Origin: an uncultured Flavobacteriales bacterium
GTDB taxonomy: Bacteria > Bacteroidota > Bacteroidia > Flavobacteriales_G > Salibacteraceae
NCBI GenBank assembly: GCA_943788725.1
Contig: CALSRJ010000001.1
Span: 680,861-744,860 of the forward strand
Reading direction: 5' to 3'
DNA: 64,000 nt
Shown: piece by piece, positions 1-64,000 of the stretch
Position numbering within the stretch: the first letter of the stretch is position 1
Layout of the letters: each line of letters opens with the position of its first letter
Notes under the pieces: generated by a model
What the model saw: only the letters and a program-made list of their open reading frames with translations
The model's database searches: none
What the model was told of the DNA's origin: nothing
Translations under genes and position numbers: made by a program

Positions 1-892
1 ACAAAGGCATAAACACCCGGGCATTTCGATCAGCATATATCGGCTTCCCTTCACTTGTAGCCAACTGCTGGCCCAAGCTGATGCGTTGGAAATTCACATA
101 GCCGGGGTACATTTCAAAATGCTCCCCTTCTGAAATGCGGTAGCGATAAAATATCTCGAAAAAATTGGCGACGCCATTGGATGCATCTTCGAGAAATTGC
201 GCATCCTCTATCACGGGAAACACCTCCTCATCCAGCACTCCACAAAGATGAAGAGAAAGACGAGCAAATGCTAGGTGACGCGCGGTCGCGTCAGGGTCAT
301 CATGCTGCCCCGCCTCAAACCCAAAGGCGACGTAGCCTAACTCATTGATATAGCTCAACAATGGCCCGTCAAGGTATTCTTCAATTCCCAATATGATGGG
401 CAGAGGATACTGCCGGGTGAAACGTCTGTTCAGAAGGCTGTCATTGACCACAACGAACGGAATCGTGGCGCTGGAGGTAGTGTGTAAATCCATGAAATAG
501 AATGGACCTGTATCAGCAGTCAAAATTTCATCGATGGCCTGCAAAAGTTCAACTTGCTCGGATTCGTCTCGTACCTGTGGGACAAATTTTCCTTGTCTAA
601 TCTCCTCTACCCTTTCCACTGACCAAATGCGATTCAGGTCAGTGTCGAGGTATCTATCCGAAGACCGGAGCGCTCCTATGTTCCCCGTCAGGCCGTGCAC
701 AGAACCTTTCATTGACGACCTGAGCGGTTCAATCGCCCGAAACAAGTGTTGCATGGCATGCACTCCGGAAGGCTCATTGCCGTGCAGCCCTGCTATAAAA
801 ATGATCGAGGGTCCGTCATGATCGCCATGGACAGAGAAGAGTTTCCTTTGATGATCGGTCGTTGATTCCACTAAACTATCCTCTATTACCAT
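1..892 (-). CDS. Succinylglutamate desuccinylase/aspartoacylase-like M14 hydrolase (3' part missing)
   Basis: A zinc-dependent amide hydrolase of the AstE/AspA branch of family M14, which cleaves N-acyl amino acids or C-terminal residues. The reading frame starts at ATG 892 and runs open past the left edge. Visible motifs are GLHGNEPSG near residue 37 (zinc-binding His and Glu), DTDLNR near residue 84 (substrate-binding Asn-Arg) and DLHTTSS near residue 125 (third zinc ligand). A later GFEAGQHDD fits the catalytic Glu region. The start lies inside the end of the upstream ligase-like gene (17-base overlap), so the two are probably co-translated. Substrate is unknown; pairing with a glutamate-cysteine-ligase-like enzyme suggests a gamma-glutamyl or N-acyl amino acid substrate, which is inference. 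Confidence 0.85.
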   Translation of the reverse strand, partial: MVIEDSLVESTTDHQRKLFSVHGDHDGPSIIFIAGLHGNEPSGVHAMQHLFRAIEPLRSSMKGSVHGLTGNIGALRSSDRYLDTDLNRIWSVERVEEIRQGKFVPQVRDESEQVELLQAIDEILTADTGPFYFMDLHTTSSATIPFVVVNDSLLNRRFTRQYPLPIILGIEEYLDGPLLSYINELGYVAFGFEAGQHDDPDATARHLAFARLSLHLCGVLDEEVFPVIEDAQFLEDASNGVANFFEIFYRYRISEGEHFEMYPGYVNFQRISLGQQLATSEGKPIYADRNARVFMPL

Positions 893-2756
893 CTCTATCA
901 AAGGCTTGCACATCATCGATGGTAACGATTCCGATCAAGTGGTGATCGTGAACAACGGGTAGACTACCAATCTCAAACTTTTTCATTACGCGTATGGCTT
1001 CTTGGATTTCCGTATCAGGATTCGCGGTGATCACGCTGCGTATCATCACGTCCTTCACCAACGCATCATCGACTTTCCCACCTCTAAGCCTGAAGCGATC
1101 CAGATGGGTTGAAGTTAGAATTCCCACCAACTTGGCTTTATCGTCCTCGACGGGGATATGGTGAATCTGGTTCCAGTCCATCACGTTGATGGCGAGCTCC
1201 GCAGAGTCATTCTCATGCACCGTAAAAAGGTCAGTACTCATAACGTGTTCTACCGTGTGGGCGGCCTCATGGGTTTCTAGACGGACATCAATTGCCGGCC
1301 AGTCTGAAATCGGTGATCCAGAACGTTGGTAATGATGAATCGCTTTGGTCAAAGCCAAGAGTGCGTCGTCTCGCTTCAAGTCCCTTCGCAAGGCTCGATA
1401 GTTTTGAATGATCCATTGCGCGCCTGTCTTCCCAATGGCACGGCGTTCAATGATACTGAGGTAGCGGTCGATGTCTATGGTATCAATACCGGCTTTAACA
1501 AGGCCTTCACGAGCGATGGGCAGAAGGTGTTTGATGATCAATTCTCGAACCGATATCTGCTCTCCCATCCAGCGCATTACACTTTCTTTTCCAGTGCGTG
1601 AAGCTTTGATGAAATTAGACTTAGCATCTTTAAACTCCATAACCGAAGCGATATCGTCACAGTTTTTAGGTCTTCCCTTCATCAATCCGACCCAAAAAGC
1701 AAAATTGGCGACCTCATCCATGGTGGTTGGTCCAGCCGGGATATATCGGTTTTCAATGCGCAAATGAGGTCTACCTTCTGTCACGCCATAGCAAGGACGA
1801 TTCCAGCGATATACGGTACTATTATGCAAGCTAAGCGCCTGTAATTTTGGTATGTTTCCCACTTCGAGATCTTGGAGTGAATCGCGCTCGATATCGCACG
1901 ACATGATCACCCTGAATTTGCCAATAGAGTTTTTAAAAATGTCGACGACGCTGCCTTCTTCCCATGCATTGCCAAAATTGACCCTCGGAATTTGATCCTT
2001 GACAGCAAAGGTTGATACGCGTGTATCTATGCTTTGCTGAAAAAGTGCAATCCGTGTTTCGCTCCATAATTCGCGACCTAAAAGCAAAGGAGAATTGGCG
2101 CAAATTCCCAAGAGTGGACCTGAGATCGCTTGCGCCCAATTGTAGCTCGGCACGAAATCATCTGGGGCAGTTTGAAGATGCATCTGAAAACTGGTGTTAC
2201 ACGCTTCAAACAAAACAGACTGATGTCTTACGGACAATTCGTCGATGCCCTTGATATGCAATTCAAACTCGGCGCCCCGCACATTTCTGATCATGTCATT
2301 GAGCGCCTTATAACGAGGATTGGGCGTCATGTATTCCAGCTCCAATTCGTTCTTCGAAATGGTGGGGAGTATGCCAGTAAGCACAACTTTATCGTTGAAT
2401 CGATCAGCGATGGCATCTGCCTTGTTCAAGGAGTCATTGAGCACTTCTTCCATTTGCCGGAAGCAATCGCCCTTCAGGGGAAGGGGGTCGAGATTCAGCT
2501 CGATGTTATACCGTGCAAGCTCTGTTGTAAAATGTGGATCTGAGAGGCCTTCCAAAATCTCGGCACTGTGAAAAGAAGGCCTCCAGTTTTCATTTACCAA
2601 GCAAAACTCCTGCTCGGCTCCGATACGTTCACGATCAGATTCGATCATGTTTTCTTTGAGCATTACCTCGAGCGATCGTACATCATTGAGCAAGTGACGT
2701 ATGAATTCAGCTCGAGCCATTTGCTGCTCACTTCCTGAAGGTTTGGCTTCTTGCAT
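876..2756 (-). CDS. Glutamate-cysteine ligase family (GCS2-like) protein with C-terminal CBS pair
   Basis: The first ~480 residues resemble the GCS2 carboxylate-amine ligase family, which joins an amino group to the gamma-carboxyl of glutamate using ATP. Recognisable parts are IGAEQEFCLV (the usual E-x-E of the active site), HQSVLFEACNTSFQMHLQ and RIENRYIPAGPT. The last ~130 residues form two CBS motifs (VEHVMSTDLFTV and VKDVMIRSVITA), which normally bind adenosine nucleotides and regulate the attached enzyme. The frame opens further upstream only with TTG at 2828; ATG 2756 or ATG 2720 are the plausible starts and I chose the former. It is followed by the M14 enzyme with a 17-base overlap. 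Product unknown; bacillithiol users do not need glutathione, so a different gamma-glutamyl product is possible. Confidence 0.8.
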   Translation of the reverse strand: MQEAKPSGSEQQMARAEFIRHLLNDVRSLEVMLKENMIESDRERIGAEQEFCLVNENWRPSFHSAEILEGLSDPHFTTELARYNIELNLDPLPLKGDCFRQMEEVLNDSLNKADAIADRFNDKVVLTGILPTISKNELELEYMTPNPRYKALNDMIRNVRGAEFELHIKGIDELSVRHQSVLFEACNTSFQMHLQTAPDDFVPSYNWAQAISGPLLGICANSPLLLGRELWSETRIALFQQSIDTRVSTFAVKDQIPRVNFGNAWEEGSVVDIFKNSIGKFRVIMSCDIERDSLQDLEVGNIPKLQALSLHNSTVYRWNRPCYGVTEGRPHLRIENRYIPAGPTTMDEVANFAFWVGLMKGRPKNCDDIASVMEFKDAKSNFIKASRTGKESVMRWMGEQISVRELIIKHLLPIAREGLVKAGIDTIDIDRYLSIIERRAIGKTGAQWIIQNYRALRRDLKRDDALLALTKAIHHYQRSGSPISDWPAIDVRLETHEAAHTVEHVMSTDLFTVHENDSAELAINVMDWNQIHHIPVEDDKAKLVGILTSTHLDRFRLRGGKVDDALVKDVMIRSVITANPDTEIQEAIRVMKKFEIGSLPVVHDHHLIGIVTIDDVQAFDRDGNRG

Positions 2757-2846
2757 AGGCAGTTGTGCTTGCTGTTCGAGACAGAATGCAAAAACAGACG
2801 TTCCGAAAGAACATCTAACGCGCTGCAATAAACATGATAGGACTCC

Positions 2847-2862
2847 CTCTCAAATGTGAGAG
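2847..2862. other. Short perfect hairpin between two minus-strand genes
   Basis: CTCTCA and TGAGAG form a 6-bp stem with a 4-base loop between the DUF5777 gene and the ligase-like gene. No T-run follows on either strand, so it is not a standard terminator. It could be an mRNA processing or stabilising stem, or chance. Confidence 0.25.
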
Positions 2863-2880
2863 TTGTCAGCGTGATAAAAG

Positions 2881-3768
2881 CTAGTGCTTGGGGCGGTATA
2901 CCGTAAATACACGGCTTACGTTGAATCCAAAGTGTACATCTCCTTTTAACCAATCACCGGTAGTTTGGGTCATGAATGCATTCTCAACCATGCCTGTGGA
3001 ATTGGTGAAATGAAGCTGAAAAACATGGCCGCCTGTTTCAATATCAAAGCCAACCGATAAAGAATTCTTGAACCCAGGACCCAATTGATCCGGTTGCACA
3101 TAATAATATTCAATGTTCAGCGCAATACGTTTTGTGAGCTTCACTCTGCCTCCGACGCCTAAAACAAATACATCATTCGCTTCTGCCTTCGTCAGCACGA
3201 AGTTTCGATGGACAAGCGTCGGCATCAATTGCACGGAGATAGCATCATTGAATTTTCTTCCGATGATCAGTTGATGCGTATAATTCAGACGGTGCGAGAA
3301 GAGATAGGGATCGAGCGAGGTATTGGTATTCCTCTGTGAGACGACGGCCATATCAGAAACCCATAAGGCGGAGATAGGAATATTTCGTTCGCCGGTCTGC
3401 TGCCTGAAAAATTTTACTTTGACAAATCCATCGTAGGTCTTTAAAAAACTACTCCTTCCTACCCCTACGTTTAACCAAGGTGTAACTCCGTAATCCAATC
3501 CCAACCGAATGGAGGCAGCATCAAGACCAAAAAAATCATAAGGTCCTGTATTCAGGCGACCGAAGCGATGGGAAATTTTGAAATCCATAACGCCATGACT
3601 GTTCAACTCGAACGAATGGCCATTTATAATGCGCGTAGTCTTGAATCCTGCTGTAGCGTACTGAGCTACAGGCTCATCATCAGCCAACAAATCAAGCATG
3701 CTTCCTTCTTGCGCTCTCAGTGAAGAAAACACGAGCAACGACAAGCATAAAAACAGGAACCTACGCAC
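2881..3768 (-). CDS. DUF5777-type outer-membrane beta-barrel protein
   Basis: A 295-residue secreted protein with a signal peptide (FLFLCLSLLVFSSLRAQE) and then amphipathic alternating strands typical of a small outer-membrane barrel. HSFELNSHGVMDFKISHRFG, the Gly/aromatic alternation and a final strand resemble the DUF5777 family of Bacteroidota. The start is GTG at 3768: the next codon upstream in frame is the stop of the yceI-like gene, and the signal peptide begins immediately after the GTG. Only 3 bases separate it from the YceI gene, so it is the last member of the cytochrome-like/OB-fold/YceI operon. Role unknown; the company of redox-type lipoproteins suggests an envelope electron-transfer or quinone-related module (inference). 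Confidence 0.8.
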   Translation of the reverse strand: MRRFLFLCLSLLVFSSLRAQEGSMLDLLADDEPVAQYATAGFKTTRIINGHSFELNSHGVMDFKISHRFGRLNTGPYDFFGLDAASIRLGLDYGVTPWLNVGVGRSSFLKTYDGFVKVKFFRQQTGERNIPISALWVSDMAVVSQRNTNTSLDPYLFSHRLNYTHQLIIGRKFNDAISVQLMPTLVHRNFVLTKAEANDVFVLGVGGRVKLTKRIALNIEYYYVQPDQLGPGFKNSLSVGFDIETGGHVFQLHFTNSTGMVENAFMTQTTGDWLKGDVHFGFNVSRVFTVYRPKH

Positions 3769-3771
3769 GCC

Positions 3772-4332
3772 CTATTTTTTCAAAGGAACGATGACGGCAG
3801 AGACAGTCACCTTGATCTCTTTCGCGATGTTATCACGGACCGTATTGGGAATCTCAATGTTATAGTCTGCCGGGCTCACTTTGAAAATGGAAGCAATCTT
3901 ATACTGACCACCATCCGGCGTGATTGTAGCTGGTATGACCACATCTTTGGTTACACCATGGATGGTCAGTTTGCCGTGCGCAGCCATTTCCACTCCTGGA
4001 GGGAAGTTAGAATTGCGAACCCCTGCAAAATCTTCAATCTCCCCTACAAAGGAGGCTTTGGGGTAGGTATTGGATTCCATGTAATTCTCATTGAAATGCT
4101 CCTCCATGAGGGCCTTTTCAAACTCAAACGACTTGATGAGCACAGCAAACTCAAACTTGCCATTCTCGAAGTCTACCACGGAGGTCATCTTATCGTTAGT
4201 GGCTTCAATGTTCTCCATCGGTGTCTCGGAGAAAAACTCAACGTGACCATCACGGGTAAAATAGCGATCCTGTGCAAAAGCCACCTGACCTAGTCCTAGG
4301 GCAAGCAGTGCGATGATTATTCCTTTTTTCAT
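3772..4332 (-). CDS. YceI family periplasmic lipid-binding protein
   Basis: A 186-residue secreted protein with signal peptide (ALLALGLGQVAFAQD). Typical YceI features are the extended beta strands RDGHVEFFSETPMENIEA, the SFEFEKALMEEHFNENYMES segment, YPKASFVGEI and LTIHGVTKDV. The family folds as a lipocalin-like barrel that holds polyisoprenoids such as quinone precursors in the periplasm. It lies between the OB-fold lipoprotein and the DUF5777 barrel in one minus-strand operon. A -7 box (TAGATTTG) sits just upstream and overlaps the previous gene's stop, so it may also have its own promoter. Confidence 0.92.
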   Translation of the reverse strand: MKKGIIIALLALGLGQVAFAQDRYFTRDGHVEFFSETPMENIEATNDKMTSVVDFENGKFEFAVLIKSFEFEKALMEEHFNENYMESNTYPKASFVGEIEDFAGVRNSNFPPGVEMAAHGKLTIHGVTKDVVIPATITPDGGQYKIASIFKVSPADYNIEIPNTVRDNIAKEIKVTVSAVIVPLKK

Positions 4333-4348
4333 GTGTTTTTCTATGTTA

Positions 4349-4380
4349 CAAATCTAGTTAACGATCGCTGCCCTTTTCAA
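4349..4380 (-). promoter_or_regulatory. Bacteroidota-type promoter before yceI-like gene
   Basis: Minus-strand TTG (4380-4378), 21 bases, then TAGATTTG (4356-4349), a full match to the TAnnTTTG -7 box. It overlaps the end of the OB-fold lipoprotein gene and would give a 5' leader of roughly 10-13 bases. Confidence 0.45.
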
Positions 4381-4764
4381 TTCAACGGTTCCCCCCGGCA
4401 ACATGGAAGAAGCATCCCCCAGAAACCCCGAACACACACCTTTGACCTTCAAGGTTGTTCCTAGGATACTCGTGGATTCCACTGGATTTTGAAACGTACA
4501 GTTCACAATGTTGAATTCGTCATTTGACAATTTAACGCCAGTAATCATGCCATCCTCTTTATTGAGTTCCATGACCGGACCACTTACCTCTATGATTAAG
4601 TCGTTGTATTTTAAATTGGCTGCCGCCTCGTCGTCCAAAAAGGCATTTACAACCTCCTCTACGCTCAGTGAAAAAGCAGCTTCCTCATTCGCTGTTTCTT
4701 CATGACCACAAGCCGTGCAAAGAAGAAGACTAGAAATGAATAAGAAGGAAAAGAATCTTTGCAT
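4354..4764 (-). CDS. Small lipoprotein with OB-fold (tRNA_anti-like)
   Basis: A 136-residue lipoprotein: hydrophobic signal then lipobox LLCTAC with Cys at about residue 19. The remainder fits the OB-fold putative-lipoprotein family: helix LSVEEVVNAFLDDEAAANLKY, then strands LIIEVSGPVMEL, GVKLSNDEFNIVNCTF and LKVKGVCSGFLGD. The true start is ATG 4764, two bases after the upstream TGA; a TTG at 4770 overlapping that stop is less likely. Ligand unknown. It belongs to the envelope operon running from the two cytochrome-like lipoproteins to the DUF5777 barrel. Confidence 0.78.
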   Translation of the reverse strand: MQRFFSFLFISSLLLCTACGHEETANEEAAFSLSVEEVVNAFLDDEAAANLKYNDLIIEVSGPVMELNKEDGMITGVKLSNDEFNIVNCTFQNPVESTSILGTTLKVKGVCSGFLGDASSMLPGGTVELKRAAIVN

Positions 4765-4766
4765 AA

Positions 4767-5138
4767 TCAAATTGTTGGAAAATTATGATCGATCCAAAGG
4801 AGCAGCGCTTCTTCATCGCAGGAAGACAACTCGCCACCCAAAGGCATTGACCTATTAACAATGCGCCCTTTAAGGTCATTGAATTCAATTGCCGCGGATA
4901 CTTTTTGACGATCGATAAGTTCAACGCGACCAGTTCCATTTCCCTCAGCATGACACCCACTGATGGAGCAGTTGGCCTCAATAATAGGTCGGATATCTTC
5001 CTCAAACAAGATAGCCTCGGCAGGAATACTGGCTATTCCACAACTCGCGCCATAAAGATCTTCGGCATTGTCCATGTAGCACCCTTGCATCAGCATGACC
5101 ACACCACTCAAAACCAAGCCTAACCTAACGTATTTCAT
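4767..5138 (-). CDS. Cytochrome-c-like lipoprotein with CX4CH motif
   Basis: A 123-residue lipoprotein (lipobox LMQGC). It has one copy of the EEDIRPIIEANC...GCHAEG pattern seen in single-heme cytochrome-like domains of Bacteroidota and Planctomycetes, followed by an SMPLGG/LLLWID segment that resembles the distal-Met region. The heme-type motif is C-S-I-S-G-C-H, four residues between the cysteines instead of the canonical two. ATG 5138 is preferred over a TTG at 5153 because the signal peptide begins MKYVRLGLVLSG. It follows a longer paralogue at an 11-base spacing. Whether it binds heme cannot be told from sequence. Confidence 0.75.
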   Translation of the reverse strand: MKYVRLGLVLSGVVMLMQGCYMDNAEDLYGASCGIASIPAEAILFEEDIRPIIEANCSISGCHAEGNGTGRVELIDRQKVSAAIEFNDLKGRIVNRSMPLGGELSSCDEEALLLWIDHNFPTI

Positions 5139-5149
5139 CTCTACCTGTT

Positions 5150-5839
5150 TCAATTATTCAACGCTCCTTGGTTGATCCAAGCCTTAATGTTTTCGATGTT
5201 GCACGAATCAACCTTTGCTCCGCCTTGAGGCATTGGCAAAAAAGCAGGATCATGGGTTACTGCCCCTAACAGACGACCATTGGCGGCCACGGTTGCAACT
5301 CCTTCGTAAGTTGATAAAATTACGGATCCAGCTCCATGACACCCTACACATCCACTGGCTTGAAGAATCGGAGAAATTTCTTGCTTATATGAAACCTGAC
5401 TACCTCCGCAAGAAACCGAAATCGTATCAAAATCGCAAGTATTATGCAAGGCTCCCTGCTCAATCCATTTGCGCACCAAGGCAATATTCTCATTGGACAA
5501 AGCCGGCCGATTAAAAGGCATTCGATCTTCTTCATCTGAATCGACGATTACTTCATATACATCACTATGGAAAGGTTCGCCCCCTCGAAGCTCTGTGGTA
5601 GCCTTCAATCGATTGTAGGATGTCAATACAACACCCTTCTCTGCCGTCACCTCGTCGTGACAGCCAGTTACACAATAGGTCGTTAGAATAGGTTGAATGT
5701 CCTTTTCGTAATACACAGAGTCAGGATCGCAGACACCAGAAATCGGATCCACAAATGACTCGTGCACACATGCTTGCAACGCCAAAACAAGTATGGTTGT
5801 GACGGTAGTCAGAAACACAATAAAACGCTTCTTTGTCAT
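5150..5839 (-). CDS. Two-domain cytochrome-c-like lipoprotein
   Basis: A 229-residue lipoprotein (lipobox LALQAC) built from two repeats of about 95 residues. Each repeat starts with a Y-x-KxIxPIL segment and ends with an MP...W-I-x-QGAL stretch. The first carries C-V-T-G-C-H (CX3CH) and the second a canonical C-V-G-C-H (CX2CH). MPFNRP and LPMPQGG may supply axial Met. It is the first gene of a five-gene minus-strand operon (with the shorter paralogue, the OB-fold lipoprotein, YceI and DUF5777) and has a -7 box just upstream. A role as a periplasm-facing electron carrier is inferred. Confidence 0.8.
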   Translation of the reverse strand: MTKKRFIVFLTTVTTILVLALQACVHESFVDPISGVCDPDSVYYEKDIQPILTTYCVTGCHDEVTAEKGVVLTSYNRLKATTELRGGEPFHSDVYEVIVDSDEEDRMPFNRPALSNENIALVRKWIEQGALHNTCDFDTISVSCGGSQVSYKQEISPILQASGCVGCHGAGSVILSTYEGVATVAANGRLLGAVTHDPAFLPMPQGGAKVDSCNIENIKAWINQGALNN

Positions 5840-5859
5840 AAAGAGGTTCGAAGATATCT

Positions 5860-5867
5860 CAAATATA
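5860..5867 (-). promoter_or_regulatory. -7 box for the cytochrome/YceI operon
   Basis: TATATTTG on the minus strand, a full TAnnTTTG match, about 20 bases before the first gene's ATG at 5839. No clear TTG -33 element is present at the usual spacing. Confidence 0.4.
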
Positions 5868-5899
5868 TACCTAGATGTATGAACACGTATAATGGTTGG

Positions 5900-7678
5900 C
5901 TATATGATTCCATGACTTTTCAACAACTGCGTTGCGTTAGGTGTTCGACAAACTCCATCCCTTAATTGATAATCGAAATGCAACTGACCTTCAGCAAACG
6001 TAGATTCGAAATAATTGTTCCTAAAAACGAATGGCAAATCCATTGAAATGTCAGCAATCTCAACGTCATGCGTAGCAATAACCCCAACCACACGCTGATC
6101 ACACAGCTTCATGAGGAAGGCACGCGTACCATTTCTTTTATCCTCTGAATTCGTACCGCGAAGTATTTCGTCAAAGAGCAGAAAACTTGGCGATTGCTCT
6201 TGAATGCGATCTAGCACCATGCGCAGTCGAATGACCTCCGCCTGGAAATAAGATCGGTCGTCGTTGATGGAGTCTTGAGGCTTCATACTGGACAGCAATT
6301 GGAAGGGAGAAATGGACAAACGCTTTGCGCACACGGGCAGTCCCATGGATGCCAGGATCATATTTACACCCAAGGTGCGCAAGAAGGTACTTTTACCCGC
6401 CATGTTCGACCCGGTAAGGACCATTAATTTGAAACCGTCAAAGACCACATCGTTTACGACGCGTTTGTTTGCTTTGAGAAAAGGGTGACCAATACCATCA
6501 GCGGAAAATGTATTACCACTTACCCCCTCTGGAAAAGCAAAGTCCTGGTGATTAAAATGAAATTGTGCCTTGCTGACCCATACTTCTATTTCCTCCGTGG
6601 CTTTCAACCAATCGAGCACATGCAATCCGTACCGATGCTTCCAAGCCATCAACTGCGAAAACACATGTGCGTGGTAAAGAAACATTCCATTTAGAACAGC
6701 CGCCCCGAGCAAGTTGCCCATGCCGTCCAATTGCCCAATGATCCGTCCTAACCGTCGAAACTCTTGATCTGCTCTTGCTTGCTCCAAATTAAACCTTCCT
6801 CGCAGTTCGCTCATTAAAGGGCTCTTCAACTCCCATTGCAAGAAGGCGTCTATCAGCCTGCTTTTCACCGCCATGGATTTGTGCACCGCGTCTACCGCAG
6901 CATGCTGCCGTTTGATATGCTTGATGCCGGCTCCAAGGAGCAAGAGATTAAACAGAAAGGGATAAATAAGGCTACCGATCGACTCAACGCCTCCAAACGC
7001 AATGACCCAAACGGTAGCAATCGGAAATACCAGACTGAGTCCCAACCGTATCCAACGCGCAAAAAACCAGGGCGTTGTGTCCTCCACCTCGAGCCATTTT
7101 TGGACCTTCCCTTTTACATCGTCTTGATCCAATCCCGCTAGGATGGTTTGAAATTCAAGCAGGTGAACAGGCTGATCGACCATAGCGCGAATCGCAGCTT
7201 GCTTTTCGCCCAATAGCTCCCAGCTCAAATACTGAAGTTCTTCAGCAAGTTTGGCTCTCGCGCCTTTGCTCTTGGCTCGATTGACCCGTTGAAAAAGGGA
7301 ACCCTTTCCAAACACATCGAGGTCGGTTGAATAGGGGTGGTCTTCATTTCGAAACGCACTTCCTTCATCCAACGCACTTAGATCATGTCCCAAATAGTTC
7401 AATTCAGTCCTTATGACGCCCAGCTTTCGATCGACATGCTCGAGCCGGGACCTCAACTTGATATGAAACCGCAATATCCAAGCAAAAACAACGATCAATA
7501 GACTAGCGAGCGTCCAAAGAAACGGTAGGCGCTGCACGATGGCGAAGTAGATGAGTACGAACACAGCGACCGTCAGCATACCCCTCAGCACTGAAAAGCG
7601 CGTATCACGCTTTTTCAGTCCTGCTTGTTCCGCCAAATTTGTGGCTAACTCTTCTTGATAGAATGCCCTAGTATCCAT
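5900..7678 (-). CDS. Membrane-anchored MutS-type ATPase
   Basis: A 592-residue protein whose C-terminal third is a MutS domain V ATPase: Walker A TGSNMAGKSTFL near residue 424, SINDDRSYFQAEV signature, Walker B FLLFDEILRGTN near residue 499, and the switch ATHDVEIAD. The N-terminal half has two hydrophobic pairs (about residues 30-70 and 205-255) that look like transmembrane hairpins. The mismatch-recognition and connector domains of classical MutS are absent. The middle part (LSELRGRFNLEQA onwards) corresponds to the core lever region. Uncharacterised MutS-like proteins of this length occur in Bacteroidota. Function unknown; a direct role in mismatch repair is unlikely because the recognition domain is missing. 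Confidence 0.85.
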   Translation of the reverse strand: MDTRAFYQEELATNLAEQAGLKKRDTRFSVLRGMLTVAVFVLIYFAIVQRLPFLWTLASLLIVVFAWILRFHIKLRSRLEHVDRKLGVIRTELNYLGHDLSALDEGSAFRNEDHPYSTDLDVFGKGSLFQRVNRAKSKGARAKLAEELQYLSWELLGEKQAAIRAMVDQPVHLLEFQTILAGLDQDDVKGKVQKWLEVEDTTPWFFARWIRLGLSLVFPIATVWVIAFGGVESIGSLIYPFLFNLLLLGAGIKHIKRQHAAVDAVHKSMAVKSRLIDAFLQWELKSPLMSELRGRFNLEQARADQEFRRLGRIIGQLDGMGNLLGAAVLNGMFLYHAHVFSQLMAWKHRYGLHVLDWLKATEEIEVWVSKAQFHFNHQDFAFPEGVSGNTFSADGIGHPFLKANKRVVNDVVFDGFKLMVLTGSNMAGKSTFLRTLGVNMILASMGLPVCAKRLSISPFQLLSSMKPQDSINDDRSYFQAEVIRLRMVLDRIQEQSPSFLLFDEILRGTNSEDKRNGTRAFLMKLCDQRVVGVIATHDVEIADISMDLPFVFRNNYFESTFAEGQLHFDYQLRDGVCRTPNATQLLKSHGII

Positions 7679-7778
7679 GGTTCAAATAAGCGAATTTATC
7701 CGCGGACAACGCTTATTAAACCTGAGAAGTACATTGTTCCATATACACTTGTCAAAACTCACGCAACCCTCCTTCTGT

Positions 7779-7795
7779 TTATACGACTAGTATAA
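7779..7795. promoter_or_regulatory. Possible operator: TTATAC-N5-GTATAA
   Basis: A perfect 6-bp inverted repeat with a 5-base spacer, 31 bases before the start of the giant secreted protein and inside the divergent region shared with the MutS-like gene. It could be a dimeric regulator site; chance cannot be excluded. Confidence 0.25.
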
Positions 7796-7826
7796 TGTAC
7801 TTTTAAGGCCACTTTCGATGCACAAT

Positions 7827-10712
7827 ATGAAAAGATTCTTTCCGACGATACTCATCGCGACTTTGACGAGCATGCTTTGGTTCAACGCCACTGCACAGAC
7901 CAACCTGTTGCCTCAGCCGAGTTTTGAGAATTTCATCACTTGTCCGAATAGTCTGAGTGACATCGCTGAAGCTTATTGGGACAAGGCTCCGTTTCACACG
8001 GGGTCTAGCGACTACTTTCACGCTTGCGCAACTACCACCACTTGTGATGTTCCTACGAACATTTTCGGTTCGTCTGCAGCCAACACAGGGTCAGCGTATG
8101 CTGGAGGATATTGCGGCCTTTCTACAGGAAGCACTTACCGTGAGTACATCTTTGATACCCTCTCTCAAACCTTGGTTTCGGGAGTAAAGTACGTGGTAAC
8201 CTTCCATTATCGCCTCGCGAGCAACGCGCGCTTCTCTAGCAATGACATGGGATTCTATCTGAGCTCGACCGTGCCGACTGGAACAGGAACCGGTGCACTT
8301 GGCGTAACCCCTACTTCATGGAATCCGTCGGGTGCACAACTCCAAAACAACACTTCTTGGGCGATGTACACCGACACCATCGTAGCAACAGGAGGCGAGC
8401 AGTACATTACCATTGGAGCGTTTAACACCAATCCAACGACCGTTCTTTACAACACATCCGCCACCATTGGAGGCGCGTATTACTACTTTGATGATGTGAG
8501 CATCTTTTTGCATGAAGGCATTGGCGGAGACACGAACATTTGCCTAGGAGATAGTGGTCAAGTCTACGCCATCGAACTGGACTCGGTTTCATGGAGAGAT
8601 TCACTCGCGCCAACCGTGGTGTTATCTACCCAAGACACCCTGACCGTGGCGCCGACTCAAACTACAACCTACATGGCGGTAGTTCCTGGAGACACCTATT
8701 ACTTCACCATGAATGTGATTGCACCGATTTCCGGCTTCCTTGGCAATGACACCATCATTTGTGAAGGAGAAACGGTAACCAAGGTGGTGAACCTTCCGAA
8801 TCCTTATTCATACGAATGGTCAGATGGAGGAACAGACAGCGCTTTGATCACCCAAGACTCAGGTACGTTTTGGCTAGAGGTTAACTTGCACGATTGTATT
8901 TCAGCGGATACGTTCCACATCGAGTACTACGTCTTCCCCGATTACGATCTCGGACCAGACCTTACGATATGTTGGTATGACAGTACCGTGCTTGATCCGA
9001 ACGTAACAGGTGGTACCGTAAACTCTTACACTTGGAGCACGGGTGAGAACACACCTACCATCACTGTGCAGAACACAGGTATCTATTGGGTTGACCTCAC
9101 AAACGACGATTGCACCATGCGCGATAGCATCGAAATCTCCTACCACCCAACGGTCGTAGTTGACCTCGGTCCAGACCAAGAATTCTGTTACAGCGCTTCT
9201 GAGGCACTGATACCAAATGCCCAAAACGCGACTTCCTTCCTTTGGTCAAACGGTGCAAACACACCGACCACGAATGTCACCACTTCGGGTACGTATTACG
9301 TAACGGCAACCGGAAACGGTTGCAACGCCTATGACTCGGTAGATTACACCTTCTATTACGACCCATTCTTCGACCTTCCTGAGACGTTGATGTACTGTGA
9401 TTATGACACGGCCATTATATCTACCGGATTGGATCCTGCAGGATTAAATTTCGTTTGGAACACCGGTGTCAACACGCCTACCATCTCCATCGCTGGAGGA
9501 AGTCAAGGAAACTATTGGGTGCAGGTGGCTGGTGAGCACTGCACGATGAGGGATACTGTATACGTCGGTATGCACCCCCCGATCAACTTAGAGCTGGGAG
9601 AAGATAAACCAATCTGTGAAGGTGATTCTGTGACCATCACGCCAAACACGAACCCGTTGTTTGATTACAGTTGGAGCACAGGCACAAATGCCAGTGAAAT
9701 CACCATCACCGAAAGTGGCGTGTTCACCTTGACCGTTACAAACGGATTTTGTACCGAAGTGGATAAGATTCGAGTATTCGTTTACAAATACCCGACGGTG
9801 AACCTAGGAGACGACATTACTCTTTGTGCGCCTTCTGAACTCAATTTTAACGTAAATACCCAATGGAATGCCGTAGACTTTAATTGGTACGACGGTACCA
9901 CTACGCCTTTGCACGTCATGTTTGCCGATGAAGACCAGACGATCTGGGTGCGAGCCACAAACTACATCTGCTCAACTACCGATTCACTAAACATTCATTT
10001 GGCTACACCACCGAGCATCACCTTAATCGACGACACCATCCTTTGTGAAAACAGAACGGCTCGCATTAAGGCGGAGGGTAATCCAAGCTGGGACTATACA
10101 TGGTCAAATGGTGATACTTCCCAAGTACTGACTACCTCCATTGGGGGTTCGTATGAAGTTAGCGTTTACGACGGAACGTGCACCAGCGTAGACTCTGTCA
10201 GTATCCACGATCTCTCCAATCCAGATATCGATATTTTGGGACCAGAATACATTTGCTTGGGCGAGGTAGACATACTCGACGCAAGGGTTGAAGGAGCTTA
10301 CCAGTACAAGTGGGGAGATGGTAGTAACGAGCCTAAATTGAGCATTTACGATCCAGGGGAATATACTGTTGAGGTAACCCACAAATGTGGAGTAGCCAGG
10401 GATACAATCTTCGTGAAAGACTGCGAATGCTTCGTACGTTTTCCTTCCGCGTTCCGTCCTACTCCATCTGGTGTCAATAAGACATTTGGAGCTGAGATTG
10501 AATGTGAAATCACCCAATTCAAATTGAGAGTGTTTGACCGATGGGGTGCTACACTCTTCTACACAGAAGATGCGACAGAACGTTGGGATGGTAAAGTGAA
10601 TAACAACCTCGCACCGATCGGCTCTTACGGATGGATTTGTGAATACAAGGGACTCTACGACGGAGAGAAGATTAACAGAAAGCAGCAAGGAAACGTGATG
10701 CTCATCCAATAA
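7827..10712 (+). CDS. Giant secreted protein with tandem Ig-like repeats and T9SS type-B (CHU_C) sorting domain
   Basis: A 961-residue protein with signal peptide MKRFFPTILIATLTSMLWF. Residues ~25-245 form a glycine/threonine-rich beta domain like the N-terminal modules of Bacteroidota adhesins (LLPQPSFENFITCP). Residues ~245-860 contain about eight repeats of ~75 residues, each with the pattern C-x-G/D...Y-x-W-S-x-G...G-x-Y-x-V...C...D, so each holds a likely Cys pair. The last ~90 residues are a gliding-motility-associated C-terminal domain (FRPTPSGVNKTFG, FKLRVFDRWG, WDGKVNNN), the type-B signal for T9SS export and attachment. ATG 7818 is an alternative start nine bases upstream. Probably a surface adhesin. 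Confidence 0.88.
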   Translation: MKRFFPTILIATLTSMLWFNATAQTNLLPQPSFENFITCPNSLSDIAEAYWDKAPFHTGSSDYFHACATTTTCDVPTNIFGSSAANTGSAYAGGYCGLSTGSTYREYIFDTLSQTLVSGVKYVVTFHYRLASNARFSSNDMGFYLSSTVPTGTGTGALGVTPTSWNPSGAQLQNNTSWAMYTDTIVATGGEQYITIGAFNTNPTTVLYNTSATIGGAYYYFDDVSIFLHEGIGGDTNICLGDSGQVYAIELDSVSWRDSLAPTVVLSTQDTLTVAPTQTTTYMAVVPGDTYYFTMNVIAPISGFLGNDTIICEGETVTKVVNLPNPYSYEWSDGGTDSALITQDSGTFWLEVNLHDCISADTFHIEYYVFPDYDLGPDLTICWYDSTVLDPNVTGGTVNSYTWSTGENTPTITVQNTGIYWVDLTNDDCTMRDSIEISYHPTVVVDLGPDQEFCYSASEALIPNAQNATSFLWSNGANTPTTNVTTSGTYYVTATGNGCNAYDSVDYTFYYDPFFDLPETLMYCDYDTAIISTGLDPAGLNFVWNTGVNTPTISIAGGSQGNYWVQVAGEHCTMRDTVYVGMHPPINLELGEDKPICEGDSVTITPNTNPLFDYSWSTGTNASEITITESGVFTLTVTNGFCTEVDKIRVFVYKYPTVNLGDDITLCAPSELNFNVNTQWNAVDFNWYDGTTTPLHVMFADEDQTIWVRATNYICSTTDSLNIHLATPPSITLIDDTILCENRTARIKAEGNPSWDYTWSNGDTSQVLTTSIGGSYEVSVYDGTCTSVDSVSIHDLSNPDIDILGPEYICLGEVDILDARVEGAYQYKWGDGSNEPKLSIYDPGEYTVEVTHKCGVARDTIFVKDCECFVRFPSAFRPTPSGVNKTFGAEIECEITQFKLRVFDRWGATLFYTEDATERWDGKVNNNLAPIGSYGWICEYKGLYDGEKINRKQQGNVMLIQ

Positions 10713-10727
10713 CCTGCCGTCGATTCC

Positions 10728-11066
10728 ATGAAAATCTATCACAATCCGCGCTGCAGAAAAAGCAGGGAGACCTTGGCAATGATTGAAGCTTCTGGAATCA
10801 GACCCGAGGTGGTAGAATACCTTAAAGACGTACCCAGCGCAGAGGAGCTTAAGGGAATCATCTTAAAACTGGGAATATCAGCTGAAGCGCTCATCCGCAA
10901 AGGTGAATCCGAATACAAAGAGCTCTACAAAGGGAAATCACTGTCTGAGGAACAATGGGTTCAGGCGATGATCAATCATCCGAAACTCATAGAGCGACCG
11001 ATAGTGATCAAAGGCGACCGTGCGGTTTTGGGACGTCCTCCAGAGAATGTTGAACGCCTGCTCTAA
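10728..11066 (+). CDS. ArsC/Spx-family arsenate reductase-like protein
   Basis: A 112-residue single-domain protein of the ArsC thioredoxin-like family. The N-terminal NPRCRKSRET carries the nucleophilic Cys at residue 9. Downstream arginines match the oxyanion-binding set: LIRKGE (residue ~58), ERPIVI (residue ~91) and LGRPPENV (residue ~104). These are the three Arg positions of glutaredoxin-dependent ArsC, so the enzyme may be active, but many such genes are not linked to arsenic resistance and no ars genes are nearby. It starts 15 bases after the adhesin gene. Its TAA overlaps the TAG of the opposing hydrolase in the tetramer CTAA. Confidence 0.88.
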   Translation: MKIYHNPRCRKSRETLAMIEASGIRPEVVEYLKDVPSAEELKGIILKLGISAEALIRKGESEYKELYKGKSLSEEQWVQAMINHPKLIERPIVIKGDRAVLGRPPENVERLL

Positions 11067-11920
11067 CCTTCAGTTAAGCCCTTCAGCCAAAAGACGAAAT
11101 CATCGAGTACGCGTTCGTCTTTCAGAATCCTTCTATGCCCGATGCCTTCATATGTATGGGATTCCATGTTCGGATGAATAGATTTGAGTACCTCTAAGTG
11201 TCGCACAGGCACATCCCGATCGTTTAGTCCGTGCACACCAAAAACAGGACACTTCACAGATTTAAAGGTTTCCTCCATGGTGACACTCTCGAATGAGCGT
11301 CCGAATTCCTCAACCGTCCGATCTCGTATCGCTTGGATCGTGCGATCGGTTCCATTGATCCTGCGCATATACTCATCTAAGATGTCTTGTGATAGCACAG
11401 GCGCACCAAAGGTGGCAAAAGCAGCCACCTCCTCCCCTTCAGAGATAGCATATGAAATAGAAGCCGCGCCCAAGGAATGACCAACTGCGGCCAAAGGACG
11501 GTCCAATTCGCTCCAGACCGCTCGGAAGACTTCGGCAAATTCAAATAGATTGGTCTTTTTGCTCTTGTTCATACCATGTCCAGGGGCGTCGATCAACACA
11601 CACCGAAATCCTTCCTCCATCAAGCGGTTAGCAAGGACTCTGAACTGCATTGACTGCCCAGACCAGCCGTGTAAACACAAGACTTCTGGTCCTTCACCTT
11701 TTCCATATACGACCACGTCATGGTCGCCAATTCTCCGTCTTTTTTGCTCAAATGACAAGGCTGCTTCCCGGTCTGCAGGCCGCATAGGAAATGAAATGGG
11801 CGTGAGGAATAACCTGACAGCAATGCCTTTCGCTAATCCAGGTGCAAAGGACTCCAATAAAGGAAAGAGGGTTCGTAAAATGCGAAACGGCCAAGGGTAT
11901 TCAAGTGCTTGTCTAGCCAT
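11063..11920 (-). CDS. Alpha/beta hydrolase
   Basis: A 285-residue serine hydrolase of the alpha/beta fold. LCLHGWSGQS near residue 83 gives the oxyanion region, GHSLGA near residue 148 the nucleophile elbow, VHGLNDRDVP the catalytic Asp and YEGIGHRRIL the catalytic His, in the expected order. There is no signal peptide; a hydrophobic N-terminus (PWPFRILRTLFPLLESFAPG) may peripherally bind membrane. Substrate unknown; small esters are likely. Its stop codon overlaps that of the ArsC-like gene. It is divergent from the EamA transporter. Confidence 0.88.
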   Translation of the reverse strand: MARQALEYPWPFRILRTLFPLLESFAPGLAKGIAVRLFLTPISFPMRPADREAALSFEQKRRRIGDHDVVVYGKGEGPEVLCLHGWSGQSMQFRVLANRLMEEGFRCVLIDAPGHGMNKSKKTNLFEFAEVFRAVWSELDRPLAAVGHSLGAASISYAISEGEEVAAFATFGAPVLSQDILDEYMRRINGTDRTIQAIRDRTVEEFGRSFESVTMEETFKSVKCPVFGVHGLNDRDVPVRHLEVLKSIHPNMESHTYEGIGHRRILKDERVLDDFVFWLKGLTEG

Positions 11921-11998
11921 GATGCTGCAAGGTTACGACGATAAGACCACTAAAGGCCTGAAGTGTTTGACAGATTACTTATTCAAAAGATAAACAGA

Positions 11999-12006
11999 TA
12001 GCTTCG
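11999..12006 (+). promoter_or_regulatory. -7-like box TAGCTTCG four bases before a TTG start
   Basis: TAGCTTCG ends at 12006 and the TTG start of the EamA gene begins at 12011, the same four-base spacing seen for TAnnTTTG boxes at several other genes here. It supports both the TTG start and a leaderless transcript. Confidence 0.4.
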
Positions 12007-12010
12007 CAGC

Positions 12011-12880
12011 TTGCAGTACAAGGGGATCGCATACATACTTCTCTCATCGCTTGCCTATGCCGTGGTGAACTTTTGCGTGAAATACCTTGAAGACATTCCA
12101 ACGCATGAAATAGTTTTCTTCCGGTCCATCATATCCCTTTCGATCTGCATCGTATGGATACGTCAACTCAAACTTCCCTTTTGGGGAAATAACAAGAAGT
12201 GGTTAGTGATAAGGGGATTCGCAGGAATGTCTGCCCTCTTCCTCTTTTTCGTCACCATCAAGCACATGCCGCTGGCTAGTGCTACAACGATTCAGTACAT
12301 CTCTCCCATCTTCACAGTCCTCTTGGCGACGCAGCTGATGGGAGAACGCGTGAAGAAACTACAATGGCTGCTCTTTGGGCTCGCATTCGTAGGTGTTCTA
12401 ATGATCAAAGGCTTCGATGACCGTATTTCTTACCTCTACCTAGGAATCGGTGTCGTTTCCGCCTTGATTTCTGGGGTGGCGTACAATGCAATCATGAAAT
12501 GCAGGATGACCGATCATCCGTTGACGGTAGTACTCTACTTCCCTCTCATCGCCACTCCAATCATGGGAGTAGCTTGCATTACGGTAGAATGGGTGACGCC
12601 ACAGGGAATTGAATGGGTCTTGTTGCTTATCATGGGCGTCTTTACCCAGATTGCCCAGTTGTACATGACCAAAGCCTTACACGCCGACCACAGTAGTCGA
12701 ATCATGCCTTTCAAATACTTCGGAGTGCTCTATGCCATAGGCATAGGCTTCCTGTTCTTTGGCGAACATTTGCCATGGTTGAGCATCATCGGAATTGGTT
12801 TGGTGTTGTTGGGTGTAATCCTGAACGCCTTTGTGAAGAACCTCAATAAAAAGCTTCCCCCTACCCAAGGAGTGCTCTGA
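12011..12880 (+). CDS. EamA-family (DMT superfamily) transporter
   Basis: A 289-residue inner-membrane protein with ten hydrophobic segments arranged as two EamA repeats (about residues 5-135 and 145-280). The first repeat has FFRSIISL and MPLASATTIQYISPIFTVLLA; the second ends FFGEHLPWLSIIGIGLVLLGVI. Members export metabolites such as amino acids or nucleobases; the substrate is unknown. The start is TTG at 12011: a stop lies just upstream in frame, no ATG occurs before the middle of helix 2, and a -7-like box sits four bases before it. Its TGA directly abuts the TAA of the opposing lectin-like gene. Confidence 0.88.
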   Translation: MQYKGIAYILLSSLAYAVVNFCVKYLEDIPTHEIVFFRSIISLSICIVWIRQLKLPFWGNNKKWLVIRGFAGMSALFLFFVTIKHMPLASATTIQYISPIFTVLLATQLMGERVKKLQWLLFGLAFVGVLMIKGFDDRISYLYLGIGVVSALISGVAYNAIMKCRMTDHPLTVVLYFPLIATPIMGVACITVEWVTPQGIEWVLLLIMGVFTQIAQLYMTKALHADHSSRIMPFKYFGVLYAIGIGFLFFGEHLPWLSIIGIGLVLLGVILNAFVKNLNKKLPPTQGVL

Positions 12881-15859
12881 TTACCGGAGCGGTATTGGCT
12901 TACCAGAAGTACTGATGATCACTTTATCCTCAAGCGTCCGCAGTTCACCTAAATGATCACGGTACCTTAGGTTAAAGGGATACACTCCTTGAGGTGCCAA
13001 AGAACCATCTGGCATGCGGCCATTCCATGATTTGGAAACCGATTTAGACTCAAATAAAATGCGTCCCCATCGATCGTAGATACTCAGTAGATAATCTACT
13101 TCGGAAATTACTTCTCCTAAGATTACGAATTCATCGTTCAAACCATCTCCGTTCGGAGTAAATGCAGAGGGATAGTAAAGCAGGGTTTCATAATGGTAGA
13201 CCATTTGCTTTTCAAGCGTATCTGTGCAACCGTCGTTTGAGACGACCACCTGACGCACGATCATTGGCATCTTCCATTCAGCAAAATGATATTCAAGAAT
13301 GTCTTGATCATAGATGGTGTCCTCCCCGATGAACCAGGTCATTTGCTTCGCACCAATCGACGCATTGTAGATATTCAGAATCTCATCGGTATTGCTGGGC
13401 TGAGCAGGGTCGGTTGTGAAGGCGGCCAATGGTTGCGCAAGGATTTTGACGGCGCAGACTTCCTTGGATCGCGCGTAGCATCCGAATTCAGTAACAGACG
13501 CAATGTCGATATCATAGCATCCGGGTAGCTTATACGTATGGTAGAATGAATCTACATTGAGATCCGCTACCACCGTGCTATCACCGAGGTACCATGTGTA
13601 GTCATTGTCCTTATCAAAGTCTGTAATCCTAATCAAGACGTCACTTTGAGCGCAAGCCTCTTTTGGCGCTACCTCGATGGTCGCTGGATCTGGAACTCCT
13701 ACATGAACTGTTACCGCGGTAGAGCCAGGTTTAGAAAGGCATAAATCCGTGATTTCAACGCTGAACGTGCGTGTAGAGTTTGGCCGAATGAATTGAATAG
13801 GATCCGTCTCGCCGTTGTGCAGCCATTTGAATCGGTATTCATCTGGACCCCTGAACCCACCCCGACCAGATGCGATCAAGTGGGTGACTTCTCCAGCACA
13901 AAGCGAATCGTCCTCCACTCGAATGGTAGCATCAATTGCGGAATACCCCCCTACTTGCACAAACACACTATCTACGTAGCTCGGTGATCCACAGAAGTCA
14001 CTTACGGTCACCGCGTACCATGCAGGCTCGTCTGGGCTCACATCGATTTCATCACCAAACAATCCAGCGCTCCAGCTATAGGTGTAGATCGAGTCTCCTC
14101 CGAATCCTTCAACAAACAGCTGCGTGGTATCATATGGACAAATCGTATCCACCGGATCGATCACGGATGATAAGGGCGGCCTTACCTTAATCAGGACATC
14201 GGAAGTATCTCCAGGACAGCCATTGGCATCAGTAGAGGCGACAAAATACCGCGTGGTGACCGATGGAGACACATTGACTGTCTGATCAGTAGAGATCACA
14301 ACGCCTGTAAGTGAGCCCTCTCTCCAAACATAACTGAAGGCTGGCGTACCACCGGTACTTGCAGCAATGATCGAGGCCACATTTGAAATACAAATCATGG
14401 TATCGCCATATGCGGTAGTCATGATCGTATCAGGGATATCGATAACGACGTAAGACTCTGATGAACAGCCGTGTGCATCAGTCACAGTAACCCAATTCGT
14501 ATCTGCGCACAGTTGATTGGCTATTGGCGAAACCTCTCCGCTTGTCCAAACATAATAGTAAGGGAAAGTTCCACCACTAGCCGTTGCCTCAGCACTAGCA
14601 TCACAGGTGGACCCATCTGAACACGAAGTCTTAGATGGGTTGATGATACTTGAAGTGAGTAAGGTAGGCTCACCGACAGTAAAGTCTTCAATCAACGTGC
14701 ACAAATAAGTAGATGAAGTCGTGTCCACATCCTGCACGGTCACCGTATAGGTTCCCGCACAAAGTCCTATAATATCCTGAGTAGTGTCGTTGGTACTCCA
14801 GTTGTATGTGTAGGTGCTCGTGCCATTTGCCAGCGTCAGATCAATGGAGCCGTTGCATGAATCCTTGCACAAAGCATCCTCTACTGACGCAAAGACGTTG
14901 AAGGTGGGCTGAATCACTGTAACCGTCACTGTATCTTCCAAGGTATCACAGAGATAGGCCTCCTCCACATAATACGTTGTCGTGTTTGAAGGAGAGGCAT
15001 ACGGGTCTGCGATCGAGGTGGAACTAAGACCGGTAGATGGGGTCCAACTGTAGCTGATCGCCGTTTCACCAGCGTCCAATTGAACGGAATCTCCATTGCA
15101 AATTGTGACATCCTCCAAGTCGTTCACCAAACTGTCGATGACCTCTGTTAAGCAAAAACGCTGCACGTTGTTTGCTCCTCCCGTGGTACCCAAGAAACCC
15201 CAGTGAACGGTTGAGTCACCGCCGAATATACTGTCGATCATATCTCCCGAATATTGCAGGCGATAATCGCAATCCAGGTATACTTCGAGTTCCTCAGCCG
15301 ATGGTTCCCAGCGAATGTTGAGGGTATGATAGTTTCCATCCTCAACATTTGCGGTGGTTGCAGAAGCCTGAATAGGGCCAGCAAGGGAATTGGCTGAGGT
15401 GTGATTGACGGTCCCATTCTTTAGGATTCCGATGTGGTCAGCTGCCATGTCACTGTAATTTCCGTTGTACCACGTATCCACTTCCACCCCAAGGGAATTC
15501 GATGAAAACCCAGATCCGTTGAATCCCAACCCTCCTCCACCGGTACCGATGTAAGGAGAACTCAGAGAACCTCGAAGGACAAAAACAATCCCGTCCGCAC
15601 CTCCATTGTTGGTGCCGAGGTATACTCGAAATTTGTAGTCGAAAGGTTCATTCAGGTTGATCGCCTGGTTCTTGTACACATAGCCCGCCTGACTATTGGT
15701 AGCGGAAGTAAGTTGATAGCACCCCCCTGAGAGCGCCGAAGCGGATCCCCCCACCGTGTATTGGGCAGGAAGGGCCATTGGCAGCGCCAGGAGGGCGACA
15801 ACCAAAGCGCAAGCTTTCAATGCGCGTTGCATAGAGATAAGTAGGGGCGACAAATGCAT
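12881..15859 (-). CDS. Secreted L-type-lectin-like adhesin with T9SS type-B sorting domain
   Basis: A 992-residue secreted protein. The signal peptide ends LALPMALPAQ. Residues ~35-245 look like a bacterial L-type lectin domain: NLNEPFDYKFRVYLG, NGGADGIVFVLRG, SNSLGVEVDTWYN and YHTLNIRWEPSAEELEVYLD are the classical carbohydrate-binding sandwich motifs. There follow several PKD/Ig-like repeats (for example LCKDSCNGSIDLTLANG, a SprB-type repeat). The C-terminus is a CHU_C type-B T9SS domain (FTPNGDGLNDEFVI, YDRWGRILFES, WNGRMPDGSLAPQGVY). ATG 15859 is chosen; ATG 15832 also gives a proper signal peptide, and a TTG at 15889 is unlikely. Probably binds surface or algal glycans (inference). Confidence 0.87.
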   Translation of the reverse strand: MHLSPLLISMQRALKACALVVALLALPMALPAQYTVGGSASALSGGCYQLTSATNSQAGYVYKNQAINLNEPFDYKFRVYLGTNNGGADGIVFVLRGSLSSPYIGTGGGGLGFNGSGFSSNSLGVEVDTWYNGNYSDMAADHIGILKNGTVNHTSANSLAGPIQASATTANVEDGNYHTLNIRWEPSAEELEVYLDCDYRLQYSGDMIDSIFGGDSTVHWGFLGTTGGANNVQRFCLTEVIDSLVNDLEDVTICNGDSVQLDAGETAISYSWTPSTGLSSTSIADPYASPSNTTTYYVEEAYLCDTLEDTVTVTVIQPTFNVFASVEDALCKDSCNGSIDLTLANGTSTYTYNWSTNDTTQDIIGLCAGTYTVTVQDVDTTSSTYLCTLIEDFTVGEPTLLTSSIINPSKTSCSDGSTCDASAEATASGGTFPYYYVWTSGEVSPIANQLCADTNWVTVTDAHGCSSESYVVIDIPDTIMTTAYGDTMICISNVASIIAASTGGTPAFSYVWREGSLTGVVISTDQTVNVSPSVTTRYFVASTDANGCPGDTSDVLIKVRPPLSSVIDPVDTICPYDTTQLFVEGFGGDSIYTYSWSAGLFGDEIDVSPDEPAWYAVTVSDFCGSPSYVDSVFVQVGGYSAIDATIRVEDDSLCAGEVTHLIASGRGGFRGPDEYRFKWLHNGETDPIQFIRPNSTRTFSVEITDLCLSKPGSTAVTVHVGVPDPATIEVAPKEACAQSDVLIRITDFDKDNDYTWYLGDSTVVADLNVDSFYHTYKLPGCYDIDIASVTEFGCYARSKEVCAVKILAQPLAAFTTDPAQPSNTDEILNIYNASIGAKQMTWFIGEDTIYDQDILEYHFAEWKMPMIVRQVVVSNDGCTDTLEKQMVYHYETLLYYPSAFTPNGDGLNDEFVILGEVISEVDYLLSIYDRWGRILFESKSVSKSWNGRMPDGSLAPQGVYPFNLRYRDHLGELRTLEDKVIISTSGKPIPLR

Positions 15860-15939
15860 AGAAATTCTAGGTTCAAATGTACTTAACAAACGCCTTCCGA
15901 TTATACACGTTGCCTTCTTAAAGACTGGACCTCGAATAT

Positions 15940-15947
15940 TAATTTTG
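15940..15947 (+). promoter_or_regulatory. -7 box TAATTTTG, leaderless spacing
   Basis: TAATTTTG is followed by TGCC and then the ATG of the S4 gene. The same TTTG-TGCC-ATG arrangement occurs before the small lipoprotein gene at 61034. With the TAnnTTTG box centred at -7, transcription would start at or next to the A of ATG. Confidence 0.5.
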
Positions 15948-15951
15948 TGCC

Positions 15952-16320
15952 ATGCGCGTAGATAAATACTTGTGGTGTGTTCGATTATTTAAGACACGCT
16001 CTGTAGCTACTAAAACGTGTTCTGCTGAAAAAGTGCGCCTGAACGATGAGATCATTAAGCCCAGCAAGGAGTTAAAAGTGGGTGATACCGTAGCTTTAAA
16101 GGAGCCACCGATTTGGAGAACATTTCAAGTGATCGACATTCCGAAAAGTCGCGTCGGCGCCAAATTAGTCCCTGCATTGATGAAAGAGACCACGTCAAAA
16201 GAAGACCTGCGCGCACTTGAATTGGTGCAACGCATGAATTCCGAAAGTCGTTCGTTTGGAATCTTTGGGCGACCAACCAAGCGTCACAGAAGGGACCTCG
16301 ATAGGTTCAAAGGGGGTTAA
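15952..16320 (+). CDS. S4-domain RNA-binding protein (Hsp15-like)
   Basis: A 122-residue protein with an N-terminal S4 domain (MRVDKYLWCVRLFKTRSVAT, then VRLNDEIIKPSKELKVGDTV). The basic tail (GRPTKRHRRDLDRFKGG) matches the heat-shock protein 15/HslR family, which binds stalled 50S subunits carrying nascent tRNA. A -7 box sits four bases before the ATG, so the mRNA may be leaderless. The following glycosyltransferase gene begins 26 bases downstream and is probably co-transcribed. Confidence 0.9.
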   Translation: MRVDKYLWCVRLFKTRSVATKTCSAEKVRLNDEIIKPSKELKVGDTVALKEPPIWRTFQVIDIPKSRVGAKLVPALMKETTSKEDLRALELVQRMNSESRSFGIFGRPTKRHRRDLDRFKGG

Positions 16321-16345
16321 GCTTACATTCGTCCGAGATCCGAAT

Positions 16346-17434
16346 ATGAAACACATCGTTTTCACCGTCACCAATGACCTCACCTATGACCAGCGGATGC
16401 AACGCATCTGTACGGCGCTTTCCTACGCTGGATTTAAGTGCACCTTGATCGGTCGTGAACGCCCTTCCTCTGCCCCGTTAGCGAACCATCCGTTTGAGCA
16501 AGTCCGTTTGAAGTGTTGGTTTGAGAAAGGGAAGCTCTTTTACTTGGAGTACAATGCAAGACTGACCCTTCATTTGCTACGCTATCAGCCAAGAGCCTTT
16601 TGCGCCATTGACCTAGACACGGCGCTCCCCGTCTACCTCATTTCGCGCATACGTCATCGACCATTCATCTTTGACTCACATGAATATTTTAGTGAGTTGG
16701 AAGAAGTGGTAACACGCCCCATGGTGCACAAGGTCTGGCAGTGGGTGGAGCAGTTCACAATGAAACGATTCGACATCGGATACACCATCAGCAAAGGCTA
16801 CGCTGACTTATTCAAAGAGCGATACAATGTAACATTCGCCGTAGTTCGGAATGTGCCGCTCAAACGACCCATTGCGCAAGCACGCGAGGATTCCAATCCG
16901 TATTTAATCTACCAAGGTGCCCTGAATGTGGGGAGGGGACTCCAAAATGCTATACTCGCGATGAAGGACATCAATGGTCTTGCATTAAAAATCTATGGCG
17001 ATGGTCCTATTCGCACCGAGCTGAAAAACTTAATCACACGGGAAGGCTTGCAAGCAAAGGTCGAACTCTGTGGGCCTGTTACCCCTGGGGAATTGAGAAC
17101 CCACACACAAAGAGCCTTTGCTGGATTGACGCTTTTTTCATCCAAAGGATTACATCATCAATTTTCCTTGGCCAACCGGTTCTTTGATTACTTCCACTCT
17201 GGAATACCTCAAATCGCCATTGACCACCACGAATACAGATCCTTCAATGATGCATACGACATTGCAACGTTGATCCCCGATGATAGTGCTGAACAGATAG
17301 CTGCTGGAGTGAATAACCTTCAATCAGATGAGCAGTTGTACGAACGGCTGAAGGCGAATTGCGCACGCGCAGCCGATGAGAACAATTGGCAACAAGAATC
17401 GATCGCCTTGACCAACATTTACAAAGACATATGA
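16346..17434 (+). CDS. Glycosyltransferase family 4-like protein
   Basis: A 362-residue GT-B enzyme that transfers a sugar from a nucleotide donor. The N-terminal Rossmann half starts MKHIVFTVTNDLTYDQRMQR; the C-terminal donor half has LIYQGALNVGRGLQNAI, LKIYGDGPIRTEL and LCGPVTPGELR, though the usual E-x7-E is weak. An upstream TTG inside the S4 gene extends the frame by 30 residues but ATG 16346 fits the fold. The stop overlaps the next start as ATGA. Acceptor unknown; surface polysaccharide or lipid glycosylation is likely. Confidence 0.85.
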   Translation: MKHIVFTVTNDLTYDQRMQRICTALSYAGFKCTLIGRERPSSAPLANHPFEQVRLKCWFEKGKLFYLEYNARLTLHLLRYQPRAFCAIDLDTALPVYLISRIRHRPFIFDSHEYFSELEEVVTRPMVHKVWQWVEQFTMKRFDIGYTISKGYADLFKERYNVTFAVVRNVPLKRPIAQAREDSNPYLIYQGALNVGRGLQNAILAMKDINGLALKIYGDGPIRTELKNLITREGLQAKVELCGPVTPGELRTHTQRAFAGLTLFSSKGLHHQFSLANRFFDYFHSGIPQIAIDHHEYRSFNDAYDIATLIPDDSAEQIAAGVNNLQSDEQLYERLKANCARAADENNWQQESIALTNIYKDI

Positions 17435-17934
17435 GACCGATACTCCTCTTTGCATTCATAGCATTGCTATCCTTGACGTCTTTGCGGAAAGACGACTCCC
17501 ATGCATTCTATGTGTCCATCACAGAATTGGAAGTAAAGAACGACACGCTGCAAATCTCTTTACGTCTGTTTACAGATGATTTGGAACGAGCCCTGAATGA
17601 CAGAACCGATGAAAAGGTGTTCCTGAACGAACCGCGTGAAACGGCCAAGAATTTTGTTCGGATTAGGGATTACGCAAGCAAAAGCTTCATTGTCAGCAAT
17701 GCCGCTAAACCAGACAGGATTGAATGGCTTGGACATGAATTTGAAGAAGATGTTTGCTGGGTGTATGGAGAGGTAGCCCTTTCTCCCGATCAGAACCTAT
17801 TGTTCATCAAGAATGAACTGCTGATGGATATCCACGATAGGCAACAGAACATCATTCACTTCACTACCTCCGAAGGAATAGAAACGAAGCTCGCTACCAA
17901 GGGATATTCCGAGGTTCGCTTTGCGCTGAAATGA
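17431..17934 (+). CDS. DUF6702-type secreted protein
   Basis: A 167-residue protein with a short signal segment (PILLFAFIALLSLTSL), then HAFYVSITELEVKND, the typical start of DUF6702 proteins, which are widespread and uncharacterised in Bacteroidota. The rest alternates strands and ends with FTTSEGIETKLATKGYSEVRFAL. It is coupled to the glycosyltransferase gene by an ATGA overlap and ends just before a bidirectional terminator. It has no lipobox; a free periplasmic location is inferred. Confidence 0.78.
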   Translation: MRPILLFAFIALLSLTSLRKDDSHAFYVSITELEVKNDTLQISLRLFTDDLERALNDRTDEKVFLNEPRETAKNFVRIRDYASKSFIVSNAAKPDRIEWLGHEFEEDVCWVYGEVALSPDQNLLFIKNELLMDIHDRQQNIIHFTTSEGIETKLATKGYSEVRFALK

Positions 17935-17936
17935 AA

Positions 17937-17960
17937 AAAGGCATCCGTTTGGATGCCTTT
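17937..17960. terminator. Bidirectional intrinsic terminator
   Basis: A perfect 10-bp stem (AAAGGCATCC/GGATGCCTTT) with a 4-base loop lies between the convergent DUF6702 and DUF5606 genes, starting three bases after the plus-strand stop. On the minus strand it ends in a run of six T, so it is strongest for the DUF5606 gene. Confidence 0.8.
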
Positions 17961-17984
17961 CAAAAGTTTGTTTGTCGAGATGCG

Positions 17985-18557
17985 TCAGCTTCCCCTTTGC
18001 GTTCCTCCAGCCTTTCTGGGTGCCGTTATCTTTCCGCCGCCTGAGGGCTTCTTAGGAGCTGATTTACTTCCTGCCTTCGCAACCGCCGGTTTCTTTGCGG
18101 TTTTCTTTGGCGCGGCTTTGGTCTCTTTCTTCTCCGTTTCATCAACAGCCGCATCTTCAGCAGCAACTTCATCATTCGGATCAAATGCATCGTGCTCAAT
18201 CAACAAGTTGTACCAGCGCACAACCTTTGCCATATCACTAGCGTATACGCGCTCGCGATCGTATTCGGGTAACACTTCTTCAAAGAGTGACTTGATTTTG
18301 GCGTCTGATTCTTTATGATTGATGGTCTGCTTCCCGCTCTCTTTTTTGTGGATTGCCTTAAAGACCTCACGCAACGGAACTTCATCCGTGTCGGTATAAA
18401 TGCTGATCTCTTCCAGTGCGCTCACTTTTGCAGAACCGTGAACCGGAAAGCGTTTTCCATCAACGATAGATTCGACGATAATCCCGTTCTTCATCTGACC
18501 TACCAATTTGAATAGACCTGATTTACCGGAAACGGATAAGATTTGTTCTTGTGCCAT
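17985..18557 (-). CDS. DUF5606 family protein with Lys/Ala-rich tail
   Basis: A 190-residue cytoplasmic protein. Residues 1-125 match the DUF5606 family of Bacteroidota: ILSVSGKSGLFKLVGQMKNG, SLEEISIYTDT-like and YASDMAKVVRWYNLLIE. The remaining ~65 residues are low complexity (Lys, Ala, Pro, Ser), a basic tail that might contact nucleic acid. ATG 18557 is used; a TTG at 18581 would fall in the promoter. A full promoter lies upstream and a terminator downstream, so it is monocistronic. Function unknown. Confidence 0.85.
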   Translation of the reverse strand: MAQEQILSVSGKSGLFKLVGQMKNGIIVESIVDGKRFPVHGSAKVSALEEISIYTDTDEVPLREVFKAIHKKESGKQTINHKESDAKIKSLFEEVLPEYDRERVYASDMAKVVRWYNLLIEHDAFDPNDEVAAEDAAVDETEKKETKAAPKKTAKKPAVAKAGSKSAPKKPSGGGKITAPRKAGGTQRGS

Positions 18558-18578
18558 ACGTGCTATTGCTTGAGGCGC

Positions 18579-18607
18579 CAAATGTAGCGCAATTCTAAAT
18601 TGTTCAA
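18579..18607 (-). promoter_or_regulatory. Promoter of the DUF5606 gene
   Basis: Minus-strand TTG (18607-18605), 18 bases, then TACATTTG (18586-18579), a full TAnnTTTG match, about 21 bases before the ATG. The TTG element overlaps the stop region of the upstream subtilase. Confidence 0.55.
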
Positions 18608-21429
18608 GGGTTCAAATAAATGATCGGATAAATCTCTGAACTCCCATCCGCTTGAAGTTCTACATAATAGGTTCCAGAAGTAAGCACCGGAAGCGCAATG
18701 GTCAACGCATTGAATCCTGCATAAATCTGACCGGTATTCGATGAGCTCACCAGAACACCATAGGCATTGTAGACGTATACATCAATCTGGCCGTCTCGCT
18801 TTTTCCCAAGCTGAAGGTTCAATTGCCCCTGGGTTGGGTTTGGCCACATACGCATCACTTCGAATGGGCCATCTACATTTTGCCCTGGAGCATATCCGAA
18901 ATAGCGCACAAAGGCAGAATCTCCACTCGCCAATACACTCTCTATATCGCGCCCAGCATGAATCGCAAATGCTAAGGTTTTCTTCTGGCCGTTCATGATG
19001 TCAATGCCTTTCATACTTGCCACTTGAATGACGTCATTTCCTTTTCCATCTTCTCCAGCACTTCCGGCGGTATTCCGGCTGACCGTCATGGTTTTATACT
19101 TCCTTCGAGAGGAATAATCCTCTTCATCATACATATCCACTCCACCCCAACCCCCAGCGACATTGTCGACCATGTAGGAAACGAATTCGTATTCACCTAA
19201 GGCTTGAATGCCTGCTGTCAGCTTCTCATTGCCCGTGTTGTATACATACCCCATCCGCTTGCCATACACGGTTTCAGCCTTGTTCTTCGTAGCGTCGTTG
19301 ATGTCCCAGTCTGCAAACATTCCCACCGCGAGGTCGTAGAGGTCTTCCCCAGTGTGGTTTTCAATGGTGTATTCCATCACAATATAATTTTCGTGTCCCG
19401 GATCTGTATATGCGGTAGCTCTTTGCTCCACTAAAAACCCGATCTCATCCTGACGAGCACTGGTGTCCGTAAATGAACCCGTTGCCAAATAAGCCTCTTC
19501 TCCGGAAGGAGATTGACGCGTTATCACTTCCTCTTGCCAAAAATCACGATCGTAAATCTCCGGACCACGAACGCGATCTACGACGCGCTCTCGCAGCTGG
19601 TCTTTGTAACCGATCATCAATCCACATTCGTAGACGAAGTTTCCAAGGTTTTCCAATTGAAACCCGAGTCCATGGGTCTGGAAAATATCCGTAAAACCGA
19701 CCAATCCGTGCTGAGAAACGGTTGTCTTAATGTTGTTTACGTTGATATTAACGTACGAAGGATTGAGCGTAAAAGTCAAGAACTGTGTCATCTTGTAAGA
19801 TGAGGAAGGACTAGTGGCGATCAACTTAACGGCGACTTCAATGTCATATGAATCCAACGATAGGATGTTTAAAGTGAAAGGCGACAAGAGATTGTTTAGC
19901 CGGCCATTTTGAGCGAGATCTCCTACAGACCAAGTTCCATTCACGACCTGCACGTGCGGACTTGCAGACTCGATGGCCAGCGTAATGTCAGACATAGGCA
20001 ACAGGTAATTGGCTATTTCCACTCCAAGGCTCACTTCTTCTCCACCTACAAAGACTTCATCGTCACCATCCGTAAACTCATAGTAGTCAATGCGCAGCGC
20101 AGGAGATGAAATGGAATCGACCGCGGCAAACATATCTAGGCGTCCCACGCCAAGTTTTTCGGCATACGCTGCATTCTGCGGCAAATCGTAAATCGATGCG
20201 TCTGATGTGACGCGGAGCTGCTCGCGCACTTGGGTAGCTGATAGCTCTGGGAAACGATGGCGAACCAGACCGGCCGCGCCCGCAGCAATGGGGGAAGACA
20301 TGCTGGTTCCGCTGTCATACCCATAGGTTCCATTCTTCAAGCTGAAAATCAAGGTTCCTGGGGCAACTAAGTCGATGTCATGGTTGTAGTTTGAAAAGTC
20401 CGCTTTACCATCGCTCCAATCTGTAGAGCCAACGCTCAAAACTTCTGGGTAAGATGCCGGATAGAATCGGTCTTCTCGGTTGTCATTTCCTGCCCCACCT
20501 ACCAACAGAGCATCTTGGTTGTAGGTCGCATAGCGAACAATGTCGTGTGAAAATTGGGTAGAACCAAAGCTCCCCCATGAGCAGTTGATCACGTCTGCTC
20601 CGTTATTAGCGGCATATACAATACCATCGTAGCCATAAGGAAGCGTCAACTTATCACCTGCCTTAATACCCATTATTGCACAAGCCCAACCGGTTCCCGC
20701 CATGCCTGTAACATTGTTGGTAGAGGCGCCGGCCAGTCCCGCTACATGGGTTCCATGCGAAAATCCAGTTTCGTTGATGTCGTTGTTGCCATCATAAAAA
20801 TTCCACCCTTGGAAATCATCGATCAGTCCATTCCCATCGTTGTCTTCTCCATCAATGGGGTCTTTGACGTTGACCCACAGCTTGTCTTCCAAATCCGGGT
20901 GGTCTTTATCCACTCCAGTATCAATGATGGCTATTGTAATGGTGGAAGCACCCGTGTCCACATCCCAAGCCTCGAAGGCTCTAATTATCGGCAGGTGCCA
21001 TAGGCTATCAATGAGCTCGTCGTTGGGTGAAATGATCACTTTTGGAATGAACCAAGGTTCGGCGTATTCTAGCACCCCTGTCCGTTCAAGTTGCTTGGCC
21101 GCCTTAAATACATCCCAATCGGGATTGATCCGAATGGTATAAATCAAAGAAATATCCACGCGGTTATCTACTGCACCATCTGGATCAGGCGCGCGGGTTG
21201 GATCTAGCGGTTCAATCGACGGGAAACGCTTCGAGACCTCCTCCACCCCCATCGCTTCGAGTGAGGCATTGAGAATGGCTAAATCGATATTATCGTGTGT
21301 GCAATGGGCTCTGTATTGCGACTTCACTTTAATGATCAAGGCACCTTCAACATAGCTTTCTTGCGCCATCAATCCATTTCCCAATAGGAATTGCGCTATG
21401 AGCAATACGTAAAGCAGGTCTTTTCTCAT
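18604..21429 (-). CDS. Subtilisin-like S8 protease with T9SS type-A sorting domain
   Basis: A 941-residue secreted protease. After the signal peptide (LLYVLLIAQFLLGNGLMAQ) and a ~130-residue prodomain (EGALIIKVKSQYR), the catalytic domain has Asp in AIIDTGVDKDHPDL, His in SHGTHVAGLAG, Asn in GGAGNDNRED and Ser in GTSMSSPIAAGAAG. After this comes a ~450-residue beta region and a C-terminal type-A T9SS domain (MRMWPNPTQGQLNL, VYVYNAYGVLVSS, SGTYYVELQADG). ATG 21429 overlaps the preceding stop as ATGA; an ATG at 21450 is the alternative. All catalytic residues are intact, unlike the split gene upstream. Confidence 0.92.
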   Translation of the reverse strand: MRKDLLYVLLIAQFLLGNGLMAQESYVEGALIIKVKSQYRAHCTHDNIDLAILNASLEAMGVEEVSKRFPSIEPLDPTRAPDPDGAVDNRVDISLIYTIRINPDWDVFKAAKQLERTGVLEYAEPWFIPKVIISPNDELIDSLWHLPIIRAFEAWDVDTGASTITIAIIDTGVDKDHPDLEDKLWVNVKDPIDGEDNDGNGLIDDFQGWNFYDGNNDINETGFSHGTHVAGLAGASTNNVTGMAGTGWACAIMGIKAGDKLTLPYGYDGIVYAANNGADVINCSWGSFGSTQFSHDIVRYATYNQDALLVGGAGNDNREDRFYPASYPEVLSVGSTDWSDGKADFSNYNHDIDLVAPGTLIFSLKNGTYGYDSGTSMSSPIAAGAAGLVRHRFPELSATQVREQLRVTSDASIYDLPQNAAYAEKLGVGRLDMFAAVDSISSPALRIDYYEFTDGDDEVFVGGEEVSLGVEIANYLLPMSDITLAIESASPHVQVVNGTWSVGDLAQNGRLNNLLSPFTLNILSLDSYDIEVAVKLIATSPSSSYKMTQFLTFTLNPSYVNINVNNIKTTVSQHGLVGFTDIFQTHGLGFQLENLGNFVYECGLMIGYKDQLRERVVDRVRGPEIYDRDFWQEEVITRQSPSGEEAYLATGSFTDTSARQDEIGFLVEQRATAYTDPGHENYIVMEYTIENHTGEDLYDLAVGMFADWDINDATKNKAETVYGKRMGYVYNTGNEKLTAGIQALGEYEFVSYMVDNVAGGWGGVDMYDEEDYSSRRKYKTMTVSRNTAGSAGEDGKGNDVIQVASMKGIDIMNGQKKTLAFAIHAGRDIESVLASGDSAFVRYFGYAPGQNVDGPFEVMRMWPNPTQGQLNLQLGKKRDGQIDVYVYNAYGVLVSSSNTGQIYAGFNALTIALPVLTSGTYYVELQADGSSEIYPIIYLNP

Positions 21430-23186
21430 TTGACTATTCGCGTTGAACATTTTTCCTCGCCGCCATCCAGCAGAGATAATTGATATACGCCTCTCGGCAA
21501 TTCACTTACATCGATCAAACTGACGTCCTTCTGAAGGGTACCTCGCGCTATCAAACGCCCCCGAAGATCGTGTATTTCCCACTGTTGAAACGGCTTACTT
21601 AGATTAAGGTTCAATACATCCTGTACCGGATTCGGGAAAATGTTGAAGAAGGTTTGACCAAGAGGATTCTCTCCCAGGGCATAGACGTTAATTTGATCGG
21701 TAAAGTGAGTGCATCCGTTCGTGTCTTCATAGGCCGCTTGGTACACGCCCTGAATTGGCTGCTCCATGCTATATGGGCCATTTGGTTCGATGGCATCATC
21801 ATTCAGGTACCAAGAGGTACTCGTCGCAAGCAGCGAGTCAATGATCAATTGTAAAACGCCATCCTCCTGTAAGTGCAACATGGGAATGGGCATCAACGGA
21901 AACAATGACACCTCGATCGAATCAGAAACGGCTTTACAGTGATATAGATTGGAAACGGTGCAGGCATAGATTCCCGCCTCGGCAATTGAAATGGCTTGCT
22001 TGAAGGAACCATTGCTCCATTGGTAGGCACCGTAACCATCAATGACGCTCAACTCAACGTTCTCACCCTCGCATAGCGGTAAATTCCCGCTCACTTCTAT
22101 GCTGGGTTTGATCGGGCTAGGTCGCTTAGACACTTGAAGACTGTCAGAATATCCGAGGCAACCAATTTCATTGGATACCTGTGCGAAATACAATCCCGAT
22201 TCATCCACGGCAATGGTAAGCGAGGTGTCTCCAGTATTCCAAAGCATCTCATTGACGGCTTCATCCAATGAAATATTCAAGTAGGAACCAGCACAAAATT
22301 CATCGTCATCAAAAACCAAGGCAGGACGTGGAGTATTCAACCTCAAGGCATCGAGGGCGTCGATTTTTCCATGTCCCCATTGATCGTTCGGTAGATTGCC
22401 TGTAAAACCATCTTCCTCGAACGTGGTGCTAGTGATGGCGGACTTAAAACCCTCCCAACTACCGTTCGGACATTTCTCCAGAAAAAGTGCTGCAATTCCA
22501 GCTACGACCGGCGACGCACTGGATGTTCCTCCGGCTCGGTGATGCATGCCTCCTATCCCAACTCGACTTCTCGTATTAGGATTTGACAAGAGATTATTCA
22601 GCTGAAAAAAGGCGCCTGCCGTCAACGTATTATCCCCAGGCGCCGTTACCTCTGGCTTGACCGAACCCGTTCGCGCTGGTCCTCGACTGCTATTTGCGGC
22701 GATGTCTCCCTCTGTTTGACCGGACAGGATGACGACGTTGTTGTCCACATCAGTATAGGTGCTTCGATTGGTCATATTCCCTACTGTGATCACCTTATCA
22801 GAACATGCCCAAGCACTAACAATGCTCTGCTTTGTATCGGGTAGTGTATAGTTCGACATCTCACCATATTGTGCCGGAGTCGGCAAATTTTGGTAGAGCA
22901 TATTCCTGTACCCAAGCCAATTGGCTGACCAAAGGTCAAAGCGACCTGAAGCGGTAATCATCAGGCGGTAATTGTAATCAACAGAATCAATGAGGTCTAC
23001 CAATACCTGCAGGCGGTAGGTTCCATTGTTGGAGTCAGCATACGTTTCTACCCTTCCTAAATAAGTACCACTGGTGCTCAGCAAGGTATCTTCATAGATG
23101 ACGTTGATCCGATTCAAGATGCTGTCAAAATCGGTGCTGCCCCTATACGCGTATTGAGGAACCAATTGATCGGCTCCAATCGCCAT
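21426..23186 (-). CDS. C-terminal part of frameshifted S8 protease, with T9SS type-A domain
   Basis: This 586-residue frame begins in mid-domain and has no signal peptide. It contains the catalytic Ser motif GGTSSASPVVAGIAALFL near residue 220, SSRGPARTGSVKPEVTAPG just before it, Ig-like repeats (CAGSYLNISLDEAVNEMLWN and similar) and a type-A T9SS domain (FFNIFPNPVQDVLNLNL). The missing Asp, His and Asn lie in the neighbouring upstream frame, which it overlaps by 73 bases. The two together make one ordinary secreted subtilase; the frame probably changes near the CCCC run at 23194-23191 (minus strand), giving GDM then GTPTMAIGAD. It could be a pseudogene, a sequencing error or a programmed shift. 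Confidence 0.8.
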   Translation of the reverse strand: MAIGADQLVPQYAYRGSTDFDSILNRINVIYEDTLLSTSGTYLGRVETYADSNNGTYRLQVLVDLIDSVDYNYRLMITASGRFDLWSANWLGYRNMLYQNLPTPAQYGEMSNYTLPDTKQSIVSAWACSDKVITVGNMTNRSTYTDVDNNVVILSGQTEGDIAANSSRGPARTGSVKPEVTAPGDNTLTAGAFFQLNNLLSNPNTRSRVGIGGMHHRAGGTSSASPVVAGIAALFLEKCPNGSWEGFKSAITSTTFEEDGFTGNLPNDQWGHGKIDALDALRLNTPRPALVFDDDEFCAGSYLNISLDEAVNEMLWNTGDTSLTIAVDESGLYFAQVSNEIGCLGYSDSLQVSKRPSPIKPSIEVSGNLPLCEGENVELSVIDGYGAYQWSNGSFKQAISIAEAGIYACTVSNLYHCKAVSDSIEVSLFPLMPIPMLHLQEDGVLQLIIDSLLATSTSWYLNDDAIEPNGPYSMEQPIQGVYQAAYEDTNGCTHFTDQINVYALGENPLGQTFFNIFPNPVQDVLNLNLSKPFQQWEIHDLRGRLIARGTLQKDVSLIDVSELPRGVYQLSLLDGGEEKCSTRIVK

Positions 23187-24247
23187 TGTAGGGGTTCCAT
23201 ATCTCCCACGTCTCCATACATCACGAAGGCGATGATTCCATTGCCCGCCTGCGCTCCTGACTGCACGCGAAACCAGGTAAAGGTGGTGTCACTGCTCGCC
23301 TCATACCCAAGATGATAAGGGGCCTGATTACCGGAGTTTCCGGCAGCGCAAACCATGATTTTACCCGGCCCTGCCGTAATATCTTCTTCTATCGCCACGG
23401 TAGCCAAATCGCGTCCGTCATGCGAGCCTAGGTAAGTACCAATGCTCGCGTTAATGACGCATGGCCTGCCAAGCGCCTCAGCCTTGGAAAAAATATAATC
23501 CACCGCGTCCGCGACCGTAGATGTCCAACCCACCGCCGAAAAATTTGAGGACACAACGATCAATTCTGCGTCGGGTGCTATGCCTTTGTACCCTGGATAT
23601 GAGCTGCCATCGCCCGCGGCAATTCCAGCCGTGTTTGTGCCGTGTCCAAACCACTGACCTTGGTCTGTGTGCGGACAAATACCGTCATTAATCTCGGTGC
23701 TATCCCAAACCTGACCGTAGCCATAAGAAGGGGTACGCTGGCTCACCTGCATGGTCTGGTCCCATACTTCAATGATCCTGGTATCGCCATTTGCATATTG
23801 AAAATCGGGGTGGTTCAATTCAATCCCAGCATCTATAACACCCACGATCACACCTGATCCTGTGTAAGCTGCGGGCAATCGATGACCACCTTGATGCACT
23901 TGTTCTACCCTGGTATGCTCCCGCGATCTCGATAGCAAGGGTTCTCCTTTGGCGCCGTCAAAGTGAATCGCCGTAATGAACGACGCTGTGTCCAATGACA
24001 GCACGTCGGATGCTTTGAGCAGGATGGCGTCGTAAGACTTCAAGGAATACTTAACCGTCCCTTTGTGCGCTCCTACGAATGCGCCAATCTTTTCTCGGTC
24101 TCCTTTCACAAAAAGATGCACCCATTCTTCTGCAACTGACGCTTGCAGGGCCAACCTTAGGTCAAGGGGCAACTTGGTCGGCTGAATGCGTTGCGCGGAA
24201 GCAGCAAAGTGAATGATCAGAATGATATAGAGGAGAAGGCTCTTCAT
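23114..24247 (-). CDS. N-terminal part of frameshifted S8 protease
   Basis: This 377-residue frame has a signal peptide (LLLYIILIIHFAASAQ), a prodomain (WVHLFVKGDREKIGAFV) and half a subtilase domain: Asp in GVIDAGIELNHPDF, His in WFGHGTNTAGIAAG and the oxyanion Asn in CAAGNSGNQAPYH. It lacks the catalytic Ser, which is in the next frame. The last ~25 residues after GDVGDM are out-of-frame sequence. It starts with an ATGA overlap on the HsdR-N-like gene's stop. The protease is inactive unless the frames are joined. Confidence 0.8.
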   Translation of the reverse strand: MKSLLLYIILIIHFAASAQRIQPTKLPLDLRLALQASVAEEWVHLFVKGDREKIGAFVGAHKGTVKYSLKSYDAILLKASDVLSLDTASFITAIHFDGAKGEPLLSRSREHTRVEQVHQGGHRLPAAYTGSGVIVGVIDAGIELNHPDFQYANGDTRIIEVWDQTMQVSQRTPSYGYGQVWDSTEINDGICPHTDQGQWFGHGTNTAGIAAGDGSSYPGYKGIAPDAELIVVSSNFSAVGWTSTVADAVDYIFSKAEALGRPCVINASIGTYLGSHDGRDLATVAIEEDITAGPGKIMVCAAGNSGNQAPYHLGYEASSDTTFTWFRVQSGAQAGNGIIAFVMYGDVGDMEPLQWRLEPINWFLNTRIGAAPILTAS

Positions 24248-24705
24248 TGAAACACGGGCAAATCACTTATATAGACGATCCTTGGTTCAAATGGTTGAAC
24301 TTCAGCATAGACATGCTTGAGTCCGTTCGTCAGCACCAAAAACCTCGAGCCGCTGATGGAATAATACGTCGCAATTTGTAAAAATACATCTTCGTTCAGG
24401 GCGATGTCAGGAGACTTGCATTCAACTAGAATATGCGGAACGCCATCCCTATCCATGAACCCAATGTCCGGACGTTTTTTACGGCCGTGATACTTCAGTT
24501 CATACTCTAATTGCATCCTTCCCTTCGGGTAACCCAAATGATCTACTAAAAAATGTGCAAAATGCTGACGAACCCACTCTTCTGGTGTGAGCACGACATA
24601 TTTCATTCGAAAGTCATCGTGGATGTGGATCACCTCATTGATGATTCTAACTTTGGCGTCAAACACCGGAAGATCTAGCGGCGGATATTTCTTAGGGTCG
24701 ATCAC
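24244..24705 (-). CDS. HsdR N-terminal-like (HSDR_N_2) PD-(D/E)xK protein
   Basis: A 153-residue protein similar to the nuclease-like N-terminal domain of type I restriction R subunits: TPEEWVRQHFAHFLVD, then RPDIGFMD and ILVECKSPD, which supply Asp and E-x-K of the PD-(D/E)xK fold, and YYSISGSRFLVLTNG. No helicase or methylase genes are near, so it is a stand-alone domain. This family commonly sits next to holA in Bacteroidota, as here (divergent, 23 bases apart). The start is GTG 24705. Its stop overlaps the subtilase start as ATGA. Confidence 0.85.
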   Translation of the reverse strand: MIDPKKYPPLDLPVFDAKVRIINEVIHIHDDFRMKYVVLTPEEWVRQHFAHFLVDHLGYPKGRMQLEYELKYHGRKKRPDIGFMDRDGVPHILVECKSPDIALNEDVFLQIATYYSISGSRFLVLTNGLKHVYAEVQPFEPRIVYISDLPVFQ

Positions 24706-24728
24706 GAATAAAAGAAAGCGATTGTCGA

Positions 24729-25748
24729 ATGGCGAATGTAAAGGAGTACTTGGACATCATGAAGGAAATGAAGGCAGGGAATTTTCGCCCGGTCTACCTG
24801 CTCCATGGTGAAGAGCCCTACTACATTGACAAGATCAGCAAGTTCATCGAGCAACACGCCATCGAAGAACACGAGCGTGATTTCAACCTCAACATCTTTT
24901 ACGGGAGAGACCTGAGTTCAGAAACCTTAGTAGAGACGTTAAAGCGTTTTCCTATGATGGCACCGCGCCAGGTGGTCATCATCCGAGAAGCACAGGACTT
25001 TGGTGGAAAATGGACGGACCTAGAAAGCTATTTCCAACAGCCCATTGACTCTACGGTGTTCGTCATCGACTTCAAATACAAGAAGGTAGATGCCCGCTTC
25101 AAATGGGTCGATTTCGTCAAGAAAAAGGGCGTACTCTTTCACTCTGCAAAGCACTACGACTCAGACATTCCGAGGGTAGTCGAAGAACTGGCCAAGTCAA
25201 TGAAGTACCGCATCAATCAGCATGCGTCAGACTTAATGTCAGAACACCTTGGAAATGACCTCGAGAAAATCGAAGGTGAATTGCACAAGTTGACGATTAA
25301 CGTACCGCTCTCTCAAGAGATCGGCGTGGACGATGTCAAGAAACACATTGGAATCAGCAAGGAGTTCAGCCAATTTGACTACGTCAATGCCCTAGCCGTG
25401 CGCGACGCCCCAAAAAGCTATAACATAGCCTTTCAGATCGGTCGTAACGATAAGAACACGCCCATGGTGTTGGTGATTTCTGCGTTGTTTGCACACTTCA
25501 GCAAGGTGATGATGTACCATTCCCTGAGCGACAAATCGTCGAACAACATCATGCGCACCATACCTGGGGTGAGAAGTCCCTTCTTCGCGAAAAACCTAAT
25601 GAATTCGGCCACGCTGTACCCTTTTCCGAAGACGGCACAAATCATTGAGAAGCTGAGAGAAATTGACGCGAGGTTCAAAGGAGTTGGATCTTCTAGCATA
25701 AGTTCAGTAGAACTCTTGAAAGAGTTGACTTACTTCATCCTGAATTAA
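24729..25748 (+). CDS. holA: DNA polymerase III subunit delta
   Basis: A 339-residue clamp-loader subunit that opens the beta clamp during replication. The N-terminal domain has RPVYLLHGEEPYYIDKIS and a Rossmann-like core without a functional Walker A. RQVVIIREAQDF and LEKIEGELHKLTINV are typical delta segments. The ATG at 24729 leaves only 23 bases to the divergent GTG start of the HsdR-N-like gene. Its TAA overlaps the stop of rsmG in the tetramer TTAA. Confidence 0.92.
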   Translation: MANVKEYLDIMKEMKAGNFRPVYLLHGEEPYYIDKISKFIEQHAIEEHERDFNLNIFYGRDLSSETLVETLKRFPMMAPRQVVIIREAQDFGGKWTDLESYFQQPIDSTVFVIDFKYKKVDARFKWVDFVKKKGVLFHSAKHYDSDIPRVVEELAKSMKYRINQHASDLMSEHLGNDLEKIEGELHKLTINVPLSQEIGVDDVKKHIGISKEFSQFDYVNALAVRDAPKSYNIAFQIGRNDKNTPMVLVISALFAHFSKVMMYHSLSDKSSNNIMRTIPGVRSPFFAKNLMNSATLYPFPKTAQIIEKLREIDARFKGVGSSSISSVELLKELTYFILN

Positions 25749-26380
25749 GTTGCTAGGTCAACCCATACTACCTTCTTGGTCTCGAAGAAGGGATCCTCAA
25801 ACCACTCTGACATTTCCCAAATACGATTGGCTTTTCTAAGCTGAGATAACTCCGCCCCAAAATCGCCTCCTTTGATGTAGATAAAGCCGTTTGGAATGAC
25901 GTGTTCCTTGCCCTTATGGATTTTACCCTTCAGCCATTCACGCATAACCGGCATAGACTTAACGGCGCGACTCACGGCAAAGTCAAAGGTCTCTTGAATA
26001 TCCTCAACCCTCGCGTGTTGAGCCCTGACATTTTGGATCCCCAGCGATGTCGCCATCTCCTCCACAATGCGAATTTTCTTCCCGATCGAATCGACGAGCA
26101 AAAACGACGTTTCTGGAAATAATATAGCCAATGGGATTCCCGGAAGTCCACCTCCTGTTCCGAAGTCCAACACGCGAGTACCAGGCTTGAACTGAATCAC
26201 TTTGGCAATGCCAAGTGAATGCAGCAAATGTTCTTCCCACACCCGGTCTTCGTTCTTTCGGGAGATCACATTTACCCCCTGATTATGCTGCACCAATTCC
26301 TTGGCATACCGCTCCAGTAAGTCGAGTTGCTGTGAGCTAAGATCTGGGAAATAAGAAGCAATAAGGTTTTTTCCAGTCAT
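25745..26380 (-). CDS. rsmG: 16S rRNA (guanine-527-N7)-methyltransferase RsmG
   Basis: A 211-residue SAM-dependent methyltransferase that modifies 16S rRNA. LDFGTGGGLPGIPLAILFPE near residue 72 is the SAM-binding motif I of the RsmG family, preceded by the family-specific WEEHLLHSLG and followed by VDSIGKKIRIVEE and FAVSRAVKSM. Length is typical. It lies three bases after the sigma factor gene and is co-transcribed with it. Confidence 0.95.
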   Translation of the reverse strand: MTGKNLIASYFPDLSSQQLDLLERYAKELVQHNQGVNVISRKNEDRVWEEHLLHSLGIAKVIQFKPGTRVLDFGTGGGLPGIPLAILFPETSFLLVDSIGKKIRIVEEMATSLGIQNVRAQHARVEDIQETFDFAVSRAVKSMPVMREWLKGKIHKGKEHVIPNGFIYIKGGDFGAELSQLRKANRIWEMSEWFEDPFFETKKVVWVDLAT

Positions 26381-26383
26381 GAA

Positions 26384-26986
26384 TCAGAACTGATTTCCGC
26401 GGTGTTTGACGATCTCGAACATCAATTCCCTAGCGCGGAACAATTGCGCTTTGACCGTCCCTAAAGGCAAGTCCATTTCTTCGGCAATTTCATCGTAGCT
26501 CAACTCCTTCAAATAACGCAATTCAACGAGCAATTTGTACTTCGGTTTAAGGGCATCGATGATTTTATGGATTTCTTCAATCCGCTGTCCTTTCATGAAT
26601 TCTTGTTCTGGATTCAGACCATCTGACTTTACATCAAATGCCGTTCTACCATCATCGTCTTCAGCATCTTGATCGATGGAGAAAGTGGAAGCTTTTTTCT
26701 TCTTACGAATGAAGTCAATGGCGTTGTTGGATGCTATGCGAAAGAGCCAAGTACTGAAGGCATATTCGGGATTAAAAGTAGGTAGTCGTTTAAACGCCTT
26801 TCCAAAGGCCTCGATGGTCAGATCCTCAGCGTCGTCGGTATTCCGCACCATCTTGAGCATCATGAAATAGATATTTTCTCGATAGGTCTCAAGAAGGTCG
26901 GTATAGGCCGCCTGATCGCCGTCTAAGGCACGCTCTACCCAAGCCTGATCACGCTTTGCGCTCGACCCTACGGGTTTCTCTTCCAT
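26384..26986 (-). CDS. ECF-type RNA polymerase sigma factor
   Basis: A 200-residue sigma70-family factor with regions 2 and 4 only. Region 2 has YFMMLKMVRNTDDAEDLTIE and FSTWLFRIASNNAIDFIRK; region 4 has LRYLKELSYDEIAEEMDLP and GTVKAQLFRARE, a helix-turn-helix. Two upstream in-frame ATGs exist; ATG 26986 gives the usual family length and overlaps the upstream glycosyltransferase gene by 19 bases. No anti-sigma gene is adjacent, so it may belong to the constitutive small-sigma group of Bacteroidota. Confidence 0.9.
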   Translation of the reverse strand: MEEKPVGSSAKRDQAWVERALDGDQAAYTDLLETYRENIYFMMLKMVRNTDDAEDLTIEAFGKAFKRLPTFNPEYAFSTWLFRIASNNAIDFIRKKKKASTFSIDQDAEDDDGRTAFDVKSDGLNPEQEFMKGQRIEEIHKIIDALKPKYKLLVELRYLKELSYDEIAEEMDLPLGTVKAQLFRARELMFEIVKHRGNQF

Positions 26987-28086
26987 GCCTTGTCCTTCAT
27001 CCATATCGCGGCAATCGAAATTAATGCATTCATCCAAGATGCGGGGTACTCCCACCGCCAAAGTTGGATAACCTCCTCAGGTCGGCCCGCTAAGTTTATG
27101 ATTTTCTGAAAGTTACTAGCGGAAAGGACCGTCCTAACAATGAATAGCGGCAGTACCCACGACATGGTTGGAACACCCATCCAAAACGACCACAGCAGCA
27201 CAATCGGCATGGATAAAAGTGAAAGGTCGTAGAGCATGAGCAAGGATGCAATGTTCCTAGGGTAGCGCGGCGCCGCACCGAGGTGTCTGCTTTTTTGACG
27301 AGCCCAAGCATTCCACGTAGAGGGTGCATCAGAAACCGTGAGCGCTAACGGACAAGATCGAATGATTGTTCCTTCTTCAAAGGTTTGGAGCAAAAGGTCA
27401 TCGCTGCCAGTCAACAGATCAGCGTGAGGGAAAAATCCTTCGGAACGATCAAATGCCTGTCGTGTATACCCCATGGAACGGCCTACACACATGTACGGAC
27501 TATTCAGACCAATGCCTGCGTGATACATCGCAGCAATACGAATGGTTTCAGAGGCGTAAAAGGAACCTACAACCCCATCTCCTACGCGATGAAATCCAGA
27601 GCCAATAACCACCTCAGATCCGGTAGCAAAAAACTTGGCAAAGCGTCGCAACCAATGGGTGTCGTAAGGAAGGCAATCTCCATCGGTAAAAACCAGAAAA
27701 GGATGTGTTGCCGCTTCGATCGCCGTCTGCAAGGCTGCCTTTTTCCCTCCGAGTTTCCGCGCGTGTTCCTGTTCTGTTTGAAGTACCCTGAAGTGATCCC
27801 TTCCCTGACTGAAGGCATTGAGGATGGCTAGAGAGTCATCCGAAGAATGATCATCTACGAGGATAAACTCAACATTTGGGTAATCCTGCTCGTCAAGGCC
27901 GGTAAGGAGGCCCAGTATATTCTGCTCCTCATTTTTCAAAGCAATCAACACCGAAAGAAAAGGCTGAGCGCCGGTTTCGTGTTCCACTTGCTCACTCCCC
28001 ACCTTGCGGAGTCCACGTTGCAGAATCAACGCAGCAATGATTTGAAAAGACAAGGCAGCCAGAGCGACCCATGCAATGGCAATCAT
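26968..28086 (-). CDS. Membrane glycosyltransferase family 2
   Basis: A 372-residue GT-A enzyme. A single N-terminal helix (IAWVALAALSFQIIAALIL) precedes the catalytic domain: SVLIALKNEEQNI, VDDHSSDDSL and FTDGDCLPYDTHWL (DxD-like), SDDLLLQTF and QKSRHLG (a QxxRW-like motif). C-terminal hydrophobic segments around LLSMPIVLLWSFWMG and VLPLFIVRTVL follow. It resembles processive, membrane-bound GT2 enzymes. It overlaps its upstream neighbour as ATGA and the sigma factor gene by 19 bases. Confidence 0.88.
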   Translation of the reverse strand: MIAIAWVALAALSFQIIAALILQRGLRKVGSEQVEHETGAQPFLSVLIALKNEEQNILGLLTGLDEQDYPNVEFILVDDHSSDDSLAILNAFSQGRDHFRVLQTEQEHARKLGGKKAALQTAIEAATHPFLVFTDGDCLPYDTHWLRRFAKFFATGSEVVIGSGFHRVGDGVVGSFYASETIRIAAMYHAGIGLNSPYMCVGRSMGYTRQAFDRSEGFFPHADLLTGSDDLLLQTFEEGTIIRSCPLALTVSDAPSTWNAWARQKSRHLGAAPRYPRNIASLLMLYDLSLLSMPIVLLWSFWMGVPTMSWVLPLFIVRTVLSASNFQKIINLAGRPEEVIQLWRWEYPASWMNALISIAAIWMKDKAWKRNP

Positions 28087-28361
28087 CGATAGAGTAAGAG
28101 GTAAGCAATGATGGCAAGCAGTCCGGCGATAAGAAATACCATCTTATTGGACCTTCGTCTTGAGCGGTCGCCCGAACCTTCGCGCCAAGCTGTCTGCATA
28201 CGACTGCGCATGGCTCCAGCGCTGCTCGGTCCTGTTTCCATTTGAAGCTCCTTTTTCACCGCCTCGATGCGAGCGTTGAGCTGCTCCTTCCGATCGTTGT
28301 AAAAGCGAGGTTTGAAGTCAAATCGTTTCGGTTTAGGCTGCTTGAACAAAAAACGAATCAT
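28083..28361 (-). CDS. Small tail-anchored membrane protein
   Basis: A 92-residue protein with a very basic soluble part (FLFKQPKPKRFDFKPRFYND, then RSRMQTAWREGSGDRSRRRS) and a single C-terminal helix (MVFLIAGLLAIIAYLLL). It is the first gene of the GT2/sigma factor/rsmG operon, coupled to GT2 by an ATGA overlap. A -7 box four bases before its ATG suggests a leaderless transcript. I do not recognise a characterised family. Confidence 0.75.
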   Translation of the reverse strand: MIRFLFKQPKPKRFDFKPRFYNDRKEQLNARIEAVKKELQMETGPSSAGAMRSRMQTAWREGSGDRSRRRSNKMVFLIAGLLAIIAYLLLYR

Positions 28362-28365
28362 AGCC

Positions 28366-28373
28366 CAAAGTTA
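28366..28373 (-). promoter_or_regulatory. -7 box TAACTTTG, leaderless spacing
   Basis: Minus-strand TAACTTTG is followed by GGCT and the ATG at 28361, again with four bases between the box and the start codon. Confidence 0.5.
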
Positions 28374-28427
28374 AAAGGATTTTTCGGCGAGAGATTTGTA
28401 ACACACCAATGATGAAAAGTACGTTAA

Positions 28428-28452
28428 CTGCGAGGCATTTAGGCCTTCGCAG
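28428..28452. other. Imperfect hairpin in a divergent intergenic region
   Basis: CTGCGAGGC and GCCTTCGCAG can pair with one bulge around a short loop. It lies 27 bases before the GH3/serine hydrolase gene, without a T-run. It could be a 5'UTR stem or a regulator site. Confidence 0.3.
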
Positions 28453-28479
28453 AGAGTATCTTCACACTTTAGAAATTGT

Positions 28480-31368
28480 ATGATTTTTCAACGCGTCCAT
28501 ATCCTATTGATTGCCCTACTAGGGTCACTCCTAATCTCGGGCCATCTTCCCTTGCATCAACCCGATCGTGAGATGCCGTTTGCCCCTGTATCAATGGATG
28601 CCACAGACAGTTTGCTAGCGACCATGGACCTGGACGAAAAATTGATGCAATTCTTTGTTACAAAACAGTCAGAACCTGCACTTTCGAATGCGCTCATCAT
28701 TCCTTTTAATGCCATCAACGAAGTCGGATTTGACGGTGAAAGGAGTTCGCTCTCCTTAGTAGGCATCGACCTCATCAATGACCCTTCGGTGTACACGATT
28801 CTCGGGCTTCCCAAGGCCCCCTTGCTCTCTTCTGTAAAAGACCCTGAGACCATCTACGGATATGCTTTGCAATTGGGGTATGTGCTCCGCGCCAAAGGGG
28901 TCGATTTTGTCATTGGACCTTCGCTTGACATCGAGATCAATGACGATTCTCCTTATACTTCTTCGCATTCGTTTGGAAATGACATTGCCACTGTTTCTCA
29001 AAAGGCGCAGTCCTTTGTAGACGGAATGCGAACCGCCGGAGTGATGTGCGTTGCAGGACACTTCCCCGGTTTAGGAAATACGCTGCGAGGGACGGATCCT
29101 AACCCACCGATGATCTACAGCAAAAGAAGAGAGCTCAACAATCGAGACCTCGTTCCTTTTAAGGCACTGATCAATGACGGGCTGCAGGGTGTAATGATGG
29201 CTTCAGCCTTTGCTCCTGGTATCGATAGTAGTCTCAATACTACCGCCGCCTCTTCCGTAATTGCGCATCAAACCTTGACAGAACAACTTGGTTTTCAAGG
29301 ACTCGCTTGGTGTGATTTGAGCACCGAAAACAACCTTCAGGAACATACCGTTCAAGAGATGTTCCTCGCCGGCAATGACCTTATCATCCTCTCAAGCGAC
29401 CTAAATGTTGGCATTGGCGCGCTTAAGAAATTGATGCTTTCAGGTGATTTGAATGAGCGTCAAATTGATGAACGCTGCAGGCGCATTCTTCAGCTGAAAT
29501 TGTGGACAGAACGGAAACCTCAAAACGTGAGCAGCGGTGTACTTTCTGATCGCATGATAAAACTCGGTTTGAAGGAACGTCAGCTATTCTCCGACGCGTT
29601 AGTCCTCCTGAAAAACGATGGCGTTTTACCCTTTCGAGCACTCGACACCGTTGCTTTGGCCATTGTGAAATTGAGCGATTCCGTGAACAAGCACCTGACC
29701 GGACTCATTGGTCGTTACGCCCCTGCAGATGTGTATCAACTGAACAATCTGTCCCTCGAACGAGATTTTCAAAAATTCGAAGCCGAAGCGGAACGCTATA
29801 ACCACATCATCATCATTGGTGAGCCGACCGATGCTGACCTTGAAAAACGTCGATTTGGCCTGAGTGAACACGCCCAATCCATCATCGACCGAATAGCCGC
29901 ATCGCACCGCACTACGTTGGTCTGGAATGGAAATGCAAAGGCTTTGAGAAACGTGCAGACCACTCAGCGCTTGAAGGCCATTCTTTTGGGGCATGAGGTC
30001 AGCACGTGGTCAGACGACCTGACCATCCAAGCACTCTTTGGTGGCAGAGAAGTCAAAGGAGAACTGCAACGCAAAATCGACGATCGCTTTCGTGACATGG
30101 CGGTGATCACCACGGAAAAAACGCGTCTGGCCTATGGTCTTCCGGAGGAAGTTGGCATTGATCGAAATGATCTAAAAAAGATCGATTCCATAGCAAAAAA
30201 AGGAATGGAAGAAATGGCCTATCCCGGCTGTCAAGTTTGGTTTGCCAAGGATGGAATAGTGGTGATGAACAATCCCTATGGATACCATACCTACCAAGCG
30301 GAAAGAAGTGTGCGGAACACCGATCTCTATGACCTTGCCTCTATAACGAAGATTGCCGGTTCGGTTGCAGGGCTTATGCGACTGACCGAAGTGGGGAAGT
30401 TTAACTTAGACAATCGCCTGTGTGATTATTTATCTGAATGGGTGGACACGACCACCTACATGCAACTCAACATGCGTGAAATCCTTGCCCACCAAGCGGG
30501 ACTGACGCCATGGATCCCCTTTTATACCAAGACAGTGACCAAGGGTGTTCCTCGCTACGACGTGTATAGTCTGGCTCCATCAGAGACCTATTCACTGCGT
30601 GTCGCACGCGAATTCTATATACGATCTGATTATCCAGACAAGATGTTTCGTCAGATCCTCAACACAGACTTAGCCGAAAAGAAGTACAAGTACAGCGACA
30701 TTGGCTACTACTTCGCGCTGCGGATCATCGAAAAACAAACGGGCCTCTCCCTGGAACAATTTTTAGACTCTACCTACTACCGCCCACTGGGATTAACCAC
30801 CATGGGCTATCGTCCCCTAGAGCGTTTTGAGAAGTCTCAGATCACCCCCACCGAGTACGATCGCTACTTTAGGAATCAATTGGTACACGGTGATGTGCAC
30901 GATCCGGGCGCCGCAATGCTTGGAGGTGTTGGGGGGCATGCCGGCTTGTTTTCAAATGCGAATGACTTGGGCGTGATGATGCAGATGTACCTCAACGGAG
31001 GATCTTATGGAGGCGATCGCTTCTTCAGCCAAGAAGTGATTGACAACTTTACCAAATGTCAGTTCTGTGAAGACGACAATCGACGCGGAGCAGGATTTGA
31101 CAAACCTTTGACCGACGGCAGCGAGGGACCTTCATGTGGATGCACATCACTGGACGCTTTCGGACACCAAGGATTTACCGGCACAGTAACCTGGGCAGAC
31201 CCTGAAGAGAAGGTGGTGTACGTATTCTTGTCCAATAGGGTCTATCCAGATGCCAACAACAAGAAATTGCTGGAATTGAATGTGAGAACGGAGATTCAGA
31301 AAGCATTCTATAAGGCCATTGAAAAAGGTAAGGACCTCGCGGTAGGAAATCAATCTTCCATCGATTGA
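28480..31368 (+). CDS. GH3 N-terminal-like domain fused to a serine beta-lactamase-like hydrolase
   Basis: A 962-residue secreted protein with an N-terminal hydrophobic signal (ILLIALLGSLLISG). Residues ~40-560 follow the GH3 (NagZ-like) barrel and its second domain, but the usual KHFPGHG..D-S-H segment reads AGHFPGLGNT...GTDPNPP, so the Lys and the His-Asp dyad are absent; the nucleophile region reads WCDLSTE. Residues ~570-950 form a class-C beta-lactamase/DD-peptidase-like domain with intact motifs: S-I-T-K near 621, Y-S-D near 737 and H-Q-G near 895. Such fusions are known in Bacteroidota and are thought to act on peptidoglycan fragments. The sugar-cleaving half may be degenerate. Confidence 0.87.
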   Translation: MIFQRVHILLIALLGSLLISGHLPLHQPDREMPFAPVSMDATDSLLATMDLDEKLMQFFVTKQSEPALSNALIIPFNAINEVGFDGERSSLSLVGIDLINDPSVYTILGLPKAPLLSSVKDPETIYGYALQLGYVLRAKGVDFVIGPSLDIEINDDSPYTSSHSFGNDIATVSQKAQSFVDGMRTAGVMCVAGHFPGLGNTLRGTDPNPPMIYSKRRELNNRDLVPFKALINDGLQGVMMASAFAPGIDSSLNTTAASSVIAHQTLTEQLGFQGLAWCDLSTENNLQEHTVQEMFLAGNDLIILSSDLNVGIGALKKLMLSGDLNERQIDERCRRILQLKLWTERKPQNVSSGVLSDRMIKLGLKERQLFSDALVLLKNDGVLPFRALDTVALAIVKLSDSVNKHLTGLIGRYAPADVYQLNNLSLERDFQKFEAEAERYNHIIIIGEPTDADLEKRRFGLSEHAQSIIDRIAASHRTTLVWNGNAKALRNVQTTQRLKAILLGHEVSTWSDDLTIQALFGGREVKGELQRKIDDRFRDMAVITTEKTRLAYGLPEEVGIDRNDLKKIDSIAKKGMEEMAYPGCQVWFAKDGIVVMNNPYGYHTYQAERSVRNTDLYDLASITKIAGSVAGLMRLTEVGKFNLDNRLCDYLSEWVDTTTYMQLNMREILAHQAGLTPWIPFYTKTVTKGVPRYDVYSLAPSETYSLRVAREFYIRSDYPDKMFRQILNTDLAEKKYKYSDIGYYFALRIIEKQTGLSLEQFLDSTYYRPLGLTTMGYRPLERFEKSQITPTEYDRYFRNQLVHGDVHDPGAAMLGGVGGHAGLFSNANDLGVMMQMYLNGGSYGGDRFFSQEVIDNFTKCQFCEDDNRRGAGFDKPLTDGSEGPSCGCTSLDAFGHQGFTGTVTWADPEEKVVYVFLSNRVYPDANNKKLLELNVRTEIQKAFYKAIEKGKDLAVGNQSSID

Positions 31369-31421
31369 AACGCGATGGCCGAGTTTAAAATCGTTCATTT
31401 GTCAAGCGAAGATTTCCAAGA

Positions 31422-32570
31422 ATGAAGATCGGAATTGTGTGTTATCCAACCTTTGGCGGAAGTGGCGTAGTAGCTACTGAGCTCGGACTGGAAATGGCCT
31501 CACTTGGACATCAAGTTCACTTCATTTCATACTCCCGCCCGGTCCGGTTAGATGCCAACGTTGCCAATGTTCACTACCATGAAGTGGTCGTTACAGATTA
31601 CCCCCTGTTCGACTATTCTCCTTACGAACTTGTGTTGACCTCAAAATTGGTCAGTGTGGTCAAACAAGAAGGCTTGGAAATTCTGCACGTTCACTACGCC
31701 ATTCCACATGCTTCTGCGGCCTATATGGCAAAGCAAATTTTGCGCGAAGACGGGATTGATTTGCCCATTGTTTGCACATTGCATGGCACCGACATTACGC
31801 TCGTTGGCCGAGACGTTTCCTACGAACCCGTTATCACCTTCGCCATCAATAAAAGTGACGGTGTTACGGCCGTTTCAGAAAGTTTGCGCAAAGACACCTT
31901 AGAACATTTCAAAGTAACGCGTTCGATAGATGTCATTCCCAATTTCATCAACCTAAAGCGGTATGAAGGGTTGACGCGAAATCAAGTGCGATCGCGATAC
32001 AGCCAGAACGGCCAACCGCTGATGCTTCACGTTTCCAATTTTCGAAAGGTCAAACGCGTTCAGGACGTGGTGAAGGTCTTTGCGGGAGTTCGAAAGCAGA
32101 TAAATGCCTCCCTCCTGCTGGTCGGTGATGGGCCAGAACGCTACAACATAGAACAAATGTGCCGCGACCTCGATGTATGCGGCGACATTCACTTTCTTGG
32201 CAAGCATTCAAAGGTTGAGCAGATTTTGGTGAATGGTGACCTCTTCATCCTGCCATCGGAAACGGAAAGTTTCGGATTAGCCGCCCTAGAAGCAATGGCC
32301 GCTGGCATGCCCGTGATCTCTTCGAATTCAGGTGGTCTTCCTGAAGTGAATGAACACGGTTTCTCAGGTTATTTAAGTGATGTGGGTGACATTGCAGATA
32401 TGGTATATCACACGGTGAAATTGCTTTCGGACCCCAATGAATTAGAGCGATTCAAACAGCAAGCACGCATTCAGGCGAAGAAATTCAGCCTCCCAGAGAT
32501 ATTACCCCTGTACATCAATCTGTATGAAGATTTGTTGACTCCTGAGAAATCCGTTAGTTTGGAACGGTAG
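31422..32570 (+). CDS. bshA: N-acetyl-alpha-D-glucosaminyl L-malate synthase BshA
   Basis: A 382-residue GT4 enzyme that joins GlcNAc to L-malate, the first step of bacillithiol synthesis. MKIGIVCYPTFGGSGVVATE is the family hallmark; HVHYAIPHASAAYMAKQIL, TLHGTDITLVG, VSNFRKVKRVQDVV and LPSETESFGLAALEAMAAG follow in the expected order, including the donor-binding E-x7-E. It indicates that this organism makes bacillithiol as its low-molecular-weight thiol. A small cysteine-rich lipoprotein gene follows after 27 bases. Confidence 0.95.
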   Translation: MKIGIVCYPTFGGSGVVATELGLEMASLGHQVHFISYSRPVRLDANVANVHYHEVVVTDYPLFDYSPYELVLTSKLVSVVKQEGLEILHVHYAIPHASAAYMAKQILREDGIDLPIVCTLHGTDITLVGRDVSYEPVITFAINKSDGVTAVSESLRKDTLEHFKVTRSIDVIPNFINLKRYEGLTRNQVRSRYSQNGQPLMLHVSNFRKVKRVQDVVKVFAGVRKQINASLLLVGDGPERYNIEQMCRDLDVCGDIHFLGKHSKVEQILVNGDLFILPSETESFGLAALEAMAAGMPVISSNSGGLPEVNEHGFSGYLSDVGDIADMVYHTVKLLSDPNELERFKQQARIQAKKFSLPEILPLYINLYEDLLTPEKSVSLER

Positions 32571-32597
32571 TTGTTTTAGCCATTAAAATTGAACACC

Positions 32598-32810
32598 ATG
32601 AAAAAGCTCCTCCTCCTCCTCCTCCTCGTCGTTGCCTTGTCGACGACAGCGTGCTCGACTTGCTACGAATGCTACCAACAAGTCCCTTTGATCGATGCCA
32701 ATACTGGCGACACCATCGACTACACCACTGATACCGATGATTTTTGTACGGCTGATGCTTCAGAGGTTTCTCAAAAGGAATCAAAAGGAGCTGTGTGTCA
32801 GGTACAGTGA
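32598..32810 (+). CDS. Small Cys-rich lipoprotein (CxxCYxC family)
   Basis: A 70-residue lipoprotein with a poly-Leu signal and lipobox LSTTAC. Directly after the lipidated Cys comes S-T-C-Y-E-C, then two further Cys (FC and VC) near the C-terminus. The same C-x2-C-Y-x-C layout recurs in the genes at 34586 and 61034, and a variant at 35787. ATG 32598 is used; a TTG nine bases upstream is unlikely. It is probably co-transcribed with bshA. Its TGA abuts the TAA of the opposing LON gene. Function unknown; the Cys cluster may bind metal or handle disulfides. Confidence 0.75.
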   Translation: MKKLLLLLLLVVALSTTACSTCYECYQQVPLIDANTGDTIDYTTDTDDFCTADASEVSQKESKGAVCQVQ

Positions 32811-33419
32811 TTAGTTCAGGATGATTCCGTTTTCCACACTGCTTTCCTGAGCTAGGAGTAGATTGAGATACTTGATCGCGTTCAGCAAGAACCGATCCTG
32901 ACGCTCAGCAGAATCCAAGAGTATTAGCTTCATCTTATCCGTATTGCTGAGCGCGGTGCTTGCCGCAAGATCTACAATCCGATAATGCTTGATATTGGTA
33001 GGCTGAGGTTTGGTACCATAACGCAAGTGGATGTATTCTCTAAACGCCTCTACCAGTCCGTCGGATGGAATTTCATTTAGCACCGCATTGTTCCATTCCT
33101 GCACATAGCCGCCAGGGTACAATTTTTGCTTAAAAACGGGCTCATAATCTTTGAGCTCTGCAATCCTTTTGGATTCGATGATGACGTCTGATTCTCCAGA
33201 TTCGTAGCGCTTCACCACTTTCTGAAGTCGGCATATGCTGACAAATCCTCGCTTCAATTCTTCATCTTCATAAGGAAGGCCAAACTCAAAATCTCGCCCT
33301 TCGGCTTCTTCGAACAGCTGTCGATAGCGCGGTTCAAAGATGTGCAGTGGCATCTGCTCCCCTGGCAAAAGGAAGATGTTCAATGGAAAAAACGGTATGT
33401 GCAGGATCTCTGTATTCAC
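32811..33419 (-). CDS. LON substrate-binding domain protein
   Basis: A 202-residue stand-alone LON N-terminal domain without the ATPase or protease parts. LHIPFFPLNIFLLPGEQMPLHIFEPRYRQLF is the family signature at the N-terminus (split: PFFPLNIFLLPGEQ, then PLHIFEPRYRQL). The domain binds protein substrates in Lon; stand-alone forms are common and of unknown function. The start is GTG 33419, as no ATG precedes the conserved block. Confidence 0.88.
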   Translation of the reverse strand: MNTEILHIPFFPLNIFLLPGEQMPLHIFEPRYRQLFEEAEGRDFEFGLPYEDEELKRGFVSICRLQKVVKRYESGESDVIIESKRIAELKDYEPVFKQKLYPGGYVQEWNNAVLNEIPSDGLVEAFREYIHLRYGTKPQPTNIKHYRIVDLAASTALSNTDKMKLILLDSAERQDRFLLNAIKYLNLLLAQESSVENGIILN

Positions 33420-33458
33420 ACTCTAGTAAACGCTTGTAAGTATAAAAGAGTTTATCCG

Positions 33459-34604
33459 TTAAAACAACGGCCATATCTCACCTTGGCGCAAATAACCACC
33501 TCGAATCGAGTTGGTGAGCACAATAGCCACCTTGTCCTCCGCACCGGACATCCAGAAATACGATCGGAATCCACGCCACCAGCCATTGTGGAAGATCAGC
33601 GTATCTGACTCCATGGGTCGAATTCTCCATCCCAGGCCGTAGAATTGACCATTGTCACTCCGGATAGATGGTCTCATTGCTTCTTTCAGCAAGGAGGCAG
33701 ACCAGATCTCGGCTTTGCGAAGCCCCTTGTACAATTTGAAAAGATCACCCACGGAACTGTAAAGACTTTTGTCGCCAAGCACAGCATCCAGGTAAAAGGG
33801 TCGTTTAGGGTCTCCATTTGGATAATGGCCCAGTACTCGGTATTCATCCGATGGCCTATCCCAAGCATTCAAATAATGGGTGCTGTCCATTTGCAGTGGA
33901 TCAAATATCTCGCGTTCCATGAAAGTTTGGAAGCTAAGACCACTCACCCGTTCAATCAGGACCGGAAGCACTGCATAGTTCGTATTGCAGTAATCAAAGC
34001 GCTCGTGTGGCGGGTGGTACGTAGGCACTTGCTCACATCGAATGATGTCGTACACATCATCATTGCTCATAAATGAATCTGGGTTATTCCAAAGGCTATC
34101 CGTCACGTAGATGTAGTTACCCATGCCGCTGGTATGATCCAGAAGACTGCGCACCGTGATTTCCTTATCCGGAAAATCAAAAAGATACTCACGCACCGGG
34201 TCGTCAAGCACCACCTTACCTAACTCAACCAAGCGTAAAATTCCCAAGGCGGTAATCGGTTTAGATAAAGAAGCCAATTGAAATACATCCCCGATGCGAA
34301 GGGTGTCATTCTCTCGCAATCTTGTTTTTCCAATGGCAAAGCGACTGATGGAGTCGTTGGACGAAAGGAGCACCACTCCATTGAACCTTCCATTCGCGGA
34401 GAGCGAATCAAAGTAGGCCCTCGCCACAAAGCGATCGACCTGAATGGTGACCTCCTGCTCAGCCTCTGCAATGGTCGGCTCTTTCTTTGGCGCATTGTCA
34501 GATGAGCATCCCAAAAGCAGAACGATGATCACAAACAAAAAACCCCGAATCTTCGGGGCTAATATCTTTAGAATGGCAGTGTATGTCACTTCACTTCTGC
34601 GCAT
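33459..34604 (-). CDS. Class-C beta-lactamase-like serine hydrolase, lipoprotein
   Basis: A 381-residue penicillin-binding/beta-lactamase fold protein. The signal FLFVIIVLLLGC ends in a lipobox. Motifs: S-L-S-K in LASLSKPITAL near residue 112, Y-C-N in FDYCNTNYAVLP and H-N-G in LIFHNGWWRGF. Most homologues are esterases or D-aminopeptidases, not antibiotic resistance enzymes. The ATG at 34604 lies inside the end of the upstream lipoprotein gene, and that gene's intrinsic terminator lies within the signal-peptide codons of this one, so expression may depend on read-through. Confidence 0.87.
   Translation of the reverse strand: MRRSEVTYTAILKILAPKIRGFLFVIIVLLLGCSSDNAPKKEPTIAEAEQEVTIQVDRFVARAYFDSLSANGRFNGVVLLSSNDSISRFAIGKTRLRENDTLRIGDVFQLASLSKPITALGILRLVELGKVVLDDPVREYLFDFPDKEITVRSLLDHTSGMGNYIYVTDSLWNNPDSFMSNDDVYDIIRCEQVPTYHPPHERFDYCNTNYAVLPVLIERVSGLSFQTFMEREIFDPLQMDSTHYLNAWDRPSDEYRVLGHYPNGDPKRPFYLDAVLGDKSLYSSVGDLFKLYKGLRKAEIWSASLLKEAMRPSIRSDNGQFYGLGWRIRPMESDTLIFHNGWWRGFRSYFWMSGAEDKVAIVLTNSIRGGYLRQGEIWPLF
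34537..34558 (-). terminator. Intrinsic terminator inside the next gene's signal-peptide codons
   Basis: Minus strand: CCCCGA-AGAT-TCGGGG followed by six T. It lies 28 bases after the stop of the small lipoprotein gene and within codons ~16-23 of the serine hydrolase frame. Confidence 0.7.
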
Positions 34605-34819
34605 GAACAGGTGAAATCTTCAAAAGAACCAAACTCAGATTCACAACGCTCCTGATAGTTACCGAAGTCGCCTTTAGATCCGCAAATTTCAGGATAAGCA
34701 TAAGCCGCCACTTGATCTTCATCCAAGGCGGTACATTGGTAACACTTCTTACAAGAGGACATTCCAATAACCAAGGCTACGAGTCCCAAAACCATTCCTA
34801 CTCTCTTCATTTTCATCAT
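34586..34819 (-). CDS. Small Cys-rich lipoprotein (CxxCYxC family)
   Basis: A 77-residue lipoprotein with signal MVLGLVALVIGMSSC. The lipidated Cys is followed by K-K-C-Y-Q-C-T, then ICGSKGDF, RCESEF and a terminal CSC, giving eight Cys after export. It is the last gene of an operon with the MauE-thioredoxin fusion and another Cys-rich lipoprotein, and a terminator follows. Starts at 34819, 34816 and 34810 are all ATG; the first is given. No known function; reduction or maturation by the adjacent thioredoxin-domain protein is inferred. Confidence 0.78.
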   Translation of the reverse strand: MMKMKRVGMVLGLVALVIGMSSCKKCYQCTALDEDQVAAYAYPEICGSKGDFGNYQERCESEFGSFEDFTCSCAEVK

Positions 34820-34852
34820 CAGTTTTCTCAACGTGAGAAATGCGAATATAGT

Positions 34853-35779
34853 CTAGTCTAAAGCGAGTAGCTCACTGAGTAAACGAATATTCACATCACG
34901 TCCTTTCCATTTTTTTGATACTTCACCTCCTTCCAAATAAAGGACCGTTGGGAAAGTGCCATCGATCGCACCGATCAACTCCCGATCCTTTGTTTTGACG
35001 TAATGAAAGTCCTGGATTCCCGTTTCCTGGACGAAGTACTCTACTCCAGCATCCTCCCCCACAATGATGATACGCAGGTCATCTGCAACTTCACCCGCAT
35101 CGAGTGTTGCCATGAATGAACTCAATTGGGCGCAATGAATACAATTCGACAACATGACCACTACTGTTTTATTGCCTTCTTCCATTGGAGATTCGGCACC
35201 AAACGACTCTCTACTGAGCAATTCCAAGTCTACTTCAAAATCCGCATCCTGAGAGAATTCAGGCATGGGTTCGATCAAGATTAAAACAGGTATGGCCAAA
35301 ACAGCCAGCAGAGGGCCCGCTACATACAAGGACCATTTTTCTGCCCACGCCAATCGAATCAAGAGCATTCCACCGAGCAACATGAAACCAAAATTCTTGA
35401 TCAAACTACTGGGTCCGTTCAAAGGAATCAATTCACCAAAACAGCCACAATCTGCCCCCCCTTCTCCCTGCATGATTTGCCTGAAAAGGAAAATTTGGAA
35501 GACACTTAGCAGCGCAAGGCTAAACCACAATGAAAAACGCAGCCGATAGCCGCTCAAGAGGAAAACACCCAACCCAAATTCCGATACGAGCAATATGCGC
35601 GATGCTACTGGAACCAAAGCCCATGAAATCCCAGCCTGGTGGACCAGGATCAATTCAAAATAATCGAGCGGGAAAAGCTTCAAAATTGCCGAGGCAATGA
35701 ACAAAGCTCCGTAGAACATCCGTACAAATGGGAAGCTCCGCTCCAAAATGGAAGGCGCGTTTTCTTCTAGGTGATCCAA
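34853..35779 (-). CDS. MauE/DoxX-like membrane domain fused to thioredoxin-like domain
   Basis: A 308-residue protein. Residues ~15-175 form a MauE/DoxX-type four-helix membrane domain (SAILKLFPLDYFELILVHQAG, ILLVSEFGLGVFLLSG) with a conserved ADCGCFGE loop between helices. Residues ~200-308 are thioredoxin-like: TVVVMLSNCIHCAQLSS carries the CXXC, and AIDGTFPTVLYLEGGEV has the cis-Pro region. MauE proteins aid disulfide formation in methylamine dehydrogenase; the DoxX/MauE-thioredoxin fusion suggests membrane-to-periplasm thiol transfer. The start is TTG 35779, the only start after an in-frame stop. It lies between two Cys-rich lipoprotein genes. Confidence 0.85.
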   Translation of the reverse strand: MDHLEENAPSILERSFPFVRMFYGALFIASAILKLFPLDYFELILVHQAGISWALVPVASRILLVSEFGLGVFLLSGYRLRFSLWFSLALLSVFQIFLFRQIMQGEGGADCGCFGELIPLNGPSSLIKNFGFMLLGGMLLIRLAWAEKWSLYVAGPLLAVLAIPVLILIEPMPEFSQDADFEVDLELLSRESFGAESPMEEGNKTVVVMLSNCIHCAQLSSFMATLDAGEVADDLRIIIVGEDAGVEYFVQETGIQDFHYVKTKDRELIGAIDGTFPTVLYLEGGEVSKKWKGRDVNIRLLSELLALD

Positions 35780-35786
35780 TGTTTAC

Positions 35787-35993
35787 TTATTTATCCTCCT
35801 TCCAAGTGCAGATGCTGCGATCTTCACAGTCTTCTTCAACCAACTCTGCTTCACTCTTTCTCAATCCTGGATAGTGCGTCGCCTCTTCAAGGGTGGTGCC
35901 TTCAGCCTCCACTTCACAGACACATACGTAATCTGTGGTGCATGACGACATCGCTACCGCGAAGAGTACACATATGACCATTGCATGCTTCAT
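35787..35993 (-). CDS. Small Cys-rich lipoprotein (variant of CxxCYxC family)
   Basis: A 68-residue lipoprotein with signal MVICVLFAVAMSSC. After the lipidated Cys comes T-T-D-Y-V-C-V-C, then EDCEDRSICTW near the C-terminus, so it has five Cys. It keeps the tyrosine and paired Cys of the related lipoproteins but lacks the first CxxC spacing. It is the first gene of the operon with the MauE-thioredoxin fusion (7 bases apart), with a -7 box upstream. Confidence 0.72.
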   Translation of the reverse strand: MKHAMVICVLFAVAMSSCTTDYVCVCEVEAEGTTLEEATHYPGLRKSEAELVEEDCEDRSICTWKEDK

Positions 35994-36011
35994 TTCATCA
36001 TTGCTTTGGAA

Positions 36012-36019
36012 CAAATGTA
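36012..36019 (-). promoter_or_regulatory. -7 box for the Cys-lipoprotein/MauE-thioredoxin operon
   Basis: Minus-strand TACATTTG, a full TAnnTTTG match, 18 bases before the ATG at 35993. No clear -33 TTG at usual spacing. Confidence 0.5.
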
Positions 36020-36087
36020 CGAGCTTCGGGATTGAGCCTTGGGCTCCTCCTGTCAATTCTTTAACTTCGGCATTCACACGCTTTACC

Positions 36088-36528
36088 ATGGGCTACACAC
36101 TGAAAGGAGTCAAATACGATGTGAAGGTTCTCCTCGCTTGGGGAGAGAGCATTTCTGGCAATAAGAAGATCACTGAGTTCTTGATGAAGAACGGCTTTCC
36201 TGAACTGGGGCTTTTTCACTACGCCCTCAGGAATGAAGAGCGCAGCCGCGATTGGTTGATGGAGAATAAGTTCCCACACCTACTCGCGCTTATCAGCGCC
36301 ACAGAAGGCAGCAAGGACGCTCGTAAGTGGCTTGCGCAGCAGGGATTCGATTTGCTTTTAGACATGGCACTTTCTGCAGACGGCGATGAAGATGCATATG
36401 CCCGACTTCTAGGGGCAGACATGAAAGTTTTTGCCGTCATTTCAAAGAAGATCGAGTCGATTAAAGATGAGATCGAAGAACGGAAATTTGACCCTCACAA
36501 GTACTCCAGTTCTCAAGGAGGTGGATAA
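36088..36528 (+). CDS. Hypothetical alpha-helical protein
   Basis: A 146-residue cytoplasmic protein, no signal peptide, rich in helices with a repeated W-L-x-x-N/Q-x-F pattern (SRDWLMENKFPHLLAL and ARKWLAQQGFDLLLDM, and FLMKNGFPELGLF before them), three to four repeats of about 35 residues. I do not recognise the family; an armadillo-like helical repeat is possible. ATG 36088 begins MGYTLKGVKYDVKVLL; upstream in-frame ATGs at 35935 and 35974 would overlap the opposing lipoprotein gene. A TAACTTCG -7-like box lies 18 bases upstream. Its TAA abuts the TGA of the opposing MORN gene. Confidence 0.65.
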   Translation: MGYTLKGVKYDVKVLLAWGESISGNKKITEFLMKNGFPELGLFHYALRNEERSRDWLMENKFPHLLALISATEGSKDARKWLAQQGFDLLLDMALSADGDEDAYARLLGADMKVFAVISKKIESIKDEIEERKFDPHKYSSSQGGG

Positions 36529-36987
36529 TCAGTCTCTTACGGGCTTGTTGTTGCTGAACTGACCCTTCCAAACTGTCCCATCAGCGTGCTGCATTTTACC
36601 CTTGCCTTCCATTCTCCCGTCCTTGAACTTGCCTTTGTATATCCTTCCATCTGACCAACGCATTTCTCCGCTTCCATTCATTTCATCCTCTTTCCATCGG
36701 CCATGGTATTTGCGGCCATTGCTCCAGCTTTGAAACCCCCTGCCGTGCCGCATTCCGTTTTGCCAGCTTCCATCGTAAAAGCTGCTGTCGGGCCATACCA
36801 TGTTTCCTTTTCCACTGAATTCACCGTTGAAAATCTCACCGTAGTACTTAGACCCATTTTCCCAAAAAATAGTGTGGAAGCCATCGGGAAGACTTCGAAT
36901 ATCATTTCCATTCACATCTTGGGCAGATGCGTTGAAACCGACTACGAGAAACAAAATAAAAACGGCCTTGCATTGAAAGTACCTCAT
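36529..36987 (-). CDS. Secreted MORN-repeat protein
   Basis: A 152-residue protein with signal peptide (AVFILFLVVGFNASAQ) and about five MORN repeats with the Y-x-G-x-F/W...G-x-G pattern (YYGEIFNGEFSGKGNM, FYDGSWQNGMRHGRGF, YHGRWKEDEMNGSGEM, YKGKFKDGRMEGKGKM, VWKGQFSNNKP). MORN repeats form elongated beta hairpins involved in protein-protein or lipid contacts. ATG 36987 is used; a TTG two codons earlier is unlikely. It follows the DUF2807 gene at 8 bases and shares its operon. Confidence 0.88.
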   Translation of the reverse strand: MRYFQCKAVFILFLVVGFNASAQDVNGNDIRSLPDGFHTIFWENGSKYYGEIFNGEFSGKGNMVWPDSSFYDGSWQNGMRHGRGFQSWSNGRKYHGRWKEDEMNGSGEMRWSDGRIYKGKFKDGRMEGKGKMQHADGTVWKGQFSNNKPVRD

Positions 36988-36995
36988 CCGCAATG

Positions 36996-37694
36996 CTATA
37001 GCTTGGAAACAGATCCGGCTCCCGTGATGCTTTGTTCAATCTCTGGATCGCCAACGTACTTAACGTCACCAGCACCGGCCACGTGCACCTTGAGTCGATC
37101 AGAAACCGCTATCTCGATATCGCCAGCCCCCGTGATATCAATGTCGGCTCGCTTCGCGTTTAATTCGGAAGCTTCGATTTCTCCGGCCCCTGATATCTTG
37201 ATGTGTACTTCATCTGCTTTGCCCGTCAACTCCAATTCGCCGCCACCCGAAATTTCAATGATCAGCTCATCCACATTCACATCAAGCGCACCGTCACATG
37301 CCCCAGAAACTTCTAGCTCGAACGATTTTTCATTGATTGTTTCGTCCGCAGAAATTTCGATGGCGCCAGAAACTTCAATTTCCTTCAAGTCTTTATAGTG
37401 GATGCGAAGCAGGAGTTTTTCAGCTTCTAAAAATTTGTTTTCGGTATCAATCGATAGCTCGCCGTCTTCAACCTCGATGGAAATATGCTCGTGCAGGTTC
37501 TCATCGGTGATCACTTCAATGGAGCTTCCGCCCTTTATCAATTCAACTTGAAAAACACCCGAAATCTCAACCTCATCAAAAGCATCCAGCTCATGGCTGA
37601 CCTCTACAACGTTGCCGTTTCCTTCAATTCTTTCCCCACAACTGGAAAGTAATCCAGTTAGTGCGAGTACAATAAGTGCATATCCAAGTTTCAT
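36996..37694 (-). CDS. DUF2807 (GIN-domain) lipoprotein
   Basis: A 232-residue lipoprotein (lipobox LTGLLSSC) of the putative auto-transporter adhesin, head GIN domain family. It is a beta-helix-like chain with recurring I-x-I-S-G-A-G/SGACDG turns, for example VEISGVFQVELIKG, IHYKDLKEIEVSGA and VHIKISGAGEIEAS. Typical in Bacteroidota envelopes; exact role unknown. Stop-to-start spacing of 8 bases to the MORN gene indicates one transcript. Confidence 0.9.
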   Translation of the reverse strand: MKLGYALIVLALTGLLSSCGERIEGNGNVVEVSHELDAFDEVEISGVFQVELIKGGSSIEVITDENLHEHISIEVEDGELSIDTENKFLEAEKLLLRIHYKDLKEIEVSGAIEISADETINEKSFELEVSGACDGALDVNVDELIIEISGGGELELTGKADEVHIKISGAGEIEASELNAKRADIDITGAGDIEIAVSDRLKVHVAGAGDVKYVGDPEIEQSITGAGSVSKL

Positions 37695-37768
37695 AGTGCA
37701 TTGGTTTTGTCCAAAAGTGTAAAATGTTTCACATTTGGGGCTTACCGCTCATGTAAAGAACAATACGA

Positions 37769-38458
37769 ATGAACCTTCTCCTGCTCAGTAATTCCACCAT
37801 CAAAGGACACCCGTACCTCGATTGGCCGAAACCACTCATCCAACGATTTCTTCCAGAAGGAACGGAAGCCCTGTTCATCCCCTATGCGGCGGTGACCTTT
37901 TCCTATGACGATTACGAAAAAATGGTCCGCGAAGCTTTGGCGGAGATCGGAATCAAGGTGCGGTCGATTCATGCATACGATGACCCCGTAAAGGCCGTAA
38001 ATGAGGCACAAGCGATCCTAGTAGGAGGTGGAAATACATTCAAACTGCTCACCGAATTGTACAAGAATGGAATCGTTGATCCGATTCGCACAAGAATCGA
38101 GCAAGGAACTCCTTATATCGGATGGAGCGCAGGTTCCAATGTGGCTTGTCAAAGCATCAAGACCACCAACGACATGCCGATCATGGAGCCACCAAGTTTT
38201 GACGGGCTTGGACTGATTGATCTCCAAATCAATCCGCATTATACGGAGCAAACGATCCAAGGCCATGGAGGAGAAAGCCGGCTACAACGATTACTTGAGT
38301 ACAGTGCGGTGAATGAGACACCCGTATTATGCCTTCCCGAAGGCTGTGCCTTGAAAATAGAGGGTGAAGCGTGGACACTTATCTCCTCTGAACCCTGCAA
38401 GCTGATCAAGAAAGGCGGTGCAGTCGAAACCCTCCACCACGGTCCTTTGACCCTCTAA
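37769..38458 (+). CDS. pepE: Dipeptidase E (S51 family)
   Basis: A 229-residue cytoplasmic serine peptidase that cleaves Asp-Xaa dipeptides. The nucleophile lies in GWSAGSNVA near residue 121; ILVGGGNTFKLL near residue 86, YLDWPKP near residue 17 and INPHYTE near 153 are family signatures. Length is usual. It is convergent with the 102-residue lipoprotein gene, four bases between stops. Confidence 0.94.
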   Translation: MNLLLLSNSTIKGHPYLDWPKPLIQRFLPEGTEALFIPYAAVTFSYDDYEKMVREALAEIGIKVRSIHAYDDPVKAVNEAQAILVGGGNTFKLLTELYKNGIVDPIRTRIEQGTPYIGWSAGSNVACQSIKTTNDMPIMEPPSFDGLGLIDLQINPHYTEQTIQGHGGESRLQRLLEYSAVNETPVLCLPEGCALKIEGEAWTLISSEPCKLIKKGGAVETLHHGPLTL

Positions 38459-38462
38459 AGCT

Positions 38463-38771
38463 TCACTTTTTCTTAGGGTAGCTGTTCTTAAGGCTATCCA
38501 ATTTACCATCATCCGGGGTGCCGTGGCTGGGTGCCTCTTCTTGCGTTTCCTTTGATTGCGCACTGGGCTCTTCCGAAGCACTGCTATTATCCGCCGGCGA
38601 GGTACTTCCATGCGCGGAAGGAGCAACCGATTTTTTTTCAGGTGCCGGAGCGCTGTTTACTTCGTTCGGCTTTGCCTCACTCTGGGATTCTAGGTCTTTT
38701 TTATCGCCGTCACCGCAGGATGCATCGCACAGTAAAAGCGCTAAAATGCTACTGAACAATGATCTTCTCAT
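38463..38771 (-). CDS. Low-complexity small lipoprotein or exported protein
   Basis: A 102-residue protein with a short hydrophobic start (SSILALLLCDASCG) that may act as a lipoprotein signal, then a Ser/Glu/Pro/Ala-rich disordered region and a KLDSLKNSYPKKK tail. I do not recognise a family. The ATG lies 23 bases inside the end of the upstream T9SS/PKD gene, so translation may be coupled to it. Confidence 0.6.
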   Translation of the reverse strand: MRRSLFSSILALLLCDASCGDGDKKDLESQSEAKPNEVNSAPAPEKKSVAPSAHGSTSPADNSSASEEPSAQSKETQEEAPSHGTPDDGKLDSLKNSYPKKK

Positions 38772-40920
38772 ACTGCGTAATCTGTCCTTCTCGGCTCACC
38801 TGAACAATGTAATGTCCTGGATCAAGAGCTAATTTGTTGAACGTTAGGCGATGCACACCTGGCTTCATATCATCTGCATAAAGCTGCTTGACCATCCTAC
38901 CTTGTACGTCTTTGATTTCTACCACAACCGATGACCATGCAGGGTTGTCAATATCTATGTTGATGAGTTCATACGACATACTAGGATTAGGAAAAACAGA
39001 AACCTCATCCTTTTGAGCCATACGAGCACTTACGCCAGCTGGTATAACCGGAGCTGTGTCTGTTGTCCAAACATCGATGTAGTTCTCCCTTGTCAGGGAG
39101 TCCGAACCAAATTCATTGGTCACGACTAACTTCACATCAAACTTACCCGTGTCCGCGAAGCTTACCAGCGGGTATTGGTAAATCGAAGTTGCAGGATTTC
39201 CTCCATCAAAGTACCATTGCCAGCTGTCAGGATCATTGAGACTGCTATCGCTAAACTGTACCGTCAACGTTTGATATCCTTCAAGGGTATCTGCTGAGAA
39301 ATCAGCAATAGGCAAAGGCGCAGGTTCATAGGTGCCATTGATTTGTGCGATCCATGTATTCCAAACGTGTGAGTTTGGGCCAAAGCATCCACCAAACCAG
39401 ACTTCTACTGAATCCGAGTTGTGTCGTCGTTGAAGGTCAGAATAGTCGCCCCATCGCTCCACAGTATTCACATAATAATGATCGATGTAACTGTCTCCTG
39501 CTCTCACGGTAATGGCGTCTGACCATTCCATTAGGTTATCACAATTCACCGCCTTCATACCAGGGTAGGTCGAGCTAGAAGAACTCAAAAATGAAACGAT
39601 GACGCCTTGATCAATCTCTTCCTCACCGAACGACGCTAGCGACGGAAAGGCGTAATCCTGTCCACTTTGACCAAAACGCTCACTTTGGGTTGCCGTTACA
39701 TTGTCGACTGGAATTCGGTAATATGCGATTCCCGCATAACCTGCACTGTAGTTGACGTGATGCACAGCATGGACGATTCCATTCAGGTAAAAGGCATGTT
39801 GCATGCGCGTATCATTGGTATTCAATAATTCCGTGCTACCCAATTGCACCGCATCACCTGCGGCCTGATAATTAGGGACAGAAACAGAAGCGTTTAAATT
39901 GAGTGAAGGATTTCCTCCTAGGCTATCGGTAATTTCATACAGGTTGAGAAAAGAGCTGTTCCACCAATGACTGCTCAATAAGTAAATCCCAGGTCCATAC
40001 TCTCCGTCTTGTCCATAGCTTGCTGGCACTACGGTAAACGATGATGCATTTCCATTCGGCATATTGTTATAGGTCACGTAATCAATACTGTTTCCATCGT
40101 ATCCAGCCTGTTTGTCGACCTGAAAGACAACGGTTTGGTTAAAACCTCCTCCTGAATAGAACAGGTTGCCACTGATGAACAAGTCCTTCTCCGAGATGCC
40201 AATGTTTGGATAATCAAACCAGCTATAATCATTCAATGGATTACCTGGCAATTCATACACATTCCAAGCATCTGCAGGATTGTTCGTGGTCGAAAAACAA
40301 ACCAAGACCTTGCTGGTCGTTGCGCTGGAACCGTGCAGTATTACGAAAATGAATCGGTCGTTCACCGGATCATAGATCACGCGTGGATCGAAAATTCCAC
40401 TGGACAGGTAAAGCGATGATGCGATATCAGCAAACCAGTCATCATGCGTCTCATTGAGCATGATCGGCGATCCATTGTCATTGTAAAAAGCAATCGTGCT
40501 GTTGTCAGAACTGACGATCTTTCCACCATCGCTGATCGCGAGGCAATTGTCGGTTGGTGTAGACTGGGAAAAGTTGTTTCCCAAAAAGTTGGTGCCAAGG
40601 ATTGGGTCGGCTGCCCGAGACGATGAATGTGCATCCTCTTCAATTGCCGCCTCAGCCTTCAATGCATTCATTCGCTCTTTGTGTTTCTTAAGATCTGAAG
40701 GTGCACCATGTTCGTACGAAACCAGCTTATTGATGGACTTCATCCACGGCCGTTCAGGTCTGTTAGACGGTTCAACGACCCCCTTTAAAACTGCGCTGTT
40801 CACTTCAGACTGAACAGCTGTACCTACGACTTCACCCTTGTGTTCGGGCATGATAAACTGACCGTAACTAGCGGTCGAAACACAAAAAATAAAAGCTACA
40901 ACAAACAATGAAAAGCGCAT
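38749..40920 (-). CDS. Secreted PKD protein with T9SS type-A sorting domain
   Basis: A 723-residue protein with signal peptide (LFVVAFIFCVSTASYGQ). Residues ~100-530 are rich in aromatic strands (GIFDPRVIYDPVNDRFIFV, DYPNIGISEKDLFISG), probably a beta-propeller. One PKD domain follows (IADFSADTLEGYQTLTVQFSD, WQWYFDGGNPATS) and then a type-A T9SS domain (VSVFPNPSMSYELINIDI, VEIKDVQGRMVKQ, PGHYIVQVSREG). Substrate unknown; likely a secreted binding or hydrolytic protein. Confidence 0.86.
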   Translation of the reverse strand: MRFSLFVVAFIFCVSTASYGQFIMPEHKGEVVGTAVQSEVNSAVLKGVVEPSNRPERPWMKSINKLVSYEHGAPSDLKKHKERMNALKAEAAIEEDAHSSSRAADPILGTNFLGNNFSQSTPTDNCLAISDGGKIVSSDNSTIAFYNDNGSPIMLNETHDDWFADIASSLYLSSGIFDPRVIYDPVNDRFIFVILHGSSATTSKVLVCFSTTNNPADAWNVYELPGNPLNDYSWFDYPNIGISEKDLFISGNLFYSGGGFNQTVVFQVDKQAGYDGNSIDYVTYNNMPNGNASSFTVVPASYGQDGEYGPGIYLLSSHWWNSSFLNLYEITDSLGGNPSLNLNASVSVPNYQAAGDAVQLGSTELLNTNDTRMQHAFYLNGIVHAVHHVNYSAGYAGIAYYRIPVDNVTATQSERFGQSGQDYAFPSLASFGEEEIDQGVIVSFLSSSSSTYPGMKAVNCDNLMEWSDAITVRAGDSYIDHYYVNTVERWGDYSDLQRRHNSDSVEVWFGGCFGPNSHVWNTWIAQINGTYEPAPLPIADFSADTLEGYQTLTVQFSDSSLNDPDSWQWYFDGGNPATSIYQYPLVSFADTGKFDVKLVVTNEFGSDSLTRENYIDVWTTDTAPVIPAGVSARMAQKDEVSVFPNPSMSYELINIDIDNPAWSSVVVEIKDVQGRMVKQLYADDMKPGVHRLTFNKLALDPGHYIVQVSREGQITQYEKIIVQ

Positions 40921-41020
40921 GATGAATGGTTCAATTAGGTTCGATTAGGAGTTTACATCCTGCCACAAATATGCTTCATTTGCACCTCTTTTTAGAAGTG
41001 AATTCAAGAAAACCTCGGCG

Positions 41021-43180
41021 ATGAAGCGGTCAATCCTTTTAGTAATCAGTGTTCTTTTACTCCAATCTTCCCATGCCACAGAAGGAATGTGGGTGCCCAG
41101 CATGATCAAGCAACTCGTGGGGGATGACATGGCGGCCATGGGCATGAAAATCGATCCAAGTGACCTGTATGCCATTAACCAATCGTCCATTAAAGACGCC
41201 GTGGTTCATTTCAACGGTGGATGCACTTCCGTGCTCGTAAGCGACCAATCTCTTCTATTGACAAACCACCATTGTGGTTACAGTCGGATTCAAGCGCATA
41301 GCTCCCTTGAAAACAACTATTTAAAAGACGGATTTTGGGCCATGGACCTCAGTGAAGAATTAGCCAATCCAGGCATGGATGCAAGTATCATCCAAGAAAT
41401 TCGTGATGTAACGGATGAACTGCTTGGCGAAGTTTCAGTAGACGCATCCGAAGCAGAACGCTCTGAACAGATCAAGCAACGCTCCGAAGGATTGATTGAA
41501 AAAATCAAAGAAGAGACTGGGTTCGATGTATACATCAAACCTTTTTACCACGGTAATCAGTATTTACTATTCATCGTCGAAATCTTCAAAGACATCCGTT
41601 TGGTGGGGGCGCCTCCTTCATCCATCGGAAAGTATGGTTTCGATACAGACAACTGGGTGTGGCCCAGGCATACGGGCGATTTTTCTGTCTTCCGGATTTA
41701 CGCCAACGAGGAAAATAAGCCTGCAGAGTACAGTGAAGAGAACGTACCCTATCGCCCTAAACACTTCCTCCCAGTGAACATCCAAGGTGTGGAAGAAAAT
41801 GATTTTACCATTGTCTATGGGTTTCCAGGCACGACAGAAAACTACATCACAGAGGCTGAGGTAGAAAATGTTTTGGAGGTTATCAATCCCCTGCGTCTCA
41901 AAATGCGCGAAGCTTCCCTTTCGGTCATTGACGAGGCCATGCGCAGGGATGAGCTTACCTCGATTCAATACGCGGCCAAGCAAAGTCGGATCAGCAATGC
42001 TTACAAGAAATGGATTGGTCAATCGAAAGGGTTAACAAGGCACCGAGCACTCGAAAAGAAAGACTCACTGGAGGCATTATTCATGGAGCGTATAGCCAGC
42101 CATGATACCTGGAGTGCCAGTTACAACACTCTGATCGAAGAAATTGCAGCGGTAGAAGCAAAAGAACTCCCCTTCATGGTGAGCAGAAACTACTTCATCG
42201 AGTTTTATTACATGGGTCCTGAAATCTTTCGCTTTGTAGAGCGCTTTCGCGACTTGGTTTCAATGAGTGAAGACGCCACTGTCACGGATACACAGATCGC
42301 CGAATGGATAGAGGAGACCAAAGACAAATTAGGCTACTTCAAAAACTACGATGCCCAAGTGGATAAGGACATCATGAAAGCACAAATTGCCTTCTTCATT
42401 GAGGATCAACCCGATGCAGACTTCCTCTCAGGTATCAAGTCCGAAAAGCAATCCTTGATGGAGTTTGTAGATCAGCTCTACGAAAAGAGCATGTTCGTGA
42501 GCGAGGACCGTGTGCTTGATTTGCTCAATAACTTCAAGCGCAAAAAGCTCAAGGGTATCACTTCGGATCCAGCGTATGCCCTTTCAAAACGGATTGCAGC
42601 GCATTATTATGAAAGCACCCGACCCGCATTATTGGAATACGTCACCCAAGGAGACAGCCTGATGCGCTTGTGGATGGCAGCGCAGATGGAGGTTCTTCCT
42701 GAGCGCACCTACTCACCAGATGCCAATGGAACCTTGCGCATTACGTTTGGAAAAGTGGAAGGCTATGCACCCTTTGATGGTGCTGAGTATGCCTACTACA
42801 CGACCCTTGCTGGCGTCATCGAAAAAGAAGACCCCAACAGTGAGGAATTCGAAGTACCTGCAAAGCTTAAGGAACTCTATGCCAGTAAAGATTATGGCCG
42901 CTATGCCCACTCAACGGGTGAAATGCGTGTTTGCTTCGTGGCGAGCAACCACACTTCCGGAGGCAATAGCGGATCGCCTGTCATCGATGCAAACGGATAT
43001 CTGATCGGACTCAACTTCGATCGTACGTGGGAAAGCACGATGAGTGACATCATGTTCAACCCAAGCATTTGCCGCAACATAACCGTTGATATTCGGTACG
43101 TACTTTTCATCATGGATAAGTTCGCCGGCGCGAAACACTTGGTGGATGAAATGACCCTCGTAAGCGGCGTTGAAGGCTAG
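41021..43180 (+). CDS. S46 dipeptidyl-peptidase (DPP7/DPP11 type)
   Basis: A 719-residue periplasmic exopeptidase with signal peptide. It releases dipeptides from oligopeptide N-termini. The chymotrypsin-like triad is visible: His84 in TNHHCGYS, Asp in PRHTGDFS, and Ser650 in GGNSGSPV. The specificity residue of this family lies 18 residues after the Ser: here Arg668 in NFDRTWE. In Porphyromonas enzymes Arg at this site marks DPP11 (Asp/Glu preference) and Gly marks DPP7, so an acidic-residue preference is likely (from memory, not searched). Confidence 0.94.
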   Translation: MKRSILLVISVLLLQSSHATEGMWVPSMIKQLVGDDMAAMGMKIDPSDLYAINQSSIKDAVVHFNGGCTSVLVSDQSLLLTNHHCGYSRIQAHSSLENNYLKDGFWAMDLSEELANPGMDASIIQEIRDVTDELLGEVSVDASEAERSEQIKQRSEGLIEKIKEETGFDVYIKPFYHGNQYLLFIVEIFKDIRLVGAPPSSIGKYGFDTDNWVWPRHTGDFSVFRIYANEENKPAEYSEENVPYRPKHFLPVNIQGVEENDFTIVYGFPGTTENYITEAEVENVLEVINPLRLKMREASLSVIDEAMRRDELTSIQYAAKQSRISNAYKKWIGQSKGLTRHRALEKKDSLEALFMERIASHDTWSASYNTLIEEIAAVEAKELPFMVSRNYFIEFYYMGPEIFRFVERFRDLVSMSEDATVTDTQIAEWIEETKDKLGYFKNYDAQVDKDIMKAQIAFFIEDQPDADFLSGIKSEKQSLMEFVDQLYEKSMFVSEDRVLDLLNNFKRKKLKGITSDPAYALSKRIAAHYYESTRPALLEYVTQGDSLMRLWMAAQMEVLPERTYSPDANGTLRITFGKVEGYAPFDGAEYAYYTTLAGVIEKEDPNSEEFEVPAKLKELYASKDYGRYAHSTGEMRVCFVASNHTSGGNSGSPVIDANGYLIGLNFDRTWESTMSDIMFNPSICRNITVDIRYVLFIMDKFAGAKHLVDEMTLVSGVEG

Positions 43181-43253
43181 TGTATACGATTTATTCCCGC
43201 ATTTTACTTACTGGCATACTATCTGCTAAGCACCTATCTGTATAGAGATACCG

Positions 43254-43261
43254 TAATTTCG
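43254..43261 (+). promoter_or_regulatory. -7-like box TAATTTCG, leaderless spacing
   Basis: TAATTTCG is followed by CATC and the ATG at 43266, the four-base spacing seen at other genes; the box has C in place of the third T. Confidence 0.4.
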
Positions 43262-43265
43262 CATC

Positions 43266-44471
43266 ATGAAGAATTTGTTTTTCCTTCTCATCGCTACGTT
43301 TGGTCTGTTCCTTTCATCGTGTAATCGTCAACCTACGGCTTGCATCGACACCGAATTTTTGGTATATCCCGTCAATGCTTCCGTTTCATTTGAGAATTGC
43401 AGCCAAAAAGGACGTTACTACGAGTGGGACCTAGGAGATGGAACCCAACTTTCATATAGCAATACAGCAACAGTAGTGCATGCCTACACCCAAGTTGGCA
43501 CGTACAACATTAATATGTGTGCGTTTTCACGCAAAGAGGATAAGACCAGTTGTTCCTCGATTAATGTAGAAATTGTGCATCTTCCAGTGGCTGAATTCAC
43601 GGTAGATTCTCTCGCCTGCGCAAACCCATGCGCGGTGCAATTCACCAATACCAGTTCCTTTGCTGACGAGTTCTTGTGGGAATTTGGAGATGGAAGAAGT
43701 TCAACGGAGGAGAACCCTACCCACACTTTTACGAATGCGGAGCTCTACACAGTGACCTTGACTGCCTCAAACACGTACTATAGCTCACAGGCCACTGAGC
43801 AAATCAGTGTGATTGACCCCTACCCGCCTACCGCCACATTCGTGGCCCAAAACGTAGGTAACTTCATGCCCATGGGTATTCAATTCGAAAACCTTTCGGC
43901 CAATGCAACGACATTTGATTGGAATTTCGGAGATGGTTTTTATTCGAGCGAGGTAGACCCTTACCACGTCTTTTATGGATCAGGTTCGTATACTGTAGAG
44001 CTGACCGTCACCAATCCATATGGTGAAGACAGCTACACTCAGTACGTAAGCATTCCGAATGCCCCGAGCGCTTTACGCATCGATGAAATTGAATTGTTGG
44101 ATTTTCCACCAGTCGATCCGAATGGTACAGGATGGGACGCAGATTGCGATAACTCGCCGGCTGATGTATTCTTTTCGATTGCGAATAATACCCAAGTGCT
44201 ATTCAATTCAGGGTTTTTCTCTGACATTGACGCTTTTCCTGTTTGGTATCAAAACTCAACTGGATTTCCGTTTACACTGACTCCGTTAAGCAATCAATAC
44301 TTCATCTCTCTGTTTGATCAAGATGACCAGAGTTGTCAGCCAAACGATTTGATGATCGAATTTCCGTTCATTCCTCAGAACTTGGTTCCAACGAACGGCG
44401 ATCCTTATCCTGATAATTATGTATTCTCAAATTCAGGATTTGAGTTCCGAGTGCATTTAACGTGGTACTAG
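43266..44471 (+). CDS. Lipoprotein with three PKD domains
   Basis: A 401-residue lipoprotein (signal LIATFGLFLSSC). Three PKD modules are visible through their core motifs: YYEWDLGDGTQLSYSN, EFLWEFGDGRSSTEEN and TFDWNFGDGFYSSEVD. The C-terminal ~130 residues (APSALRIDEIELLDFPPVDP, WDADCDNSPADVFF) form a separate beta domain I cannot name. It has no T9SS signal, so it is probably anchored to a membrane by lipid. A -7-like box lies four bases before the ATG. Confidence 0.88.
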   Translation: MKNLFFLLIATFGLFLSSCNRQPTACIDTEFLVYPVNASVSFENCSQKGRYYEWDLGDGTQLSYSNTATVVHAYTQVGTYNINMCAFSRKEDKTSCSSINVEIVHLPVAEFTVDSLACANPCAVQFTNTSSFADEFLWEFGDGRSSTEENPTHTFTNAELYTVTLTASNTYYSSQATEQISVIDPYPPTATFVAQNVGNFMPMGIQFENLSANATTFDWNFGDGFYSSEVDPYHVFYGSGSYTVELTVTNPYGEDSYTQYVSIPNAPSALRIDEIELLDFPPVDPNGTGWDADCDNSPADVFFSIANNTQVLFNSGFFSDIDAFPVWYQNSTGFPFTLTPLSNQYFISLFDQDDQSCQPNDLMIEFPFIPQNLVPTNGDPYPDNYVFSNSGFEFRVHLTWY

Positions 44472-44511
44472 CGAAGAGTTATCGAGGTAGGAGTAATGCC
44501 TTGTTCAATGG

Positions 44512-44856
44512 CTATTTCTCCCATACCACTTCTTCGAGGGTAGCATTCCCGTAGAATTCCTGTTCTCGGCATTCCGTAATGCCGGCGAATCCACCTAACG
44601 CGCAAACCGAGTTACAATTTTCATCAAAGACGGGGGTTTGAAAATCGGCACCTCCCTCATAATTGAAAACGTACACCTTCTCATCTTGGAACTCATAGCG
44701 CTCCACCCGAACCAATTCGATCTCTCCGATTGGGACACTGGCATCGATTTCCTTTTTGATACAGGCTGGAATGTCTTCGTCCTTATTGCAACTGGAAGAA
44801 CAAAAGAGCAAACCGCACAGCAACAATACTGGAACTTCTTTGAGGGATAAACGCAT
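44512..44856 (-). CDS. DUF6970-like lipoprotein
   Basis: A 114-residue lipoprotein (lipobox FCSSSC). CIKKEIDASVPIGEIELV, a YVFNYEGG strand, FDENCNSVCALGGFAGI and a final tryptophan resemble the DUF6970 family, which has paired Cys. It differs from the CxxCYxC lipoproteins in spacing. It ends 40 bases from the opposing PKD lipoprotein. Function unknown. Confidence 0.7.
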   Translation of the reverse strand: MRLSLKEVPVLLLCGLLFCSSSCNKDEDIPACIKKEIDASVPIGEIELVRVERYEFQDEKVYVFNYEGGADFQTPVFDENCNSVCALGGFAGITECREQEFYGNATLEEVVWEK

Positions 44857-44880
44857 AATCTGAATTTGACCTTTAACGAA

Positions 44881-46113
44881 TCAGCCAAAGAAAACGTATG
44901 CAATCACAATAGCGGCTACAATGCCGCAGAGATCTGCAAACAATCCAGCCCCTAAGGCATAACGGGTGCGGCTGATGGATATAGATCCGAAGTAGACAGC
45001 TAGGGTGTAAAAAGTAGTCTCGGTAGAACCTTGGAAGACGCTGGCCAGCCGACCCACAAAGCTGTCGACACCAAAGTTGTCGATCTGCTCGATCATCATT
45101 CCTCTAGCTCCACTGCCGCTAAGCGGCTTCATTAAAGCGGTAGGCAAGGCATCTACGAAACGCGTGTCTTCGAGAAACAACGAAAAGAAAGCGCCGATCA
45201 TTTCTACGATGAAGTCGAGCGTTCCGCTCACCCGCAGAAGGCCTATACCCACAAGCATTGCAACCAAGTATGGTATGATTTTCACCGACACGTTAAACCC
45301 TTCCTTGGCCCCTTCAATAAAGGTTTCGTAGACATTTACTTTGCGCCAAACAGCCAGCGCAAAAAAGCCGACGATGATGGTCAAAATGATGCTGTTTCCT
45401 ACTACGCTTCCGACGATTGCTGTAGTTTCTTGATCCAATCCTGAGAGATAGTACAAGGCTAGAGAGATCATAGCCGTGATCCCTCCCAACCACGCCAATA
45501 TCACCGGCTGAAACAGGTTGATGCGTTGTTTAATGGAAACCGCTATCAATCCACCCAAACTGGCAAAATATGTTGCGAGCAAGATGGGCAAGAATATGTC
45601 GGAAGGATTGGCCGCTCCTTGAGCTGCACGAATGGCCATAACGCTCACTGGCACCACCGTAAGGCCAGATGTGTTGAGCACGATGAACATGATCATCGCA
45701 TTCGATGCTTCCTCCTTCTTCGGGTTGATTTCCTGCAATTCATTCATCGCCTTCAACCCCAAGGGGGTCGCTGCATTGTCTAGCCCGAGCATATTGGCAG
45801 AGAAGTTCATCATCATCGCCCCGACCGCTGGGTGGTCTTTAGGCACTTCGGGGAATAGCTTGCTAAAGAAGGGGGATACGATACGGGTAAGCACGCGAAT
45901 GGCTCCACCACTTTCCCCAACTTTCATGATTCCTTGCCATAGAGAGATCACGCCAATCAAGTAGATCGCTATCTCCACACTAGTCTTGGTCATGTCGAAG
46001 GTGCTTTGCACCATCAGGGAAAAGATTTCGGTATCGCCTAGGATGACAAAGCGGATAACCGCCACCACAAAGGCGATCAGAAAAAAAGAAACCCAAACGT
46101 AGTTCAAGGCCAT
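44881..46113 (-). CDS. SpmA-SpmB-like nucleoside-recognition (Gate) membrane protein
   Basis: A 410-residue inner-membrane protein with two Gate (nucleoside recognition) domains. The first (VGAMMMNFSANMLGLDNAATPLG) matches SpmA and the second (IIPYLVAMLVGIGLLRVSG, MKPLSGSGARGMM) matches SpmB; in spore formers these are separate genes. Single-chain versions in non-sporulating Bacteroidota presumably transport an unknown solute. A -7-like box (CAATTTTG) lies four bases before the ATG. Confidence 0.92.
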   Translation of the reverse strand: MALNYVWVSFFLIAFVVAVIRFVILGDTEIFSLMVQSTFDMTKTSVEIAIYLIGVISLWQGIMKVGESGGAIRVLTRIVSPFFSKLFPEVPKDHPAVGAMMMNFSANMLGLDNAATPLGLKAMNELQEINPKKEEASNAMIMFIVLNTSGLTVVPVSVMAIRAAQGAANPSDIFLPILLATYFASLGGLIAVSIKQRINLFQPVILAWLGGITAMISLALYYLSGLDQETTAIVGSVVGNSIILTIIVGFFALAVWRKVNVYETFIEGAKEGFNVSVKIIPYLVAMLVGIGLLRVSGTLDFIVEMIGAFFSLFLEDTRFVDALPTALMKPLSGSGARGMMIEQIDNFGVDSFVGRLASVFQGSTETTFYTLAVYFGSISISRTRYALGAGLFADLCGIVAAIVIAYVFFG

Positions 46114-46117
46114 GGAT

Positions 46118-46125
46118 CAAAATTG
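46118..46125 (-). promoter_or_regulatory. Weak -7-like box CAATTTTG with leaderless spacing
   Basis: Minus-strand CAATTTTG (one mismatch to TAnnTTTG), then ATCC, then the ATG at 46113. Listed because of the four-base spacing shared with other genes. Confidence 0.3.
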
Positions 46126-46240
46126 AAGGAAACAGTCCCGCGGATCGAAGCACTGCCCATGAAAGTATGAACAAAGCACTCTTGGTTCAAAAAGACTCTG
46201 GAGTTGGTTATTGGTTCAGGTTGGCAGAAACAGCCGCGAC

Positions 46241-46546
46241 TTATTGCACGAGTACTTCCTCTACCAGCTCTTCTTTGAGGTGGTCATTCACGTTCCTAGC
46301 AATGTCCTCCCGTTGATAATAAAGCTCGTGTTTGAGCGCTGCAGAATTCACCTTTATGATGAGCTTTTTCCCTCTGATCAGGATGTCGGTGGTGTGCGTC
46401 GCAATGAGGGAGCCCACAATCTGTTCCCAGTCGCTTTTAAGAATGGTCTCCGTAAGGCCACTCTTCAAACGATAGACCTTCAACATGCGGTTGATGGCAT
46501 CGCCTAGACTTTCTTGATTGCTCTTTCGCTTATACGATCTGGACAT
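46241..46546 (-). CDS. DUF721 (DciA-like) protein
   Basis: A 101-residue protein of the DUF721 family: LGDAINRMLKVYRLKSGL, WEQIVGSLIATHT and IRGKKLIIKVNSAALKHEL are characteristic. Related DciA proteins load the replicative helicase, but the KH-like domain is shared by uncharacterised small versions. It lies three bases after recF and is co-transcribed with it, a frequent arrangement. Confidence 0.9.
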   Translation of the reverse strand: MSRSYKRKSNQESLGDAINRMLKVYRLKSGLTETILKSDWEQIVGSLIATHTTDILIRGKKLIIKVNSAALKHELYYQREDIARNVNDHLKEELVEEVLVQ

Positions 46547-46549
46547 ACC

Positions 46550-47653
46550 TCAAAGTTCCTCAATTAGTCCTTGGTCGACACGGAATTTTTTCAACGGCAC
46601 GTTCTCATCCTTAAAAAGGTCTGGGACCCTGTGCAGGTTGGCATCGGTGATGAAAATCTGACCGAAATGCTCCTCACTTACAAGCTTCATCAGGGCGGCT
46701 ACTCTGTTGTCGTCCAACTTATCAAAGATGTCGTCCAGCAGTAAAATCGGCTTGCGTTGTTTCAATTCCTTGAGGTAATCAAATTGAGCTAATCGAAGCG
46801 CCGTAACAAAGCTCTTCTTCTGCCCCTGGCTTCCAAATTTCTTCATGGGGTAATTCCCAATGGTAAACTCCAAATCGTCCTTGTGTATGCCCTGCGTGGT
46901 GTATTGGGCACGGTAATCTCTTTTTCTGGCTTCCTGCAGCAACTCCAGCAATGGCTTCTCGCTCAGCTGACTTCCGTATTGGATGCTCACCTCTTCGGCG
47001 CCGCCTGAGATGAGTTGATAAAAGTTGGAGAAGATGGGAAGATAGCCTTCGAGGAATCTTACCCGTTCAGCATGAATATCGTTACCAAGTCCGCTCAGCT
47101 GTTCATCAAACACGTCTAGACTCGTGGAGTCGAACTTTCCCTCTATCCATTGATGCTTAAGCAGTGCATTGCGCTGAGCGAGAACCCGGTTGTACTGTAA
47201 TAAGGTGTCTAAGTAGCCTTTGTTGTATTGGGAGATGATGCCATCCATGAACTTGCGCCGCACGTCGCTTCCCTCCCGGATCAGCTCGCCATCGCTCGGA
47301 GCGATCATTACCAAGGGTATCACTCCGATATGATCTGCGAGTCTGCTGTACTCTTTTTGGTTGCGCTTGAAGCGTTTCTTCTCGTTGCGCTTGAGTCCAC
47401 AGAAAATGCGTTCCTCCTCTCCTTCCAAGACAAACTTTCCATCGATCACGAAGAATTCATGGTCATGCCGAATATTCTGCGAATCAATGGGATTGAAAAA
47501 GCTCTTGCAAAAAGCCAAATAGTAAATGGAATCGAGCATCGTGGTCTTGCCAGCTCCATTATTTCCCAAAAAGCAATTGACTTTCTCAGCCAAAGAGACG
47601 GAGGCGTCTTCTATGTTCTTAAAATTGACAACACTGAGCTCTGAGAGATGCAT
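46550..47653 (-). CDS. recF: DNA replication and repair protein RecF
   Basis: A 367-residue SMC-like ATPase that loads RecA at gaps. Walker A NNGAGKTTMLDSIYYL near residue 31, signature segment FGSQGQKKSFVTALRLAQ near 275 and Walker B ILLLDDIFDKLD near 307 are intact. The N-terminal LSVVNFKNIEDASVSL is typical. A -7 box lies four bases before the ATG. No dnaA or dnaN is nearby, so this is not the classical origin cluster. Confidence 0.96.
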   Translation of the reverse strand: MHLSELSVVNFKNIEDASVSLAEKVNCFLGNNGAGKTTMLDSIYYLAFCKSFFNPIDSQNIRHDHEFFVIDGKFVLEGEEERIFCGLKRNEKKRFKRNQKEYSRLADHIGVIPLVMIAPSDGELIREGSDVRRKFMDGIISQYNKGYLDTLLQYNRVLAQRNALLKHQWIEGKFDSTSLDVFDEQLSGLGNDIHAERVRFLEGYLPIFSNFYQLISGGAEEVSIQYGSQLSEKPLLELLQEARKRDYRAQYTTQGIHKDDLEFTIGNYPMKKFGSQGQKKSFVTALRLAQFDYLKELKQRKPILLLDDIFDKLDDNRVAALMKLVSEEHFGQIFITDANLHRVPDLFKDENVPLKKFRVDQGLIEEL

Positions 47654-47657
47654 GCCA

Positions 47658-47665
47658 CAAATCTA
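47658..47665 (-). promoter_or_regulatory. -7 box TAGATTTG, leaderless spacing
   Basis: Minus-strand TAGATTTG is followed by TGGC and the recF ATG at 47653. Confidence 0.5.
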
Positions 47666-47773
47666 TGCACTGTGCAGAATACTTTCCTTCAAAGCGAGCA
47701 TCTTATTCAAAGCAAAGCCAGCAGCCAGAAGCTAGGAAATAGAAATTATGAAATTGCCCCATGAATTGTCTCA

Positions 47774-47803
47774 TTGCTATGATTCATTTTAAAAATATAT
47801 TTG
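47774..47803 (+). promoter_or_regulatory. Promoter of the TPR/ribH operon
   Basis: TTG (47774-47776), 19 bases, then TATATTTG (47796-47803): both Bacteroidota elements at the canonical spacing. The start codon is at 47822, so a leader of about 12 bases is expected. Confidence 0.6.
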
Positions 47804-47821
47804 CAGCCTCATTTTTAAGGC

Positions 47822-48502
47822 ATGGCGAAAGATCAAGAAGAGATTATTGTAGACGTTGAACAGGTTTACAGTAGAACAGAGCATTGGGTAGTAGAAAATC
47901 AGAAGAGCCTTAGCATCATCGTTGGTGCCATTGTTCTGATGCTCCTTTCCTTCTTTGCCTATAAGAACTTTGTCCTCAAGCCCCAAGAGGTTGAGGCCAG
48001 CGAGCAAATGTGGCAAGCTCAGCAAGCGTTCGGAATCGACAGTTTAGACCAAGCCTTGTACGGCAGCGACGTGGCCTATGGATTTTTGGACATCATCGAT
48101 GAATACGGTATTACCGAAGCGGCCAACTTGTCTCACTACTACGTTGGAATCAGTTATTTACGACTTGGACAGTACGAAGATGCTATCGAGTATCTCGAGG
48201 ATTACGACTGTAAGGACATCATGGTATGTGCCGTTGCATACGGAGCTACTGGTGATGCCTACATGGAGTTAGGAGAAGTGGATAAGGCGATTTCCTATTA
48301 CATGAGTGCCGTGGACCACACTGACAATGAGCTTACCGCTCCTGTATACCTCATGAAAGCCGCTCGTGCGCATGAAGAGGTTGGCGATTACAGCGACGCA
48401 CTTGCGCTTTACAATCGCATCAAAGAAGGTTACCCCGGCAGCAACGAGGGACAGCTCATTGAGAAGTTCATCGCGCGAGCTGAAGGTCTCGCTGGAGAGT
48501 AA
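47822..48502 (+). CDS. Membrane-anchored TPR protein (YfgM-like)
   Basis: A 226-residue protein with a short cytoplasmic N-terminus, one transmembrane helix (LSIIVGAIVLMLLSFFAYKNF, about residues 35-55) and periplasmic TPR repeats: LSHYYVGISYLRLGQYEDAI, AYGATGDAYMELGEVDKAI and LMKAARAHEEVGDYSDAL. The architecture resembles YfgM/ancillary translocon-type proteins. It has a canonical promoter. Its TAA overlaps the ribH start as TAATG. Confidence 0.85.
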   Translation: MAKDQEEIIVDVEQVYSRTEHWVVENQKSLSIIVGAIVLMLLSFFAYKNFVLKPQEVEASEQMWQAQQAFGIDSLDQALYGSDVAYGFLDIIDEYGITEAANLSHYYVGISYLRLGQYEDAIEYLEDYDCKDIMVCAVAYGATGDAYMELGEVDKAISYYMSAVDHTDNELTAPVYLMKAARAHEEVGDYSDALALYNRIKEGYPGSNEGQLIEKFIARAEGLAGE

Positions 48503-49002
48503 TGGCCACCGAGAACAAAAATCTATCTGAATTCGAGGACCTTCCTAAGGTCAACCCTGATTGGCGCATAGCCATTGTGAAGGCCGAGTGGAATACGGAA
48601 ATCACAGATGGCCTGTATGACGGCGCTATGGATCTGCTTATCAATGCACATATTGTCGGCAATAACATTGAATCGATGACCGTACCAGGAAGTTTTGAGC
48701 TTCCGCTGGGAGCCCAGTGGGCAATTGAAAAGCTAAACGTGGATGCTGTAATCTGTCTCGGGTCAGTAGTACGCGGTGAAACTGCACACTTTGACTACGT
48801 CTGCCAATCTGTATCACAAGGCATCAAGGACGTTTCCATCGAAACAGGAGTGCCGGTAATTTTTGGTGTCCTCACGGATGATAACATGGATCAGGCCCGC
48901 GCGCGAAGCGGCGGGAAACATGGAAACAAAGGGGTTGAAGCAGCAGTTACAGCCCTCAAGATGCTCCACCTGCGCGATTCGCTCGAGCAGCGTTCTCGCT
49001 GA
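48502..49002 (+). CDS. ribH: 6,7-dimethyl-8-ribityllumazine synthase
   Basis: A 166-residue enzyme of riboflavin synthesis that condenses the aminouracil intermediate with dihydroxybutanone phosphate. IAIVKAEWNTEITDGL, VPGSFELPLGAQW, VICLGSVVRGETAHFDYVC and VPVIFGVLTDDNMDQARAR are the family motifs; the catalytic His is in TAHFDY. It is translationally coupled to the TPR gene (TAATG). Its TGA abuts the stop of the opposing MazG-like gene. Confidence 0.95.
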   Translation: MATENKNLSEFEDLPKVNPDWRIAIVKAEWNTEITDGLYDGAMDLLINAHIVGNNIESMTVPGSFELPLGAQWAIEKLNVDAVICLGSVVRGETAHFDYVCQSVSQGIKDVSIETGVPVIFGVLTDDNMDQARARSGGKHGNKGVEAAVTALKMLHLRDSLEQRSR

Positions 49003-49419
49003 TTAGCTTTCTAAGATCTTCTTGATGTTTGGCTTAAAATACTGATCGCTCTTCAGCACCTTCCCATCCTCTCGGTAAATCGGATTGCCATCGACGTCCA
49101 ACTTGCTCATGTTGCTTCGTTGGATCTCTTCAAACACTTCTGCTATTTTGTTTTGCATACCATGGCTGAGAATAGTGCCACATAGTATGTACAGCATATC
49201 CCCAAGGGCATCAGCCACTTCTACCAAGTCTCCCTTCTCGGCAGCCTCCAAGTATTCCTCATTTTCCTCACGCATCAACTTATAGCGCAATAAAATGGTT
49301 TTGTCATCCACGTCAGCGGTCGGCGTCTCATTGTTTTTGATGGCAAAAGCATCATGGAAGGTTCTGACGTGATTGATGACTTCTGAAAAGGAGATGTTTT
49401 GAGCTTGGTTCACGGACAT
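49003..49419 (-). CDS. MazG-like nucleotide pyrophosphohydrolase
   Basis: A 138-residue all-alpha NTP pyrophosphatase. RYKLMREENEEYLEAA near residue 48 and LVEVADALGDMLYILCG near residue 67 carry the E-x2-E and E-x2-D metal ligands of the MazG/PRA-PH fold. The C-terminal SNMSKLDVDGNPIYREDG matches a family linked to phosphoribosyl-ATP pyrophosphohydrolase, but there are no his genes here, so a house-cleaning role is likely. ATG 49419 is preferred to TTG 49425. Confidence 0.88.
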   Translation of the reverse strand: MSVNQAQNISFSEVINHVRTFHDAFAIKNNETPTADVDDKTILLRYKLMREENEEYLEAAEKGDLVEVADALGDMLYILCGTILSHGMQNKIAEVFEEIQRSNMSKLDVDGNPIYREDGKVLKSDQYFKPNIKKILES

Positions 49420-49602
49420 AATCAAGTGTTAAATTTCACAAATCAATTGAATCTGAAAAGTAACAGAACCCTAGGTTTCACAAGGCTTACAGAGCGAAAT
49501 AGTTCTTAACATTGTTTAACAGCAGATGTCCTGAGAACGGGGTGCTTTATTAGGATTTTCGCGTGGCTCAGAAGGAAAATCATTGTTGAAAATTAACGAA
49601 GA

Positions 49603-50601
49603 ATGGAAACAGCAACAGATATCAGGGAATTGAACGAGAAGATTGAAAAGGAAAGTTCATTCATCGAATTGATCAACCGAGAGATGGAAGGTGTAATCAT
49701 CGGTCAACGATACATGATCGATCGCATGATGATTTGCCTGCTTTCCAATGGACACTTGTTGTTAGAAGGTGTTCCTGGTTTGGCAAAAACCCTCGCCATC
49801 AAATCGCTCTCATCGACGATTCACGCCGACTTTAGTCGCATCCAATTCACTCCGGATCTCCTTCCCGCCGACCTCATTGGAACGCAAATCTATCAGGTCA
49901 AGAAGGATGAATTCACGGTTCGCAAGGGACCTATTTTCGCCAACTTCGTATTAGCAGATGAGATCAACCGAGCTCCCGCAAAGGTGCAGAGCGCCCTATT
50001 GGAAGCGATGCAGGAGAAACAAGTCACCATTGGTGATCAGACCTTTCCGCTGCCGATTCCCTTTTTAGTCCTGGCCACGCAAAACCCGGTTGAGCAAGAG
50101 GGTACCTACCCCCTACCTGAGGCTCAAGTAGACCGTTTCATGCTGAAGGTGGTGCTTGACTACCCGAAGAAAGAAGAAGAACGCCTCATCATCCGCCAGA
50201 ACGTAGGACAAACTGACTTCCCGACTACCAAGCCCATCCTCAAAACAGAAGATATTCTAAGAGCACGAAAAGTGGTTCGTGAGGTATACATGGACGAAAA
50301 GATTGAGCAGTACATTTTGGATATCGTGTTCGCCACAAGAACACCCGAAGAATACGGTATGGCGCATTTCAAAGACCTCATCAACTTTGGAGGCTCACCA
50401 CGTGCCAGTATCAACTTAGCCTTAGCCGCCAAGGCCTATGCATTCATCAAGCGCCGAGGTTATGTCATCCCCGAAGACGTCCGTGCGGTGAGCAAAGATG
50501 TTCTTCGGCACCGCATCGGCCTCACGTACGAAGCGGAAGCAGAAAACATCACAACCGAGAACATCATCGACGAAATTTTGAATCGCGTGGAAGTGCCTTA
50601 G
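49603..50601 (+). CDS. MoxR family AAA+ ATPase
   Basis: A 332-residue AAA+ chaperone. Walker A LLEGVPGLAKTLAI near residue 55, Walker B FVLADEINRAPAK near 118, sensor LVLATQNPVEQEGTYPLPEAQ and the arginine finger region are present. MoxR proteins act with VWA-domain partners encoded next to them, as here with DUF58 and Bat proteins. First gene of an eight-gene operon running to 57854; 177 bases upstream hold no other gene and contain the likely promoter. Confidence 0.94.
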   Translation: METATDIRELNEKIEKESSFIELINREMEGVIIGQRYMIDRMMICLLSNGHLLLEGVPGLAKTLAIKSLSSTIHADFSRIQFTPDLLPADLIGTQIYQVKKDEFTVRKGPIFANFVLADEINRAPAKVQSALLEAMQEKQVTIGDQTFPLPIPFLVLATQNPVEQEGTYPLPEAQVDRFMLKVVLDYPKKEEERLIIRQNVGQTDFPTTKPILKTEDILRARKVVREVYMDEKIEQYILDIVFATRTPEEYGMAHFKDLINFGGSPRASINLALAAKAYAFIKRRGYVIPEDVRAVSKDVLRHRIGLTYEAEAENITTENIIDEILNRVEVP

Positions 50602-50648
50602 ACCAGGCCTGCCAAACTTGTGTAACCCTATCCCACTCAAGCGATCGA

Positions 50649-51524
50649 ATGGAAACGTCAGAATTACTTAAAAAGGTTAGAAAAATTGAGATCAAGACCC
50701 GAGGACTGAGCAATCAGATCTTCTCGGGAGAATATCACTCTGCCTTCAAGGGACGCGGAATGGCATTCAGCGAAGTGCGCGAATACATGCCCGGCGACCC
50801 TATCCGCAGCATCGACTGGAACGTGACCGCGCGACTCAATCACCCGTATGTAAAGGTGTTTGAAGAAGAACGCGAAATCACGATGATGCTGATCATTGAC
50901 GTCAGCGCATCAGAAAATTTTGGCTCTAAAAAGATGCTCAAGCGTGAGCTGATCACTGAGGTGTCGGCAGTTCTAGCATTTTCTGCCGTTCAAAACAACG
51001 ATAAGATTGGTGTCATCCTCTTCAGCGACCACGTCGAAAAATTCATTCCACCTAAGAAAGGAAAGACCCATATCCTGCGCATCATTCGTGAGCTGATCGA
51101 TTTTGAACCCATTGGAAAAGGGACCAACCTGGAAGAAGCACTTCGATTTTTCAATAACGTGACCAAAAAGCGCAGCATCGCTTTCCTCATCTCCGACATG
51201 CTGGACGAGTCGTACGAGAAACCGCTCCGCATTGCTAAGCAGCGGCACGACTTTGTGGCCTTGTTGACAAAGGATGTGGCAGAAGACAACCTTCCAGACC
51301 TCGGATTGGTACCCATGCAAGATTTTGAGACCGGCAGAACGTTTTGGCTTGATACTTCCAACCGCGAAGTGCGCGCAAACTACCGGAAGAACAGACAACA
51401 AAAACTGAGTGAAACAACGGAGCTGCTCCGCAAAAGCGGCATTGATTTCGTGGAACTGTACACAAATCAAAATTATGTTCAACCCTTGATGAAACTCTTT
51501 AAAATGAGGGGGTCTAGGAAATGA
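50649..51524 (+). CDS. DUF58 domain protein of the Bat operon
   Basis: A 291-residue soluble protein with the DUF58 hallmark GEYHSAFKGRGMAFSEVREY near residue 30, DPIRSIDWNVTARLNHPYVK, and a VWA-like region (MLIIDVSASENFGSKK, IAFLISDMLDES). It is the usual partner between MoxR and Bat proteins in aerotolerance operons. Its stop overlaps the next start as ATGA. Confidence 0.92.
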   Translation: METSELLKKVRKIEIKTRGLSNQIFSGEYHSAFKGRGMAFSEVREYMPGDPIRSIDWNVTARLNHPYVKVFEEEREITMMLIIDVSASENFGSKKMLKRELITEVSAVLAFSAVQNNDKIGVILFSDHVEKFIPPKKGKTHILRIIRELIDFEPIGKGTNLEEALRFFNNVTKKRSIAFLISDMLDESYEKPLRIAKQRHDFVALLTKDVAEDNLPDLGLVPMQDFETGRTFWLDTSNREVRANYRKNRQQKLSETTELLRKSGIDFVELYTNQNYVQPLMKLFKMRGSRK

Positions 51525-52480
51525 GAAGACTACTCACATTCACTCTGCTCACCCTAATCGCTTTCACGGGTTGGACGCAAGAACGCTCCTTGACGGTGAC
51601 CACGGATCGCCAGGAAATCTTGATCGGTGAGCAGATACAAATGACCCTTGAGTTGCGTTCAGCGAGCGCTGACACGGCCTTTCTCCCGAACATCGCTGAC
51701 ACATTGCGTAAGGAGGTCGAGGTACTTTCCCGGTCCAAAGTCGACACAACGTTCGAAGGAGCGCAACTCGATCAAAAAATCCTTCGGCAATCCTTTGTCA
51801 TCACCAGCTTTGACTCCGGCTACTTCCCGGTGGAACCCCTGATCGGACAAGTGAATGGATCTCCCGTTGCATCCGAACCATTCCTCGTAAGTGTACAAAC
51901 CGTCAAGATCGATACCGCTCAGGGCATCATTGATATCAAGGATATTGAGCAGGTTCCATTTGCATGGAAGGAGTGGTTCGAAAAAAACTGGCACTGGTTT
52001 GCCATCGCCATCATTATGGCCGCGCTTATTACTTGGCTTGCATTGTACTTGTCTAAGGAAAAGGTAGTGGAGGAAAAGAAAGTCGTCATTCCTAGTCGAC
52101 CTGCACATGAAATCGCTCTGGAACGATTAGAACAAATGCGGAAGGAAGAGCTGTGGCAGAAAGGGAAAATCAAAGAATATTACTCGGAGCTTACCGACAT
52201 CCTCCGGGAGTTTATCGAGCACCGATTCGCTATTCCGGCCTTGGAGCAGACAACGGATGAAATCGTCACGGCCATGCAACGTTACCCAGATTTCACTAAC
52301 GATGAACGGACCACCATCAAACGATTGCTTTTCCTCGCTGACCTGGTGAAGTTTGCCAAAGAAAAGCCCGTTGGACAAGAGAACGAAGGACACTTTACGA
52401 CCGTTGACCGTTTTGTAAAAGCGTTCATTCCACAAGAGAAGGAAACCGCATCGGAAAACAAAGAAGAAGGCAATGGCTGA
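51521..52480 (+). CDS. BatD-like membrane protein of the Bat operon
   Basis: A 319-residue protein with signal peptide (TLLTLIAFTGWTQ), an N-terminal BatD-like beta domain (LTVTTDRQEILIGEQIQMTLE), one transmembrane helix near residue 165-185 (FAIAIIMAALITWLALYLS) and a charged cytoplasmic-side helical domain (MRKEELWQKGKIKEYYSEL, FIEHRFAIPALEQTTDEI). It parallels BatD on a smaller scale and stands at the same operon position in other Bacteroidota. It overlaps DUF58 (ATGA) and batA (8 bases). Confidence 0.85.
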   Translation: MRRLLTFTLLTLIAFTGWTQERSLTVTTDRQEILIGEQIQMTLELRSASADTAFLPNIADTLRKEVEVLSRSKVDTTFEGAQLDQKILRQSFVITSFDSGYFPVEPLIGQVNGSPVASEPFLVSVQTVKIDTAQGIIDIKDIEQVPFAWKEWFEKNWHWFAIAIIMAALITWLALYLSKEKVVEEKKVVIPSRPAHEIALERLEQMRKEELWQKGKIKEYYSELTDILREFIEHRFAIPALEQTTDEIVTAMQRYPDFTNDERTTIKRLLFLADLVKFAKEKPVGQENEGHFTTVDRFVKAFIPQEKETASENKEEGNG

Positions 52481-53474
52481 TTGGGAATTTGCACATATCG
52501 AGTTCTTCTGGCTCTTTGCGCTTGTACCCGTACTGATCCTCTGGTATGTCTTTCGCTATTGGAAACGTCAGCCTGTAATGGGATACTCCGCAACTCAATT
52601 CGTCGGAAACACCATCGGATTCAAGCCATACTTGGTGCACCTCCTTTTCGCGCTTCGCATTCTTGCACTCTCTGCATTGATTGTTGCTTTAGCACGCCCA
52701 CAGAGCAGTTCAAGTTGGCAAGACGTGAAGACCGAAGGCATCGACATCGTCATTGCCATGGACATATCTGGCAGTATGTTGGCGCGTGATTTTGAACCCG
52801 ACCGGCTTGAAGCATCCAAAGAAGTTGCATCAGAGTTTATCCAGCGCCGGCCAAACGACCGCATCGGTTTGGTTGTGTACAGCGGTGAAAGTTTTACCCA
52901 ATGTCCTTTGACCACAGATCATGACAAATTGATCAATCTTTTTGAGGAACTGCAAAACGGCATGATCAAGGACGGTACTGCCATCGGGATGGGATTGGCC
53001 AATGCGGTGAATCGTTTGAAGGAGAGTGACGCTAAGAGCAAAGTAATCATCTTGCTCACCGATGGAGAAAACAATGTGGGCTCTATCCCTCCACTTACGG
53101 CAGCAGAAATCGCAGCCACTTTTGGGGTCAAAGTTTATACGATTGGCGTAGGAACCAAAGGGCAAGCGCCGATGCCCGTTTCAGACATGTTCGGTCGTCG
53201 ACGGTACCAAATGATGGACGTTGACATCGATGAAGAAACCTTAGAGGAGATCGCCGACCTTACCGGGGGAAAGTACTTTCGGGCTACCGACAATGAATCT
53301 CTAGCGAGCATTTACGCAGAGATCGATCAGATGGAAAAAACGGTCATCGAGGAAACACAGTACGAAAAGAAATACGAGGAATACTTCCCACTAGCATTGC
53401 TCGCATTGGGACTCCTTCTCAGTGAATTAATGCTTCGTAGAACCATATTGAAAAGCACCATTGTAGATGTTTAG
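52473..53474 (+). CDS. batA: VWA-domain membrane protein BatA
   Basis: A 333-residue protein with N-terminal helices (FFWLFALVPVLILWYVF, LLFALRILALSALIVALA), a VWA domain with an intact MIDAS site (IVIAMDISGSMLARDF near residue 92, and ILLTDGENNVGS) and a C-terminal helix. The Bat operon was named for Bacteroides aerotolerance; BatA and BatB are thought to form a VWA complex. Overlaps batB by 8 bases. Confidence 0.93.
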   Translation: MADWEFAHIEFFWLFALVPVLILWYVFRYWKRQPVMGYSATQFVGNTIGFKPYLVHLLFALRILALSALIVALARPQSSSSWQDVKTEGIDIVIAMDISGSMLARDFEPDRLEASKEVASEFIQRRPNDRIGLVVYSGESFTQCPLTTDHDKLINLFEELQNGMIKDGTAIGMGLANAVNRLKESDAKSKVIILLTDGENNVGSIPPLTAAEIAATFGVKVYTIGVGTKGQAPMPVSDMFGRRRYQMMDVDIDEETLEEIADLTGGKYFRATDNESLASIYAEIDQMEKTVIEETQYEKKYEEYFPLALLALGLLLSELMLRRTILKSTIVDV

Positions 53475-54492
53475 GTTTGAGCACCCATACCTGCTGTACT
53501 TGCTGCTGCTGATCCCATTGCTTTGGATCCTTCAGATTTGGATTACCCAAGTGCGCAAGAAGCGACTCAAGGCAATCATCGACGAAGACCTGAAATCGGG
53601 GCTCATTCCCATGGTGAGCTCGGCCAAGGCATGGCTCAAATTATCGGTGTACACCTTGGCTTTTGCAACCCTTATCCTGGGTATTGCGAATCCTCAGTTT
53701 GGCTCAAAAACAGAAGAGGTAAAGCGAAAAGGCATCGACCTGATGATCGCACTTGACATCTCCAATAGCATGTTGGCAGAAGACCTGAGCCCAAACCGTT
53801 TAAAGCGGGCAAAACGAAGTATGGAAGAATTGCTAGGATACCTCAAAAGCGATCGCGTTGGAATTGTTGTATTTGCAGGCGAGGCGTTCGTGCAACTTCC
53901 GATTACTACAGATTATTCAGCCGCCAAACTGTTCCTCCGGAATATTGAGACAGAATTGATTACCACCCAAGGAACGGACATTGGCAATGCCATCGATTTG
54001 TGCATGCAGTCTTTTGATTTCGAAAGTCCTACCGCCAAGGCAATCGTTGTGATTTCAGATGGAGAAAACCACGAGGAATCCTCATTGAAGGCCGCCGAAG
54101 AAGCCGCAGCGCAGGGGGTCGTAATCCACTCTATTGGTATGGGTTCCGCAGAAGGTGCGCCTATCCCCGTTTATCAAGGAGGAAAACGCGTGGGCTTCAA
54201 GAAAAGTAGGGAAGGAAATACCGTTGTCACCAAATTGGATGAACAGATGCTAGCCGAAATCGCCAATGTCAGCGATGGGATCTTTATTCGCGCATCCAAT
54301 GGCGAAAGTGGTATGCGATTCATTTTTGACGAAGTAGAACGTATGGAAAAAGTAGAGATCGGAACCCGGGTGTACACAGACTACGAAGACCGATTTCAGT
54401 ACCTCCTCTTACCTGCGTTCCTGCTCCTGATCATCGAGTTAATTATTCCAAACACCCGCACACTGTGGTGGGAAAAACTGTTTGCTTCGTAA
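53467..54492 (+). CDS. batB: VWA-domain membrane protein BatB
   Basis: A 341-residue paralogue of BatA with the same layout: N-terminal helices, VWA with MIDAS residues (LMIALDISNSMLAEDL and VVISDGENHEES), and a final helix near residue 315. QGTDIGNAIDL and VIHSIGMGSAEGAPIPVYQG are typical BatB segments. The TAA overlaps the next gene's ATG (TAATG). Confidence 0.93.
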   Translation: MFRFEHPYLLYLLLLIPLLWILQIWITQVRKKRLKAIIDEDLKSGLIPMVSSAKAWLKLSVYTLAFATLILGIANPQFGSKTEEVKRKGIDLMIALDISNSMLAEDLSPNRLKRAKRSMEELLGYLKSDRVGIVVFAGEAFVQLPITTDYSAAKLFLRNIETELITTQGTDIGNAIDLCMQSFDFESPTAKAIVVISDGENHEESSLKAAEEAAAQGVVIHSIGMGSAEGAPIPVYQGGKRVGFKKSREGNTVVTKLDEQMLAEIANVSDGIFIRASNGESGMRFIFDEVERMEKVEIGTRVYTDYEDRFQYLLLPAFLLLIIELIIPNTRTLWWEKLFAS

Positions 54493-55283
54493 TGCCCGAC
54501 ATGAGAACATTACTATCCATAGCACTTAGCCTTCTTACTGGTTTCACCTTGGCCCAGGGAAAACTCGACTTGTACGATGGAAACAAGGCCTACATGGATG
54601 GCAATTTGGATCAAGCAGAACAGCTGTATCAACGCTCCTTAAACGCGGCTCCCAATCAATTCGAAGGCACCTTCAACTTGGGTAATACATACTACCGAAA
54701 ACAAGATGTTGAGAATGCCATCGGGCAATACCAACAAGCCGCTGAGACAGAAAGTGATCCGGTAAAAAAAGCAAAAGCCTTACATAACTTGGGCAATACC
54801 TACCTCCAAAGTCAAAAGATCGACGAGGCGATCGACGCCTATAAAAGTGCCCTCCGCACAAATCCAACTGATGACGAAACCCGGTATAACCTGGCCTTTG
54901 CACAGCGCATGAAGCAACAGCAAGAAAAGCAGGAGCAAGAACAGGAGCAGGAGCAAAATCAAGAGAACCAGGATCAGCAGGGTCAGCAAGATCAGCAGGA
55001 TAAAAAAGAGCAAGAACAAGAACAAGAGAAGAAAGACGGTCAGGACGAAGAAGAACAACAAGACAAGGGGGATAAAGAAGACAAGGGAGACGAGCAAAAG
55101 GAGAAAGATGCTTCCGAAGAAGAGCAACCAGAAGGGACGGAAGGAAAACCCAAACGGCCGATCGAGATATCTCCCCGCGAAGCGGAGCAGCTGTTAGAAG
55201 CGGCGAGAAATGAAGACGCCAAGACCTTGATGCAGATGCGCAAGCAAAAGGGTACTGACAAGAAAATTGAAAAGGACTGGTGA
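54492..55283 (+). CDS. batC: TPR protein BatC with acidic/Gln-rich linker
   Basis: A 263-residue exported protein. After a signal peptide come three TPR repeats (LYDGNKAYMDGNLDQAEQL, FNLGNTYYRKQDVENAI, HNLGNTYLQSQKIDEAI). Residues ~140-225 are a long low-complexity stretch of Gln, Glu, Asp and Lys. The end (ISPREAEQLLEAARNEDAKT) is the conserved BatC tail. ATG 54492 is coupled to batB; ATG 54501 is also possible, while a GTG at 54465 is not needed. The stop overlaps batD as GTGA. Confidence 0.9.
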   Translation: MPDMRTLLSIALSLLTGFTLAQGKLDLYDGNKAYMDGNLDQAEQLYQRSLNAAPNQFEGTFNLGNTYYRKQDVENAIGQYQQAAETESDPVKKAKALHNLGNTYLQSQKIDEAIDAYKSALRTNPTDDETRYNLAFAQRMKQQQEKQEQEQEQEQNQENQDQQGQQDQQDKKEQEQEQEKKDGQDEEEQQDKGDKEDKGDEQKEKDASEEEQPEGTEGKPKRPIEISPREAEQLLEAARNEDAKTLMQMRKQKGTDKKIEKDW

Positions 55284-57097
55284 GGTTTCTGCACACCATA
55301 TCATTGATCCTTCTATCCACGTCTCTGCTGGCGCAGACGTTTGTTGCACGCATCAATAAAAGGCAGCTTTCACTCGGTGAGAATTTTCAACTGGTCTTCG
55401 AGCTTCAGGGAGACGGTTCCCGTTTCACTCCGCCACCCTTGGCTGATTTCATGTTGCTTTCCGGCCCCAATAAGGCGTCCAACATGCAATGGGTAAACGG
55501 CAGTTTCTCGAGCAGTGTATCCTACTCTTATGTACTGCGAGCTGTTGGGATAGGTGACTTTACAATCGGCTCTGCCTCCATTCAGGTTGATGGAAAGGAA
55601 TTAACTACCGATCCCATTACCATCACGGTAGGGCAAGCACAAGCCAGAACGGCTCCAAGTAATCCTCAGCGAAACCAACGTAATCCTGCCACTCAAAATG
55701 CCCAGGGCGGCAATGAAGAGGAGCTCAGCGATGAGATAAGCGCAAACATTTTCATGAAGCTCTTCGTGAATAAAAAGGACGTTTTTGTGGGCGAGCAACT
55801 CTTGGCCACCTATAAGTTATACCTCAATGTCAACGTCCTCGATTACGACTTTAACAACCTAGTATTCAATGGTTTTTATGCCGAAGACCTCAAACTCGAT
55901 GGCAATGCAAATGTGACTACTGAGGTAATCAACGGTCGGCAGTTTCAAGTGCATACCTTGAAGCAAACATTGCTGACACCGCAAAAGTCAGGAACCTTGG
56001 AAATCCCTTCGTTGGAAAGCGAAATGGTGATCCGTGTCCGGCAAGACCGCAGGTCGCGTAGCTTATTTGATCAGGTATTTGGAAATTACAAAAACGCCAA
56101 AATCAACATCAGCAGCAATCCCGAAAAGGTCAACGTCAAAACCCTGCCGCGCGCAGACCAGCCTGGTGATTTTACAGGGGCAGTGGGTAATTTCACCTTG
56201 AAGGTGAACACCGATCACAACGAAGTCAGCATCAACGAAGCCATCAACGTTACCATCGAAGTGTCAGGCAATGGCAACCTAGAGTTGATCTCTCCGCCAA
56301 CGGTTGAGTTTCCCTCGGATTTTGAAAGCTACGACCCCAAGGTGAAGAACAACGTGAGTCCTTCTGCTTCGGGCTCTCGCGGCAGCAAGTCGTATGAATA
56401 CGTGATCATCCCTCGTTTCGCTGGAGAATATGCTTTGAAACCCATCAGCTTTTCCTACTTCGATCCAGAGGCAAATACCTACAAGCGTTTAACGGCAGAT
56501 CCCATCAAATTGCGTATTGATCAAGCAGAAGGCCAAAGCGTATCCGGAAGCGCCTACGTAGCATCGAAAAAAGAGGACGTTCAAATCATTGGCAAAGACA
56601 TCCGATACATCCATACCGATGATCCAGCACTCAAGCGCAGTGAAGAGCGCTTCTGCACCTCTACCCTCTTTTACATCCTCCTTGTGCTGCCTTTTGCCGG
56701 CATGGGAGCCGCGATTTTCGGAGTTAGTTTCTATCGAGCCCAACAAAACGATACCACATCACTAAAGAGCAAGCGAGCCAAAGGCCTTGCGAAGAAACAT
56801 CTCGCCCAGGCGCGCAAACTTGTAACCGGAGAAGACGCCGCTTTCTACGAAGCGATTTCATCTGCCCTGTTCGGGTACATCTCAGACAAATTAGCAATAC
56901 CAAGGAATGCGCTGAATCGAGAGCGTATCGAAGAAGAATTAAGGACTCGAGCTGTGACCGACCCAGTGCAATCAAATCTAAAAAAGGCATTAGACGAATG
57001 TGAAATGGTTCGATTCGCACCAGGTGTAGTAAGAGGCAAGCAAGAAATGCTCGATGCGAGCGCCAACATCATTGAAGCGTTGGAAGATGAGCTATAA
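55280..57097 (+). CDS. batD: BatD family protein
   Basis: A 605-residue exported membrane protein starting at GTG 55280. Its signal peptide is followed by repeated beta domains (VARINKRQLSLGENFQLVFE, MKLFVNKKDVFVGEQLLATY, NFTLKVNTDHNEVSINEAINV), one helix near residue 455-480 (LFYILLVLPFAGMGAAIFGVSF) and a helical cytosolic tail. Usual BatD length. It overlaps batE by 11 bases. Confidence 0.92.
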   Translation: MRFLHTISLILLSTSLLAQTFVARINKRQLSLGENFQLVFELQGDGSRFTPPPLADFMLLSGPNKASNMQWVNGSFSSSVSYSYVLRAVGIGDFTIGSASIQVDGKELTTDPITITVGQAQARTAPSNPQRNQRNPATQNAQGGNEEELSDEISANIFMKLFVNKKDVFVGEQLLATYKLYLNVNVLDYDFNNLVFNGFYAEDLKLDGNANVTTEVINGRQFQVHTLKQTLLTPQKSGTLEIPSLESEMVIRVRQDRRSRSLFDQVFGNYKNAKINISSNPEKVNVKTLPRADQPGDFTGAVGNFTLKVNTDHNEVSINEAINVTIEVSGNGNLELISPPTVEFPSDFESYDPKVKNNVSPSASGSRGSKSYEYVIIPRFAGEYALKPISFSYFDPEANTYKRLTADPIKLRIDQAEGQSVSGSAYVASKKEDVQIIGKDIRYIHTDDPALKRSEERFCTSTLFYILLVLPFAGMGAAIFGVSFYRAQQNDTTSLKSKRAKGLAKKHLAQARKLVTGEDAAFYEAISSALFGYISDKLAIPRNALNRERIEEELRTRAVTDPVQSNLKKALDECEMVRFAPGVVRGKQEMLDASANIIEALEDEL

Positions 57098-57854
57098 ATT
57101 GAACTACATATCAGCCCTATTGATCTTGGTCTGCCTATCACTAGGAGTGAAAGGACAAGGACATTATGAAGAGCTCTTTTACGAAGCTAACGAAGTATAT
57201 AAGACCGGTGCTTACGATTCGGCAAAGACAATCTACTCCGAGATTGCGACCAATGGCATGGTCTCAAAAGAACTATTTTACAACTTGGGGAATGCCCATT
57301 TCAAATTGGGCAATGTTCCGGCATCCATCCTTTTCTATGAACGTGCGTTGCGCATAGATCCAATGGACGAGGATATTCAGTACAACTTAAAAATCGCCAA
57401 CACACTGATTACTGATAAAATCGAGCCCGTAGAGCGGGTATTCTTCGTTAAGTGGTGGCACAACCTGGCTGTGTCCCTATCGTGCACGTTTTGGGCAATT
57501 GTGTTTTTGGCGCTCCTGACTTTATCAGCCACCCTTTTGACATTCTTCTTTGTAGCAAAGAATTCGAAGATAAAACAGCTCGGACTGTTGGGTGGTACCG
57601 TTGTCATCACATCTGCCATCGTAGTGCTTTTACTGGGCAGGACAAACAGCACAGAAACCCTCAAGCATGAAGCCATTGTGTTCTCACCTAGCGTCAACGT
57701 AAAAAGTGAACCGGGTTTGAACGGGATAGATCAATTCGTCATCCACAGCGGTCTCAAAGTGGAGGTAATGGATACGGATGGCGATTGGTCGCGTATCCGA
57801 TTGGCGGACGGAAATTCGGGATGGCTTCAAAGTCAGTCGATGGAAGAGATATAA
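57087..57854 (+). CDS. batE: BatE: TPR and SH3-like membrane protein
   Basis: A 255-residue protein with signal peptide (SALLILVCLSLGVKGQ), two TPR repeats (LFYEANEVYKTGAYDSAK, LFYNLGNAHFKLGNVPASI), two transmembrane helices (about residues 135-160 and 175-195) and a C-terminal SH3-like domain (IVFSPSVNVKSEPGLNGIDQFVIHSG split; WSRIRLADGNSGWLQ). This is the standard last gene of the Bat operon. ATG 57087 is preferred over the earlier frame start at 57054. Confidence 0.9.
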   Translation: MSYKLNYISALLILVCLSLGVKGQGHYEELFYEANEVYKTGAYDSAKTIYSEIATNGMVSKELFYNLGNAHFKLGNVPASILFYERALRIDPMDEDIQYNLKIANTLITDKIEPVERVFFVKWWHNLAVSLSCTFWAIVFLALLTLSATLLTFFFVAKNSKIKQLGLLGGTVVITSAIVVLLLGRTNSTETLKHEAIVFSPSVNVKSEPGLNGIDQFVIHSGLKVEVMDTDGDWSRIRLADGNSGWLQSQSMEEI

Positions 57855-57963
57855 CCGACGAAGAATCGCTACTATTCATGCTTGATTAATCGAATTTTGG
57901 TCGAATTGGACTATTTTCGCGCGAGAGAATGGATGGAGTAGGACGTATAAAAGACTGGAGCTT

Positions 57964-59028
57964 ATGATTGAAACGTTGGACATTGAAATCACTCGGACCA
58001 AAGAGTCACGATTACCGCAGATAGATTTCGACAACATTCCTTTTGGACGCGTATTTTCTGACCACATGTTGGTCGCTCATTACAAGGATGGTAAATGGTC
58101 GAAAGCATCCATCCTTCCTTACGGTGATATTCCCCTTTCTCCAGCCTCATCAATGATTCATTATGGTCAATCCATCTTTGAAGGATTGAAGGCCTTTCGC
58201 GCCGAAAATGGTGAAGCGCTCATTTTTCGTCCTTGGGCGAATTGGGAACGCATGAATCAATCGGCCGTTAGAATGTGTATGCCTGAAGTTCCGAAGGAAA
58301 TGTTCGTAGAGGGCATGCATCAACTGGTAGGACTAGACAAGGGCTGGGTACCTTCCAATCCAGACTCTGCGCTTTACATACGGCCCTTTCTTTTCGCGAC
58401 GGACCCAGCTTTGGGCGTTCGACCATCGGGAGAATACATGTTCATGATCATCACTTCACCCGTAGGGCCGTATTACAACAACCCCTTGCACCTGAAGATT
58501 GAAACAAAATATACGCGCGCAGCCATGGGAGGTGTAGGTTCGGCTAAAGCGGCCGGTAACTATGGTGCAGCGATGTATCCGGCGAAAATGGCACAAGCGC
58601 AAGGCATCGATCAGTTGATCTGGACCGATGCAAAGGAGCACAAGTATTTAGAAGAAGCAGGCACCATGAATATGATGTGTGTGATAGGAGATACTTTGAT
58701 CACGCCACCTTTGACGTCTACCATCCTTCCTGGTGTTACCCGAGACAGCTTTCTTACGTTAGCAAGAGGGGAAGGATTCAAGGTGGAAGAACGCAGAATC
58801 AGCACAGCCGAAATGATTGAGGCCATCGAGAAAGGTGAATTGAAGGAACTCTTTGGAGTTGGAACGGCAGCTACAACTGCTCAGGTAGCCAAATTGACGT
58901 TCGAAGAAAATACCTATGAATTACCTCCTGTAGAAGGACGCATAATTTCCAACAGCATCGGCGAGAAATTATTGCGTATCAAGAAAGGCCAAGAAGCAGA
59001 CATCCACGGATGGAACACCCGTTTCTAG
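57964..59028 (+). CDS. ilvE: Branched-chain amino acid aminotransferase
   Basis: A 354-residue fold-type IV PLP enzyme that interconverts branched-chain amino acids and keto acids. HYGQSIFEGLKAFRAENGE near residue 63, RPWANWERMNQSAVRM, VGSAKAAGNYGAAMYPAK (PLP Lys in the segment after GGVGSAK) and EEAGTMNMMCVI are family motifs. The length is of the longer eukaryote-like group common in Bacteroidota. Its TAG overlaps the stop of the next, opposing gene in the palindrome CTAG. Confidence 0.94.
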   Translation: MIETLDIEITRTKESRLPQIDFDNIPFGRVFSDHMLVAHYKDGKWSKASILPYGDIPLSPASSMIHYGQSIFEGLKAFRAENGEALIFRPWANWERMNQSAVRMCMPEVPKEMFVEGMHQLVGLDKGWVPSNPDSALYIRPFLFATDPALGVRPSGEYMFMIITSPVGPYYNNPLHLKIETKYTRAAMGGVGSAKAAGNYGAAMYPAKMAQAQGIDQLIWTDAKEHKYLEEAGTMNMMCVIGDTLITPPLTSTILPGVTRDSFLTLARGEGFKVEERRISTAEMIEAIEKGELKELFGVGTAATTAQVAKLTFEENTYELPPVEGRIISNSIGEKLLRIKKGQEADIHGWNTRF

Positions 59029-59354
59029 GCGGCTGAATAACTCTTTCGATCTTTTCGGATAAGCAGGGTCAAGGCCCGCTCAATCTTGGCTTCAAGCAAG
59101 TCATTGCGCTTGTTGCGCTTAATCTCCAATCCCATGTTGCGTACCTCAATGCTCACCTCTAATTCATTGTTCTTGAACTCGATGACCCGAACGCTCATGT
59201 GTTTTTTCCTACCCAGTCTTTCGACTTTCATGGCCTCCACTTCAAGGTGATAACGGTCAGCGTAGAGCACATCAAAACCGTGGTCTTCTACGACTTGACG
59301 GACGGTATCAAAAACACCCTGGCAATCCTCCTGAATAAACGTTACCCTTCTCAT
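59025..59354 (-). CDS. Small hypothetical protein
   Basis: A 109-residue soluble protein, MRRVTFIQEDCQGVFDTVRQ, with an acidic start and a basic end (MGLEIKRNKRNDLLEAKIER). The strand pattern (DVLYADRYHLEVEAMKVE, MSVRVIEFKNNELEVSIEV) suggests an alpha-beta fold. I do not recognise a family. Its stop is shared with ilvE through CTAG. It is read divergently from the alpha/beta hydrolase. Confidence 0.65.
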   Translation of the reverse strand: MRRVTFIQEDCQGVFDTVRQVVEDHGFDVLYADRYHLEVEAMKVERLGRKKHMSVRVIEFKNNELEVSIEVRNMGLEIKRNKRNDLLEAKIERALTLLIRKDRKSYSAA

Positions 59355-59425
59355 TTCTACGACAAAGGACAGACATTTTCAGACGTGAAACGAGCTTTCA
59401 GGATGAATTCTTTCAAACGCGTACA

Positions 59426-60325
59426 TTGCATAACCAGCCCACATTGAACATTACGTATAACATAACGGGAAAAGGACAGCCATTGCTCTTCATTCATGGC
59501 GCCTACATAACCGATGAAGTGTGGGAACGTCAAGTCCCCCATTTTTCAGCACATGGATATCAAGTGATCAATGTACTACTACCTTCTCACGGCGATGCTC
59601 CTCCCATGAACATAGCAGAATACCGCGTTGATGATTTCACCGATGAGGTCGCTCGTCTCCTAGACCATGTGCAGATATCCAGATGTGTCTTTATCGGATT
59701 GTCTCTGGGCTCGATGGTCGCCCAAAACTTTGCGGCTCGCTTTCCAGAAAGAACCCACGGCATCGTTTTGTTAGGGAACGTAGCATCTATGCGATTGACC
59801 TTGCTAGAGCGCACCGTTACGGCTGTCCTTTTCCCGAAATGGTTGGCCCTTCGCCTCTTTGGAAGCCTCTCTACCAAACAGTTTCTAAAACTCTCCTTCA
59901 TGCTGACCTGGTTCATGCGAGGCAACAAATGGCTGGGCAACAAGGACACTCGTCAAAAAATTCGGGATATGATCAGCGGAATGAAGCGCGAGGAAATCAA
60001 ACGAATCTTCGCAGCAGTGCACACGTTCCGAAAGCAAAACCTAGCCTCTGGCGACTACCCAATCCTACTTGTAAATGGGCAGTTTGACAGCCCTGTAATC
60101 CACCACCACGCGCGATACATTGTTCGGAACCATCCCAACCGTACACGATTCGAACAACTTGCTGGGTGCGGACATGCTTGTAATTACGACGATCCAGATG
60201 CGTTCAATGCCTTGTTGCAGCAATGGTTTGAAGAAATAGACTGGTCAAAAGGAATCGAAACCTTTAGCGAAAGAGGTTATACTTCAGAATACAGTAGATC
60301 GCCCGAAAACCATCCTTCCAGTTGA
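59426..60325 (+). CDS. Alpha/beta hydrolase
   Basis: A 299-residue serine hydrolase: LLFIHGAYITDEVWERQV near residue 21, nucleophile GLSLGSMVAQ near residue 91, catalytic Asp in LLVNGQFDSPV and His in GCGHACNYDDP. The cap domain holds a hydrophobic WLALRLFGSL segment. The start is TTG 59426, with no ATG or GTG between the upstream in-frame stop and this codon. The last 62 bases overlap the end of the opposing GT2 gene; codon phases differ so both ends are coding. Confidence 0.85.
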   Translation: MHNQPTLNITYNITGKGQPLLFIHGAYITDEVWERQVPHFSAHGYQVINVLLPSHGDAPPMNIAEYRVDDFTDEVARLLDHVQISRCVFIGLSLGSMVAQNFAARFPERTHGIVLLGNVASMRLTLLERTVTAVLFPKWLALRLFGSLSTKQFLKLSFMLTWFMRGNKWLGNKDTRQKIRDMISGMKREEIKRIFAAVHTFRKQNLASGDYPILLVNGQFDSPVIHHHARYIVRNHPNRTRFEQLAGCGHACNYDDPDAFNALLQQWFEEIDWSKGIETFSERGYTSEYSRSPENHPSS

Positions 60326-60974
60326 TTTTTTTGCCCTCCGCAAACGTCCTTCCGTAATAGCTGATGCCCACTTCGTATATCCGCACTTTCTTGATGCGGG
60401 CAAACTTAGCTGTGATCTCAGGTTCAATGCCAAATCGGTTTTCCTCCAGCGTAAACTGTTCCAAGAGGGAGCTTCTAAACATCTTGTAGCATGTCTCCAT
60501 ATCCGTCAGGTTCAGGTCTGTAAACATGTTCGACAAAAAGGTCAGAAACTTGTTTCCGATGCTGTGCCAAAAGAAAAGGATGCGATGGGGATTCCCACCT
60601 ATGAAGCGTGATCCATAAACGACATCTGCAAAATCATCAGAAATGGGCTTGATCAGGATGTTGTATTCTTCCGGGTCATACTCAAGGTCGGCATCTTGTA
60701 TTACAATCACATCTCCTGACGCTTCCTGAAACCCGCGGCGAATCGCGGCTCCTTTGCCCATGTTCTTTGCTTGTTCGAAGTATCGAATGACAACATCGCC
60801 ATGCGCGTCAATAAATCGTTGTATCGCAGATCTGGTATTATCTGAAGAACAATCATCCACGATCACGATTTCCTTTTCAATGCCTCTGATCAAGGTCACG
60901 GCAATGACCTTTTCGAGAATAAGATGGATGGTCTTTTCTTCGTTGTAGGCGGGTATGACGATCGAAAGTTTCAT
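60264..60974 (-). CDS. Glycosyltransferase family 2 (polyprenyl-phosphate mannosyl/glucosyl transferase-like)
   Basis: A 236-residue GT-A enzyme: SIVIPAYNEEKTIHLILEK at the start, VDDCSSDNTR, NMGKGAAIRRGF and VIQDADLEYDPEEY (DAD motif). SRFIGGNPHRILFFWHSIGN and LTDMETCYKMFR match dolichol-phosphate-mannose-synthase-like enzymes. No membrane helices. Its stop lies 62 bases inside the opposing hydrolase gene. Likely makes a lipid-linked sugar donor for envelope glycans. Confidence 0.9.
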   Translation of the reverse strand: MKLSIVIPAYNEEKTIHLILEKVIAVTLIRGIEKEIVIVDDCSSDNTRSAIQRFIDAHGDVVIRYFEQAKNMGKGAAIRRGFQEASGDVIVIQDADLEYDPEEYNILIKPISDDFADVVYGSRFIGGNPHRILFFWHSIGNKFLTFLSNMFTDLNLTDMETCYKMFRSSLLEQFTLEENRFGIEPEITAKFARIKKVRIYEVGISYYGRTFAEGKKINWKDGFRAIYCILKYNLFR

Positions 60975-61021
60975 TGAACGGGCGAATATAATGCTAAGGG
61001 CTGCGTTAACGCTGCTAAACT

Positions 61022-61029
61022 TACATTTG
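61022..61029 (+). promoter_or_regulatory. -7 box TACATTTG, leaderless spacing
   Basis: TACATTTG followed by TGCC and the ATG at 61034, the same TTTG-TGCC-ATG arrangement as at 15940. Confidence 0.5.
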
Positions 61030-61033
61030 TGCC

Positions 61034-61234
61034 ATGCGGAACGGACTCCTCATCACTGCTGCTTTTGCCACACTCATTTCGTTGACCGGGTGCTGGAAAT
61101 GCTATGAATGCACGGCTTCAACCGAATATGGAGATGTATCGAGAGATGTTTGTGGCCGAAAAAGCAATATCCAAAACCTTGTCCGTGAACTCGAATCAGA
61201 CACCATAGGCGTAGGTCCATGGATCTGCAAATAG
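61034..61234 (+). CDS. Small Cys-rich lipoprotein (CxxCYxC family)
   Basis: A 66-residue lipoprotein with signal ITAAFATLISLTGC. Directly after the lipidated Cys is W-K-C-Y-E-C-T, then VCGRKSN and a terminal WICK, five Cys in all. The CGRK segment is like ICGSKG of the paralogue at 34586. A -7 box lies four bases before the ATG. It is monocistronic and stands 25 kb from the other three family members. Function unknown. Confidence 0.75.
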   Translation: MRNGLLITAAFATLISLTGCWKCYECTASTEYGDVSRDVCGRKSNIQNLVRELESDTIGVGPWICK

Positions 61235-61280
61235 TCTCCCCACTCTCTGATCACTCACGCGTTTGCTACACCGCCTCTAT

Positions 61281-63071
61281 CTAGGCTTCGCCTTGCTGAT
61301 CAGCGCTATCCTCAACCACTTCGGAATCTGCCTCCTGTTGCTCCTCTTCTTGCTTATGCATTCCCTTGATGGTAAGGTCCACTTTCTTTTTCTTTTCCCT
61401 CAAGGCATCGATTTCCGCTTGCGCAGCTCCTATCCTTTGGAGCAATTCCTTCTTCAGGGGATTGGTATCGTCTGAATACTTGAAAAAGTCGAGTTTACTT
61501 TCCTCCTGTGCGAGAGCCGTTTGCTTCTCACGGATGTGCTGATTGATCTGTGCCCGTTCGCGCTTCAATCCGTCGTCGCCTTGATTGCTCGTTGATAGCT
61601 TTTCAATCTTGGACTTAAAGCGCTTTTCCTCTAATTCACTCTGGCTGATGCCGAGCGATTTGTACGCCCTGACGACGGCATTCTCGAACGCATGATCCAC
61701 TTTCTGCTTCATTTTGAAAGGCACTTCACCCATGGCATTCCATTCGTCACGCCACTTACCGATGATTTTCTCACCTTCCTTTTCAATGCCCTTTTCGACT
61801 TGTTTACTCACTTCCATTAAGAAGTTTTCCTTCGCTTGCAATGCCTCCTTAGCGGCTTTTTGCGCTTGTTCGCCTTCTCTCTTTTTACGATTGAAAAAGG
61901 CATCGCAATAACGACGAAATTCTTTGAACATCTTGTACTCCTCGTGCGGAAGAAGTTTGCCGACGTCTTTCCACTTGCGCTGCAAGCCTTTTAACTCATT
62001 GGCCACGGCAATCACGTCTTCGCCTTCGTGGATCTCCTTTGCACGATCTACCAATGCTTGCTTTTCCGCTTTGGTCTTCTCAAATTCTGCACTGTGCGCT
62101 TTCATGAACGCATCCCGCTTGGAGAAGTATCCATCGCAAGCGGTGCGGAAGGCTTTCCAGATTTTATCGTTCTTGCCACGGCCGGCATACCCTATCTTCT
62201 TCCATTCTTTTTGGGCATTTATCACCTCTCGAGTAGCCGCTTGTAATTCTCGTACGTCAGCGTATTCCTTACTGGCGATCTCTTCGACTTTAGTGACAAG
62301 GTTTTGCTTGTGTTCGAAATGTACGTTATGCTCTTGCTTAACCTCCTGGCGGTGCTCGCGAATGCGTTCAAAGACCTTTCCAACCTCGGTCTTGAATTCC
62401 TCCCGAATTTTTTCCCATTCCTCGCGAAAGGTGGGGCCGATCTCGTCCCACTCGTGCAAATATTGATGGATTAGGAAATCAACCTGGTTGATCGCCTTCT
62501 CATTTTCTAATAACTTAATCTCTCGAATCACATTCATTTTCAACTCCTGATTTTTCTTCAGGTCATTGATTTGAAGTTCGCGGTAAATATTGATGTTGTA
62601 GTAGAAGAGTTCGATCAATCGACTGTACTCCCCCTGCAATTCGCGTCGCTCTGCATTGGGAACGTGTCCGATCTCATTCCACTTTTGCTTGATGGCGTTA
62701 AAACGCTTGTACGCCTTGGCAATGTTCTCCTCGTCTTGAATCACCTCATTGATCTGAGCGAGCAACTCCTTTTTCTCCTTCAGGTTTTGCTTCGCCGCCT
62801 CCGCCCGTTCCTTATCCGCAACCTTCCGACGCTCATGGTAGATATCAAGGAGTTCCTTGAATCGCGCATCCTCTGCATCTGGATGGTAATTGAATTCAAC
62901 TTCTGTCTCTTCACCGTGTTCTGCAGTAAAGGCCTCTTGCTGTGCGCGCTCGGTAGCATCACGCAGCGCGTTGAACTCCTTGGTCAGGTTCTCAATCCGT
63001 TCCTTGTTCGGAACAAAATCTTCTCCCGTCAACCAGGATTGGAGCTCATTGACGATTTCTTCTTTTGACAT
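61281..63071 (-). CDS. DUF349 repeat coiled-coil protein
   Basis: A 596-residue cytoplasmic protein made of repeated DUF349 modules with the W-x-x-I/V-G motif: KWNEIGHVPNAERREL, EWDEIGPTFREEWEKI, EWKKIGYAGRGKND, KWKDVGKLLPHEEYK and EWNAMGEVPFKMKQ. These helices (EGEQAQKAAKEALQAKENFL) form a long coiled-coil rod, and the end is Gln/Glu-rich. DUF349 proteins are common in Bacteroidota; related YicC-like rods are tied to stress, but function is unknown. ATG 63071 is chosen; the longer frame to 63206 enters the repeat tract. A -7 box lies 21 bases upstream. Confidence 0.88.
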   Translation of the reverse strand: MSKEEIVNELQSWLTGEDFVPNKERIENLTKEFNALRDATERAQQEAFTAEHGEETEVEFNYHPDAEDARFKELLDIYHERRKVADKERAEAAKQNLKEKKELLAQINEVIQDEENIAKAYKRFNAIKQKWNEIGHVPNAERRELQGEYSRLIELFYYNINIYRELQINDLKKNQELKMNVIREIKLLENEKAINQVDFLIHQYLHEWDEIGPTFREEWEKIREEFKTEVGKVFERIREHRQEVKQEHNVHFEHKQNLVTKVEEIASKEYADVRELQAATREVINAQKEWKKIGYAGRGKNDKIWKAFRTACDGYFSKRDAFMKAHSAEFEKTKAEKQALVDRAKEIHEGEDVIAVANELKGLQRKWKDVGKLLPHEEYKMFKEFRRYCDAFFNRKKREGEQAQKAAKEALQAKENFLMEVSKQVEKGIEKEGEKIIGKWRDEWNAMGEVPFKMKQKVDHAFENAVVRAYKSLGISQSELEEKRFKSKIEKLSTSNQGDDGLKRERAQINQHIREKQTALAQEESKLDFFKYSDDTNPLKKELLQRIGAAQAEIDALREKKKKVDLTIKGMHKQEEEQQEADSEVVEDSADQQGEA

Positions 63072-63091
63072 CGTTAGCTTGTTATTGCTAC

Positions 63092-63099
63092 CAAAAATA
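63092..63099 (-). promoter_or_regulatory. -7 box of the DUF349 gene
   Basis: Minus-strand TATTTTTG, a full TAnnTTTG match, ends 20 bases before the ATG at 63071. No -33 TTG at usual spacing. Confidence 0.4.
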
Positions 63100-63138
63100 A
63101 CAGACGCTAGCTGAAATACACGGGGAATGGCAATAAAT

Positions 63139-63168
63139 GGGGGTTGGGGAGTGGGGATTGGGGATTGG
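63139..63168 (+). repeat. G-rich tract with four G4-type runs (plus strand)
   Basis: Runs of 5, 4, 4 and 4 G separated by TT, AGT and ATT, then ATTGG: a four-run G-quadruplex pattern on the plus strand. It lies in the divergent region between the DUF349 and C45 genes. Confidence 0.7.
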
Positions 63169-63224
63169 TTATGCGCTATTGCAACTGCACCTGCAATCAT
63201 TCGCACCGCAAGGTTCCTCCGATT

Positions 63225-63264
63225 CCCTATTCCAACCCTAATCCCTAATCCCCAAACCCTAATC
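63225..63264 (-). repeat. C-rich tract, G-quadruplex pattern on minus strand
   Basis: CCC/CCCC runs separated by 3-4 bases (TAAT, AAA). Read on the minus strand it is GGG-TTT-GGGG-ATTA-GGG-ATTA-GGG-TTGG, resembling telomere-type repeats. With the plus-strand tract at 63139 it forms an imperfect inverted pair about 55 bases apart. Confidence 0.65.
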
Positions 63265-63283
63265 TTACCTTTGCCGCCTTCAT

Positions 63284-64000
63284 ATGTTATTCGTAAACAT
63301 ACATAGCCTTGACCTCAGTGAGGACGATTCTGCTTGGAAAAAGCTGTTCGATAAGACCTGGCCCGCTTACGAACGTTGGTTCAGCAAGGAAGGGTTGAAA
63401 GCCCGCCCTGGTTACTTGAGTTCGCTCATGGCATTTGAGGCGACCTTTCCTGAGCTCCTGCATCTTTACACGCACTTGTGCGAAATGGCGGGTCGTTCAG
63501 ACCTTGCCTCTCGCTTCTTGAGCATGTATTGCCCTCCTCCCTATATGAGCGGATGTAGCCAAGTGGCCTGGACCAAGGATCAACCGGCGTTGATACGGAA
63601 TTACGATTACAGTCCTCTCTTCTTTGAAGGTGTGGTGATGCGCACCAATTGGTTGAAACCCGTCATTGGAATGAGCGATTGCACTTGGGGATTGCTCGAT
63701 GGCATCAATGCAGATGGCCTTTCCGCTTCATTGACGTTTGGCGGCAGGAGAATCACTGGAAAGGGTTTTGGAATTCCACTTGTTTTGCGTTACTGCTTAG
63801 AGACATGCTCCACGACGGAAGAAGCTGTTCACCTACTGATCAAAATTCCTGTGCATATGTCGTACAACGTCACCATCATGGACAAGGAATTGAACTATGC
63901 GACCATTTACTTCGTTCCAGGTCAGGCAAATCAAGTCCACTACGTACCGGTAGGAACCAATCATCAAGAAGAGATTACATGGCCAGATTACGCAGCGATG
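63284..64000 (+). CDS. C45-like acyltransferase/peptidase (Ntn hydrolase), 3' end cut
   Basis: The open frame from ATG 63284 runs past the right edge (239 codons seen). MSGCSQVAWTK near residue 88 contains the Cys that is normally the processed N-terminal nucleophile of Ntn hydrolases; ALIRNYDYSPLFFE follows as in the C45 (6-aminopenicillanic acid acyltransferase-like) family, and LLDGINADGLSASLTFGG matches a core strand. No signal peptide. It probably cleaves or transfers an acyl group; substrate unknown. Similar proteins occur widely in Bacteroidota. Confidence 0.75.
   Translation, partial: MLFVNIHSLDLSEDDSAWKKLFDKTWPAYERWFSKEGLKARPGYLSSLMAFEATFPELLHLYTHLCEMAGRSDLASRFLSMYCPPPYMSGCSQVAWTKDQPALIRNYDYSPLFFEGVVMRTNWLKPVIGMSDCTWGLLDGINADGLSASLTFGGRRITGKGFGIPLVLRYCLETCSTTEEAVHLLIKIPVHMSYNVTIMDKELNYATIYFVPGQANQVHYVPVGTNHQEEITWPDYAAM

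Follow-up and report, generated by a model that had tools for sequence, protein, structure and literature searches.

In one bacterial class in which no DsbB was found, many families encode a probable disulfide-forming membrane enzyme beside tiny cysteine-rich lipoproteins, its likely clients. The example described here lies in a 64,000-nucleotide stretch (the window) of the genome of an uncultured Flavobacteriales bacterium, where the gene of a MauE-thioredoxin fusion stands between those of two small lipoproteins, A and B. On balance, and with modest confidence, we read this operon as coding for an enzyme that is anchored in the membrane and forms disulfides, and for the small lipoproteins it oxidizes.

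Gliding and secretion in Bacteroidota involve functional disulfides, as reported in the available text of PMC12635249. Because DsbB was detected in 0 of 396 genomes of the class and VKOR in 32, yet disulfides are functional, the source of Bacteroidota disulfides is a real question. The locus supplies a candidate disulfide-making enzyme, with its small neighbors as ready test substrates. It also indicates an abundant class of lipoproteins, with at least 14 matches to the family of lipoprotein A (A2) in one genome and members without a Pfam match. Among the papers listed in open-access literature searches, judged by title and abstract opening, none on MauE-thioredoxin fusions with lipoproteins was found.

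Operon organization

The minus-strand order is lipoprotein A, fusion, lipoprotein B and terminator. The features of the locus, and two related genes of the window, are as follows.

36012..36019, minus strand: candidate promoter, a Bacteroidota-type -7 box (TACATTTG), 18 bases 5' of the lipoprotein A ATG
35787..35993, minus strand: lipoprotein A, 68 aa, A2 family
34853..35779, minus strand: MauE-thioredoxin fusion, 308 aa, TTG start
35441..35449, minus strand: codons of the CGC motif, fusion residues 111-113, in a putatively periplasmic loop
35132..35143, minus strand: codons of the CIHC active-site motif, fusion residues 213-216, in the thioredoxin-like domain
34586..34810, minus strand: lipoprotein B, 74 aa, A3 family
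34541..34560, minus strand: intrinsic terminator 3' of lipoprotein B, stem 34560-34541 with a T-run
32598..32810, plus strand: small lipoprotein with a lipid cysteine and four others, about 1.8 kb from lipoprotein B
61034..61234, plus strand: small lipoprotein of the B/C kind with a lipid cysteine and four others, unlinked to the operon

Much of this layout had been proposed in the initial annotation, and the TTG-started membrane protein with its CGC and CIHC motifs, the five mature cysteines of lipoprotein A (lipid cysteine included) and the closing terminator were all recovered. The eight cysteines ascribed to lipoprotein B were corrected to seven, the lipid cysteine and six more. The gap from lipoprotein A to the fusion is 7 bases as described; the second gap, given as about 33 bases, measures 33 when lipoprotein B starts at ATG 34819 and 42 from ATG 34810. 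The proposed -7 box is present, its assignment following what we take to be the Bacteroidota consensus, but the window contains 30 copies of the motif TANNTTTG, where chance alone would give 34, and the box is therefore weak evidence of a promoter for the operon. Terminator-like sites in 34400-36200 number four, compared with 1.9 expected from shuffles, and a similar hairpin can be read in 6 of 10 loci of the genus. Against a relative of 88% identity, the dN/dS values of the three genes were 0.09, 0.06 and 0.07; purifying selection is thus acting on all three. This selection, and the finding of the same gene order in other genomes, argue that the operon is more than a chance arrangement. A scan of genome contigs with the fusion yielded one locus.

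Features of the fusion protein

Residues 18-141 of the fusion match the MauE family (PF07291; E 1.4e-20, 74.3 bits against a cut-off of 27), and DoxX (PF07681) stayed below its cut-off of 23.6 with 14.8 bits. Predicted membrane helices are followed by a thioredoxin-like domain that is probably periplasmic. Loop charges alternate, which suggests that the C-terminal domain shares the periplasmic side of the membrane with the CGC loop. No thioredoxin model in Pfam matched the fusion at E 1; compared with PDB chains as a profile (A1), its thioredoxin part was most similar to ResA (E 7.2e-6). This similarity, the CxxC motif and a presumed cis-proline place the domain among thioredoxin-fold oxidoreductases. 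In the Pfam scan the fusion matched neither DsbA (PF01323) nor Thioredoxin_4 (PF13462), and DsbB (PF02600) and VKOR (PF07884) were absent among its matches at E 1. The BT_3928 family (NF045576) was matched with 52.9 bits, below the equivalog cut-off of 250. A structure model from a two-sequence input had a mean pLDDT of 39.5 and was unusable.

In 81 compact fusions, which are those fetched from a larger number of full-length matches, all four cysteines are invariant, as is Pro 277, the presumed cis-proline. The middle glycine of CGC is kept in 79 and the thioredoxin motif reads CxHC in 75, including CPHC in 43. CPHC is the active site of DsbA and CGHC that of PDI; the ResA/TlpA-type motif is CEPC and that of thioredoxin CGPC. 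By its sequence, CxHC thus resembles the site of an oxidase. Against an oxidase counts the position of ResA as the nearest solved sequence, ResA proteins being reductases. Were the fusion reductive or isomerizing, it would hold the lipoprotein cysteines reduced or correct their mispairs, drawing cytoplasmic electrons via another protein. The proximity of ResA-type thioredoxins, the isomerase-like character of CGC and the existence of partners devoid of CGC are in keeping with such a role, but the CxHC found in 75 of the 81 is neither CEPC nor CGPC, and the operon encodes no source of cytoplasmic electrons; we consider this unlikely.

Linkage across genomes

A lipoprotein was counted as linked if it was small, had at least three mature cysteines and lay on the same strand within 600 bp. 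Conserved linkage in related genomes had been set beforehand as a check on the annotation, and it was found for 58 of the 81 compact fusions and for all 8 fusions devoid of CGC (P-type). In bins extending to 300, 800, 1500, 2500 and 5000 bp around the 81 fusions, same-strand lipoproteins numbered 76, 30, 7, 2 and 1, compared with 0, 0, 3, 3 and 11 small lipoproteins having at most two cysteines and 1, 2, 1, 10 and 1 small cysteine-rich lipoproteins on the opposite strand. The ten in the 2500-bp bin are presumably lipoproteins of the 32598 kind from members of the genus. With a limit of 700 bp, 18 of the 20 families represented among 89 compact loci have a linked lipoprotein, four ORFs having been excluded by eye from this family count as spurious (L066, L068, L080, L129), which leaves 58 of 81 unaffected. 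Four further fusions outside the 81 (L009, L010, L013, L021; flanks up to 1.5 kb) each have a lipoprotein. Long MauE proteins, used as controls and taken from their length alone to be of the BT_3928 kind, have a linked lipoprotein in 2 of 32 cases (2 of 19 with CxxC, L153 and L156, and 0 of 13 lacking it).

Co-occurrence points the same way. A2 lipoproteins (E 1e-9 or lower) were found in 70 of the 79 genomes with a compact fusion compared with 28 of the 317 others, counts that ignore shared ancestry and that score at most 14 A2 and at most 5 fusion candidates per genome; the fusion, A2, DsbB and VKOR searches presumably covered one shared set of 396 genomes.

Against the pairing, 23 of the 81 compact fusions are unlinked, including 12 of the 17 in family f42, and five unlinked fusions lie at contig ends. 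Near the unlinked fusion L120, a 45-residue frame with a lipobox and CxC was seen at -317 to -162. Outside the class, no such lipoprotein adjoins any of nine MauE-thioredoxin loci (7 compact, 2 longer; L231-L239) within flanks of about 0.8-1.5 kb, and the enzyme is therefore probably not exclusive to lipoproteins. These loci and most of f42 would also fit a general periplasmic disulfide oxidase for class members devoid of DsbB, with lipoproteins as mere frequent neighbors or one class of client, as would the 0 of 396 genomes with DsbB and the six further lipoproteins of this type in the same genome as A and B. Compact fusions, however, are present in only 79 of the 396 genomes, and the linkage, found in 18 of 20 families, is seen again with a shortened thioredoxin, so that we regard a general role as rather unlikely.

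The shortened form was seen in genomes with no compact fusion, where the lipoprotein adjoins a membrane thioredoxin of 217-232 aa in 6 of 14 fetched loci; the other eight have no such neighbor. These short proteins carry CPFC, CPYC, CPHC or CKYC, and five are on the same strand as the lipoprotein and one (L217) converges on it. CGC is absent from the 8 P-type fusions and seemingly also from the short partners, so a relay from CIHC to CGC cannot be general.

In the DsbB search, the positive control matched in 6 of 14 named genomes. VKOR was present in 2 of the 79 genomes with a fusion and in 30 of the 317 others, and mutual exclusion of the two was rejected as too weak (Fisher p 0.06). The genome of the operon itself yielded no DsbB, VKOR or Thioredoxin_4 (PF13462). 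It encodes one DSBA-family protein (PF01323) with CSWC, separate from the fusion, which could be forming disulfides instead.

Cysteine-rich lipoproteins

Lipoprotein A has the lipobox MSSC and carries its lipid cysteine, CxC and two single cysteines, with a sixth cysteine inside the signal peptide. The six non-lipid cysteines of lipoprotein B follow the pattern CxxC ... C ... C ... CxC. Searches of the genome with family profiles matched A with A2 (E 2.5e-13) and B with A3 (E 6.2e-30). Besides A and B, six such lipoproteins are encoded in the genome, two in the window and four elsewhere. The protein at 61034..61234 matches A3 (E 3.7e-8), and that at 32598..32810 matches weakly to both profiles (E 0.002 for A2 and 0.017 for A3). 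A further A2 match in the genome (C3:202157, E 5.9e-4), also a lipoprotein, has just one non-lipid cysteine, which goes against the parity described below.

Cysteine conservation within the families, also set beforehand as a check, held: the lipid cysteine, CxC and two later cysteines are invariant in 42 A2 rows, which were chosen as CxC-type and are informative only through their spread over divergent sequences. The number of non-lipid cysteines is even (2, 4, 6 or 8) in 120 of 122 linked rows, which are related sequences and hence non-independent events. By eye, cysteine number changed by two or more at least six times and never by one. The two odd numbers come from the L068 ORF and from L118, which would have four if a second, downstream lipobox were used; among the six rows that have two non-lipid cysteines, three (L066, L080, L129) are doubtful and were kept in the count. 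Even numbers suggest structural disulfides and favor disulfide-bonded clients.

Judged by gap pattern, CxC is the commonest arrangement, with 83 of 122 distinct linked sequences, and CC, CxxC and two-cysteine forms with neither also occur beside the fusion. The prevalence of CxC would suit thiol-disulfide carriers that take oxidizing or reducing equivalents from the fusion and shuttle them to other proteins of the envelope. A precedent is the twin-cysteine pair of SprF (Cys324, Cys326), which bonds to GldK in Flavobacterium johnsoniae according to the available text of PMC12635249. The presence of the other arrangements beside the same enzyme speaks against carriers, as do the variability of the middle part and the occurrence of forms with 6 or 8 cysteines, which resemble structural pairs; we give this explanation a small but real chance. 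Clustered cysteines (CxC, CxxC) in even numbers would also fit thiolate sites, the fusion keeping the thiols ready for a bound metal. But none of the three genes is a metal gene, cysteine spacing varies freely, A2 has no match among PDB sequences at E 1, and the best structural hits of B (Z 4.5) are unrelated proteins. Metal binding is thus very improbable, and the metal-transfer scaffold suggested in the initial annotation found no support.

A Pfam scan of 42 A2 and 18 A3 members gave no match. The PG1828 lipoprotein family (NF050142) matched 16 of the 42 A2 members (best E 4.5e-6) and residues 4-23 of the lipoprotein at 32589 (15.5 bits against a cut-off of 50), and did not match A or B at E 1. 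With four sequences as input, AlphaFold models lipoprotein B (mean pLDDT 70.8) in the order strand-strand-strand-helix-strand; a fold assignment was rejected, with a best Foldseek E of 0.45 and the VIA-align hits noted above. Homology of the A and B families was likewise discarded, the hhalign probability of 96% with signal peptides falling to 6.9% on mature parts. A surface-export motif near the lipid cysteine is described in the available text of PMC5080379; a lysine followed by two acidic residues stands directly after this cysteine in 5 of 115 linked lipoproteins, and surface exposure was not adopted.

Proposed mechanism

Returning to the disulfide-forming enzyme and its clients, we infer that the reaction runs in the oxidative direction and that the neighbors are clients with structural disulfides. 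The CIHC domain would face the periplasm. As lipoproteins A and B emerge and are lipidated, it would hand its disulfide to their non-lipid cysteine pairs, and probably also to those of unlinked relatives. Once reduced, it would be re-oxidized by the CGC pair of a putatively periplasmic loop in the MauE helix bundle of the same chain; from the bundle, electrons would enter the respiratory chain, with a quinone as the probable acceptor. The earlier suggestion that the lipoproteins serve an envelope thiol-exchange system as substrates or partners agrees with the linkage and the cysteine conservation; the redox reaction itself we infer.

More speculatively, MauE-thioredoxin fusions and their shortened forms might add a third type to the bacterial machines that generate disulfides, DsbB and VKOR. 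Such a machine would unite generator and thiol donor in a single chain and serve a large, undescribed class of tiny disulfide-bonded lipoproteins in class members devoid of DsbB. In this tentative scheme the membrane part has been rebuilt repeatedly (full MauE with CGC, MauE lacking it, truncated), and thioredoxin and lipoprotein have been kept together.

Comparison with known systems

The SprF/PorG twin-cysteine pair and GldK of gliding and type 9 secretion are likewise a case of functional disulfides between Bacteroidota envelope proteins, although the available text of PMC12635249 names no oxidase for that system. The BT_3928 family shares a MauE-like N-terminal part with the fusion (E 3e-14), but the fusion scores far below its cut-off and the long MauE controls are rarely beside lipoproteins (2 of 32).

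DsbA-DsbB and VKOR-thioredoxin fusions combine a membrane cysteine pair with a periplasmic thioredoxin domain. The present fusion may work in a similar way by analogy, but its membrane pair is the CGC of a MauE part, and neither Pfam family was matched.

MauD has a thioredoxin-like fold, and the fusion is best likened to MauE and MauD joined in a single chain. It has been speculated that MauE forms the disulfides of the small subunit of methylamine dehydrogenase (available text of PMC7794033, citing van der Palen 1997). The candidate RiPP clusters of Streptomyces (decRiPPter) are alike in combining MauE/MauD homologues with a precursor that has eight or more cysteines; they differ in phylum and in having predicted RiPP precursors rather than lipoproteins, and a fusion goes unmentioned in the available text of the same source (PMC7794033). 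The mau system of Paracoccus differs in that the operon described here has a single chain, no mau genes among seven scanned neighbors, and lipoproteins of two families that have no Pfam match. In both, as far as the available text on the mau system goes, a MauE-family membrane protein and a thioredoxin-like partner would serve small disulfide-rich proteins, in Paracoccus the subunit MauA.

Operon organization

The operon lies within 34537-36019, and its minus-strand gene order is as the initial annotation described it, with two small lipoproteins around a MauE-thioredoxin fusion and then a terminator; lipoprotein B, credited there with eight Cys, has seven.

35787-35993, minus strand, lipoprotein A
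34853-35779, minus strand, MauE-thioredoxin fusion, 308 residues
34586-34810, minus strand, lipoprotein B
34560-34541, minus strand, terminator hairpin after lipoprotein B
33459-34604, beta-lactamase-fold serine hydrolase lipoprotein (PF00144), after the operon

Residues 18-141 of the 308-residue protein match MauE (PF07291, 74.3 bits, cut-off 27). No Pfam thioredoxin model matched the C-terminal part on its own, and a profile of the fusion family (A1) matched thioredoxins of solved structure, including ResA (best E 7.2e-6). The fusion is the single match in its own 2.93 Mb genome, and comparison of all three operon genes with a relative of 88% identity (JABMOM010000027.1, 'Flavobacteriales bacterium') gives dN/dS <0.1.

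The hairpin after lipoprotein B (region 34530-34560) lies within what appears to be the N-terminal coding part of the serine hydrolase gene, so its translation yields a conserved peptide such as RGFLF. This overlap recurs in 6/10 genus loci examined (L122-L126 are concerned) and reflects either a mis-set start or an attenuator. Frames resembling the serine hydrolase lipoprotein also come after the fusion region in genus loci.

Profiles of the families of lipoproteins A and B (A2 and A3) recovered six more small Cys-rich lipoproteins in the same genome, each having four or six non-lipid Cys, plus a further match (C3:202157, E 5.9e-4) that has just one. The window also holds a small lipoprotein of a different kind (44512-44856), with a lipid Cys and four Cys. 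Pfam gave zero matches at E 0.01 for 42 A2 and 18 A3 members, and A2 had no sequence match among PDB entries.

Conservation of the fusion and its linkage to lipoproteins

A fusion match was present in all 12 other genus members searched, including G009, where a contig end truncates it, and G002, where a TGA was reported yet an intact 293-residue frame is present. Matches at 1e-3 occurred in 42/60 relatives, many limited to the MauE part, and at 1e-20 in 130 of the 396 class genomes, longer MauE proteins included. From a subset of full-length matches, 120 neighbourhoods were examined and 121 proteins sorted, the window's own included, into 81 compact fusions with C-x-C-x-G (CGC in 79), 8 compact fusions without it, and 32 longer proteins.

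Linkage, defined as a small lipoprotein with >=3 mature Cys on the same strand within 600 bp, was conserved in 58/81 and 8/8 compact fusions, respectively, versus 2/32 longer MauE proteins (L153, L156). Widening the limit to 700 bp and dropping four doubtful ORFs left these figures at 58/81 and 8/8, across 18/20 families. Same-strand Cys-rich small lipoproteins numbered 76, 30, 7, 2 and 1 by rising distance bin, versus 0, 0, 3, 3 and 11 for those with <=2 Cys; the neighbour excess is limited to nearby Cys-rich lipoproteins. The 23 unlinked compact fusions include five located at the end of a contig, of which L114 shows a truncated lipoprotein, and 12 from family f42; among the genomes of these 12, 11 have an A2 match elsewhere (1e-3). 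Up to five tandem lipoprotein copies surround one fusion (L137).

By raw counts that ignore kinship, an A2 lipoprotein (1e-9) was found in 70/79 genomes that carry a compact fusion of either type (CGC or CGC-less; one is partial) versus 28/317 others, some of which carry long MauE-CxxC proteins or broken fusions. In 14 of these 28 genomes, lipoprotein loci were hand-picked among strong A2 matches. At six, the lipoprotein adjoins a membrane protein of 217-232 residues that contains a thioredoxin-like domain; the two genes share a strand at five of these loci and converge at the sixth. The other eight have no such neighbour. Alignment suggests that these short partners are fusions that lost the CGC helices, their A1 similarity possibly resting on the thioredoxin part alone. 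Six lipoprotein loci in f42 or f22 genomes with the fusion elsewhere (L222-L227) had no adjoining thioredoxin.

Cysteines and topology

Cys 111, 113, 213 and 216 and Pro 277 are invariant across the 81 compact fusions, and His 215 is present in 75. Mean K+R per loop, counted from the N-terminal end up to the loop that precedes the last helix, is 2.05, 0.28, 1.95, 0.72 and 1.37. These charges alternate per the positive-inside rule, from which we infer that the CGC loop and thioredoxin domain would share the periplasmic side.

Non-lipid Cys in 122 linked lipoprotein rows number 2 (6 rows), 4 (91), 6 (22) or 8 (1), and the only two odd counts are both doubtful. Lipoprotein types vary in Cys spacing while totals stay even, as paired bonds would require. 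One lipoprotein (L149:4407-4769) has two extra GCT...DDGSC-like repeats before its CxC domain and 8 non-lipid Cys, still even.

Proposed function

The initial annotation proposed the lipoproteins as substrates or partners of an envelope thiol-exchange system. The fusion most likely acts oxidatively, as a DsbA-like thiol donor that would be fused to its own membrane generator; this reading draws on the CxHC site, the even Cys numbers, the putative shared compartment, and the class-wide scarcity of DsbB (0/396 genomes) and VKOR (32 of 396). Against it, the sequence neighbours of the thioredoxin part are ResA-like, and forms without CGC retain the lipoprotein. Additionally, the genome's sole PF01323 match (G000:C1:266195-266749), a CSWC protein of the DSBA family that apparently carries a signal peptide, is a possible alternative periplasmic thiol enzyme. 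In L142, L145 and L146 the MauE part lacks CGC, and a CPYC, CPHC or CPFC thioredoxin and adjoining lipoprotein are kept.

Thr/Ser-rich middles and tandem copies of the lipoproteins would suit a surface or interaction role; an export signal was not evident in linked lipoproteins (5/115). Nine MauE-thioredoxin loci outside the class (seven compact, two longer; three lower-scoring places left out) had no such lipoprotein nearby, which argues that the enzyme predates the pairing or extends beyond it.

Comparison with known systems

MauE, thioredoxin and lipoprotein are each of a known kind. Among the open-access papers listed, judged from titles and abstract beginnings, none describes the one-chain MauE-thioredoxin form or its lipoprotein pairing. 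The closest described arrangements (PMC7794033) pair MauE/MauD with the small subunit of methylamine dehydrogenase or, in Streptomyces clusters, MauE homologues with Cys-rich precursors.
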